A model generated the notes under the pieces. That model searched no databases and was not told the origin of the DNA. It was given only the letters and a program-made list of their open reading frames with translations. This document shows, piece after piece, positions 1 through 38,568 of a stretch of DNA of 38,568 nucleotides. This stretch comes from Nitrosomonas sp. Its GTDB lineage: Bacteria > Pseudomonadota > Gammaproteobacteria > Burkholderiales > Nitrosomonadaceae. Position 1 is the first letter of the stretch, and the number at the start of each line of letters is the position of its first letter. The translations under genes and the position numbers were made by a program. The stretch is taken from contig JAJFJL010000161.1 of NCBI GenBank assembly GCA_021774055.1, positions 1-38,568 of the forward strand. Reading direction: 5' to 3'.

Positions 1-1583
1 CCTGATGCCGACCATACTCCTGCATTATAGGTTGAAGTAACCGCATTTGATGTTGCGGTATTTAAACTACCTGCAGCTGCATTTGATAAGGTTAATGTGA
101 CAGTGATGGTTGCAGTAGTGTCTACATCTGTAACTACGATGTCAGTTAAATTCAGCGCAGTACCTTCGGTGTAAGTTTCTGCCGCACTAAGGTTGGTTGC
201 CGTTGGCGCATCATTGACGGCAGTAACTGTGAGGTTAAAGGTCTGCAAGGCAAGCGAACCACCAGCTCCATCGGAAGCAGTAAAGGTGAAGCTGTCAGCA
301 CCGTCAGCGTTGGTGGTGGGAGTGTATTTAATGAAATTGCTATCTATATCAGCTTGCGTGAAGGTTCCCGCTGCATTCAGATTTGTTCCGCTTTTTGTCA
401 AAACACCTTTCGTGGGAGCTGTTCCAACCGTGTAGGTAATTGCTGTAGTAGTCTCTTCAGCGTCGCTCAGTTGTAATTCTGTACTTGTAATGGTTGTAAT
501 CGCCGCATCTTCCAATACCGTCAACCCAGTGTTGTTTGTAACGGTGGGAGCGGTGTTGGGAACTGCGGCATTACTAATAGCGAAGCTTTGTATGCTAAAG
601 GCATCCGCTGCTGCAGAAGTCGTTGTCATTCGAATTTCAAAGGAAGTTAAAGCTATACCTGAAAAATTCGTAAAATCAAACTGTGCCTTGGTAACAGGAG
701 TACCACTAGTAAGAGAAAATGGTGCCTTTGCAGAACTTACTGTTCCCCCAGCAGCTGTGTTCCCAACGATACTAAGATTCGTGAAGAAAGTGTTAACCGC
801 AAAATTAAAATGATAAAGTGAAATATCTGTTAACTGAAATGAACCGGTGTTTACTCCATCAGCCGCAATAGTGTAAACATAGCTGTTATTTCCAGTAGCG
901 CCAACAGCAAAGAAATCTGGTAAAAAGATATTCATCGGTGCCGTAACTGCATCTCTGGTGGCACTAACGGTAAAATGAGTATGCGTTAGATTATTTCCCC
1001 CATCAGAAAAATTATCAATAACAGCATCGATACCGGTGGCATCGTATGTTCCCGTGGTAGCGACGGCAAGAATACCGTCATAGGCTAGTAGTTCCAACGA
1101 GTCAAAGGGTGCTGAAACTTCAACATCCCCTGTTGTAACTTCAAGATCCCAGTCCCCACCAAGAGCCGCAGCTCCCGTTAAATTATTAGAAGCGGCAATA
1201 TCAGCGCCTGTCAGCAAAGATAACTGCTTTACAAAGTGCCGACCTAGCTCACCTTTAGCAACATGACAGCCATAGATTAAAATGTTAGCGGTTTTCACCA
1301 AAGCCTCGTCCCAGCTTTGAAGCGCCATTTGATATTTATCCAGACTACTTTGACTTAAGGTGCTATTACCTAAATAGATTTCAGCTTGATTACCGTGTGA
1401 GAGGATATGTAGATCCTCAATGTTTGAATACTGATTTAAGGTATCGGTTATTTGTTCAACTCCATCTTGATATGGGTTTAAAACAACAACTTTTGTCCCA
1501 GCTTTTACTCCATCAATAAGGGTTTGGTAGTCGTCTACATTACTATCTACAAATAATAGTGATTTTGATATTTGATTTTTCAC
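1..1583 (-). CDS. DUF4347 / cadherin-like large secreted protein, 5' part only
   Basis: This is an open frame on the minus strand that runs off the left edge, so only about 527 N-terminal residues are visible. A GTG at 1581-1583 is chosen as the start. The only in-frame codons between it and an upstream stop offer no ATG, and DUF4347 proteins normally begin close to the LLFVDS motif seen here at residues 9-14. Residues 1 to about 170 match DUF4347, with LHILSHGN (His63), ILIYGCHVAKGE (Cys106) and GAAALGGDWDLEVTTG. A second region and then cadherin/CSPG-like repeats follow from about residue 325 (VLEDAAITTI, DGADSFTFTASDG, NDAPTATN). Such proteins are usually giant surface or secreted adhesins exported by type I systems, and one is encoded at 9.9-14.4 kb. 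The C-terminus and any RTX or secretion signal are outside the window. Family assignment is firm; function is inferred. Confidence 0.88.
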   Translation of the reverse strand, partial: MKNQISKSLLFVDSNVDDYQTLIDGVKAGTKVVVLNPYQDGVEQITDTLNQYSNIEDLHILSHGNQAEIYLGNSTLSQSSLDKYQMALQSWDEALVKTANILIYGCHVAKGELGRHFVKQLSLLTGADIAASNNLTGAAALGGDWDLEVTTGDVEVSAPFDSLELLAYDGILAVATTGTYDATGIDAVIDNFSDGGNNLTHTHFTVSATRDAVTAPMNIFLPDFFAVGATGNNSYVYTIAADGVNTGSFQLTDISLYHFNFAVNTFFTNLSIVGNTAAGGTVSSAKAPFSLTSGTPVTKAQFDFTNFSGIALTSFEIRMTTTSAAADAFSIQSFAISNAAVPNTAPTVTNNTGLTVLEDAAITTITSTELQLSDAEETTTAITYTVGTAPTKGVLTKSGTNLNAAGTFTQADIDSNFIKYTPTTNADGADSFTFTASDGAGGSLALQTFNLTVTAVNDAPTATNLSAAETYTEGTALNLTDIVVTDVDTTATITVTLTLSNAAAGSLNTATSNAVTSTYNAGVWSAS

Positions 1584-1685
1584 TTGCTTAAACCCTGGAA
1601 AATCGTCTATTTAATAAGTTGTTTTCTAACAATGCCTTTGCCAATTTAATCAAATTTAAAAATGAAATATGGCCAGGTAACGTAC

Positions 1686-1711
1686 AAGTTCTGTGGACAC
1701 AACATTTAATT
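1686..1711 (+). repeat. Short 26-bp repeat, copy 1
   Basis: This stretch contains GTTCTGTGGACAC followed by TTTAATT. It matches 21 of 26 positions at 3639-3664 in the same orientation. The two copies bracket the region that holds the broken DUF4214 gene and the IS4-type transposase. It may be an element end or a REP-type motif; the match was made by eye. Confidence 0.5.
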
Positions 1712-1816
1712 GCATCTTCTGCGTTATGCAAACAGTTATATAGCCGTGCTATACGCCTGTTTACGCCTTGAATATGAGCATAAATCCTACGAGTTACTCA
1801 AGTTATTTCATGCGCG
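1711..1816 (-). repeat. Dispersed palindromic TIR element, degenerate copy 1
   Basis: Read on the minus strand, this stretch resembles the element at 23791-23942. It shares the central stem (ATAGC-CGTG-CTAT), CATCTTCTGCGTTATGCAAA and the ATAAATCCT and TTTCATGC end motifs. The outer left end is eroded, so only the right terminal repeat is clear. It lies in the gap between the DUF4347 gene and the DUF4214 remnant (1584-1894), which otherwise holds no gene that I can see. Confidence 0.7.
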
Positions 1817-1894
1817 CTCCTAAAGCATTACTTTTTTCTAATCCAAAGTAACCAGAGAGCGACCAGATGGAGTTTTAAATTAATATTCCATAAG

Positions 1895-2799
1895 TTAAAC
1901 ACCCCCATCTATTTCTATCACACTACCAATCACCGTAATTGCCTCTTCACTGCTGGCAATGTCAACGGCAACTCCATCCCGACTGAAGGTTCCTTCTTCT
2001 AGTTGCAATAAATAACCACTAATTTCTTCAGTAGTTGCAGGTCGTTGCAAGGTATTTTGAATCAGTGTTTGAATATAGTCACTATCACCTAATTGATTAA
2101 GATCGGATTGCTCTTGGAACCAATCAAAAAACACCTGTGCCTCAACATTATCCAGCAATGCTTGGCGACCAATTTGCCATTCTTCAATAGACACATCACG
2201 ATTAAGAAAAGTATTCACCAATCGCGCCATGATACTTTCATTATGATTACAGTTTCACCACTATCAAAAGCGATTGCCTCCGCATTAATTATGTTTAGCA
2301 TGGCACCATCATTTAAGTTGGTCACTTCTAAAGCATTATCTGCAGTTTCTAGATGAACATCAGCGCGACCATTTAACATCTGCAGCACATCAAAACCGGC
2401 ACCTCCATCAACATTTAAAGCTAAACCTAACGGTAAAAAACCACTATCATCAGCAGCGCTGCCAATCACCTCACGGTTGACATCTAAGCGTAAAATATTT
2501 GGATTATCAGCTAAACCAGCTAACAATTAATCTGCAGTTTTATCTGCTAAATCAGCTGCTTCGAGAAGGCTATGGAAAGCTGCCAAGATGTTCTCAATAT
2601 CTGTTTGCTGTGCATTTTGCACTGCATTAGCTTCCAGCTCTGTCAACTCTCTACCTAGCCAAGTCGTTACCAAATGATGAGCTATTGCCTCGGCCTCAGT
2701 ATGAGCAATTGCTAATGCTGGTTCATTATCAAAACGGATTAGCTCAATATCAGTCAATGTATCCACAGTGCCATCTTGATGTGTTAATACCACTATCAT
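1895..2799 (-). pseudogene. Broken DUF4214-type secreted protein, C-terminal remnant
   Basis: Three minus-strand segments (2799-2527, 2526-2215 and 2230-1895) form the tail of one protein. The first two are in the same frame, separated by a single TAA at 2527-2529: ADKTAD, stop, then LAGLADNPNILRLDVNREV. The last is joined by a frameshift near 2220-2240, where one frame ends GETVIIMKVSWRDW and the other enters at MARLVNTFLNRDVS. The repeated pattern LVNTFLNRDVSIEEW and IQNTLQRPATTEEISGYLL, ending in SSEEAI, is DUF4214-like. This domain is common at the C-terminus of calcium-binding type I secretion substrates. The 5' part is missing, and the remnant begins exactly where the IS4-type transposase ends (overlap at 2799), so insertion plus decay is the likely history. 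It is probably non-functional. Confidence 0.8.
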
Positions 2800-3653
2800 C
2801 AGTGTTCCCCAATAAGGTGCGTCCTCGGGACTAATCTGGCCACAAGGTCATCCATAAAGCTAATTAGAGACTTTCCAGTAATTATTGCGTTTTGAGTTGC
2901 CCGAATAGTATAGGAGCTTATACGCACAATTCTTTCCTGATAGAATAACGGATTCACAAACCGACCTTTCTTTTCAGAATCTTGCTCTCTTCTTTTGAGT
3001 TCTTCCGTGTACTTTTTGTCAGAGGGGTGGATTAACTCTGAGTCTTGTATTTTTGATACCTCTTCAAAAACACGCAATAGGTTATAACTCATTGCCGTAA
3101 GACGCATTTGATTCTTTAGCGAGTTATTATCTGAAGACCACGCTTTAACTTCTTTTAAGTTACTTTTACTGTTGTTGAATGATTTCTCAATTGTCCATCG
3201 TTTATAGTACAGCATGGCAATTGTTCCCGGATTGACAGAGTGAGGCAATGTGGTTACAAAACGGTAAAGTTTTCCTGTTTCTGGATCTCGATAATTGATG
3301 ATACTAAATCGGATGCCATTATTTTCATAAAGACTGTAGCTTTCAACTCCTGTATTTATTTTATGGCTGGTATCAAAGGGAATGGATTCAACAAAAGTGG
3401 CTACTAAATTTTCCTTTAAAACTGAAATCACAAAGTTTCCATGTCTTACTTGATGATTCCAGAAAATATAATCAGTTACGGCCTTATCATAAATATAGAG
3501 ACATTTCTGAGAAGGATCTTTGGTTCTGTTTTGCTTTTCTAGTTGATCACGCAGTGCTGGAATTTCATGATGCCTATGGGTTCCATTGGTGACCAGGCAA
3601 AAAGGTCTGAACAAGCCGTTTCTAAGGTTTAAGCTATAGAGTTCTGGGGACAC
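2799..3653 (-). CDS. IS4-family transposase, N-terminally truncated
   Basis: The 284-residue product carries the IS4 signature Y-x2-R-x3-E-x6-K exactly (YYKRWTIEKSFNNSK, about residues 148-162), which holds the catalytic Glu. The second-Asp region is visible as LYIYDKAVTDYIFW, followed by GNFVISVLKEN. The segment with the first catalytic Asp, normally in the N-terminal third, is absent. The frame opens with a GTG just after an in-frame TAA, inside the short repeat at 3639-3664. Family members are usually around 100 residues or more longer. It is therefore most likely an inactive, 5'-truncated copy. It overlaps the start of the DUF4214 remnant, which it has probably interrupted. No terminal inverted repeats could be defined. 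Confidence 0.85.
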   Translation of the reverse strand: MSPELYSLNLRNGLFRPFCLVTNGTHRHHEIPALRDQLEKQNRTKDPSQKCLYIYDKAVTDYIFWNHQVRHGNFVISVLKENLVATFVESIPFDTSHKINTGVESYSLYENNGIRFSIINYRDPETGKLYRFVTTLPHSVNPGTIAMLYYKRWTIEKSFNNSKSNLKEVKAWSSDNNSLKNQMRLTAMSYNLLRVFEEVSKIQDSELIHPSDKKYTEELKRREQDSEKKGRFVNPLFYQERIVRISSYTIRATQNAIITGKSLISFMDDLVARLVPRTHLIGEH

Positions 3654-3664
3654 GATACTTAATT
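3639..3664 (+). repeat. Short 26-bp repeat, copy 2
   Basis: This contains GTTCTGGGGACACGATACTTAATT. It is the partner of 1686-1711 in the same orientation, with 21 of 26 identical. It covers the GTG that opens the truncated transposase frame, so that start is probably part of the repeat and not a true start. Confidence 0.5.
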
Positions 3665-3669
3665 ATCCT

Positions 3670-3790
3670 TAGCGTGGTAAGGTTGGTGAAAGGTAGCGCG
3701 CGCCTTTACTCTTTATGTTTAAAGATTATTTTGAGAAAGGTGCCTTAGATTCTGTTGTGACTCGTTCCTCTCCCCAACCTACCACGCTAG
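3670..3790. repeat. Nested inverted repeat downstream of the PhoX-like gene
   Basis: TAGCGTGGTAAGGTTGG at 3670-3686 is mirrored by CCAACCTACCACGCTA near 3774-3789, with one extra base on the left arm. Inside is a second small hairpin, AAAGG-TAGCGCGCG-CCTTT. It lies just past the stop of the 3819-4991 gene, so it could stop transcription of that operon. Its arms and spacing also look like a dispersed palindromic repeat. Confidence 0.55.
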
Positions 3791-3818
3791 AGTTATACGG
3801 TTTATATAACACTCACTC

Positions 3819-4991
3819 CTAAAATGGCCCGGTTATCTCAAAAGTAATCCCATCTTCAGACTTGCCAGTTTTACCTCTTTGCGAACTAAAATAAAGTCTA
3901 GTTCCATCCGGGCTAAATGCAGGACCAGTTACTTCTGATTTTTTATGGCCAACCACTTGTAACAAAGGATATAAATCTCCTTGTTTTGGAATCACTACAA
4001 TTTGCATATTCCCTTGATCCTCTGCCACAAATAATTTACCCGCAGCATTGGCGGTAATATTATCTACTCCAGTTAATGGTGGCAGAATATGGAACGCAGC
4101 ATTATAGATTATGGTTAGCTCATTACGACGAATATCGTATGCCCAGACACGATCATCTCCTTTGGTAGTGAAATAAACCACTTCTTGGTGATACCAGATA
4201 CCTTCACCGCCGTTAAAAGAGCTGCTTTGCTTTATTTGTTTACGAGTTGGTGTCGTTACTGCTTGAGGGTCTGGTAGGCGATGCCAGCGTAACGCCCCTA
4301 TTTGACCACTAATAACTTCAGCCACTTCAAGATAACCATTATCTAAATCAGGATGACCAGCAGCATTGAATGAATTGCTGGTATAGCGATATAAACAACC
4401 ATCTGGCTCATCTTCAGTTAAATAAAGCTGTTGATTTACAGTATCAACCGCAACTGCTTCATGATTAAAGGTGCCTAATGTTGGTCTTAACTGTGCAGCT
4501 TTATTACCAAAAGGGTCACATTCCCAAACTTGACCATTATCAACTTCTTCGCAGGATAACCAGGTCTGCCAAGGTGTATGGCCACCGGCGCAATTACGAC
4601 TGGTATTGGTTAGAATTGAATAAGCATCAACCAGTGTTCCGCGATAGTCAAATCGTAGTGCACCAACACCACCGGCTTGCTTGTTCATCTCACTGTTTGA
4701 AACATAAACCCAACCCCTATCTGGAGTTGCAAAGGTGGCCCCACCATCAGGTTCAGCGTGCCAGTTATAACCGAACAAATCTTGGCCAGAATAAGCGACG
4801 ATACGACTACTAAATCCTTTCGGTAAGCGTACGCCATTCTCATCTGGTGGTAATAGTGAACCAATCTTATCCTGAGTTAATGCAGCTTTTATCGGTGTTG
4901 AAACTAGATGATTGCCAACAAAAGCACCTACTCCTAGAAAACTATAGCGCAGCAATTCACGCCGCTTAATATCAAACGATTTATTTATCAT
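3819..4991 (-). CDS. PhoX-like (DUF839) Tat-exported protein
   Basis: The product has 390 residues. The N-terminus FDIKRRELLRYSFLGVGAFVG has twin arginines before a hydrophobic stretch, as in a Tat signal, so export to the periplasm is likely. The body matches the PhoX/DUF839 family: GGATFATPDRGWVYVSNSEM, then NCAGGHTPWQTWLSCEE, where the Cys of the first motif is a cofactor-site residue in characterised PhoX phosphatases. A beta-propeller-like run follows (VYFTTKGDDRVWAYD, LFVAEDQG, FSPDGTRLYFSSQRG). It is shorter than classical PhoX alkaline phosphatases, so phosphatase activity is not assured. It is the last gene of the operon starting at 9714 and overlaps the 6-phosphogluconolactonase gene by 4 bp (ATGA), which implies coupled translation. 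Confidence 0.85.
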   Translation of the reverse strand: MINKSFDIKRRELLRYSFLGVGAFVGNHLVSTPIKAALTQDKIGSLLPPDENGVRLPKGFSSRIVAYSGQDLFGYNWHAEPDGGATFATPDRGWVYVSNSEMNKQAGGVGALRFDYRGTLVDAYSILTNTSRNCAGGHTPWQTWLSCEEVDNGQVWECDPFGNKAAQLRPTLGTFNHEAVAVDTVNQQLYLTEDEPDGCLYRYTSNSFNAAGHPDLDNGYLEVAEVISGQIGALRWHRLPDPQAVTTPTRKQIKQSSSFNGGEGIWYHQEVVYFTTKGDDRVWAYDIRRNELTIIYNAAFHILPPLTGVDNITANAAGKLFVAEDQGNMQIVVIPKQGDLYPLLQVVGHKKSEVTGPAFSPDGTRLYFSSQRGKTGKSEDGITFEITGPF

Positions 4992-5695
4992 TGTGTAGCA
5001 TCTGTCTCAAAGATAATAATAGGTGATTTAGTTTGTTGGCGTAACCAAACAAATGGAATGTTTGAATCAGGAGTAGCTCTGAGCAAACTATCAAGCAAAT
5101 GTCGTTTGTTCTTACCAGTGACAACTAAGACAATAGTTTGACTATTGGCCAAGGCATTTAAACTAAGACTAATGCGGGACGAGGGAGCAAAAGGTTTATC
5201 CGATTCTGTACATAAACCGGTGGTTGCTACCAAATCAGGCTGCATCCCTGGAAATAACGAAGCAATATGACCATCTTCTCCTAGACCGAGAATAGATAGA
5301 CTAAATGGCGCTGGTAATTTAGCAAGACGTTGCTGCACGGTTTCAATAGCTTGTGCTGGATTATCATGAGCAGTTTTAAGGCCAACAAACTCAGTTGTTT
5401 CTGGCAAATATGACAAAAAACATTCTGTTACCAAACGTTGATTAGAATCAACATGGTTAGTTGCAACCCAACGTTCATCACTCAAAGTAACTGTTACAGC
5501 TTGCCAAGGTAGTGTTTGACGAGCCAGTACTGGTAAATAATGACGTGGGGTTTGTCCACCTGGTACTACTAGACTAATCCTGGTGTTTTTTATTAACGCT
5601 TCACGTAATACAGCTGCAGAGAAATCTGCAAACTCAGCCACTAACTGATTTAGATCTTTACAGGAATGACGCTGTATTAATTCACTAGTGAGCAT
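4988..5695 (-). CDS. pgl: 6-phosphogluconolactonase
   Basis: This enzyme hydrolyses 6-phospho-D-glucono-1,5-lactone to 6-phosphogluconate in the oxidative pentose phosphate or Entner-Doudoroff route, in the cytoplasm. The 235-residue length is typical of the DevB/Pgl type. Diagnostic motifs are present: VPGGQTPRHYLPVLA near residue 44, LSDERWV with a nearby NHVDSNQRL, and LGLGEDGHIASLFPG near residue 136. Its start overlaps the end of the HAD gene by 19 bp and its end overlaps the PhoX-like gene by 4 bp. It is unusual to find pgl without zwf or edd neighbours and inside an apparent sugar-acid operon. Here it may serve a lactone of another sugar phosphate; that is inference. Confidence 0.93.
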   Translation of the reverse strand: MLTSELIQRHSCKDLNQLVAEFADFSAAVLREALIKNTRISLVVPGGQTPRHYLPVLARQTLPWQAVTVTLSDERWVATNHVDSNQRLVTECFLSYLPETTEFVGLKTAHDNPAQAIETVQQRLAKLPAPFSLSILGLGEDGHIASLFPGMQPDLVATTGLCTESDKPFAPSSRISLSLNALANSQTIVLVVTGKNKRHLLDSLLRATPDSNIPFVWLRQQTKSPIIIFETDATQ

Positions 5696-6318
5696 AGATC
5701 AGAAACAGTCACGACACCTGCTGGAAAAGGATTGTTATCACCAGGCAACACCCGCCCAAGGAAGGCAATTCCATTGGCTTGTGCACTTTCATAATCGACT
5801 AAGGCATCACCAATCATCAATACTTTTTCAGGAATCAATGAATGGGTAGATAGAAATTCGGCTATCAAAGTTTGCTTGAGCGTTGGCGCGCCTCGAACGT
5901 CGGTAAAATAGGATGCCAAGCCACGTCGTTCAACAATAACCTTAAGTTCAATCTCTGGTGTGCCTGATGCTACAAACAATGGGATGCGAGCAGATTGTTG
6001 CTTAATTAACGTTTCAACACCGGCAACCGCTTTGCATGCAATAACAGCTTCAACTACCAATTTAGAAAACTGTTGATCTAGTGCTTGTTCTTCACTAGTG
6101 CTTAAGGTTGGTTTATGCAATAAATGCTGTTGGAAATAATGAAATTTACGATAGCGTGACATGCCTCCATTCTTAGTATGATAATCAACCACGGCAGCAA
6201 CTACTTCTGCACCATAAGCCTGATAAAGTTCAGCAAATGCTTGGGTTTTTATCTCACCAGACTCAACCACCACGCCATCAAAATCAAAAATAATTGCATG
6301 CCAATCCATTGCGTTCAT
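5677..6318 (-). CDS. HAD-superfamily phosphatase
   Basis: This is a 213-residue haloacid dehalogenase-type hydrolase. Motif I is IIFDFDGVVVES (Asp12 nucleophile, Asp14 acid/base), motif II is LFVASGTPE, the motif III Lys probably sits in PTLKQTLI, and motif IV is VLMIGDALVDYESA. The region between motifs I and II is a helical cap of the beta-phosphoglucomutase/phosphoglycolate phosphatase type. In this operon it would most simply remove phosphate from a sugar-acid phosphate before nucleotide activation, as KdsC does in the Kdo pathway. It is not KdsC itself, which lacks such a cap. The true substrate cannot be read from sequence. It follows the epimerase gene by 5 bp and overlaps pgl. Confidence 0.88.
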   Translation of the reverse strand: MNAMDWHAIIFDFDGVVVESGEIKTQAFAELYQAYGAEVVAAVVDYHTKNGGMSRYRKFHYFQQHLLHKPTLSTSEEQALDQQFSKLVVEAVIACKAVAGVETLIKQQSARIPLFVASGTPEIELKVIVERRGLASYFTDVRGAPTLKQTLIAEFLSTHSLIPEKVLMIGDALVDYESAQANGIAFLGRVLPGDNNPFPAGVVTVSDLCSLVN

Positions 6319-6323
6319 ATGTG

Positions 6324-7265
6324 TTATGCCCGGTTATCTGAGATTGACGGCGTAGCATCATCATCTTCACCGGCATGGCGCAGTTCTTTATGAATTTCTC
6401 TGAGACAATCTAACAACCCTTGCCCCAGGTCAACATGTTCATTTAACACCAATTTTCTACCAATACGTGGCTGGAAGGCATAAGGAGTTACTTCATAGTG
6501 ATGTACCGCATTGGCCTCATCAAAGTTTAATTTAACAGGCCACGGCATGATTTCAGAGATCATAGTCATCACATCCTTGATACGCAATCTCTCCTGACCG
6601 GTAAGAATTAAATGCCGGTTAGCAAATTCAGGAGCAAGTATTTGTACACTTAAACGTGCGGCATCTTCAACATGAATATACTCTCGAATAGCTTCACCGC
6701 TACCTTTGTAAGTAATAGAATGCTGATCAATAGCTTCAAACAGCATACGAAAAATACCGTTACGTTTGTCAGCACGTCGGCCATAAAGAGAGCCGTAACG
6801 TAAGATGCTATATTCCAATCCATAGCGATCATGATAGGTTTCAGTAAAACGTTCAGCGGCTTGCTTACTGGCACGATAAAAAGAACCTGATTCAGAATAA
6901 ACATACACACTACTAGCAAATACATAGCGCCTAACACCGGCAAGATGTGCTGCTTCAAGCACATGCATATTACCTAAGACATTAATTGATGCTGTCGCAA
7001 TCGGTTTATTATGTGCTTCATCAATGTCTGCAATGGCAGCAAAATTATAGATTACATCCGCACCCTCGGCGGCAGCTATCACCTGCTCTAAATTCATAAT
7101 GTCGCCAACAATCATTTCCTGATCAGGCCGCTGATAAGGCGATGGTGTACGATCAAACAAATGTACCTGGTAGCCAGCATCTGATAAAGCATCTGCTACA
7201 TAGCTACCAAGAAAACCACTAGCACCAAAAACCACCGCTATTTCACTAGATTCTGCTCTATTCAT
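6324..7265 (-). CDS. NAD-dependent sugar epimerase/dehydratase
   Basis: The 313-residue product is an extended short-chain dehydrogenase. It has the nucleotide motif VVFGASGFLGSYVAD at residues 11-25, an acidic Asp after the second strand (HLFDRT), NFAAIAD, the catalytic triad region FASSVYVYSESGSFYRASK (Tyr-x3-Lys) and a downstream REYIHVEDAA typical of nucleotide-sugar epimerases. Substrates of this group are usually NDP-sugars; the exact one is unknown. It overlaps the preceding dehydrogenase gene by 8 bp and is followed 5 bp later by the HAD gene, so all three are probably translated together. The acidic C-terminal tail (HAGEDDDATPS) is not part of the fold. Confidence 0.9.
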   Translation of the reverse strand: MNRAESSEIAVVFGASGFLGSYVADALSDAGYQVHLFDRTPSPYQRPDQEMIVGDIMNLEQVIAAAEGADVIYNFAAIADIDEAHNKPIATASINVLGNMHVLEAAHLAGVRRYVFASSVYVYSESGSFYRASKQAAERFTETYHDRYGLEYSILRYGSLYGRRADKRNGIFRMLFEAIDQHSITYKGSGEAIREYIHVEDAARLSVQILAPEFANRHLILTGQERLRIKDVMTMISEIMPWPVKLNFDEANAVHHYEVTPYAFQPRIGRKLVLNEHVDLGQGLLDCLREIHKELRHAGEDDDATPSISDNRA

Positions 7266-8196
7266 TATTGATTAAACCTGCTTCAATTAATCCTTGTAAT
7301 AAATTCTCGGCGACTTCTAGCTCCATTCTCTGGCGAGCTTCTCTAGCTAACGAACCTATGTGTGAAGTTAAAATAATATTATCACATGCTAACAATTGGC
7401 CTTGATACGGCTCTTGTTCAAACACATCTAATGCGGCTGCCGCTAATTGCTCTGTACATAAAGCATGATTCAATGCAGCTTCGTCGACCAGTCCGCCACG
7501 TGCCGCATTAATCACCATGGCACTTGGTTTCATTTGCGCTAAGGCTTTGCTGTCCAATAAATGATGATTATCTTTACTATAAGGTAGGTGCAGCGTAACG
7601 ATATCTGCTTGTGTCAATAACTGCTCAAATGAGACTAAGCTTACGTTCGCAGTTGCTTCTGTAACATACGGATCATACGCAATAACTTTTGCATCAAATG
7701 CTTGACATAACCGTGCAACCCGCCGACCAATGTGCCCCAAGCCAACAATACCAATAGTTTGTGCTGCCAACAAATGTCCCTGTTGACGTGGCCACTCACC
7801 TTGGCGCAATAATTTATCGGTATTACAAATTCGTCTAAGTAACGCTAACATTAACCCTAAGGTTAATTCAGCAACCGCTTGTGCGGGTGCTTCTGGGGTA
7901 TTGGAAACAGCAATTTTATGCTCCTCTGCTGCAGCCAAATCAACACTATCCATACCAGCACCACAACGCGCCACTACTTTTAACTGCTTAGCCGCAGCAA
8001 ATACTCTTGCCGTCAACGGTTCAATCCCTGCAATCAAACCAACACTATCATCAGCTAATAAATCAATGATTTCTTGTTCGGTTAATTTACGTCGATAAGG
8101 ATTGCTGACACCCGTCATCCCCTGTTTAATCAAACTTTGAATTGCTGGATTATTGTCAGTATCGAAAGTTGATGTGGAAATAACAAATTTACTCAT
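7258..8196 (-). CDS. D-2-hydroxyacid dehydrogenase, phosphoglycerate dehydrogenase-like
   Basis: The 312-residue product interconverts a 2-hydroxyacid and a 2-oxoacid with NAD(P). The Rossmann motif is TIGIVGLGHIGRRVA (GxGxxG). The catalytic Arg lies in MVINAARGGLVDE, the Glu in DVFEQEPY and the His in NIILTSHIGS, so all three catalytic residues are present. The N-terminal part carries VARCGAGMDSVDL, typical of PGDH-like members. There is no ACT or ASB regulatory domain, so it is unlikely to be the housekeeping SerA. Lying between an aldolase for 2-oxo-3-deoxy acids and a sugar epimerase, it probably acts on a related 2-oxo or 2-hydroxy acid. It overlaps the aldolase gene by 4 bp (ATGA). Confidence 0.9.
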   Translation of the reverse strand: MSKFVISTSTFDTDNNPAIQSLIKQGMTGVSNPYRRKLTEQEIIDLLADDSVGLIAGIEPLTARVFAAAKQLKVVARCGAGMDSVDLAAAEEHKIAVSNTPEAPAQAVAELTLGLMLALLRRICNTDKLLRQGEWPRQQGHLLAAQTIGIVGLGHIGRRVARLCQAFDAKVIAYDPYVTEATANVSLVSFEQLLTQADIVTLHLPYSKDNHHLLDSKALAQMKPSAMVINAARGGLVDEAALNHALCTEQLAAAALDVFEQEPYQGQLLACDNIILTSHIGSLAREARQRMELEVAENLLQGLIEAGLINNE

Positions 8197-8954
8197 AATG
8201 CGGCTCTAATATTATGCATATGGTTACGACAAACAGAATCAAGAATACGAATATCCAAAGCATAGCCAAGAAAGTTAAAGCCTGCTTTGATACGTTGCTG
8301 TAAAGCTTCAGGATCTGGTTCAATCACATGAATCCCTCCCGGTTTATTGGCTCGCTGACCAGCTGCAAGAACAGTTTCTATCGCAGCTTGCACCTCAGGA
8401 TGATTCAGTTCACCAGGCATGCCCATTGAACCAGACAAATCATATGGGCCAATAATATAAGCATCAATCCCAGGAACTGCCAAAATAGCATCAATCTCAT
8501 GTACCGCATCCACATGTTCAATCATAGCAACTACAACCGCATTATTTGCTAACCACTGTTGATATTCTGGAAAACTGGCACCATAACCTTGCGCACGAGC
8601 AAGCCCAACGCCCCGTTGACCACGTGGTGGGTAATAAACACCCTGTACGGCGGCGTGAGCATCGGCAGCTGATTTGACCATTGGTACCATAACACCAGTG
8701 GCACCGGCATCCATCACTCGCTTAATTTGATCTGGATGATTAGAAGTTAAACGAACAATCGCTGGGCATCGTTGTTTATCTAGAACTTGAATAATAGTTT
8801 GAATTTCACTTAATTCCAGAACGCTATGTTCCATATCTAATACCAACCAGTCAAATCCGGCTGCAGCCATAATCTCAGCAATCGCTGGATGTCCCAGCGT
8901 AATCCAAGAACCGATAGTTAGTTCAGATTGTGCTAATTTTGCTTTTAATTGCAT
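8193..8954 (-). CDS. HpcH/HpaI-family class II aldolase
   Basis: The 253-residue product belongs to the metal-dependent pyruvate aldolases, which make or break 2-oxo-3-deoxy acids such as 2-keto-3-deoxyglucarate or 2,4-dihydroxyhept-2-enedioate. The conserved His is in WLVLDMEHS and the Arg in PAIVRLTSN. YYPPRGQRGVG is the family loop. Metal ligands are the Glu of MIEHVDAV and the Asp of IIGPYDLSGSMG. It begins 10 bp after the KdsB-like gene and overlaps the dehydrogenase gene. Family members are often catabolic. Next to a cytidylyltransferase that activates 3-deoxy-2-ulosonic acids, a synthetic direction is equally plausible: pyruvate plus an aldehyde giving an ulosonic acid. That role is inference; the family is secure. 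Confidence 0.92.
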   Translation of the reverse strand: MQLKAKLAQSELTIGSWITLGHPAIAEIMAAAGFDWLVLDMEHSVLELSEIQTIIQVLDKQRCPAIVRLTSNHPDQIKRVMDAGATGVMVPMVKSAADAHAAVQGVYYPPRGQRGVGLARAQGYGASFPEYQQWLANNAVVVAMIEHVDAVHEIDAILAVPGIDAYIIGPYDLSGSMGMPGELNHPEVQAAIETVLAAGQRANKPGGIHVIEPDPEALQQRIKAGFNFLGYALDIRILDSVCRNHMHNIRAAL

Positions 8955-8964
8955 ATTAGTTCCA

Positions 8965-9714
8965 TTAATAACGAGTAAGCAAAGGATCGGCCTGCATTAA
9001 CTCTGCGACACGTGCCAAATCTTCCTGTGTATCCACAGCTTGTGTATTGAATGAAGTGTTAACCATTTTTACTTGATAACCATGTTCTAACAAACGTAAC
9101 ATATCAACAGATTCTAATTGTTCTAATGGAGTTGGCGGCAAATTGGTGTAATGAAATAAGGTGTCACGCCGGAAAGGAATAATACACACTTGTTTATAAG
9201 CATCAGTCTGTGCAAAGTCAGATTTAGCTAAAGTAGGAATTGCTTGACGTGACATGTAAATAGCATCGCCCTTTTGATTCATAACCACTTTAATAGTATT
9301 AGGATCACGATAATCAGTTTCATGGTCAATTTTACGTACTAAATTCACACAACCTAATTGCGGGTCGTCCTTAAAAGGTGCAACTGCCGCATCAATCATA
9401 TCTGGATGTGTCATCGGCTCATCGCCTTGCACCATGACAATTAATTCTGCATCAATATTAGCAACTGCTTCTGCAACACGATCACTGGCACGCTCATGAG
9501 TATCCGCTGTCATCAACACTTTGGCACCAAAACCTTCTGCGGCCTGACGGATTTCCTCATCACAAGTTGCAATATAGGTAGCGTCCAACGCTGGACTTAG
9601 TGCTACCCGTTTATAAACATGCTCTAACATTGAACGACCTAATAACTCTGCCAATGGTTTGCCTGGAAAACGTGTTGAACCCATGCGGGCAGGTATAACT
9701 GCTATTATTTTCAT
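8965..9714 (-). CDS. kdsB: KdsB-family CMP-ulosonate cytidylyltransferase, divergent
   Basis: The 249-residue product is in the KdsB family, which transfers CMP from CTP to 3-deoxy-D-manno-octulosonate (Kdo). The N-terminal nucleotide loop IAVIPARMGSTRFPGKPL is typical, as are VMVQGDEPM and LEQLESVDMLRLLEHGY. One difference stands out: the usual H-x-SGTDR region reads THERASDRVAEAV here, so the SGT residues are replaced. That suggests a paralog with another ulosonic acid substrate, although a housekeeping role cannot be excluded without the rest of the genome. It heads the operon. A good ribosome site (GAAGGAAGGA) lies about 10 bp before the ATG. No kdsA, kdsD, kdsC or lpxK is nearby, which also argues against the ordinary Kdo pathway. 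Confidence 0.87.
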   Translation of the reverse strand: MKIIAVIPARMGSTRFPGKPLAELLGRSMLEHVYKRVALSPALDATYIATCDEEIRQAAEGFGAKVLMTADTHERASDRVAEAVANIDAELIVMVQGDEPMTHPDMIDAAVAPFKDDPQLGCVNLVRKIDHETDYRDPNTIKVVMNQKGDAIYMSRQAIPTLAKSDFAQTDAYKQVCIIPFRRDTLFHYTNLPPTPLEQLESVDMLRLLEHGYQVKMVNTSFNTQAVDTQEDLARVAELMQADPLLTRY

Positions 9715-9755
9715 AGATTATGCATCCTTCCTTCTCAGATTTACATTTAAGGTAG

Positions 9756-9772
9756 GGTGCGTTTTACGCACC
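9756..9772. repeat. Small perfect hairpin in the 9715-9873 gap
   Basis: GGTGCGT-TTT-ACGCACC forms a 7-bp stem with a 3-base loop, preceded by GGTAG. It lies between the end of the tolC-like gene and the start of the KdsB-like gene. No T-run follows on the minus strand, so a terminator role is uncertain; the sequence resembles common short dispersed repeats. Confidence 0.45.
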
Positions 9773-9833
9773 AACGTTATAAGTTACAAATGGCCAGTGG
9801 AATGCACCATGCTTGTGATTTTTTTGAAAATCA

Positions 9834-9876
9834 AAAGTGTAAACCACTTTGAAGATAACATGAAGGATGCTGATTA
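9834..9876 (+). repeat. Dispersed repeat related to the 33.3-33.5 kb arms
   Basis: AAGTGTAAACCACTTTGAAG followed by ATGAAGGATGCTGATT is shared with 33315-33362 (inverted) and 33478-33515 (direct). It ends on the stop codon of the tolC-like gene at 9874-9876, so it lies flush with that gene's 3' end. Confidence 0.65.
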
Positions 9877-11232
9877 TTTGTTAATCTTAACAGTGTGATC
9901 ATAGACAAAGTTGTCCGCAATATTCTGCAAATCCTCCAGAATCAAGGTGCCAGAGGCTAACTTCAGGCGTAAGTAGGCAAGCAAATAATTGTAACGAGCC
10001 AGTGAAAGTTCACCTTGCGCTAAAAACAATTGTTGCTGTGCATCTAACAAGTCAAGGTTAATTCTAACCCCGCCTAGAATACTTTTCTCGGTTGCTTTCA
10101 CTAACAAATCAGCAGATGCTACCGCTAGCTCTAAAGATTCTATCCTCTTGATACTGCTTAACAACAGGTTATATTGTCGACGTAATTCAAGCAACACACC
10201 ATTAGTTATTGCATTAAGATCTGATTCAGCACGCGCATGATTTGCAACTGCTTGACTAGTCACCGCATTAACTCGACCACCGGCGTAGATAGGAATATTT
10301 ACTTCAACGCCGATACTAGCCAAATTAACATCCCGATTTGCAGTTACAAAAGAGGCGGATTTATTTCTACTAAGACTGGCGACCAGTTCAACCCGTGGCG
10401 CATGACCGGCACGACGCATGTTAATTTCTTCTTTACTAGAAATCACAGTATGCCGTTGCATCACTAATTCCGCATTACGATTAAGTGCAAGCTCTTGTAA
10501 AGAGTCATAGTCTGAAATTGGCAAAACTCGGATCTTAGTTGCTTTAGACAAAGACTGAAGGTGTGTTATTTCTCTACCAACAATTGCGGCTAATTCCATC
10601 TGTGCACCAGCTTGTTCATCATAAGCTTCTATCACACGTGCTTGTACTAGCGCATATTGTGATTGTGTTTCAAGCACATCGGTAACAGTACCCTCCCCCT
10701 GCGCCAACATTTGTTCATTTACTTGCTTACGTTCTTTGAGGGTCTCACTCTGTGCTTCAACTAAATAAACATTGTCCTGTGCCAATAATACCGCAACATA
10801 AGCTTCAACCAGCCGCACGATTAATTGCTGGCTATGGCCAGTAAAACGAGCACGACTAGAATTACTATCAGCAACACCTTGCTTATAACCAGCAACAGCC
10901 TCCATATTAAGCAATGGTTGACGTAGCGATAAGGTGCTAACTTTACTATCAAAATTTAATGGTGTGGTACCAGCTCCGGCAAATTTCTGAGTACCAGTGT
11001 TTTTACTTTGTGCATGCGTAATTGACAAATTTGGCAACAACCCTGCTAAACCAACTGCTTTAGCTTGTTCACCAGCTTCATTCTCATGCACCGCTGAACG
11101 ATAAATCGGGTCATTCTCTAATGCTGATTCATAAGCTTCCAACAAACTTAGCGCATGCAGTTGACCTGCAGGCAAAAGAAATATAGCCGCCAACAGCAGT
11201 ATAGAAATAAATGAACGGATATTTAGCATCAT
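9874..11232 (-). CDS. TolC-family type I secretion outer-membrane protein
   Basis: The 452-residue product has a signal peptide (hydrophobic ISILLLAAIFLLPAGQLHA, cleavage near residue 27) and then LSLLEAYESALENDPIYRSA, the usual TolC/PrtF opening. Long helical stretches with repeat structure follow (ERKQVNEQMLAQGEGTVTDVLETQ and, later, EKSILGGVRINLDLLDAQQQL), as in the two-fold repeated TolC barrel-tunnel. It would form the outer-membrane duct of the exporter. It starts 2 bp after the HlyD gene stop, in the order ABC, HlyD, TolC that is standard for PrtDEF-type systems. Its stop codon touches a dispersed repeat at 9834-9876. Confidence 0.93.
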   Translation of the reverse strand: MMLNIRSFISILLLAAIFLLPAGQLHALSLLEAYESALENDPIYRSAVHENEAGEQAKAVGLAGLLPNLSITHAQSKNTGTQKFAGAGTTPLNFDSKVSTLSLRQPLLNMEAVAGYKQGVADSNSSRARFTGHSQQLIVRLVEAYVAVLLAQDNVYLVEAQSETLKERKQVNEQMLAQGEGTVTDVLETQSQYALVQARVIEAYDEQAGAQMELAAIVGREITHLQSLSKATKIRVLPISDYDSLQELALNRNAELVMQRHTVISSKEEINMRRAGHAPRVELVASLSRNKSASFVTANRDVNLASIGVEVNIPIYAGGRVNAVTSQAVANHARAESDLNAITNGVLLELRRQYNLLLSSIKRIESLELAVASADLLVKATEKSILGGVRINLDLLDAQQQLFLAQGELSLARYNYLLAYLRLKLASGTLILEDLQNIADNFVYDHTVKINK

Positions 11233-11234
11233 TG

Positions 11235-12587
11235 TTACTCTTCACTGAGCGATGAATGAACTCGATCAAGAATCGGCTTAAATAGATAATTCATCAATGA
11301 TCGCTCTCCAGTTTTAATAAAAATTTCCACTGGCATACCAGCACGTACCTGATGGTCGATTAACAATGGAATTCCTTCTGGCGCTACTTTAACTTGTATG
11401 TTGTAGTATGGCTCCCCAGTTCTATCATCAGTCAAACGATCGGCAGATACTCGGGTAACAACACCTGGTATATTTGGTGTTTTATTTTGATTAAAAGCAG
11501 AGAAGATCAAGTCAACTGGTAACTCTGGGTGAACTTTATCAATCAAATGCACCGGCACTTCTCCTGAAATAACCAGCATATCTTCGCTTGGCACCACATC
11601 CATCATACGAAACCCTGGACTAACAACTCCACCCTGGGTAAATATATCCATCCCCACCACAATACCCTCGACAGGTGCTTTTACTAGCACATTTGCCAAC
11701 TCAAAATCTTGCCCGACCAAGCGGCTATGCAAGGCCTCTGCTTCACGCTGAATATCTGATAACTGCTGACGAATATCCTTTTGATTTTCTTCTTGACGCT
11801 GTACACGGCGTAGTTCTAATTCAGAAATCTGACGTTGTGTGCGTCCAATATTGCCACTTATCTCAGAAATTTCGCCAGTTAATTGCGCATGCAATTGTTT
11901 TTGATCAAACAACCGATTTCGTGGAACGAAGCCATCTTTTGCTAATTCACGCAAACTGTCCAACTGTTGCTGCATAAACTTCATTTGTTTTTGTTTGCTA
12001 GTTTTTAACGAGTTCATCGCTTGCAATTGGACTGCCAAACCTGCAACATTTTCATCTAGTGCACCCATTTCATGCTGCAAAGATAATCTACGTGAGCTGA
12101 ACAATTGTTTTTGTAAAATTAAGTTATTAACTACCCGTGGATCATCTTTAATTAACAATAACTCAGCTGGAAAAACAATTTCATTTTTATCATCACGCTC
12201 AGCAATTAAACGTGCTTCAACCGCGCGTGCCGAATAAAGTTGTGTCCGAGTAATCTCTGCCTGTGCTTTAACCTGAACATCATTCATCCGTACTAGCACT
12301 TGACCTGCCTGGACGCTCTCGCCCTCCTTGACCAAAATCTGATCAATCGTACCACCGGTTTGATGTTGAACAGCTTTACGGTTACTAGATACAGTGACAG
12401 TACCAGATAACGGCACACCTTTATCAAGTGGCGCAAGGAACGCCCATAATAAAAACCCACCAAACCCGGCTAGTACAATCCACCAACCAATCCGCGCATG
12501 CACCGTATCATCGGTGTCAACTTGATCCAAGTCCTCAATAGGAACGACATCAGTGATTGCTTCTTTTTGTTCACCCAAAGGCTTCAT
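11235..12587 (-). CDS. HlyD-family type I secretion adaptor
   Basis: The 450-residue membrane fusion protein links the inner-membrane ABC exporter to the TolC-like duct. A short acidic cytoplasmic tail (residues 1-31) precedes one membrane helix, IGWWIVLAGFGGFLLWAFLAP (about 33-53). The lipoyl-like half motif is HQTGGTIDQILVKEGESVQAGQVLV, followed by a long coiled-coil region with LRELAKDGFVPRNRLFDQKQ. The second half motif is VKAPVEGIVVGMDIFTQGGV. The C-terminal RAGMPVEIFIKTGERSLMNYL is typical of HlyD/PrtE. It is 18 bp after the ABC gene and 2 bp before the tolC-like gene, a clear operon. Confidence 0.94.
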   Translation of the reverse strand: MKPLGEQKEAITDVVPIEDLDQVDTDDTVHARIGWWIVLAGFGGFLLWAFLAPLDKGVPLSGTVTVSSNRKAVQHQTGGTIDQILVKEGESVQAGQVLVRMNDVQVKAQAEITRTQLYSARAVEARLIAERDDKNEIVFPAELLLIKDDPRVVNNLILQKQLFSSRRLSLQHEMGALDENVAGLAVQLQAMNSLKTSKQKQMKFMQQQLDSLRELAKDGFVPRNRLFDQKQLHAQLTGEISEISGNIGRTQRQISELELRRVQRQEENQKDIRQQLSDIQREAEALHSRLVGQDFELANVLVKAPVEGIVVGMDIFTQGGVVSPGFRMMDVVPSEDMLVISGEVPVHLIDKVHPELPVDLIFSAFNQNKTPNIPGVVTRVSADRLTDDRTGEPYYNIQVKVAPEGIPLLIDHQVRAGMPVEIFIKTGERSLMNYLFKPILDRVHSSLSEE

Positions 12588-12605
12588 TTTTATTCCTGTT
12601 TTTAA

Positions 12606-14372
12606 TCAAACGACATTGACTGTTGTAGATGCCGCTTGATTCTGTGCGGAAGGTTGTTTTGCTAGCTGTGCTTGTTGTACTTGCTTTTGTTGCTTAGCAA
12701 GCTCAGCCATAACTTGATCAGTTGGGCCAAATAATTTTGCCGCACCTTCATGTAACACCAATAATTTACCAGTGATACCAATAATACTGGTGCGATGAGT
12801 TATTAATACAATAGTTTTGCCACGTTGGCGTAAATCAACGATAGCAGATAACAATGCTTGTTCACCAGCATCATCTAGGTTTGAATTTGGTTCATCTAGC
12901 ACAATTAACGATGGATCGTCATACATCGTACGCGCCAAACCAAGTCGTTGTTTTTGACCGCCAGAAAGTCCGGCTCCGCCATCACCTAAAAGTGTGTCAT
13001 AACCTTCTGGCAAATTTAGAATCATCTCATGTACGCCAGCACGCTTAGCAGCCAAAATTACTTTTTCTGCATCAACTTCACCAAAGCGTGCAATATTGTC
13101 AGAGACAGAGCCGCTAAATAATTCAATATCCTGCGGTAAATATCCAACATGTGGTCCAAGCTCATCTTTATTCCACTGATAAACATCTGCACCATCCAAA
13201 CGTACCTTACCGGAAGCTGCTGGCCATACACCTACCAATAGTCGCGCTAAAGTTGATTTACCAGATCCACTAGGCCCAATCACACCTAGTATTTCACCTG
13301 CTGCAAGAGAAAAATTCAAACCTCTAATCACTGGAACTTTACAACCAGGTGGTGCCGCCACAACATTTTCAACAGCTATTACACCACTAGGTTTTGGCAG
13401 GGCTAATCCTTCTTCACGAGCTGGATTGTTTTCTAATAGCTTAGTTAATCTTTCATAAGCACTACGAGTACTACCAAATTGCTTCCAGACACCAATCAAT
13501 TGCTGCAACGGTGCAACCGCTCGGCCCAATAGAATAGAACCTGCAATCATCATGCCAGGAGAAATTTGGTTATCTAATACTAGCAATGCACCAAGCCCTA
13601 ACATCAATGATTGCAATGCAACCGTAGTTGGCTTGCTGATAGCATTAATCATTCCCGCTTTTTCACTGGCTTCTGCTTGCAAGCCAAGGAATTTGCTATG
13701 TAATTTATACCAGCGCGCTTGTATATTGGGTAACATACCCATAGCCTCAATAACTTCAGAGTTACGTAAGTTATTAGATGCTAAAGTAGTCGAGGCAATC
13801 GCCATAGCATTTGCATCATCCAGTGGTTTACGTGATATTTTTTCATTAATATAAGCCAATAAGACTAACAATGAAGTGCCAAATATGGCAAACATTCCCA
13901 ACCACGGATGAAACATAAAGATAACCAGTAAATAAATTGGAAACCAAGGTGCATCAAAAAAAGCAAATAAAGCATTTCCAGTTAAGAACTGGCGCAAACT
14001 GGTAAGATCTTTTAGCGCCTGTCCAGCATTGCCATCACCTTGTTTCAAGCTTTGCTCAAAAGCAGCGTTATACACACGTTTATTAAGCTTCATATCAAAC
14101 TGCGCGCCAACTCTAATCAATACAAAACTACGCACATATTCTAATGCACCCATAATAATGTAAGCACCTAACATGATTATGGTCAGCATTAGTAATGTCA
14201 TTTCATTACGGCTAGTCAAAACACTGTCATACATTTGCAACATATACAAAGCTGGCATCAACATTAGCATATTAATTACCGCGCTAAATGCACCAACTGT
14301 GCGAAAAGTACGTTTAAAACTACGGAGTATTTCCGTAATCTCACTTTGAGGAAGTTTAAAATTTGGTTTCAT
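12606..14372 (-). CDS. Type I secretion ABC transporter (PrtD/HasD type)
   Basis: The 588-residue product is a fused membrane-ATPase exporter. The first half holds about six membrane helices, with FFDAPWFPIYLLVIFMFHPW typical of the PrtD/HasD group. The second half has Walker A GVIGPSGSGKSTLARLL, a Q-loop in YLPQDIELFSG, the signature LSGGQKQRLGLAR, Walker B SLIVLDEPNSNLD and an H-loop LITHRTS. No N-terminal C39 peptidase or CLD domain is present, so it should export substrates with an uncleaved C-terminal signal, such as RTX proteins or adhesins. It is the first gene of the secretion operon. A Crp-type site lies 71-86 bp upstream of the ATG. The C-terminal Gln/Ala-rich tail (QQKQVQQAQLAKQPSAQNQ) is low-complexity. 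Confidence 0.95.
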   Translation of the reverse strand: MKPNFKLPQSEITEILRSFKRTFRTVGAFSAVINMLMLMPALYMLQMYDSVLTSRNEMTLLMLTIIMLGAYIIMGALEYVRSFVLIRVGAQFDMKLNKRVYNAAFEQSLKQGDGNAGQALKDLTSLRQFLTGNALFAFFDAPWFPIYLLVIFMFHPWLGMFAIFGTSLLVLLAYINEKISRKPLDDANAMAIASTTLASNNLRNSEVIEAMGMLPNIQARWYKLHSKFLGLQAEASEKAGMINAISKPTTVALQSLMLGLGALLVLDNQISPGMMIAGSILLGRAVAPLQQLIGVWKQFGSTRSAYERLTKLLENNPAREEGLALPKPSGVIAVENVVAAPPGCKVPVIRGLNFSLAAGEILGVIGPSGSGKSTLARLLVGVWPAASGKVRLDGADVYQWNKDELGPHVGYLPQDIELFSGSVSDNIARFGEVDAEKVILAAKRAGVHEMILNLPEGYDTLLGDGGAGLSGGQKQRLGLARTMYDDPSLIVLDEPNSNLDDAGEQALLSAIVDLRQRGKTIVLITHRTSIIGITGKLLVLHEGAAKLFGPTDQVMAELAKQQKQVQQAQLAKQPSAQNQAASTTVNVV

Positions 14373-14442
14373 CTAAAAAGCATTGAAGAATACTGAATAT
14401 TGATAGGGGTAGAATAATTGACAGGCAGAGAATACATTAAAG

Positions 14443-14458
14443 CGTGACTGATGTCACA
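14443..14458. promoter_or_regulatory. Crp-type operator upstream of the type I secretion operon
   Basis: CGTGA-CTGATG-TCACA matches the TGTGA-N6-TCACA Crp consensus at 9 of 10 arm positions. It lies in the 118-bp gap between the Crp/Fnr gene and the ABC gene. The neighbouring regulator has the Crp-like recognition helix SRETVTR, so it is the obvious candidate to bind here. I could not assign a convincing -10 or -35 element. Confidence 0.72.
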
Positions 14459-14490
14459 CTTTATTTTATCATTTGATCGATGTAACTTGA

Positions 14491-15306
14491 CTATTCTTTT
14501 TTGGGTCGTTGTTCTAACTTAGGAAGTTTCTTTTGTTGCAATAATTCTTGCAGTCTATCTGGACTAATAATAATTAAGCGATGCACTTCTTTACGTACGA
14601 CTCCTTGTTGCACTAACATCAGCAGTGTTCGTGTTACAGTTTCACGGCTGGTATTAATCATATTGGCAATATCTTGATGCGTCGGCATATCTTCTACTAA
14701 TTCCACCTGTTCTGCAGTTTTTTGTTTCATAAAAGCTAATAAGCTTACAATCCGTTTAGCAGCATTACCAATACTAAGCAAAGAACGAAATTTGTAATTT
14801 CGCTGATTTTTCTCAGCTAAGTATCGTTGTATCTTAGCTGCAACAGAAGGTGTATTAGAAAAAAGATGTAATGCAGTTGCACCTGGCAATAATGCAATTA
14901 GAACATCCGTCAGTGCCACTACAGATGACATGCTAGCACTACGATTAATTAATGATGTTTCCCCCATAAAATCACCAGGAGATAACAAGCCAAAACCAAT
15001 CACCTTACCTTCGTCATTCATATCAAATAGTTGCAAACTACCAGAAAGCAAAAACAATAATTCGTTATTGGCGACACCTTGTTTTAATACAACATCTTGC
15101 CGACTATAACGGCGGATTGTTAATTCTTTTTTGACCCGCGCCATTTCAGCAGCAGATAATTGCGCCAACAAAGGAATACTACGCAGCTTAATGGTTAAAT
15201 TAACCTTGCTGGCAGAGTTGGCCGAGATCTCAGATACATCTGGCGGCATAGATGAAATTAAAGCATCATCCACAGATATTTGTGGTTTTATATTTTTACG
15301 TGACAT
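14491..15306 (-). CDS. Crp/Fnr-family transcriptional regulator
   Basis: The 271-residue product has an N-terminal extension of about 45 residues, then a cyclic-nucleotide-binding-type barrel (LLFLLSGSLQLFDMNDEGKV, then GLLSPGDFMGETSL). A linker helix and a C-terminal winged helix follow, with MPTHQDIANMINTSRETVTR. The recognition helix RETVTR matches E. coli Crp RETVGR. By eye, the Arg of the cAMP phosphate-binding RS/TA motif is replaced (ASMSSVV), so cAMP binding is doubtful. There is no N-terminal Cys cluster as in Fnr. It is 8 bp downstream of the SDR gene and upstream of the secretion operon, whose leader holds a matching operator. Confidence 0.92.
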   Translation of the reverse strand: MSRKNIKPQISVDDALISSMPPDVSEISANSASKVNLTIKLRSIPLLAQLSAAEMARVKKELTIRRYSRQDVVLKQGVANNELLFLLSGSLQLFDMNDEGKVIGFGLLSPGDFMGETSLINRSASMSSVVALTDVLIALLPGATALHLFSNTPSVAAKIQRYLAEKNQRNYKFRSLLSIGNAAKRIVSLLAFMKQKTAEQVELVEDMPTHQDIANMINTSRETVTRTLLMLVQQGVVRKEVHRLIIISPDRLQELLQQKKLPKLEQRPKKE

Positions 15307-15314
15307 TAAAAGTT

Positions 15315-16235
15315 TTAGGATAAATCTGTTGAACTAAGTTTAAATAATCTAGGAGAAAAACTGAAATCTTGTTTAGCATCTGAATAATCAAATACTAAAT
15401 CGTGGTTCATACGATCCGCCATCTCAGTAGTCCAATGCCGGTAACGTGGAATCCAACGTAACCCAGTAACCGCTAATTTAAACACCCAGCGTGGCACAGT
15501 TAACAATCGCCAACGATCAGCCAGGCATTTGTGTTTTATAACACCTTTATTTTCAAGAGCAATAATCACCTGTCGTACCATTTCATGATAACTAATAGTT
15601 TCTCCACCAGCTAGATTATAGTCGCGATTAACAATATCTGCTGTAGTCAATGCAGATAAACATGCCATTGCAACATCTTCGGCATGCACTGGCTGACGCA
15701 ACCCTTTAGCCGAACCAAGCAAAGGAAAACAACCAAACCGACCAATAAATGAGGCAATCTCAGATATATTTTTATCTCGCCCAAAACCATAAATAAGTGT
15801 TGGACGTAAAATTATCCACTCTACCTTATTTGCTGCAGCCCAACGTTGCAAACAATCTTCACCATCAATCAAGCGACGTGCCATTGCCTGTTCACCTGGG
15901 TCAGAAGAGTTATCTTTAGTAAAGCGGCTAGTCGAAGACAGCACTACGATTCGTTTCACACCATAGGCTAGCAATAAATCAAAATGTTCCGATAAGGTCC
16001 AAATAGGAGCAACAGTGATCCACCAGGTAATTTTTCCTGAAACGCTAGTTGTTTCTGCTTTAGCATATGATTTAAGCTGGTGCCAAGTAATTTTAGCAGC
16101 ATTCTTTCTTGCTACTTGTGGACTCTTGCTTCTAGAAAAGGCAGCTACCAAATAATCCTTTTCGGCAACTTGTCGCAATAAACATTCACCAACCAAACTG
16201 GTTGCACCTAAAACACCAATATATTGTTTATTCAT
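15315..16235 (-). CDS. NAD(P)-dependent epimerase-like SDR protein
   Basis: The start is set at the ATG at 16233-16235, giving 306 residues that begin MNKQYIGVLGATSLVGE. A longer frame to 16298 would run back into the upstream glycosyltransferase gene, and this ATG sits 1 bp after that gene's stop. The Rossmann motif GVLGATSLVGECLL and FSRS follow at once. VVLSSTSRF (Ser), WIILRPTLIYGFGRDKN and QPVHAEDVA resemble NDUFA9-like and sugar-epimerase-like atypical SDRs. A clear Tyr-x3-Lys is not obvious to me, so catalytic activity is uncertain. Between a GT2 gene and a Crp gene, a cell-surface sugar role is plausible but unproven. Confidence 0.85.
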   Translation of the reverse strand: MNKQYIGVLGATSLVGECLLRQVAEKDYLVAAFSRSKSPQVARKNAAKITWHQLKSYAKAETTSVSGKITWWITVAPIWTLSEHFDLLLAYGVKRIVVLSSTSRFTKDNSSDPGEQAMARRLIDGEDCLQRWAAANKVEWIILRPTLIYGFGRDKNISEIASFIGRFGCFPLLGSAKGLRQPVHAEDVAMACLSALTTADIVNRDYNLAGGETISYHEMVRQVIIALENKGVIKHKCLADRWRLLTVPRWVFKLAVTGLRWIPRYRHWTTEMADRMNHDLVFDYSDAKQDFSFSPRLFKLSSTDLS

Positions 16236-16236
16236 A

Positions 16237-17139
16237 TCATTTACATGATTTAGGAAATAGCAATTGATAAATATAGCGGATAGCATGAAACACTGCAATC
16301 ACACCAAAACGTAACCATACACCTAAAATAACTATCCACATTAGTACATTAGGATACTGTTTACGAAAAAATTTTTTATAGAAATACAACATTCCTTTAT
16401 GTTTATGCCAAGCAACAAAGATTGGTCGTGCGCGACTACAGGCTCCCTGATGATGCAATACTTGAACCTCAGGAACAAATATAATACGCCAACCTTTTTG
16501 TCGAAAGCGCATACACCAATCTAAATCTTCACAATGCAGAAAATAATTTTCATCCCAGTTACCAACATCATTTATAGCCTCACGACGTACCAGCATTAAC
16601 GCACCAGAAATTGCTTCTACTTCAACCGGCTCTTTCGGTAACGGCTGGCGATGCAAATGAAAGTCTAAAAATAAACCAGGGGAAAATTTTTCTAAGCGAT
16701 ACAAACCAAAAGTACGTACAAAAGAACGCCATGGTGTAGGGATGGTACGACGCCCACCACCTTGTTCTGTCCCATCTGAATTAATTAATTGCCCTCCAAC
16801 CATACCTGCCTGCGGATTAGACTCAAGCACATAAAGTAGATCTTGTAATGAATCAGGGGCAAGAATGCAATCAGGATTTAGGAATAAAACATATGGTGTA
16901 GTTACCGTTTCTAGGCCAATATTGCAACCTGCGGCAAAGCCTAAGTTCTGATCTAAGCGAATTAATTGCAAATAATTATCAGTTGAAAAACAGTCCATTA
17001 AATTCTCAAGACTTGCGTCTGTTGACGCATTATCAACAATGACAATTTGCTGTACTTGATGAACAACTGCTTCAACGCAAGTTGTTAATAATGGACCTGC
17101 ATTATGGTTAACAATGATTATTGATACAGCAAAGGGCAT
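16237..17139 (-). CDS. GT2-family glycosyltransferase, rhamnosyltransferase-like
   Basis: The 300-residue product transfers a sugar from an NDP donor to a growing glycan on the cytoplasmic face. The GT-A fold opens with VSIIIVNHNAGPLL, then QIVIVDNASTD and LDQNLGFAAGCNIGL. NPDCIL is the DxD-like site. EAISGALMLVRREA, FLHCEDLDWCMRFRQKGW (ED acid pair) and VLHHQG are typical of WbbL/rhamnosyltransferase-like members. A hydrophobic C-terminal segment (VLMWIVILGVWLRFGVIAVF) suggests membrane attachment. It is the first gene of a run that continues into the SDR and Crp genes with gaps of 1 and 8 bp. Confidence 0.92.
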   Translation of the reverse strand: MPFAVSIIIVNHNAGPLLTTCVEAVVHQVQQIVIVDNASTDASLENLMDCFSTDNYLQLIRLDQNLGFAAGCNIGLETVTTPYVLFLNPDCILAPDSLQDLLYVLESNPQAGMVGGQLINSDGTEQGGGRRTIPTPWRSFVRTFGLYRLEKFSPGLFLDFHLHRQPLPKEPVEVEAISGALMLVRREAINDVGNWDENYFLHCEDLDWCMRFRQKGWRIIFVPEVQVLHHQGACSRARPIFVAWHKHKGMLYFYKKFFRKQYPNVLMWIVILGVWLRFGVIAVFHAIRYIYQLLFPKSCK

Positions 17140-17297
17140 ACTGGCCTACATCCTTTTTATAATAGTCGATTTGCAGAATTTAGATATTACCTAGATCCAG
17201 CAAACTATCGTGCAGACAATATGTAATAGATTGTTTCATAGAGTAAATTTTATTCTGTGCGGAATACTAATTGATATTCCAAGAGAACAAAATTTGC

Positions 17298-17504
17298 TAT
17301 ATGTAACCTGAATTCGGGATAAGAGAAGGTAATGATTTGTTATTATTTTTGAGTGCCGGCTTGCATGAAAGCGTCTCTTTCCGTCATTCCTGCATGCTTT
17401 TAGCAGGAATGACATCATATGGGAGATTTTACTAAGAACTTTATAACATATGAGAATATCTATTAAAATCAAAAACCATTATCCCGAACTCAGGTTATAT
17501 GTAA
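17298..17504. mobile_element. MITE-like element with TIRs and 9-bp flanking direct repeats
   Basis: CCTGAATTCGGGATAA (from 17307) is mirrored by TTATCCCGAACTCAGG (17479-17494), with one mismatch. TATATGTAA occurs directly outside both ends (17298-17306 and 17496-17504, one spare T on the right), as expected of a target duplication. The roughly 190-bp interior has no credible gene. A 78-codon minus-strand frame spans it but has no family features. It fills most of the 17140-17550 gap. Confidence 0.75.
17383..17413. repeat. 11-bp perfect hairpin inside the MITE-like element
   Basis: GTCATTCCTGC and GCAGGAATGAC form a perfect stem around ATGCTTTTA. The same unit occurs twice, inverted, at 33386-33461. 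It is therefore a separate dispersed palindrome nested in the larger element. Confidence 0.75.
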
Positions 17505-17550
17505 CAACCTATTACGCAAGATATATGTGATCACTTGCAGGATCTAGGTA

Positions 17551-18888
17551 TCACTTGCTTTTTTGAGTACCAACATTTTTTTTTCTTGTACGATAACTGC
17601 GTACACCTTTTACTATTGGTAGTAACAAATCATACAACCATGGATGACGCCCAACCGCAACTTTTAAGCGTGTAAATTTTAGCTGAAAATGATGTTTAGT
17701 GATTTTCTTAATATCCTCCCAGAATGTTAGCTGCAAGCCTTCTTCCCTAATTGATAATTCAACCTTGGGCAACTCAACCTTGGGCAACTCAATATGTTGA
17801 AACACAGAAAATTTTCGCAACCCACTCTTAGCATTTAATGTTGCCTGCAAAAAACCATACCCGTACAAACGATCAGGTTCAAGATGACAACCCTCTGCCC
17901 ATTCATTCCATGCATTGATAAATACCAATGACTCCTCTTTTTTAAATTGCTGAGCAAGATCAATTGTCGACGACAACCAATATTCATAGTTTTCCGGTGT
18001 GCCATTAAGTACAATCACAGCACGATCTTTAGTACGCGCAGTATTATCCCAAGAAGGAAAAACTGTCTTAAAAACACGTTCATCATCATAAACATGATCA
18101 ATAAAAGACTGTGCAATCGTGGCATACTGCATCAGCTGCCCATTAAATTCATCCGTAAATTTAATTTTATCACTAACATTGACAGGTTTAAAATTATGAG
18201 GTGGAAATTCAACTCCACTATCAAATCCAAGATGAGCATACTTTTCATTACCGTGGGTCAGAGCTGCACACAGGTGAATCTCGCCTAACCCAACAAGCCG
18301 ACAATAATCACGCCATACTTTTAATGTATTATGAACATCAGGAATATTTTGAGGGCGATAAACAATTAAATAAGGCTTACCATCGACTTTGATGTAGCGT
18401 TGATCCTTAAAAAAAGGCTCCAATGATTTAATAAAATTTATATCATCTTCAGGCAAATAATCTTGTGAAACCAACAATTCGTGTTCAGCGCCATCCCAAC
18501 GACGAGTCCAATTTTCATTGGCCCAACAAAGGCAAAAAGGCATATCACTTTCATGATCAGCAAGCATATCATCTAATGGTAAATTTAGGATGCGCTTACC
18601 AGAAAACCAGTAATAATGATAACAAAATCCATCAATGCCATATCTTTTGGCGGTTTTAATTTGATCACGGCGCGTATCACGGACTCGCAAATCATAGAAA
18701 CCAAAATCAGTTGGCAAATGAGGTTGATAATGCCCTTCAAACAACGGAGCTGCTTTAGTAACATTTGTCCACTCAGTAAAGCCCTTGCCCCACCATTGAT
18801 CATTTTCCGGGATTGGATGGAACTGCGTTAAATAGAACGCAATTAACCGAGGGATAGATTTATTTTCTGGTGATTGTTGTGATTTCAT
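17551..18888 (-). CDS. WbsX-family glycan protein (GH99-like domain)
   Basis: The 445-residue product matches the WbsX group, which has a GH99-like TIM-barrel fold and occurs in O-antigen and capsule loci. Motifs in order are LIAFYLTQFHPIPENDQWWG, KGFTEWTNVTKA, GHYQPHLPTDFGFYDLR, GIDGFCYHYYWFSGKRIL, CWANENWTRRWDG and FINAWNEWAEGCHLEPD. The catalytic-type acids lie in the last two. A tail of about 80 residues carries the tandem duplication ELPKVELPKVEL (an 18-bp repeat near 17760-17790) and ends with a basic segment. It is divergent from the WbsX-RgpF gene at 19580, and the two barrels are clearly homologous. The biochemical function of WbsX proteins is not well established. Confidence 0.9.
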   Translation of the reverse strand: MKSQQSPENKSIPRLIAFYLTQFHPIPENDQWWGKGFTEWTNVTKAAPLFEGHYQPHLPTDFGFYDLRVRDTRRDQIKTAKRYGIDGFCYHYYWFSGKRILNLPLDDMLADHESDMPFCLCWANENWTRRWDGAEHELLVSQDYLPEDDINFIKSLEPFFKDQRYIKVDGKPYLIVYRPQNIPDVHNTLKVWRDYCRLVGLGEIHLCAALTHGNEKYAHLGFDSGVEFPPHNFKPVNVSDKIKFTDEFNGQLMQYATIAQSFIDHVYDDERVFKTVFPSWDNTARTKDRAVIVLNGTPENYEYWLSSTIDLAQQFKKEESLVFINAWNEWAEGCHLEPDRLYGYGFLQATLNAKSGLRKFSVFQHIELPKVELPKVELSIREEGLQLTFWEDIKKITKHHFQLKFTRLKVAVGRHPWLYDLLLPIVKGVRSYRTRKKNVGTQKSK

Positions 18889-19579
18889 ATCGTCTGTTTT
18901 TATAGTTAAGTTCTCTTGAACCTAGGAGACTACACAAGAATCAAAGTCCTGCTACGGAAAGTTGGATTCGGCTATAGCCTTCCTTGTTTTCTGTTAAATA
19001 TACTTGATATTTGCATCAAAATTTGCATCAAACCAAGAAAAAACCTGACTCGAGCTATCTTTTCCACGCTACGGCCTCTATTCTAAGACCACTTCCTAGG
19101 ACTATCCCTTCTCCAGTTAATTTACGAAATTGATTTGTTTTTACATGGAATCTCAATCCAGTATAAAAACGCAAAATCAAATACTCTAGCAAATTCAGAT
19201 GCTTGATTTCTTATGAACAGCTCAAAGCGGTTTAGTAATAGTGACACCTAAAAATAGCCTGCCACTGACAATATCTAACCATGCTGCCGAATATAATTCC
19301 CTGTCACTTTTTAATCCATTCCAACTGTGGAAGCATTATCAACAATAAAAACGCTGGGCTTGATTAATAAACCTCAATGCAGGTAATCAATAATGAACCA
19401 TCATTATAGTTTACAATTACGATCTAAATAGTTATCTTAAAATATATTTGATTGTTCATCTGGTTAAATATCAGTCCGAACATTAACCTATAATTATCTT
19501 CAACACTGTCATACTAGCCGCAGAAAATATCCGGCTGTTAGGTCCATGACACAATTCATACAAAAAATAAAAACAATTT
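18889..19579. other. AT-rich gap between divergent WbsX genes
   Basis: No complete gene is seen in these 691 bp. It should hold the promoters of both divergent genes. A 12-bp tandem repeat (ATTTGCATCAAA twice) spans 19009-19032. On the minus strand near 19319-19358 a short frame reads SVFIVDNAST before a stop, resembling the start of a GT2 glycosyltransferase. This may be a decayed gene remnant, but it is too short to be sure. Confidence 0.4.
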
Positions 19580-21754
19580 ATGCTTAAATTTCTTTTTCTA
19601 AATATTTTCAGTAAACACAGACTAGAAAAATTCATTCGTGAAATCAAAACAAATGGTCTACAAGCTGCCTTTAAAAAAGTGTTTGCCTTTTTAAAACAAG
19701 CACGGCAACCAATCTCCAACGCCCCCAGTACCCCATCGCACAAGCCCTTTTTAAAGCAAGAAACACAACAGCCTATTTCCCATAGGCCATCTGATAAAGA
19801 GGCGACCTCTTATTTCTCTCAGTTATTTCGCCAAGTTTTTCAATCTAACGACTACTTACCTTTTAAACAAAATCATTCGTCAATTCCATGCTCCAAAATC
19901 AAATTAATTGCATTCTACCTACCACAATTCCATCCAATTCCAGAAAATGACGAATGGTGGGGCAAGGGATTTACTGAGTGGACTAATGTTACGAAAGCTC
20001 TACCACAATTTATTGGTCACTATCAACCACACTTGCCTGATCAATTAGGATTTTATGATTTACGTTTGGAAACCATTCAAAAACAGCAGATTGAGCTTGC
20101 AAAACAATACGGCATTTATGGTTTTTGCTACCACCATTATTGGTTCAATAAAAAAAGAATTCTGCAAACACCATTAGATACTGTGTTAAACAATCCAGAC
20201 TTAGATCTACCATTTTGTATTAACTGGGCCAACGAAAATTGGACACGTCGTTGGGATGGATTAGAACAAGATGTTTTACTTGCTCAACGTCATTCAGCGG
20301 AAGACGACATTGCTTTTATACAAGATGCGGCAAAGTATATGCAAGATTCACGTTATATTCGTATTGATGGAAAGCCTTTATTACTACTTTATCGACCAGG
20401 TTTACTACCTGATGTACAGGCCACCGCAAAACGTTGGCGAAAATGGTGCCGAGAGAACTCAGTTGGTGAAATTTTTTTGGTTATAACTCATGCATTTGAA
20501 CATGTGAATCCAAATAATATTGGGTTTGATGCTGCGATTGAATATGCTCCTAACACATATCCAGTAACTCCAGTTACCGATCAAATTATTGCTGCAGGAA
20601 AAATGGTTAACCCAAATTATCAGGGCGTAATTTTTGATTACAACCAGGCTGCAGAATATGGTCAAAGCCAACCACTACCGCCTTATAAAAAATTCAGATG
20701 TATTTTTCCTGGATGGGATAACGAAGCTAGAAAACCAGGTCGTGGCATTACTTTTATTAATTCTACACCATTAAAATTTCAGCAATGGCTTTCCTACTTA
20801 CTCCGTTTTACACAAAAACATTTCAAACAAAATGAGCAATTTCTTTTCATCAATGCCTGGAATGAATGGGCAGAAGGAGCGCATTTAGAACCAGATAGAA
20901 AAAATGGTTTTAGTTACTTAGAAGCATGTCGCGTTGCTAACCAATTACATGCATTGAGGCAGAAAGAAAACAAACCTGTGTTAAAAACAGAAAATGGCAC
21001 AATTAAATGTGCAATTGTAATTCATGCTTTTTATCTTGACGTATTTAATGAAATACTAAAATATTTAGAGAGAATTGATAAGAAAACGATAAAATTATTT
21101 GTTACGACGCCGAAAAAGCAAGTTACTACAATCAGGTCTCAACTTGCAGCGAACGGCTATGACTTTACCTGCCTTGGCGTAAATAATCGGGGACGCGATA
21201 TTTTACCATTTATCAAAATATTCCCTGAAATCATTAAACATAATTTTACATATTTGATAAAAATACACACAAAAAAATCTACACACAGAGTTGATGGTGA
21301 CCATTGGCGCAATGATTTATATGCTAAATTACTTGATAAGCTAGCACTAGAAGAAAATATACAATACTTTCAGGATGACCCTGAAATTGGCATTATTGCA
21401 CCGAAAGGACATCTGGTTCCCATGGGTCATTATCTAGCGGACAATGAGGAATGCATAACAAATTTATCTGCCAGGCTCGGTATGGGAATGGATGTTGTGA
21501 CGCAATTATCCTTTGTCGCAGGATCAATGTTTAGTGCTCGTACAGATGCACTAATACCGCTATTATTATTGAATCTTAAAGAAGAAGATTTCGAATCAGA
21601 ACAAAGTCAGCTTGATGGCACACTAGCACATGCAGTTGAGCGTGTTTTTTCTGTTTGCGCGAATTGTTTAGATTATAAAATTGAAACACGCAGCGGGGAG
21701 ATAACAGATGATTACCCGCATGCCGAAAAAACCAGTCCAAATGCAATTAAGTAA
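19580..21754 (+). CDS. WbsX domain fused to an RgpF-like (rhamnan synthesis F) domain
   Basis: The 724-residue product has two domains. After a basic, variable N-terminus of about 105 residues comes a WbsX/GH99-like barrel (about 106-455), with LIAFYLPQFHPIPENDEWWG, KGFTEWTNVTKA, YGFCYHHYWFNKKRI, INWANENWTRRWDG and FINAWNEWAEGAHLEPD. Residues about 476-710 match the rhamnan synthesis protein F family: CAIVIHAFYLDVFNEIL, NNRGRDILPFIKI, YLIKIHTKKSTH, WRNDLYAKLL and SFVAGSMFSARTDAL. RgpF-like domains act in building rhamnose-containing glycans, so the fusion suggests a surface polysaccharide enzyme. The ribosome site before the ATG is weak. It converges with the PIG-L-GT2 gene, 8 bp apart. Confidence 0.92.
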   Translation: MLKFLFLNIFSKHRLEKFIREIKTNGLQAAFKKVFAFLKQARQPISNAPSTPSHKPFLKQETQQPISHRPSDKEATSYFSQLFRQVFQSNDYLPFKQNHSSIPCSKIKLIAFYLPQFHPIPENDEWWGKGFTEWTNVTKALPQFIGHYQPHLPDQLGFYDLRLETIQKQQIELAKQYGIYGFCYHHYWFNKKRILQTPLDTVLNNPDLDLPFCINWANENWTRRWDGLEQDVLLAQRHSAEDDIAFIQDAAKYMQDSRYIRIDGKPLLLLYRPGLLPDVQATAKRWRKWCRENSVGEIFLVITHAFEHVNPNNIGFDAAIEYAPNTYPVTPVTDQIIAAGKMVNPNYQGVIFDYNQAAEYGQSQPLPPYKKFRCIFPGWDNEARKPGRGITFINSTPLKFQQWLSYLLRFTQKHFKQNEQFLFINAWNEWAEGAHLEPDRKNGFSYLEACRVANQLHALRQKENKPVLKTENGTIKCAIVIHAFYLDVFNEILKYLERIDKKTIKLFVTTPKKQVTTIRSQLAANGYDFTCLGVNNRGRDILPFIKIFPEIIKHNFTYLIKIHTKKSTHRVDGDHWRNDLYAKLLDKLALEENIQYFQDDPEIGIIAPKGHLVPMGHYLADNEECITNLSARLGMGMDVVTQLSFVAGSMFSARTDALIPLLLLNLKEEDFESEQSQLDGTLAHAVERVFSVCANCLDYKIETRSGEITDDYPHAEKTSPNAIK

Positions 21755-21762
21755 CCTGCATG

Positions 21763-23733
21763 TCAACTATGAGACATACGGGCTAGAATATTTTTAATAA
21801 AGTTACCTAATAATCGTACTGGCGTGGTAATTCTCCAACTAGTAGAAGACCAGATTCCCATAATTTGTTTATTCAATACTTCAATTGCTTGATCACGTTC
21901 AGAGATAACTTCATACTTTTCAGAAATTACTTTATTCAATACTTCAATTGCTTGATCACGTTCAGATATAACTTCATACTTTTCAGAAATTACTTTATTC
22001 AATGCTTCAATTGTTTGATCACGTTCAGAAATTAATGATTCAATTGTTTTATCACGTTCAGAAATCAATGATTCAATTGTTTTATCACGTTCAGAAATTA
22101 ATGATTCAATTGTTTTATCACGTTCAAAAACTAATGATTCAATTGTTTGGTCACGTTCAGAAATTATCTGAGCACAATTATCAATCTCTTGATTTCTAGA
22201 ATCCAATACCTGATTAATTGCAAAGATCTCTCTATCACGCAGGTTGATAATATTTTTGCACCGCGCATACTCTAGTATTGTCCATAATGTTGCATCACTC
22301 CAACGTAGCATCCATTTTCTGTAAATGAACATCATCATTTTTTTTGTGCGAGCTGCATCTCTCCAGACTTCAGATCCTTTCCCTTTTTCCATACGATAGG
22401 TAGCACCTACTTTCGCAACAAATTGAAATGTTCCATATTCTAGAACCTGCAACCAAAAATCCCAATCTTCACAAACAGTGAGTGCCTCATCAAAACGGGC
22501 ACCACTATCAATAGCATATCGCCGAAAAAGAACCGCATGAATCGGAATAAAATTATCAATATGTAACTGGATTGGATCAAATTCTTCTTTAAAATGTCTA
22601 ATTTCTTCACCAGTTTCATCCATACATCGAATAGCAGAATAAACAGCAATCGTATTTTTAGTAGGGTCAAGCTTTTCTTCAAGCCTTACAATATGATGCG
22701 GTTCAAACCAATCATCATCATCAAGAAAAATTAAATACTCTCCTTTGGCAGCATCAAGTCCAATATTTGCGGCTTTACTACGAGATAATGGTTCACCATT
22801 TTCACTTGTTATCATGCGCAATGGAAAATGTCCGCACCATGCATCCATCTCACGATGTCCATTACCTTTAGCGTTAACTAATACGACTTCAATATTTACA
22901 TATGTTTGCAAAGCAACTGAATCAAGCGCATCAGATAATGTAGCACGATCCATACTACGAATGATCACACTAACCAGTGGCGTATCACGACTATCTAAGG
23001 TTAAACCAAGTGTTTTTTGACGCGCGTATTCTGATTGATAGAGCTTAAGCGGATCTTTTGTTAACTCCTCAGCAGAAATCAACATATACGCTTCCGCTGC
23101 AGTTACAGTGTCGGGCAGGGTATAGGTTCGATAGCGATTAAGTGCCGCAATATCTAAATCGTAACGTTGTTTCTCTAACTGGGAAACAAAACAGGCCATT
23201 GCTGCCAGCTTGCGTTGCATTACCGTACTAATATCAAGCAAATGATTAGGCTGCAGTGGAATGCCTACTTCATACATCGCCAAGTAAATTTTGCTAGCGA
23301 TCCTTCTAACTGCCTCCACTGTTGCCATACCCAAGGCACGATGATCTGGATGCATTTCCAAAACTGAAGGAGCATAGATCAAATCAACCTGCATTTCTTT
23401 GATCGTAGTTATAATTCGCTGTACGAATTTTTCGCTGTAACAAACCTGTCTATCTTGGTATTGCCAGAAAACAGGGGCACCATAATTAAGAATCTTAGCC
23501 GCAGCGATGCTTTCATGCTGACGCTGCAAAGTGTATTCAGTGGCTTTTTCTTCACTGACACCATATCCGCCGTCAGATACAACAATAACGTGTACAGGGA
23601 TACCCTGTTCAATATGGTGCATAATCGCCCCACCACAGCCGAAAACCTCGTCATCTGGATGGGGTGCTAACACTAATACACGTGTGCCAGGTGTTTTTAC
23701 AGTAACTTGATTAGGAACAAGCAAATTTTCCAA
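21763..23733 (-). CDS. PIG-L deacetylase-GT2 glycosyltransferase fusion with coiled coil
   Basis: The 656-residue product has three parts. Residues 18-200 are a PIG-L/LmbE-type zinc deacetylase with VLAPHPDDEVFGCGG (HPDD zinc site) and LEMHPDHRALG (the third ligand). Residues 252 to about 480 are a GT2 domain with PLVSVIIRSMDRATLSDAL, YLIFLDDDDWFEPHH (DxD) and VCEDWDFWLQVL. Residues 521-622 are a degenerate 11-residue repeat (SERDKTIESLI and variants) that should form a coiled coil. After it comes SSTSWRITTPVRLLGNFIK, a tail often seen in glycosyltransferases with trailing coiled coils. It would remove an acyl group from a sugar and extend the glycan. Coupling of the two activities is inference. 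Confidence 0.92.
   Translation of the reverse strand: MENLLVPNQVTVKTPGTRVLVLAPHPDDEVFGCGGAIMHHIEQGIPVHVIVVSDGGYGVSEEKATEYTLQRQHESIAAAKILNYGAPVFWQYQDRQVCYSEKFVQRIITTIKEMQVDLIYAPSVLEMHPDHRALGMATVEAVRRIASKIYLAMYEVGIPLQPNHLLDISTVMQRKLAAMACFVSQLEKQRYDLDIAALNRYRTYTLPDTVTAAEAYMLISAEELTKDPLKLYQSEYARQKTLGLTLDSRDTPLVSVIIRSMDRATLSDALDSVALQTYVNIEVVLVNAKGNGHREMDAWCGHFPLRMITSENGEPLSRSKAANIGLDAAKGEYLIFLDDDDWFEPHHIVRLEEKLDPTKNTIAVYSAIRCMDETGEEIRHFKEEFDPIQLHIDNFIPIHAVLFRRYAIDSGARFDEALTVCEDWDFWLQVLEYGTFQFVAKVGATYRMEKGKGSEVWRDAARTKKMMMFIYRKWMLRWSDATLWTILEYARCKNIINLRDREIFAINQVLDSRNQEIDNCAQIISERDQTIESLVFERDKTIESLISERDKTIESLISERDKTIESLISERDQTIEALNKVISEKYEVISERDQAIEVLNKVISEKYEVISERDQAIEVLNKQIMGIWSSTSWRITTPVRLLGNFIKNILARMSHS
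21868..22170 (-). repeat. In-frame tandem repeat encoding a coiled coil
   Basis: About nine near-identical 33-bp and longer units encode ISERDKTIESL-type heptad-like repeats inside the PIG-L-GT2 gene. The longer units read ISEKYEVISERDQAIEVLNK and are duplicated. High nucleotide identity between units implies recent expansion and likely length variation between strains. Confidence 0.85.
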
Positions 23734-23790
23734 TGATATTATTCTAAATAAAAGTAATTATATGATTCTAGTTTTCTACTTATTTTAGTA

Positions 23791-23942
23791 ACGTGCATGG
23801 AATAAATTAGGCAACTAGCGCAGGATTTATGTTCATATTCAAAGCGTGTAAACAGGCGCATAGCACAGCTATGTAACTGTTTGCATAACGCAGAAGATGG
23901 GCATAAATACAAAGCGAGTTGTCTAATTTATTTCATGCACGT
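23791..23942. mobile_element. Dispersed palindromic TIR element, best copy (152 bp)
   Basis: The ends form a 26-bp terminal inverted repeat with two mismatches: ACGTGCATGGAATAAATTAG then GCAACT on the left, mirrored by AGTTGTCTAATTTATTTCAT then GCACGT. The core has a hairpin around CATAGCACAGCTATG. Copies lie at 1711-1816 and 38454-38568. No open frame is present, so it must be moved in trans if it is mobile. Confidence 0.82.
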
Positions 23943-24363
23943 GCCTTAACTAGAGAGAATTTTTGTTGTACAGTCATTTGTTTCTATTTTTCAAATGCTG
24001 CAGCTTATCGTAACATGCTTACCTTGATTTACTTAACCCTACCTATGGCATCCCTCATACCGACCCAGAAATAGTTCACACTTTTGATATACATCGCTAG
24101 AAAAAATATGAAAAATCATCGTTTCCTACAAAAAACCACCATTTATTCATGGGTAGCTATGGTCTTGAGATTTTGACTATTCAACAACTGATTAAACAAC
24201 AAACATCATTCGTCGCGCATAACAAGCAGTTACAGCATGGCGCAAAGATCTATGATTTCAGAGACATAGATTTCTTTAAGCTAAAAATCATGGTATTGTA
24301 TGAGACCAATTATGTCCTACTAGGTTGAACCCATAAGTACGCACTTACCGGATGAACCTAAAT
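23943..24363. other. Gap with no recognisable gene
   Basis: This stretch lies between the TIR element and the stop of the GGDEF-EAL gene. Both strands were read. Frames are short and interrupted, and I recognise no protein family, RNA or repeat. Confidence 0.35.
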
Positions 24364-26406
24364 TTAGATATTCCATTTTTTATACAGTAAGGGAACAATT
24401 TCATCGCATTTTATTGGCTTACTAAAATAATAACCCTGCAATATGTCACTAGACAACTGTTTAAGTATTTGTGCTTGTTCTAAAGTTTCTACTCCCTCTG
24501 CTGTAATAGAAAAACCTAATTGCTTTGCCATAGAAATAATCGCCGAAACAATAGCCAAGCTGTCTGTGTCTCTGGGTAACCCTTTGATAAAGCTTTGGTC
24601 AATTTTGAGGTTGTTTAACGGCAGCTGTTTAAGATAGCTCATGGATGAATAGCCTGTACCAAAATCATCCAGGCTAATACTAATCCCTTTTTCACGTAAA
24701 TTATTTATCGTTTTTAGAGTATTTTCGTTGTCCTCCATCAAACAACCTTCAGTGATTTCTAGTTCTAGTAATTTTGGATTTAGCTTTGTTTCTGCCAAGA
24801 TATCAACGATATCTTTAATTAAATTGGGATCTTTAAATTGCTTTGGTGATAAATTTACTGCTATATGCAAATCATATCCAGATTGTTGAATATTTGCAGC
24901 CATCATGCATGCAGTTCGTAAGACCCATACACCAATAGGAACAATTAATCCATTTTCCTCTGCTAGCGGTATGAAGTCTACCGGGGAAATAATACCTTGT
25001 TCCGGGTGATGCCAACGCAAGAGCGCTTCAACAGAGAAAATATGCCCAGTATAAAGATTAAATTGAGGCTGATAGAGCAAGTTAAATTCATTTCGCTCCA
25101 GTGCGACACGCAAATTGTTTTCCAATAAAAGTCGGCTTTCAGCCTGATGAGTTAAACTACTATCATACAACTGGCTGTTGTCACGACCATTTTTCTTAGC
25201 AGAATTCATAGCAGAAAAAGAATTTCTGAGTAATGTCTCAGCATCTTTTCCATTTTCCGGATAAATGGCAATACCAACACTACTGGTTAGTATTATAGTA
25301 TAGCGATCAGATGAAAATGGCGGATACATTATTTTACGAATATTATCAGCCACATCTATAGCTTCATGCTCCTGATCAATTTGTGTTAGCACAATAAATT
25401 CATCACCACCAGGGCGTGCTAACTCATTTATTACATAAAAAGGGGAAAAGTTTTCACGTAAGCGATTGGCGGCTAATTGCAGTATATGATTTCCAGTGGC
25501 ATACCCCATGGTTTCATTGACTGTTTTAAAACGATCGAGACCGATAGACAAGACAAGCAGTTTGATCTCATGTTGACTGATGTCATCAATTTTCTGTTGT
25601 AGTTTGTCTAGAAAAAATCGACGATTGGGTAGCCCGGTTAGCATGTCGAAGTAGGCGAATCTAAAAATCTTGTGTTCAGATACCTTTCGTTCAGTAATAT
25701 CTCGTACTAGACAAAGCGTTTCTTTATCATTGATGGCAACAATTTGAGTTTCATAATATTGCTCGTTGCCATGATTTCCTTTTAATGTAAAGTTTAAATG
25801 CTGGATTGTTCTAGAATTCCGCGCTTGATTTATCTTACTCGTCAAGTTGGCCGTAATTTCGCTTGGAAAACTGTCTGCTAATGAATGACCAGACAATACA
25901 AAATAGTCCTTTGTTTTATTGTAAGTTTCCATCACTATTCCAGAATTATCTATGCGAAACAAGGTATCTGGTATTGCCGCCAAAATTGCTTTATTATTAT
26001 CGTTAGCTGTTTGCAGATCCATTATGTTTTGGTAAGCACGAAGTAAATAACTAACTCTATGGCCAATCAAAGACCAGTTGATTGGTTTTGCGATAAAATC
26101 AGTAGCGCCACATTCATAGGCTTTTTCAACAGAATCAGTATCCTCCATGCCTGTTACCATTAGAATCGGCACGTTGTTACCAAACTCCTTGCGCAACACG
26201 ACCAAGGCTTCGAAACCATTCACTAGTGGCATATTTACATCCAGCATCACCATATCGTAAGGTTGCTTACGAAACTGGCATAATGCCTCTGCACCATTAA
26301 GAGCAGTAGTAACCTTAAACCCTGATTTTTCTAGCACTGCACGCATAAGACAAAGCGCTGTTTCTTCATCATCTGCAACTAGAATTTGTTTTTGTATGTG
26401 CGCCAC
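24364..26406 (-). CDS. REC-PAS-GGDEF-EAL response regulator (c-di-GMP)
   Basis: The 680-residue product starts with GTG at 26406. It is 5 bp after the kinase stop and has GAGGAA as ribosome site inside the kinase gene's end. Residues 5-120 are a receiver with the phospho-acceptor Asp56 (MVMLDVNMP) and a Lys in FIAKPI. Residues about 140-245 resemble a PAS domain. The cyclase domain has an intact GGDEF (LARPGGDEFIVL) but no RxxD inhibitory site at the expected place. The EAL domain has VEALLRW, LELEITEG, SLDDFGTGYSS, LKIDQSFIKGL and ITAEGVETLEQ, so phosphodiesterase residues appear complete. Both making and breaking c-di-GMP are possible. It is probably the output of the adjacent hybrid kinase. 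Confidence 0.94.
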   Translation of the reverse strand: MAHIQKQILVADDEETALCLMRAVLEKSGFKVTTALNGAEALCQFRKQPYDMVMLDVNMPLVNGFEALVVLRKEFGNNVPILMVTGMEDTDSVEKAYECGATDFIAKPINWSLIGHRVSYLLRAYQNIMDLQTANDNNKAILAAIPDTLFRIDNSGIVMETYNKTKDYFVLSGHSLADSFPSEITANLTSKINQARNSRTIQHLNFTLKGNHGNEQYYETQIVAINDKETLCLVRDITERKVSEHKIFRFAYFDMLTGLPNRRFFLDKLQQKIDDISQHEIKLLVLSIGLDRFKTVNETMGYATGNHILQLAANRLRENFSPFYVINELARPGGDEFIVLTQIDQEHEAIDVADNIRKIMYPPFSSDRYTIILTSSVGIAIYPENGKDAETLLRNSFSAMNSAKKNGRDNSQLYDSSLTHQAESRLLLENNLRVALERNEFNLLYQPQFNLYTGHIFSVEALLRWHHPEQGIISPVDFIPLAEENGLIVPIGVWVLRTACMMAANIQQSGYDLHIAVNLSPKQFKDPNLIKDIVDILAETKLNPKLLELEITEGCLMEDNENTLKTINNLREKGISISLDDFGTGYSSMSYLKQLPLNNLKIDQSFIKGLPRDTDSLAIVSAIISMAKQLGFSITAEGVETLEQAQILKQLSSDILQGYYFSKPIKCDEIVPLLYKKWNI

Positions 26407-26411
26407 AACTA

Positions 26412-29210
26412 TTAGGCTTCCTCTAATATTTTTTGTAGGACAAGTATTACTTGGTCATATTCATTATGTATCATAGATGATATCTTGATTGCTGCATCAA
26501 TCTTGTTTTCACGACTAATTTCTTCTAGTTGCCGGCAAAAAGTTGACAGTCTTTCGGCACCAACGTTCGCTGAACTTGATTTCAATGTGTGGGCTGCGTT
26601 ACATAACATAGTGCAATCTTGGTCACGTATACCCTGTTCAATCTGATTTAGATATTGTGGTGTAGAAGAAATGAAAGTGGATACAATTTGTTTTAGTAAC
26701 TTAGTACTACCAGAACCATCTAACTCACGGATCACATTGATTTTATTTACATCAATACAATCCTCGCATATCCTCTTGTTTTTTAATGCTATTGCCGGCA
26801 ACACATGCTCTTCAAAAGTATCATTTTCGTTCGTTTTATTTTTTATTGTAGACAACCAATGCAACAATATTTCTTGTAATTGAATAATTGAATAAGGTTT
26901 TGAAATAAAATCATCCATTCCAGCATCAAGGCACTTTTGCCTATCACTCGACATGGCATTAGCTGTCATAGCAATAATAGGTAAATACACAGCAGTATCG
27001 CGCTCTTTAAGTAACTGTCTAATATTAGCAGTAGCCTCGTAACCATCCATTACTGGCATCTGGCAGTCCATCAAAACTAAATCTATGTTATTTGTTACGT
27101 TGAGTTGATCTATCGCTTCTTGTCCATTATTTGCTAAAACTACTTGCAAGCTTAATCCATTTAACATAGCTTGGGCTACCTGCTGGTTAATCTGATTATC
27201 TTCTACTAAAAGTATTGTACCGTTTAGGGACTTTATTTTAGGTTTAGACGTTTCAATAGATGTATCTGGTTGGGCCGAAGTTGGTTTTGTTAACACATTG
27301 CTAATAATATTGAATAAGTCGGATTGGCGGACTGGTTTGTTTATATGTCGCAGAATTCCGTTTTGTTCTGAAATTAGTCGTTCTGAATCTATGAGAGTAG
27401 ATGTCATCAGCATCATGCGGGTATTGGTAAAAAGTGGTTGGGATTTAATGGTTTGAGCTAGCTGTATGCCATCCATGTCAGGCATATGCATATCGAGAAT
27501 AGCAAGCTGAAAAGGTGTCTTGGCATTAGCGGCTCTAGTTAATAATTGCAGAGCCATTTCACCACTTGATGCGCATTGTGCATGCATTTTCCAACTTTGC
27601 AATTGATTCAACATGATCTCTCGATTAGTTCGATTGTCGTCAACCACCAGCACATGTACGTTCTTAAGTGATTCGATAGAGAGTTTGTTGGTTGTATCAA
27701 GTGTTGCCTTGGGTAAACATAATTCAATAAAGAATTTTGCTCCCTTTCCGTAAATACTTTCAACCCAAATTCTGCCACCCATTAATTCAATCAAATGTTT
27801 GCTAATGGTCAAGCCAAGTCCAGTACCACCAAATTGACGTGTTGTTGTTGCATCTGCCTGAGAAAAATATTCAAAGATTTTAACTTGTGCCTCTGCTGGA
27901 ATACCTATTCCCGTGTCTTCTACACATAGTTGTATTGTAATGTTATCACTTGATTTATTGAACAAACTAACACGTATGGTTATTTCACCTTGTTTAGTAA
28001 ACTTAATGGCGTTATTGATTAAATTAGAAATCACTTGGCGTAGCCGAAGTGGGTCGCCGTATACTCCTGGGTGCATATCTGGCGGTATGAATTGAGTGGC
28101 TAGCTCCAATTCTTTTTCTTTTGCAAATTGCGCGAACATGGCCGTAGCTTCCTCCACCAGGTCTATCAGATTGAAATCTACTGACTCAAGCTCCATATGT
28201 CCAGATTCTATTTTGGAAAAATCAAGGATGTCATTGATAACATCAAGCAAGTGGTGGCTAGAAGCTTGTACAGATTCTGCCCAAATCTGTTGCTGAGGCT
28301 GTAACTTGCTATTGAGTAGCAATTCATTCATTCCCAGTACACCATTCATGGGTGTACGAATTTCGTGACTCATAGTAGCCAAAAATTCACTTTTTGCACG
28401 ATTAGCATTTTCAGCAGCTTCCTTTGCATACAAAAGCTCGGATGTGCGCGTTGCGACTTCAATTTCAAGATTATCACGTTGCATAGCAAGATTCTTATCT
28501 CGTTCCCCGATCTGAACTAGCATATGATTAAACCCTTTGGCCAATGTATCTAATTCGGTGATGTTGCTAGAATCAGCCCGGAGACCATAATCTGCTTTAA
28601 TGGAAACTTGTTGAATCAGTTTTGTGAGGATAGATAAGGGATTCAATGTCTTGGCATTAAGTCGCTGTAGCATAATGTCACTGGTAATCATAGATAAAAT
28701 AGTGACAACTAATATAACGAGTATTAACGATATAGATTGCCAGTAAATCGTGGATAAACTAATTAGTAAGTAGAAATATCCATATGTTTCCTGTTGAAAC
28801 AATATTGGTTTGATTACTTTGATATGATTCACATTAACCGAAATGTTTTCCTGCAATATAGGTAACTGACTAGATTTTATGCCTTTTTTAGAGTTGTAAC
28901 TTGTGAAGATATGGAAATTCATGTCGTAGATGTTTGCTTCATCTATATTCGGTGAAATAGATAATGAGCTCAGGATTTCATCAGCGGCCTTGGTATCTTG
29001 AAATACCAATGCCGCAGCAACATTCTCTGCAAATATTTCTGCGTCTACTTCACTTGAATCCATCAGAGAGATCAGATTAAGCAAGAAACTACTAATAACT
29101 AGAATGATGGCAACAATGGCAATATTAATGCCAACTGTAAGTTGACTTATTTGTAATATACGATTACTTAAATTTATTTGTTTAGTGGAATTATCTGGTC
29201 TAGTTTTCAT
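26412..29210 (-). CDS. Hybrid sensor histidine kinase (HisKA-HATPase-REC-REC-HPt)
   Basis: The 932-residue inner-membrane kinase has membrane helices at about 28-48 and 156-178, flanking a periplasmic sensor of about 105 residues. A HAMP-like linker, HisKA (His282 in [13 protein letters not shown]) and HATPase ([26 protein letters not shown]) follow. Next come receiver 1 (Asp573 in [12 protein letters not shown]), receiver 2 (Asp715 in [12 protein letters not shown]) and a C-terminal HPt (His874 in [16 protein letters not shown]). This BarA-like multi-step phosphorelay architecture could pass phosphate to the GGDEF-EAL receiver encoded next. Its gene overlaps the YfiR-like gene by 4 bp, so a periplasmic YfiR-like partner may control the sensor domain. 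Confidence 0.95.
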
Positions 29211-29737
29211 TGATATATTTTGTTTGCCAGACGTAATAGCTTTGAACTGATTGTTATTCCCATGCGGCGTGCAGTTTCCAAGTTAACTTCGAATATAACT
29301 TTTTTATTTTCTACACTCATATTGATGGTAGCACCTTGAATTGCCGCATCTTGGCTATTCGCTACAATTAGGATTGATTTATTTTGCAGGTTATAAATGA
29401 TTCCTGATATGTGGCTGATCATTGAATCAGCAATAAAGACAATTTGACATTCTTTTAAACTTTCAATTTTAATTTTGTTCTGAATAATAATTCGGCGTTC
29501 ATTAACACGCCTACCATCCAATTTATTAATTTCTTCGGTTACAAGATCTTCTCCATATGTACAAATAGTGAGAGTAGTCTCAACAGAATCTGGCCATTCA
29601 ACAAAAGCAGCAAAGTTATAGAGAAAAGCTGTTTTTACCTCATGCTCTGGAAATGTAGCACTCTTTACTATTTGAGGATGTAATAAAAGACCTAATCCTA
29701 ATCCAATTAATAATAAGAATGTATGACGACTAATCAT
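29207..29737 (-). CDS. YfiR-family (DUF4154) periplasmic protein
   Basis: The 176-residue product has a signal peptide ([21 protein letters not shown], cleavage near residue 27). The YfiR/DUF4154 pattern follows: [69 protein letters not shown] and [20 protein letters not shown]. In Pseudomonas, YfiR represses the cyclase YfiN in the periplasm. Here the downstream partner is a hybrid kinase, and the two genes overlap by ATGA, so it probably gates the kinase sensor. Similar trios next to a TonB receptor are known in other proteobacteria. Confidence 0.92.
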
Positions 29738-29866
29738 TATAAGTTATGAAGATACAAATTATGCCCAATAATAATTTCATCGGTTAAATACAAATTAAGA
29801 GCTAAAAGTTTTAATTCTTATGAAAAAATTATTGTAACTACTCAGTATAACTTTGAGAAGCAATAA

Positions 29867-30360
29867 TTAGTCATAAACAAAATCAGGTAATTGGCCATCA
29901 AACAGAAGCGACATTGCCTTTGTTGCACTGACACCCTGTTTGCGACAAGTCAATAAATAACCCCTGACACGGCAAAATATTTCAGCTCCTTTTGTACTAC
30001 GGAAGTAACCTGATATTTTTTTGCTGTACCTTCATCATACGTATGGCATTTCCAGCTTCATTATTGGTAAAAGGCACCAATGAATTATCCATGAAGTGTA
30101 ATACGTCCGCTTCAAAATTTATCAGCCATTCCAGCAAATTCATTGCTTTGCTACGTTTAATTCGTCCGCGCTTTGTTTTTTCCGGTGGTTCTTCAGGCGG
30201 CGGGCATTCAATTTCTAATTTTTTTAATAATGATCGATAGCGTTTCCGATATAGATCCGCCTAATTGGTTTTCAAGGCGCCACCCGCATCATTAACAGCA
30301 CGGTTGATTTATTTAAGAAGTTGCCGTACTTCGTGATCCCATATCTGTTTACCTAATAGG
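29867..30360 (-). pseudogene. IS66-family transposase remnant
   Basis: On the minus strand a broken frame reads LLGKQIWDHEVRQLLK, stop, INRAVNDAGGALKTN, stop. It then continues YRKRYRSLLKKLEIECPPP, KTKRGRIKRSKAMNLLEWLI, VLHFMDNSLVPFTNNEAGNA and IRMMKVQQKN. After a frameshift near 30000 it ends GAEIFCRVRGYLLTCRKQGV and LLFDGQLPDFVYD. These are the conserved C-terminal segments of IS66 transposases (KRGRxKxSKAxNLLxxL and VPFTNNxAxNxIRM). The N-terminal half is missing and there are at least two stops and one frameshift, so it is inactive. It lies between the YfiR-like and TonB receptor genes. Confidence 0.85.
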
Positions 30361-30943
30361 TAGTGCCTGAACGGAAACCCTGGAACCCTTATTTGGCAAG
30401 CATTACAGAGGAAATCTTGAAACGAAGATTTTGGAATTTAAGACTAAAATATCCAATTCCCAGTAAATTATACTGATATTAATAGATTTACAAAAATCTT
30501 CGTTTCAAATAAGTTGCATTACCCATTGTAAATAAATATATTTATGGGTTTACGTTCAGATACTACGTATACTAACGACAGCAATTCAGAGTATCTTTTA
30601 ATACCATTAGAAACAATAAGTTAAAAACACAGCAAGAAATATTCTTTCAGCTATTTTTCATTTCGATTATATAATATTCAATGAGTTAGATTTTTTTATG
30701 CTCTGAATTACTCACTAACTAGATCGCAATGGTTAATAAATTAACTATCAGTTATGATTAGGTGACTGGGATACAAGTTCTGGAACGAGTTACCCCTGAT
30801 TTATCCGTGTCATCTAAAAAACCACAGGCTTTACGAATCATTCATAATTCTTTTGTCGAGTAAAAACAAGCTAGCCTGAAACAAAAATATTCTACGGATG
30901 TATCTGCTTAATCTGCCACAGGATTAAGCTGAAATACTTTGAC
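30361..30943. other. Gap upstream of the TonB receptor gene
   Basis: No gene is seen. It holds a perfect 16-bp inverted repeat (listed separately) and AT-rich DNA that should contain the promoter of the TonB receptor gene. I could not assign a promoter with confidence. Confidence 0.4.
30417..30508. repeat. Perfect 16-bp inverted repeat
   Basis: TTGAAACGAAGATTTT at 30417-30432 is exactly mirrored by AAAATCTTCGTTTCAA at 30493-30508, with 60 bp between. It lies next to the IS66 remnant and could be a hairpin or the ends of a small element; no second copy was found in the window. Confidence 0.7.
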
Positions 30944-33043
30944 ATGAATTGGTATTGGTTTCAAGAAAATCATGATATCTATATGGTTACCGTAATTATG
31001 CGAAGATTAAGCTGTAAATTTTCAATTCTTATTGTATTATTTTATTTTTTCTTGAATAGCGCGTTAGCGCATAATCAGTCTATTAATCCCACGAATCATA
31101 AAAATCTTCTGCTTGACCTTAGTCTCGAAGAATTAATGAATGTTGAAGTAACTACCGTGTCAAAGCATTCACAAAAATTAACAAAAGTAGCTTCTGCTGT
31201 ATTTGTTATCACGCAAGATGATATTCGGAGATCCGGCGTTACCAGTATTCCAGAAGCGTTGCGCATGGCACCCGGTGTACACGTTGCCCGTATAGGTACA
31301 GACAAATGGTCCATTAGTATCCGTGGTTTTAATGGCCGTTCGGCTAATAAGCTCCAAGTATTAATGGATGGGCGTAGTGTTTATACGCCTATATTTTCTG
31401 GTGTGATGTGGCAACAACAAGATACGTTCTTAGAAGATATTGAACGCATTGAGGTGGTGCGTGGCCCCAATGCCACTACATGGGGTGTTAATGCAGTTAA
31501 TGGTGTTATCAATATTATTACCAAAAAGGCTGCAGATACCCAAGGAACACTTCTAACAGCTGGCGGTGGCAGCTTTGAAAATGGATTCTTAGGAGCACGT
31601 TATGGCGGAAAGATTAATGATAATACTCCCTTTCGTATTTACGCAAAAGGCTTCAAAAGAGACAATACATCTACATTGTCAGGAGAAAATGCACAAGACA
31701 CATGGCATCAAGTACGAGCTGGTTTCCGCGTTGACCATACACGCGAGATTGATGAATTTACCATTCAAGCTGATATTTTCCATAATGCTAGTGGCGACCG
31801 AATAAACGCCCCTATTATCACCGCCCCATTTACACAAACAAAAGTTGCTAACGTTAAAGACACTGGTGGTAATATACGCCTGCGTTGGGATCGTGCCATA
31901 TCTGAACAATCATCAATCATGTTACAAGTTTATTATGATCGTAATCGCTTCCAGTCATCCCCAGTTGTTAATTTTGATGCTGAAAGCTTCGATGTAGATT
32001 TCCAACATCGCATACCTGTTTTAGAGCGCCATGATGTAACTTGGGGTATCAATTATCGTCTTTATAAGAATAGTGTTGTTGATACTAACCTAATCAAGTT
32101 TAATCCACGCCAGAAAACGGATCATCTTGCGAGTGTGTTTATTAGAGATGAGATTATGTTAATCTCTGACCGTTTGCGCTTAGGATTAGGCGCACGGTTT
32201 GGTTATAATGATTTTTCTGGTTTTGAGCTGCAACCTAATGCACGATTAATATGGACACCTAACAATCAGAGTTCGGCTTGGTTATCAGTATCTCGTGCGG
32301 TACGCATACCGTCCCGCGCTGAAAATATTCGGTTAAATTTAAGAGCCTTGCAAGGTGTTCCAGGATTTCCACCGTCACCATTACCCATCATGGCACAGTT
32401 ACAAGGTGAAGGTAATTCTGGACCAGAAAAACTGATTGCTTATGAACTTGGTTTTCGCCACCAATTGACATCTAAAGCATCCGTAGATATTACTGGTTTC
32501 TTTAACGACTACAGCAATCTTCGCAATTTTAATACTGGTCAGATATCTCCTGGTTCAGGGTTGTTACCTCATTTAGTGCTGCCTATATTGCCATCAAATA
32601 ACACGTCTGCCCATTCCTATGGTGTAGAAATGTCAGCTGATTGGCGACCCATTGAAAAGTGGCGTTTACAAAGCAGTTATAGCTACCTGAGTATTCACAC
32701 TTCTACGGATGAGTTGTCCAAACAATTTGATGCGACTACAGGTGGGGCAGATAAAGCAAATCCACATCACCAACTATCATTACGTTCAAACTATGACATT
32801 TCAAACAAATTACAACTTAATCTATGGCTACGTTATGTCAGTGGCATTGCATTTTACGACATTCCAGGATATGTCACGATGGACACGAAGCTAGCCTGGA
32901 AGCCAATGCCTAACTTTGAATATTTTATTGTAGGTCAAAACTTATTTGCCCAAAATCATAGAGAATTTGCATCTGATTTTATCCCGACAACGCCTGTACG
33001 CATTCCTCGTGGTATTTATGCAGGGGCAGTTTGGCAATTCTAA
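30944..33043 (+). CDS. TonB-dependent outer-membrane receptor
   Basis: The 699-residue frame is given from its first ATG. An internal ATG at 30998 (MRRLSCKF) gives a better signal peptide (SILIVLFYFFLNSALA) and may be the true start. Neither has a strong ribosome site. LLDLSLEELMNVEVTTVSK is the usual N-terminal segment. The plug domain then follows: AVFVITQDDIRRSGVTSIPE, IRGFNGRSANKLQVLMDGRS and IERIEVVRGPNATTWGVNAV with VINIITKKA. A beta-barrel ends in IYAGAVWQF with a terminal Phe, as needed for outer-membrane insertion. The ligand is unknown. It is divergent from the YfiR-kinase-GGDEF/EAL operon, a recurring arrangement that suggests the receptor feeds the signalling system. Confidence 0.93.
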   Translation: MNWYWFQENHDIYMVTVIMRRLSCKFSILIVLFYFFLNSALAHNQSINPTNHKNLLLDLSLEELMNVEVTTVSKHSQKLTKVASAVFVITQDDIRRSGVTSIPEALRMAPGVHVARIGTDKWSISIRGFNGRSANKLQVLMDGRSVYTPIFSGVMWQQQDTFLEDIERIEVVRGPNATTWGVNAVNGVINIITKKAADTQGTLLTAGGGSFENGFLGARYGGKINDNTPFRIYAKGFKRDNTSTLSGENAQDTWHQVRAGFRVDHTREIDEFTIQADIFHNASGDRINAPIITAPFTQTKVANVKDTGGNIRLRWDRAISEQSSIMLQVYYDRNRFQSSPVVNFDAESFDVDFQHRIPVLERHDVTWGINYRLYKNSVVDTNLIKFNPRQKTDHLASVFIRDEIMLISDRLRLGLGARFGYNDFSGFELQPNARLIWTPNNQSSAWLSVSRAVRIPSRAENIRLNLRALQGVPGFPPSPLPIMAQLQGEGNSGPEKLIAYELGFRHQLTSKASVDITGFFNDYSNLRNFNTGQISPGSGLLPHLVLPILPSNNTSAHSYGVEMSADWRPIEKWRLQSSYSYLSIHTSTDELSKQFDATTGGADKANPHHQLSLRSNYDISNKLQLNLWLRYVSGIAFYDIPGYVTMDTKLAWKPMPNFEYFIVGQNLFAQNHREFASDFIPTTPVRIPRGIYAGAVWQF

Positions 33044-33124
33044 CTAACCTACATCCTGGACAGTAGAGATTGATTTAAAAGAAAATTATTGAATCTCAGG
33101 AATTTCTCAGAAAAATATTGCCAC

Positions 33125-33185
33125 AAAAGGTGTCAATCATTGCGTCATGCTTGTATCCTACAAATTACAATGCCTGACACCTTTT
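33125..33185 (+). repeat. 61-bp palindromic element, copy A
   Basis: The ends AAAAGGTGTCAATCATTG and CAATGCCTGACACCTTTT are inverted repeats with two mismatches. ACAAATTA lies just inside the right arm. Copies B (33674-33734, same orientation) and C (34364-34424, reversed) have the same length. Confidence 0.82.
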
Positions 33186-33314
33186 CATATTTTGGTGAAC
33201 AACGTAAGTCCTGTCATGCGGGACTAAAATCGTTTTATGGGATATTACTTCGTACCGCTCGCCCTAATGAGAAGTTACGATTTTTCTAATGCATTTATCT
33301 GGTAACTTGAGCAA

Positions 33315-33515
33315 GAATATTCGGCATCCTTCATATCTACCAGAAAGTGGTTTACATTTTTAATGTCCATAAATATTTGCTTCCCCGTCACTCCTGCGTG
33401 CTTTTAGCAGGAATCTAATGCCAACAACATGGATTCCTGCTAAAAGCACTCAGGAATGACGAGGGTGTGTTTTATTGAGAAGTGTAAACCAAACAATGAA
33501 GGATGCCGAATATTC
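33315..33515. repeat. Nested inverted-repeat element, about 200 bp
   Basis: GAATATTCGGCATCCTTCAT at 33315-33334 is perfectly mirrored by 33496-33515. Further in, GTTTACATT and AAGTGTAAAC also pair. One arm-like copy lies at 9834-9876. The interior holds a second palindrome (33386-33461). No open frame of note is present. Confidence 0.75.
33386..33461. repeat. Inner long hairpin within the nested element
   Basis: Two 30-bp arms (33386-33415 and 33432-33461) are inverted with 28 of 30 matching, around a 16-bp loop. Each arm contains GCTTTTAGCAGGAATC and is a copy of the palindromic unit at 17383-17413. Confidence 0.75.
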
Positions 33516-33673
33516 ACGAAATGACTGTTTTTTAGTTCTCGATGCCTTGCTATTCATAGTTATGAGAAATCACTTCAAGGTTAAAACACTATAGCACATA
33601 TCTCCGGCATAACGACTGCATCATACAACCTACACCACTACTGTTGCGACGCAAACAATATATGCACGCAACA

Positions 33674-33734
33674 AAAAGGTGCCCGTCATTGGATAGTGTG
33701 CATAACTTACAAATTACAATGACTGACATCTTTT
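33674..33734 (+). repeat. 61-bp palindromic element, copy B
   Basis: AAAAGGTGCCCGTCATTG and CAATGACTGACATCTTTT form the arms. It is upstream of the mazEF promoter and in opposite orientation to copy C on the far side of mazF. Confidence 0.82.
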
Positions 33735-33745
33735 AGAGGCACCTT

Positions 33746-33775
33746 TTGACTACTCACTATAAAAGTTGCTATAAC
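33746..33775 (+). promoter_or_regulatory. Likely sigma-70 promoter of mazEF
   Basis: TTGACT (33746-33751) and TATAAC (33770-33775) are separated by 18 bp, close to the sigma-70 consensus. The predicted transcription start falls within the palindrome that begins at 33777. Confidence 0.65.
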
Positions 33776-33776
33776 A

Positions 33777-33800
33777 CCAACAATGTTATAACATTGTTGG
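33777..33800. promoter_or_regulatory. Perfect 24-bp palindrome, probable MazEF operator
   Basis: The half-site CCAACAATGTTA is followed by its exact complement. It overlaps the predicted transcription start and lies 25 bp before the antitoxin ATG. MazE/AbrB-type antitoxins usually repress their own promoter through such palindromes. Confidence 0.75.
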
Positions 33801-33825
33801 AACTATTTATAGCTTGAGAATATTT

Positions 33826-34059
33826 ATGCGTACACACTTAAGAAAAATCGGCAATTCACGCGGCATAATCATACCTGCTGCTTTGCTGGAAACTTGCGAG
33901 CTAGGGGAAGAAGTAAATTTAAGGGTTGAAGGCAGGACTTTGGTTGTCGAGGCACTGAAAATCCCACGTAAAAATTGGTTTACAGGTTATATGGCTGAGG
34001 AAGATGCCGATGAATGGCAATCTTTTCCAGTTGACGACAACAGCGAGTGGGAATGGTGA
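33826..34059 (+). CDS. mazE: MazE-like antitoxin (AbrB/SpoVT domain)
   Basis: The 77-residue product is started at the ATG at 33826, because MRTHLRKIGNSRG is the normal opening; a TTG 12 bp earlier is in frame but less likely. LRKIGNSRGIIIPAALLETC and LGEEVNLRVEGRTLVVEA make up the AbrB-like DNA-binding fold. The acidic C-terminus (MAEEDADEWQSFPVDDNSEW) is the usual toxin-wrapping tail. It should neutralise MazF and repress the operon at the palindrome upstream. It overlaps the toxin gene by 7 bp. Confidence 0.9.
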   Translation: MRTHLRKIGNSRGIIIPAALLETCELGEEVNLRVEGRTLVVEALKIPRKNWFTGYMAEEDADEWQSFPVDDNSEWEW

Positions 34060-34361
34060 AATGCGGTGAGGTGTATTGGGTAAATCTTGACCCCACAGTT
34101 GGAACAGCGATCCAAAAAACTCGACCAGCTTTAGTGGTTTCACCAGATGATCTCAACGCGGTATTACCCAGGGTGATTATCGCGCCGTTAACCAGCAGAG
34201 GACAACCTTTAGGTTGTCGACCGACTGTAGAATTTGACGGTCGTGCTGCACGAATATTGCTTGATCAAATCAGAACTGTAGATAAGAGTCGCCTAATAAG
34301 CAAAATGGGATTTATCGATAAGCAGCTATGGCATTCGATTTTGATGGAAATGCTTTCATGA
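34053..34361 (+). CDS. mazF: MazF/PemK-family endoribonuclease toxin
   Basis: The 102-residue product, started at the ATG at 34053, opens MVKCGEVYWVNLDPTVGTAI followed by QKTRPALVVSPDDLN. These are the standard MazF substrate-binding and catalytic region (the RPALV Arg and the GTAIQKTRP loop). VIIAPLTSRG and LLDQIRTVDKSRL follow, with the catalytic Thr/Ser-type residues. It cleaves RNA at short motifs; its target is not readable here. An in-frame GTG at 34047 is an alternative start. Length and motif content are intact, so it should be active. It is followed 2 bp later by an inverted copy of the 61-bp element. Confidence 0.92.
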   Translation: MVKCGEVYWVNLDPTVGTAIQKTRPALVVSPDDLNAVLPRVIIAPLTSRGQPLGCRPTVEFDGRAARILLDQIRTVDKSRLISKMGFIDKQLWHSILMEMLS

Positions 34362-34363
34362 AA

Positions 34364-34424
34364 AAAAGGTGTCGGTCATTGTAATTTGCAAATCATGCAC
34401 ATTATACAATGACTGACACCTTTT
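34364..34424 (-). repeat. 61-bp palindromic element, copy C (inverted)
   Basis: Read on the minus strand it aligns with copy B along its whole length, with identical arms (AAAAGGTGTCAGTCATTG) and a nearly identical centre (GTGCAT, CAAATTACAATG). It starts just after the mazF stop and could also act as its transcription terminator. Confidence 0.82.
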
Positions 34425-34585
34425 CTTATCTCGCTCCACCACTGGGTTGTAGAGAACCCTGTGTATCTGGCACAGACGAGAGAATTGACATGGCCTTCAC
34501 GACGGCTTATCGCATCCTGCTCACTAGCATCAAAGCCTTTCTTTAGCCGAGTTGAAGAGAAATCCTGGTCGGCTGAGAAACTGAC

Positions 34586-34843
34586 GTCAACTGGGCTAAA
34601 CAGAACGGAGTACAGATTAAGCGCTTCAATCTGGCGCAGCAACCGATTATGTTTGCGAATAACTAAATTATGAGAGAGTTCTTGGCGCAATCCGGGCAAA
34701 AAGCATTACCACTGATTCTGTTCGATGACGAAGTTGTTCTGGCAGATCGATACCTAAATCGCTCTGAACTGGCTCGCTGGGAAGGCATCACCCAGCAAGC
34801 CGATTTGTTCTTAAAAGGAAACTGCATAGATGAAATTTCTTGA
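34586..34843 (+). pseudogene. arsD: arsD remnant (arsenic metallochaperone), C-terminal part
   Basis: The frame reads VNWAKQNGVQIKRFNLAQQP and IMFANN, then a TAA at 34664-34666, and goes on IMREFLAQSGQKALPLILFD, EVVLADRYLNRSELARWEGI to a stop at 34841-34843. This is the ArsD C-terminal half. An ATG at 34670 could give a 57-residue piece. The N-terminal part, with the Cys12/Cys13/Cys18 metal site that hands arsenite to ArsA, is not recognisable upstream (34430-34585 shows shifted frames). It overlaps the arsA start by 14 bp, as in intact ars operons, so arsD is inactivated in place. Confidence 0.8.
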
Positions 34844-36590
34844 TCAGCCACCCCGCTTTCTTTTTTTTACCGGTAAAGGTGGGGTAGGTAAAACATCAAT
34901 CGCCTGCGCCACCGCCATTCATCTCGCAGAAGCCAGTAAGCGTGTACTGTTGGTCAGTACTGACCCTGCCTCCAACGTAGGACAGGTATTTGGTGTCAGC
35001 ATCGGCAATCAAATCACCGCCATTGCAGCCGTTTTAGGCCTGTCAGCGCTGGAAATTGATCCGCAAGCAGCAGCGCAAAACTATCGTGATCGTATTATTG
35101 GGCCAGTCCGCGGCGTGCTTCCGGAAACGGTGGTGAAAGAAATTGAGGAACAACTTTCCGGAGCCTGCACCACCGAAATTGCTGCCTTTGACGAATTCAC
35201 CGCGCTTCTCACCGATGCAACACTGACGACTGACTTCGATCACATCATTTTTGATACGGCACCGACGGGACATACCATTCGGTTGTTGCAACTGCCCGGC
35301 GCATGGAGCGGATTTCTGGAAGACGGGAAAGGCGATGCATCTTGCCTTGGCCCTCTGGCTGGTCTGGAAAAGCAACGTACTCAGTACAAGGCGGCGATTG
35401 GCGCCCTGGCCGATCCAGAGCGCACACGTCTGGTTCTGGTCGCTCGTCCCCAGCAAACAACCTTGCGTGAAGTCGCTCGCACGCATGAAGAACTCACAAC
35501 GATTGGTATGAAACAACAGTATCTCGTCATCAACGGGGTGCTGCCTCGCAGCGAAGCAGATCAGGATGCGCTTGCTGCGGCAATCTTTGCACGCGAACAA
35601 GCCGCCTTATCCGCGACTCCTGCTGTGCTAAAAGCTTTGCCATGCGATCAGGTGACCCTCAAACCCTTTAACCTGGTCGGCATTGATGCCCTACATCAGT
35701 TGCTGACCGATACGCCTCAGCAATTAGCGTGTCAGGAAAAGCCTCCGATCATGCTCAACGCCCCAAGTTTGGCAATACTGATTGATGACATTGCTGCCGA
35801 TGGTCACGGCCTGGTAATGTTGATGGGCAAAGGCGGCGTCGGTAAAACCACGCTGGCGGCGGCGATTGCTGTTGAACTAGCTGATCGTGGTCTGCCGGTA
35901 CATCTCACTACCTCAGATCCGGCAGCACATTTGAGCGAAACATTGAACGATGCGGCGGACAATCTGAGCCTAAGCCGAATTGATCCACGCGTCGAAACTG
36001 AGCGTTACCGGCAACATGTACTTGACACAAAAGGCGCAAAACTCGACGCCCAAGGCCGTGCCCTGCTGGAAGAGGACCTGCGCTCACCCTGTACGGAGGA
36101 AATTGCTGTGTTTCAAGCATTTTCACGCATCATCCGCGAAGCGGGCAAGAAATTCGTGGTGATGGACACAGCGCCCACTGGTCACACCCTGCTGTTACTC
36201 GATGCCACTGGGGCATATCACCGAGAAATTACTCGACAGATGGACGATAAAGTGCTCCGTTTCTCCACGCCGATGATGCAATTGCAAAATCCGAAACAGA
36301 CCAAGGTGTTGCTGGTCACTTTAGCGGAAACAACGCCTGTGCTGGAAGCGGCTAATCTGCAAGAAGATTTGCGCCGTGCTGGCATTGAGCCGTGGGGCTG
36401 GATTATCAACAACAGCATGGCAGCCGCACAACCACGCTCGCCTTTGTTGCGCCAGCGGGCACAAAACGAATTAGGCGAGATCGACGTTGTGATCAATCGC
36501 CATGCGACGCGCTACGCTGTGGTGCCATTACTGAAAGAAGAGCCAATAGGCGCACAACGCCTGCGGTCACTTATTCACCCCAAATTTTAG
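34830..36590 (+). CDS. arsA: Arsenite-stimulated ATPase ArsA
   Basis: The 586-residue product, close to the 583 of E. coli ArsA, powers the ArsB arsenite pump. It has two homologous halves, each with a P-loop (FTGKGGVGKTS near 13-23; MGKGGVGKTT near 332-341) and the signature DTAPTGHT (142-149 and again in the second half). The three metalloid-binding cysteines are in place: Cys113 (SGACTTEIAAFDEF), Cys172 (DASCLGPLAGLE) and Cys421 (RSPCTEEIAVF). It should be functional even without ArsD, at lower arsenite affinity. G+C is clearly higher than in the genes to the left, which suggests acquisition. It is followed 10 bp later by the CBS gene. Confidence 0.97.
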   Translation: MKFLDQPPRFLFFTGKGGVGKTSIACATAIHLAEASKRVLLVSTDPASNVGQVFGVSIGNQITAIAAVLGLSALEIDPQAAAQNYRDRIIGPVRGVLPETVVKEIEEQLSGACTTEIAAFDEFTALLTDATLTTDFDHIIFDTAPTGHTIRLLQLPGAWSGFLEDGKGDASCLGPLAGLEKQRTQYKAAIGALADPERTRLVLVARPQQTTLREVARTHEELTTIGMKQQYLVINGVLPRSEADQDALAAAIFAREQAALSATPAVLKALPCDQVTLKPFNLVGIDALHQLLTDTPQQLACQEKPPIMLNAPSLAILIDDIAADGHGLVMLMGKGGVGKTTLAAAIAVELADRGLPVHLTTSDPAAHLSETLNDAADNLSLSRIDPRVETERYRQHVLDTKGAKLDAQGRALLEEDLRSPCTEEIAVFQAFSRIIREAGKKFVVMDTAPTGHTLLLLDATGAYHREITRQMDDKVLRFSTPMMQLQNPKQTKVLLVTLAETTPVLEAANLQEDLRRAGIEPWGWIINNSMAAAQPRSPLLRQRAQNELGEIDVVINRHATRYAVVPLLKEEPIGAQRLRSLIHPKF

Positions 36591-36600
36591 GAGAACAGCC

Positions 36601-37074
36601 ATGTTTATACGAGACGCCATGACCACCGATCCCGTAACCATTCAACTGAAAACCCCTGTTGAAGATATCGCAAACCTGCTATTGGCTCACCGCATCAATG
36701 GCGTTCCAGTGGTCGATAGTGCAGGCCTGTTACTCGGTGTAGTCACTGCAGAGGATCTGATCCACCGTGGGGCAGACGAGCGGCTTGAACCACGCGAATC
36801 AGTCTGGAAGGAGAACTTCTGGATTTCATTTTTCGGACCTCAAGGCGCACAGCGAGGAAAAGCTGAGGGCCGCACGGCAGCAGAAGTAATGACTACAGAA
36901 GTGCACAGCGTTGCTCCGGATATGCACCTATCTGTAGCTGCTAGACTCATGGTGGATCACCACTTAACATCGCTACCCGTAGTGGAAGCAAAAAAAATAG
37001 TTGGCGTTATTTCGCGCATCGACCTCCTGAGTCGCATGAAAACACTCGAAAACCCACTGCAAAAAGAGGATTAA
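36601..37074 (+). CDS. Paired CBS-domain protein of the ars operon
   Basis: The 157-residue soluble protein consists of two CBS domains (about 1-58 and 95-150). The first has [46 protein letters not shown], and the second [20 protein letters not shown] and [25 protein letters not shown] pairs bind adenosine nucleotides, so it may sense energy charge and tune the ArsA-ArsB pump or its expression. It lies 10 bp after arsA and 1 bp before arsB, so it is co-transcribed. CBS genes at this position occur in ars clusters of other proteobacteria, for example the Acidithiobacillus caldus transposon. Its exact role is not established. Confidence 0.9.
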
Positions 37075-37075
37075 C

Positions 37076-38362
37076 ATGCTTATTGCCCTAGTAATATTTA
37101 TTACGACTATTGTACTGGTGATTTGGCAACCGCGTGGACTCGGTATCGGTTGGAGCGCAATGCTCGGTGCGGTAATGGCGCTTCTGGTTGGTGTCATTCA
37201 TATCGATGATATCCCGGTCGTATGGCAGATCGTATGGAATGCCACTGCCGCTTTCATTGCCATTATCATCATCAGCCTGTTGCTGGATGAAGCTGGATTT
37301 TTTGAATGGTCAGCATTACATGTAGCACGCTGGGGTGGCGGAAAAGGCCGGTTGCTGTTTGTATTGATTATTCTACTCGGCGCAGCTGTTGCCGCGCTGT
37401 TTGCAAATGACGGCGCGGCGTTGATTCTTACGCCCATCGTAATGGCCATGTTGCTGGCCCTGGGTTTCAGCCCGGCAGCTACGCTCGCGTTTGTAATGGC
37501 AGCGGGGTTCATCGCAGATGCGGCTAGCCTTCCACTTGTGGTCTCAAATCTAGTGAATATCGTGTCGGCCGATTTCTTTAATATCGGATTCAATGACTAC
37601 GCTGCAGTGATGATTCCGGTGAATATCGTTGTTATCATTACCTCCCTAGTCGTACTGTTTCTTTATTTTCATCGTAGCATCCCCGCGTACTATGACGTAA
37701 ACAAGCTCAAGGCCCCGAGTGAGGCCATTCGCGACATGGCCACGTTCCGTGCCGGTTGGGTGGTGCTGGTGCTGTTGCTGGTCGGATTTTTCGGACTAGA
37801 ACCCTTGGGTGTACCTGTCAGTGCCGTGGCTGCAGCAGGCGCACTGCTACTGCTTACAGTGGCTGCACGTGGGCAGGTCATTAGCATCCGTAAAGTGATC
37901 AGGGAAGCGCCCTGGCAAATTGTTATTTTTTCGTTGGGAATGTACCTTGTCGTTTATGGGCTACGTAACGAAGGTCTTACCGAACACATTGCTGGATTGC
38001 TCAATTACTTCGCGCAAGGTGGTGTATGGGGTGCGTCTTTTGGCACAGGCATACTCGCCGCACTATTATCATCAGCCATGAATAACATGCCTACGGTACT
38101 GGTAGTTGCGCTCTCCATTGATGCTACGAGTGCAACCGGTGTGGTTAAAGACGCGATGATCTACGCCAATGTTATTGGCAGTGATTTGGGACCTAAGATT
38201 ACCCCCATCGGCTCGCTAGCGACGCTACTCTGGCTGCATGTGCTGGCCCGCAAGGGCATGATAATCACGTGGAGTTATTACTTCAAGGTGGGCGTGGTAC
38301 TAACTTTTCCAGTACTGGCAGTTGCACTGGCGGCACTGGCGTTGCGCTTGAGTTTTGCGTAA
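37076..38362 (+). CDS. arsB: ArsB arsenite efflux permease
   Basis: The 428-residue integral membrane protein (E. coli ArsB has 429) has about 12 hydrophobic segments. ArsB signatures include [81 protein letters not shown] and [19 protein letters not shown]. It expels arsenite or antimonite across the inner membrane, driven by ArsA ATP hydrolysis or by proton motive force. It starts 1 bp after the CBS gene. No arsR or arsC is seen in the window, so control and arsenate reduction must be supplied elsewhere or have been lost. Confidence 0.96.
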
Positions 38363-38413
38363 TACTTGCACATCCACCTGATGTTGACCCGACACACTCA
38401 ACAGGAGGATTTT

Positions 38414-38500
38414 ATGACAGAAGAAGAACTAAGGATCGAGAAGAGAATAACCTGCGAAACTAACGCAGGATTTGTGTTCATATTCAAGGCATGTAAATAG
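38414..38500 (+). pseudogene. Start of a gene cut by a dispersed repeat
   Basis: A perfect AGGAGG (38403-38408) sits 5 bp before an ATG. The frame reads MTEEELRIEKRITC and then enters the TIR element at about 38454, ending at a TAG at 38498-38500. It is the expected next gene of the ars operon, about 50 bp past arsB. What it encoded cannot be judged from about 14 native codons. Confidence 0.5.
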
Positions 38501-38568
38501 GCGCATAGCACGGCTATGTAACTGTTTACATAACGCAGAAGATGAGTGTAAATGCAAAGTGAGTTTCG
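38454..38568. mobile_element. Dispersed palindromic TIR element, copy 3
   Basis: It matches the core of 23791-23942: AACGCAGGATTT, GCGCATAGCACGGCTATGTA and CATAACGCAGAAGATG. CGAAACT at its left end is mirrored by AGTTTCG at the last bases of the window, so the element may end at or just beyond the edge. Confidence 0.78.

What the first reader, a model, noticed from the sequence alone, without database searches (positions are those of the whole stretch)
3819..9714. Operon that may build an unusual CMP-activated ulosonic acid
Seven minus-strand genes with overlaps of 4, 8, 19 and 4 bp and gaps of 5 and 10 bp encode a divergent KdsB-like cytidylyltransferase, a pyruvate aldolase, a 2-hydroxyacid dehydrogenase, a sugar epimerase, a HAD phosphatase, 6-phosphogluconolactonase and a PhoX-like protein. 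Together they could form a 2-oxo-3-deoxy acid by aldol condensation, dephosphorylate it and activate it with CMP. No standard Kdo genes are present, and the KdsB SGT motif reads ASD. The product would be a surface sugar different from Kdo.
Basis: partly seen in the sequence, partly recalled or inferred. Interest (0 to 1): 0.75.

Follow-up and report, generated by a model that had tools for sequence, protein, structure and literature searches.

The report
Kdo-substitute operon in LPS-less nitrifiers
A conserved gene set in ammonia-oxidising Nitrosomonas bacteria probably makes an activated acidic sugar different from Kdo for a surface glycolipid that stands in for ordinary lipopolysaccharide, several key synthesis genes of which we did not find there.

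Summary
The seven minus-strand genes exist as described. The window is from a Nitrosomonas-type MAG. PhoX is accessory; the core is KdsB-like cytidylyltransferase, HpaI-type pyruvate aldolase, 2-hydroxyacid dehydrogenase, extended SDR and HAD phosphatase, usually with a 6PGL-family gene (six-gene order in 30 of 31 genus loci read). The KdsB-like gene is the only KdsB of its genome and occurs in 37 of 37 genus genomes. In these, LpxC, WaaA and KdsA over cut-off are found in 0, LptD in 36, serine palmitoyltransferase in 35; in 24 genomes of other families of the order the numbers are 24, 24, 23, 24 and 0. The enzyme keeps its catalytic residues but replaces residues invariant in 20 canonical KdsBs (H to Q, Y to I/M, EQ to DM), as does a subfamily from several phyla. 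Neighbours include a GT-B-fold protein, an O-antigen-ligase-like gene and, in two other genera, LptF, LptG and a DAGK-family lipid kinase. Best reading: a CMP-activated non-Kdo ulosonic acid for a lipid-A-free, Lpt-exported glycolipid, possibly on ceramide. Sugar and anchor are inferred. Against: LpxK is retained (36 of 37, motif altered).

The parts
8965..9714 (-). KdsB-like CMP-ulosonate synthetase (249 aa), first gene of the operon
   Evidence: PF02348 166.5 bits; NF009905 308.8 over cut-off 255; TIGR00466 kdsB 151.9 under cut-off 155.2; K19, D98, D228 kept, HxGxY and LEQLR residues replaced
8193..8954 (-). HpaI/GarL-type class II pyruvate aldolase (253 aa)
   Evidence: PF03328 129.2 bits; closest solved relatives by sequence are named 4-hydroxy-2-oxoheptanedioate, 2,4-dihydroxyhept-2-enedioate and 2-keto-3-deoxy sugar aldolases
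7258..8196 (-). D-2-hydroxyacid dehydrogenase of the phosphoglycerate dehydrogenase type (312 aa)
   Evidence: PF02826, PF00389; best solved relatives are phosphoglycerate dehydrogenases
6324..7265 (-). extended SDR, NAD-dependent sugar epimerase/dehydrogenase type (313 aa)
   Evidence: PF01370 149 bits; Y and K of the YxxxK motif aligned in the match to 6wjb (their role is recalled); under the cut-off of every NCBIfam model listed (25 of 27 shown)
5677..6318 (-). HAD-family phosphatase (213 aa)
   Evidence: PF13419 56 bits; DxD motif and a weak match (E 5.9e-6) to sugar phosphatase TM_1254
4988..5695 (-). 6-phosphogluconolactonase-family protein (235 aa); in 30 of 31 genus operons read, no match in the two other genera read (L089, L090)
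   Evidence: PF01182; TIGR01198 157.5 over cut-off 124.45
3819..4991 (-). PhoX-like protein (390 aa), accessory: 5 of 31 genus loci
   Evidence: PF05787 108.2 bits

Best explanation
The operon encodes a pathway for a CMP-activated 3-deoxy-2-ulosonic acid that is not Kdo. The HpaI-type aldolase joins pyruvate to a sugar-derived aldehyde; the SDR and the 2-hydroxyacid dehydrogenase prepare or modify that aldehyde or its product; the HAD phosphatase removes a phosphate; the KdsB-like enzyme activates the acid with CTP. In Nitrosomonadaceae the CMP-sugar feeds the inner part of an LPS substitute: a glycolipid made without lipid A, probably on a ceramide anchor, completed by the neighbouring GT-B protein, GT2, methyltransferases and O-antigen-ligase-like protein, and exported by the retained Lpt machinery. 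Shown here: operon anatomy, conservation, absence of LpxC, WaaA and KdsA, presence of LptD and serine palmitoyltransferase, residue replacement. Inferred: order of reactions, identity of the sugar, the anchor, and that the GT-B protein is the transferase.
For: KdsB-like orthologue in 37 of 37 genus genomes. Same genomes: WaaA 0 of 37, KdsA over cut-off 0 of 37, LpxC 0 of 37, LptD 36 of 37, SPT 35 of 37; other families of the order: WaaA 24 of 24, KdsA 23 of 24, LpxC 24 of 24, LptD 24 of 24, SPT 0 of 24 at E<=1e-60. Seven further genomes of the family, two of them from other genera, have the KdsB-like gene and no LpxC. Own genome has AasR, CerR, an 84-aa ORF that I read as the acyl carrier protein, and SPT in a row (L236); SPT is over the NF047599 cut-off, 585.7 against 500. 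In L089 and L090 the operon lies beside LptF, LptG, a DAGK-family kinase (fused to a fatty acid desaturase domain in L089), a MobA-like nucleotidyltransferase, U427 and a GT2, with an O-antigen-ligase-like gene in L089, a set resembling the published Caulobacter phosphosphingolipid locus (PMC11324152, section 9 and passages). In the tree the new KdsB-like group is split from canonical KdsB by a long branch, SH-aLRT 100, with the 15 Nitrosomonadaceae rows used one clade at 99. At position 175 H is replaced by Q in 70 of 70 rows over 62% identical to the window, 46 of 47 other rows and 0 of 20 canonical rows; rows are not deduplicated between collections.
Confidence: 0.58

Rival explanations
1. 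The operon makes an acidic sugar for an O-antigen-like or capsular polysaccharide only, unrelated to what replaced lipid A.
For: Related modules in other phyla lie among methyltransferase, Gfo/Idh and SIS genes, in two tested cases in LpxC-bearing genomes. Methyltransferases and an O-antigen-ligase-like gene flank the Nitrosomonas operon in L229.
Against: Found in 37 of 37 genus genomes with near-constant order, unlike typical variable polysaccharide loci; beside LptF and LptG in L089 and L090 and about 7 kb from them in L180.
Confidence: 0.25
2. The operon makes Kdo itself by an alternative route (HpaI aldolase condenses D-arabinose and pyruvate) and the KdsB-like enzyme is a diverged Kdo-specific enzyme.
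For: It is the only KdsB found in the genome and passes the subfamily models NF009905 and NF003952, both named 3-deoxy-manno-octulosonate cytidylyltransferase. Pyruvate aldolases are known to take several aldehydes (recalled).
Against: WaaA, the Kdo transferase, is found in 0 of 37 genus genomes; H and Y of the KdsB substrate motif are replaced in 70 of 70 rows of the Nitrosomonadaceae type; SDR and 2-hydroxyacid dehydrogenase would have no clear role.
Confidence: 0.1
3. Catabolic or housekeeping operon (sugar acid breakdown, pentose phosphate pathway), the KdsB-like enzyme being incidental.
For: 6PGL passes the TIGR01198 cut-off; HpaI/GarL aldolases are mostly catabolic (recalled).
Against: The KdsB-like gene is first of the set in all 31 loci read; pgl has no match in L089 and L090; aldolase, SDR and HAD recur beside KdsB-like genes in other phyla.
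Confidence: 0.04

Closest known systems
Kdo pathway (KdsD-KdsA-KdsC-KdsB-WaaA)
   Same: Ends in a KdsB-family CMP-ulosonate synthetase with the same catalytic residues and includes a HAD phosphatase; serves the outer membrane.
   Different: No KdsA over cut-off, no WaaA; C-C bond by an HpaI-type pyruvate aldolase; extra SDR and 2-hydroxyacid dehydrogenase; substrate-motif residues replaced. KdsC and KdsD were not searched.
Nonulosonic acid pathways (Leg, Pse, Neu)
   Same: Sugar-modifying SDR, aldol-type condensation, CMP activation.
   Different: No NeuB-type synthase and no NeuA-type enzyme among the operon genes; KdsB-type enzyme instead.
Caulobacter ceramide phosphoglycerate (CPG2) locus
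   Same: Ceramide genes, a DAGK-family kinase, a MobA/CofC-like nucleotidyltransferase and LptF/LptG versions; CPG2 supports Caulobacter survival without LPS (PMC11324152 section 9 and passages; PMC12275187 passages).
   Different: The KdsB-like operon, GT-B protein, GT2 and O-antigen-ligase-like protein are not mentioned in the Caulobacter set in the parts read; direct sequence comparison with the Caulobacter proteins was not made.
Sphingomonad outer membranes lacking LPS
   Same: Sphingolipids in place of LPS; PMC11324152 says some sphingolipid-forming bacteria lack LPS, naming Sphingomonas koreensis (passage).
   Different: The sphingomonad glycolipids carry short uronic-acid chains (recalled); here CMP-ulosonate and ligase-like genes suggest a core and longer chains.

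Membership tests
KdsB, CMP-Kdo synthetase | CTP_transf_3 fold with catalytic Lys and two metal-binding Asp | tested here: met
   PF02348; K19, D98, D228 kept in 137 of 137 rows; role of Lys and the two Asp from PMC3149649 passages
KdsB, CMP-Kdo synthetase | Motifs RHxGxYxYR and LEQLR | tested here: not met
   H, Y, E, Q in 20 of 20 canonical rows, replaced in 70 of 70 rows of the Nitrosomonadaceae type; first motif called substrate-binding in PMC7717453 (passage, docking study); the second motif's role is recalled
KdsB, CMP-Kdo synthetase | Curated equivalog cut-off of kdsB models | tested here: not met
   TIGR00466 151.9 of 155.2; NF003948 174.5 of 281; the subfamily models NF009905 and NF003952 were passed
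KdsB, CMP-Kdo synthetase | Activity on Kdo and CTP | not testable with these tools
   needs enzyme assay
Canonical Kdo pathway | KdsA and WaaA in the genome | tested here: not met
   0 of 37 genus genomes each, KdsA counted over its cut-off
HpcH/HpaI class II pyruvate aldolase | PF03328 domain over cut-off with near full-length similarity to known members | tested here: met
   129.2 bits, alignments over most of the length to solved aldolases; none of the equivalog cut-offs passed, so substrate open; catalytic residues not checked one by one
Lipid-A-based LPS | LpxC | tested here: not met
   0 of 37 and 0 of 7 further family genomes, against 24 of 24 in other families
Lipid-A-based LPS | working LpxK | tested here: inconclusive
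   LpxK homologue in 36 of 37; GN and GG of the P-loop motif replaced in 25 of 25 copies read, a GKT left in 16 of them
Sphingolipid-replaced outer membrane | Serine palmitoyltransferase | tested here: met
   35 of 37; own genome over the NF047599 cut-off; ceramide synthase CerS was not searched
Sphingolipid-replaced outer membrane | Ceramide glycolipid in the outer leaflet | not testable with these tools
   needs lipid chemistry
GT-B glycosyltransferase (U427, divergent neighbour) | GT-B fold | tested here: met
WaaA or KpsC/KpsS ulosonate transferases | sequence or structure match of U427 | tested here: inconclusive
   no Pfam match and no PDB sequence match; not among the 50 rows shown by VIA-align

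The most novel reading that the evidence does not exclude
Nitrosomonadaceae have exchanged the whole lipid A-Kdo unit for a ceramide-anchored core built on a non-Kdo ulosonic acid, with a new ulosonate transferase (U427) in place of WaaA, while keeping the Lpt export machine: a lipopolysaccharide analogue of a kind not yet described.
Probability: 0.35. Interest if true: 0.9.

Novelty: new variant of a known kind. Interest (0 to 1): 0.74.

Why it matters
[quoted passage not shown] Here a family of globally important ammonia oxidisers keeps LptD but shows neither LpxC, WaaA nor KdsA, and nearly always carries serine palmitoyltransferase together with a dedicated CMP-ulosonate operon. If confirmed it would show that Lpt can serve a non-lipid-A glycolipid in nature, give a natural test case for an LPS-to-sphingolipid exchange, and define a KdsB subfamily with a new substrate that also occurs in Desulfovibrio, Prochlorococcus, Nitrospina and others (titles).

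Tried and rejected
A second canonical kdsB in the own genome: none found. KdsA-like hits: read as DAHP synthases. 'phoX belongs to the pathway': rejected, 5 of 31 loci. 'pgl belongs to the pathway': left open; no match in L089 and L090, but a PGL-family gene recurs near the module in L087, L122 and L162. Identity of the sugar (heptulosaric acid, KDG-type, octulosonic isomers): considered, no evidence decides. U427 by sequence: no Pfam, no PDB match; by fold GT-B, WaaA and Kps transferases not seen among the 50 rows shown, which excludes nothing. MobA-like and DAGK neighbours against the PDB: only TTHA0179 and generic diacylglycerol kinases. Papers: in the listings of searches I saw no paper that joins Nitrosomonas, LPS loss, sphingolipids and this operon; several lists were capped (15 of 199, 10 of 24, 15 of 75, 10 of 3,346) and most hits were not opened. 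Parts were read (passages, and section 9 of PMC11324152) of PMC3087551, PMC3149649, PMC7717453, PMC9386255, PMC11324152, PMC12275187, PMC13171606 (nothing useful) and PMC10331486. The library lacks most subscription journals; the N. europaea and Nitrosospira genome papers were not held. One search was an empty placeholder script; one search fetched the wrong stretch of E. coli BL21.
Full report
OBSERVATION. The window is contig C70 of an 84%-complete, 256-contig assembly. Names of the closest proteins and most record titles of the closest orthologues place it in Nitrosomonas; the window's own record is not named.

CONSERVATION. The KdsB-like gene is the only KdsB match in its genome. In 61 genomes (own, 36 same genus, 24 from other families of the order) all 37 genus genomes have one strong match (69-84% identity in the 36 relatives), whereas the best matches in the other families are 32-39% identical. 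Seven genus genomes list a second, weak and partial match (26-34%, up to 117 residues), which I do not count as KdsB. I read long surroundings for 31 of the 36 relatives: the six-gene order kdsB-hpaI-2HADH-SDR-HAD-pgl is complete in 30; the remaining one (L043) runs into N. phoX follows in 5 of 31. In a sample of 399 genomes of the order, 16 have a match at E<=1e-48: 11 genus (own included), 2 other genera of the same family, 3 others. Of the 3 others, two (G352, G363) have the aldolase next to a 47-48% KdsB-like gene in polysaccharide-like surroundings, and one (G212, 38%) is an ordinary KdsB beside a gene that I read as KpsF (that label is recalled).

NO LpxC, WaaA OR KdsA, BUT LptD AND SPT. 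Family searches over the same 61 genomes: WaaA 0 of 37 genus, 24 of 24 others. KdsA over the cut-off 0 of 37, 23 of 24 (the miss, G042, is 68% complete). LpxC 0 of 37, 24 of 24, and 0 of 7 further genomes of the family, 3 of 3 outsiders. LptD 36 of 37, 24 of 24 (the miss, G004, is 75% complete). Of 14 named control genomes the WaaA search rings in 3, LpxC in 4, LptD in 2, LpxK in 3, KdsA in 9 of which 4 over the cut-off. Serine palmitoyltransferase, queried with the E. coli BL21 protein, is in 35 of 37 at E<=2.9e-125 (misses: G003, 76% complete, and G019, 91%) and in 0 of 24 at E<=1e-60. The own genome has AasR, CerR, an 84-aa ORF that I read as an acyl carrier protein, and SPT in a row (L236); SPT passes the NF047599 cut-off. 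CerS was not searched. Print agrees in part: N. europaea was reported to hold only lpxK of nine Kdo2-lipid A genes and Nitrosospira multiformis only lpxA (PMC3087551, passages); N. eutropha is reported to hold SPT and good orthologues of at least 13 of 17 Caulobacter sphingolipid-cluster genes (PMC9386255 passages; PMC11324152 section 9). In the listings I saw no paper that joins these facts or mentions this operon.

NEIGHBOURHOOD. In 25 of 31 genus loci a divergent protein of about 420-440 aa (U427) precedes kdsB within the 3 kb read, and in 30 of 33 loci of at least 8 kb from the species scan. Of 549 homologues at E<=1e-5 the best 120 were listed; where these give an organism it is Nitrosomonas, Nitrosospira, Nitrosovibrio or Nitrosomonadaceae. 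U427 has no Pfam match. The model (pLDDT 77, pTM 0.81) is closest to UDP-GlcNAc 2-epimerases and then glycosyltransferases. In L229 the run is U427, FkbM methyltransferase, GT2, O-antigen-ligase-like (PF04932), two methyltransferases. In two other genera (L089, L090) the operon lies beside LptF, LptG, a GT2, U427, a MobA-like nucleotidyltransferase and a DAGK-family kinase with a GGDG motif; L089 also has the ligase-like gene, and there the kinase is fused to a fatty acid desaturase domain. Caulobacter uses a GGDG-motif ceramide kinase (PMC10331486 passages), a cytidylyltransferase making CDP-glycerate (PMC12275187 passages) and second LptF/LptG copies beside its ceramide genes. This resemblance is by family and position; I did not compare the sequences. 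In the window the upstream neighbours are TolC and HlyD genes. P0142, a U427 homologue listed without a source, is not in the window and may be the own genome's copy.

THE ENZYME. In 137 aligned rows (genus genomes occur in both collections, so rows are not independent; 'Nitrosomonadaceae type' means over 62% identity to the window, not taxonomy) K19, D98, D228 and R156 are invariant. Position 175 is H in 20 of 20 canonical rows and Q in 70 of 70 rows of the Nitrosomonadaceae type; position 179 Y against I (69) or M (1); 204-205 EQ against DM; 75-77 S/T-G-T against RAS. Of 47 other rows 46 have Q at position 175; the exception is the ordinary KdsB of L091. RHIGVYAYR is called a substrate-binding motif of KdsB in PMC7717453 (passage). 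A quick tree of 80 rows (15 of the 70 rows of the Nitrosomonadaceae type, 45 others after dropping L116 and L118, which repeat L088 and L087, and 20 canonical, set as outgroup) separates canonical KdsB, with L091 beside it, from the new group by a branch of length 1.77 (SH-aLRT 100), Nitrosomonadaceae one clade at 99; the tool warned of long branches.

A WIDER MODULE. A scan of one genome per species gave 178 confirmed relatives, of which the best 80 were kept, so the counts are not a census. Of 44 loci outside the Nitrosomonadaceae type, 39 are at least 8 kb: a match (tblastn E<=1e-8 anywhere in the locus) to the aldolase in 36, SDR in 27, HAD in 23, 2HADH in 18, Gfo/Idh in 12, PGL in 2. Eight carry all of aldolase, 2HADH, SDR and HAD: L127, L132, L135, L136, L140, L152, L155, L162 (titles: SAR86, Halodesulfovibrio, Desulfovibrio twice, Desulfovibrionaceae, Omnitrophota, Desulfobulbaceae, Micavibrio); in L135 and L136 the 2HADH lies about 5 kb from kdsB. 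A second flavour, in Sulfuricella, Prochlorococcus and others, has Gfo/Idh and often SIS in place of SDR and HAD. None of the 39 shows U427 or the ligase-like gene.

MECHANISM. Aldol addition of pyruvate by the HpaI-type enzyme would give a 2-keto-3-deoxy acid; the KdsB-like enzyme would link it to CMP. SDR and 2-hydroxyacid dehydrogenase probably make the acceptor or adjust its stereochemistry, and the HAD enzyme removes a phosphate. These steps are inferred from families; length and stereochemistry of the sugar are unknown. The CMP-sugar would then be placed on the lipid that replaces lipid A; ceramide is the best candidate because serine palmitoyltransferase is present where LpxC is absent and the reverse.

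LIMITS. Several genomes are incomplete. Absence rests on family models with 24 of 24 positive outsiders for LpxC and WaaA, which makes oversight unlikely. Of 35 genomes with SPT, 10 have it 16-56 kb from the operon, 4 at 0.57-1.6 Mb (round an assumed circle) and 21 on another contig; among five genomes in one or two contigs one is near (positions). LpxK is kept in 36 of 37 genus genomes (own missing; 22 of 24 outsiders), which on its face speaks for lipid A; but its bit scores are mostly lower than outsiders' and the GN and GG of the P-loop motif are replaced in all 25 genus copies read, though a GKT remains in 16 of them, so loss of kinase activity is possible, not shown.

Noticed in passing
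L265-L269, L271-L290 (LpxK homologues of 25 genus genomes): LpxK is retained in 36 of 37 genus genomes although LpxC and WaaA are absent. In 25 of 25 copies read the GN and GG of GNxxxGGxGKT are replaced, a GKT remaining in 16; the motif is kept in 6 distinct outsider genes read. Possibly repurposed or kinase-dead.
   Followed up: partly
L089:12610-14664: A DAGK-type lipid kinase fused to a fatty acid desaturase domain, near LptF/LptG and the operon: possibly a ceramide hydroxylase-kinase.
   Followed up: partly
L087, L122, L162: PGL-family genes recur near distant versions of the module, so pgl may be a true pathway member and not only pentose-phosphate 6PGL.
   Followed up: partly
window 9874-14372: Type I secretion genes (TolC, HlyD; by sequence an ABC ATPase at 12606-14372, label recalled) sit where many relatives have U427 and glycan genes.
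   Followed up: no
window 1895-3653: Short ORFs and a transposase-like ORF (PF01609, IS4 family below its cut-off) next to the operon end: possible recent rearrangement.
   Followed up: no
L168 about 11475-12231: The SDR match covers only 160 residues, with the 5' part missing before the HAD match: deletion, frameshift or assembly fault.
   Followed up: no
L116, L117, L118, L120, L123, L125, L126: Second flavour of the module with Gfo/Idh and 2HADH, in five of the seven also SIS, linking Sulfuricella, Prochlorococcus, Sphingomonas, Gemmatimonadetes and others with KdsB identities of 66-83% to L088 (L116 is the same locus as L088): perhaps horizontal spread.
   Followed up: partly
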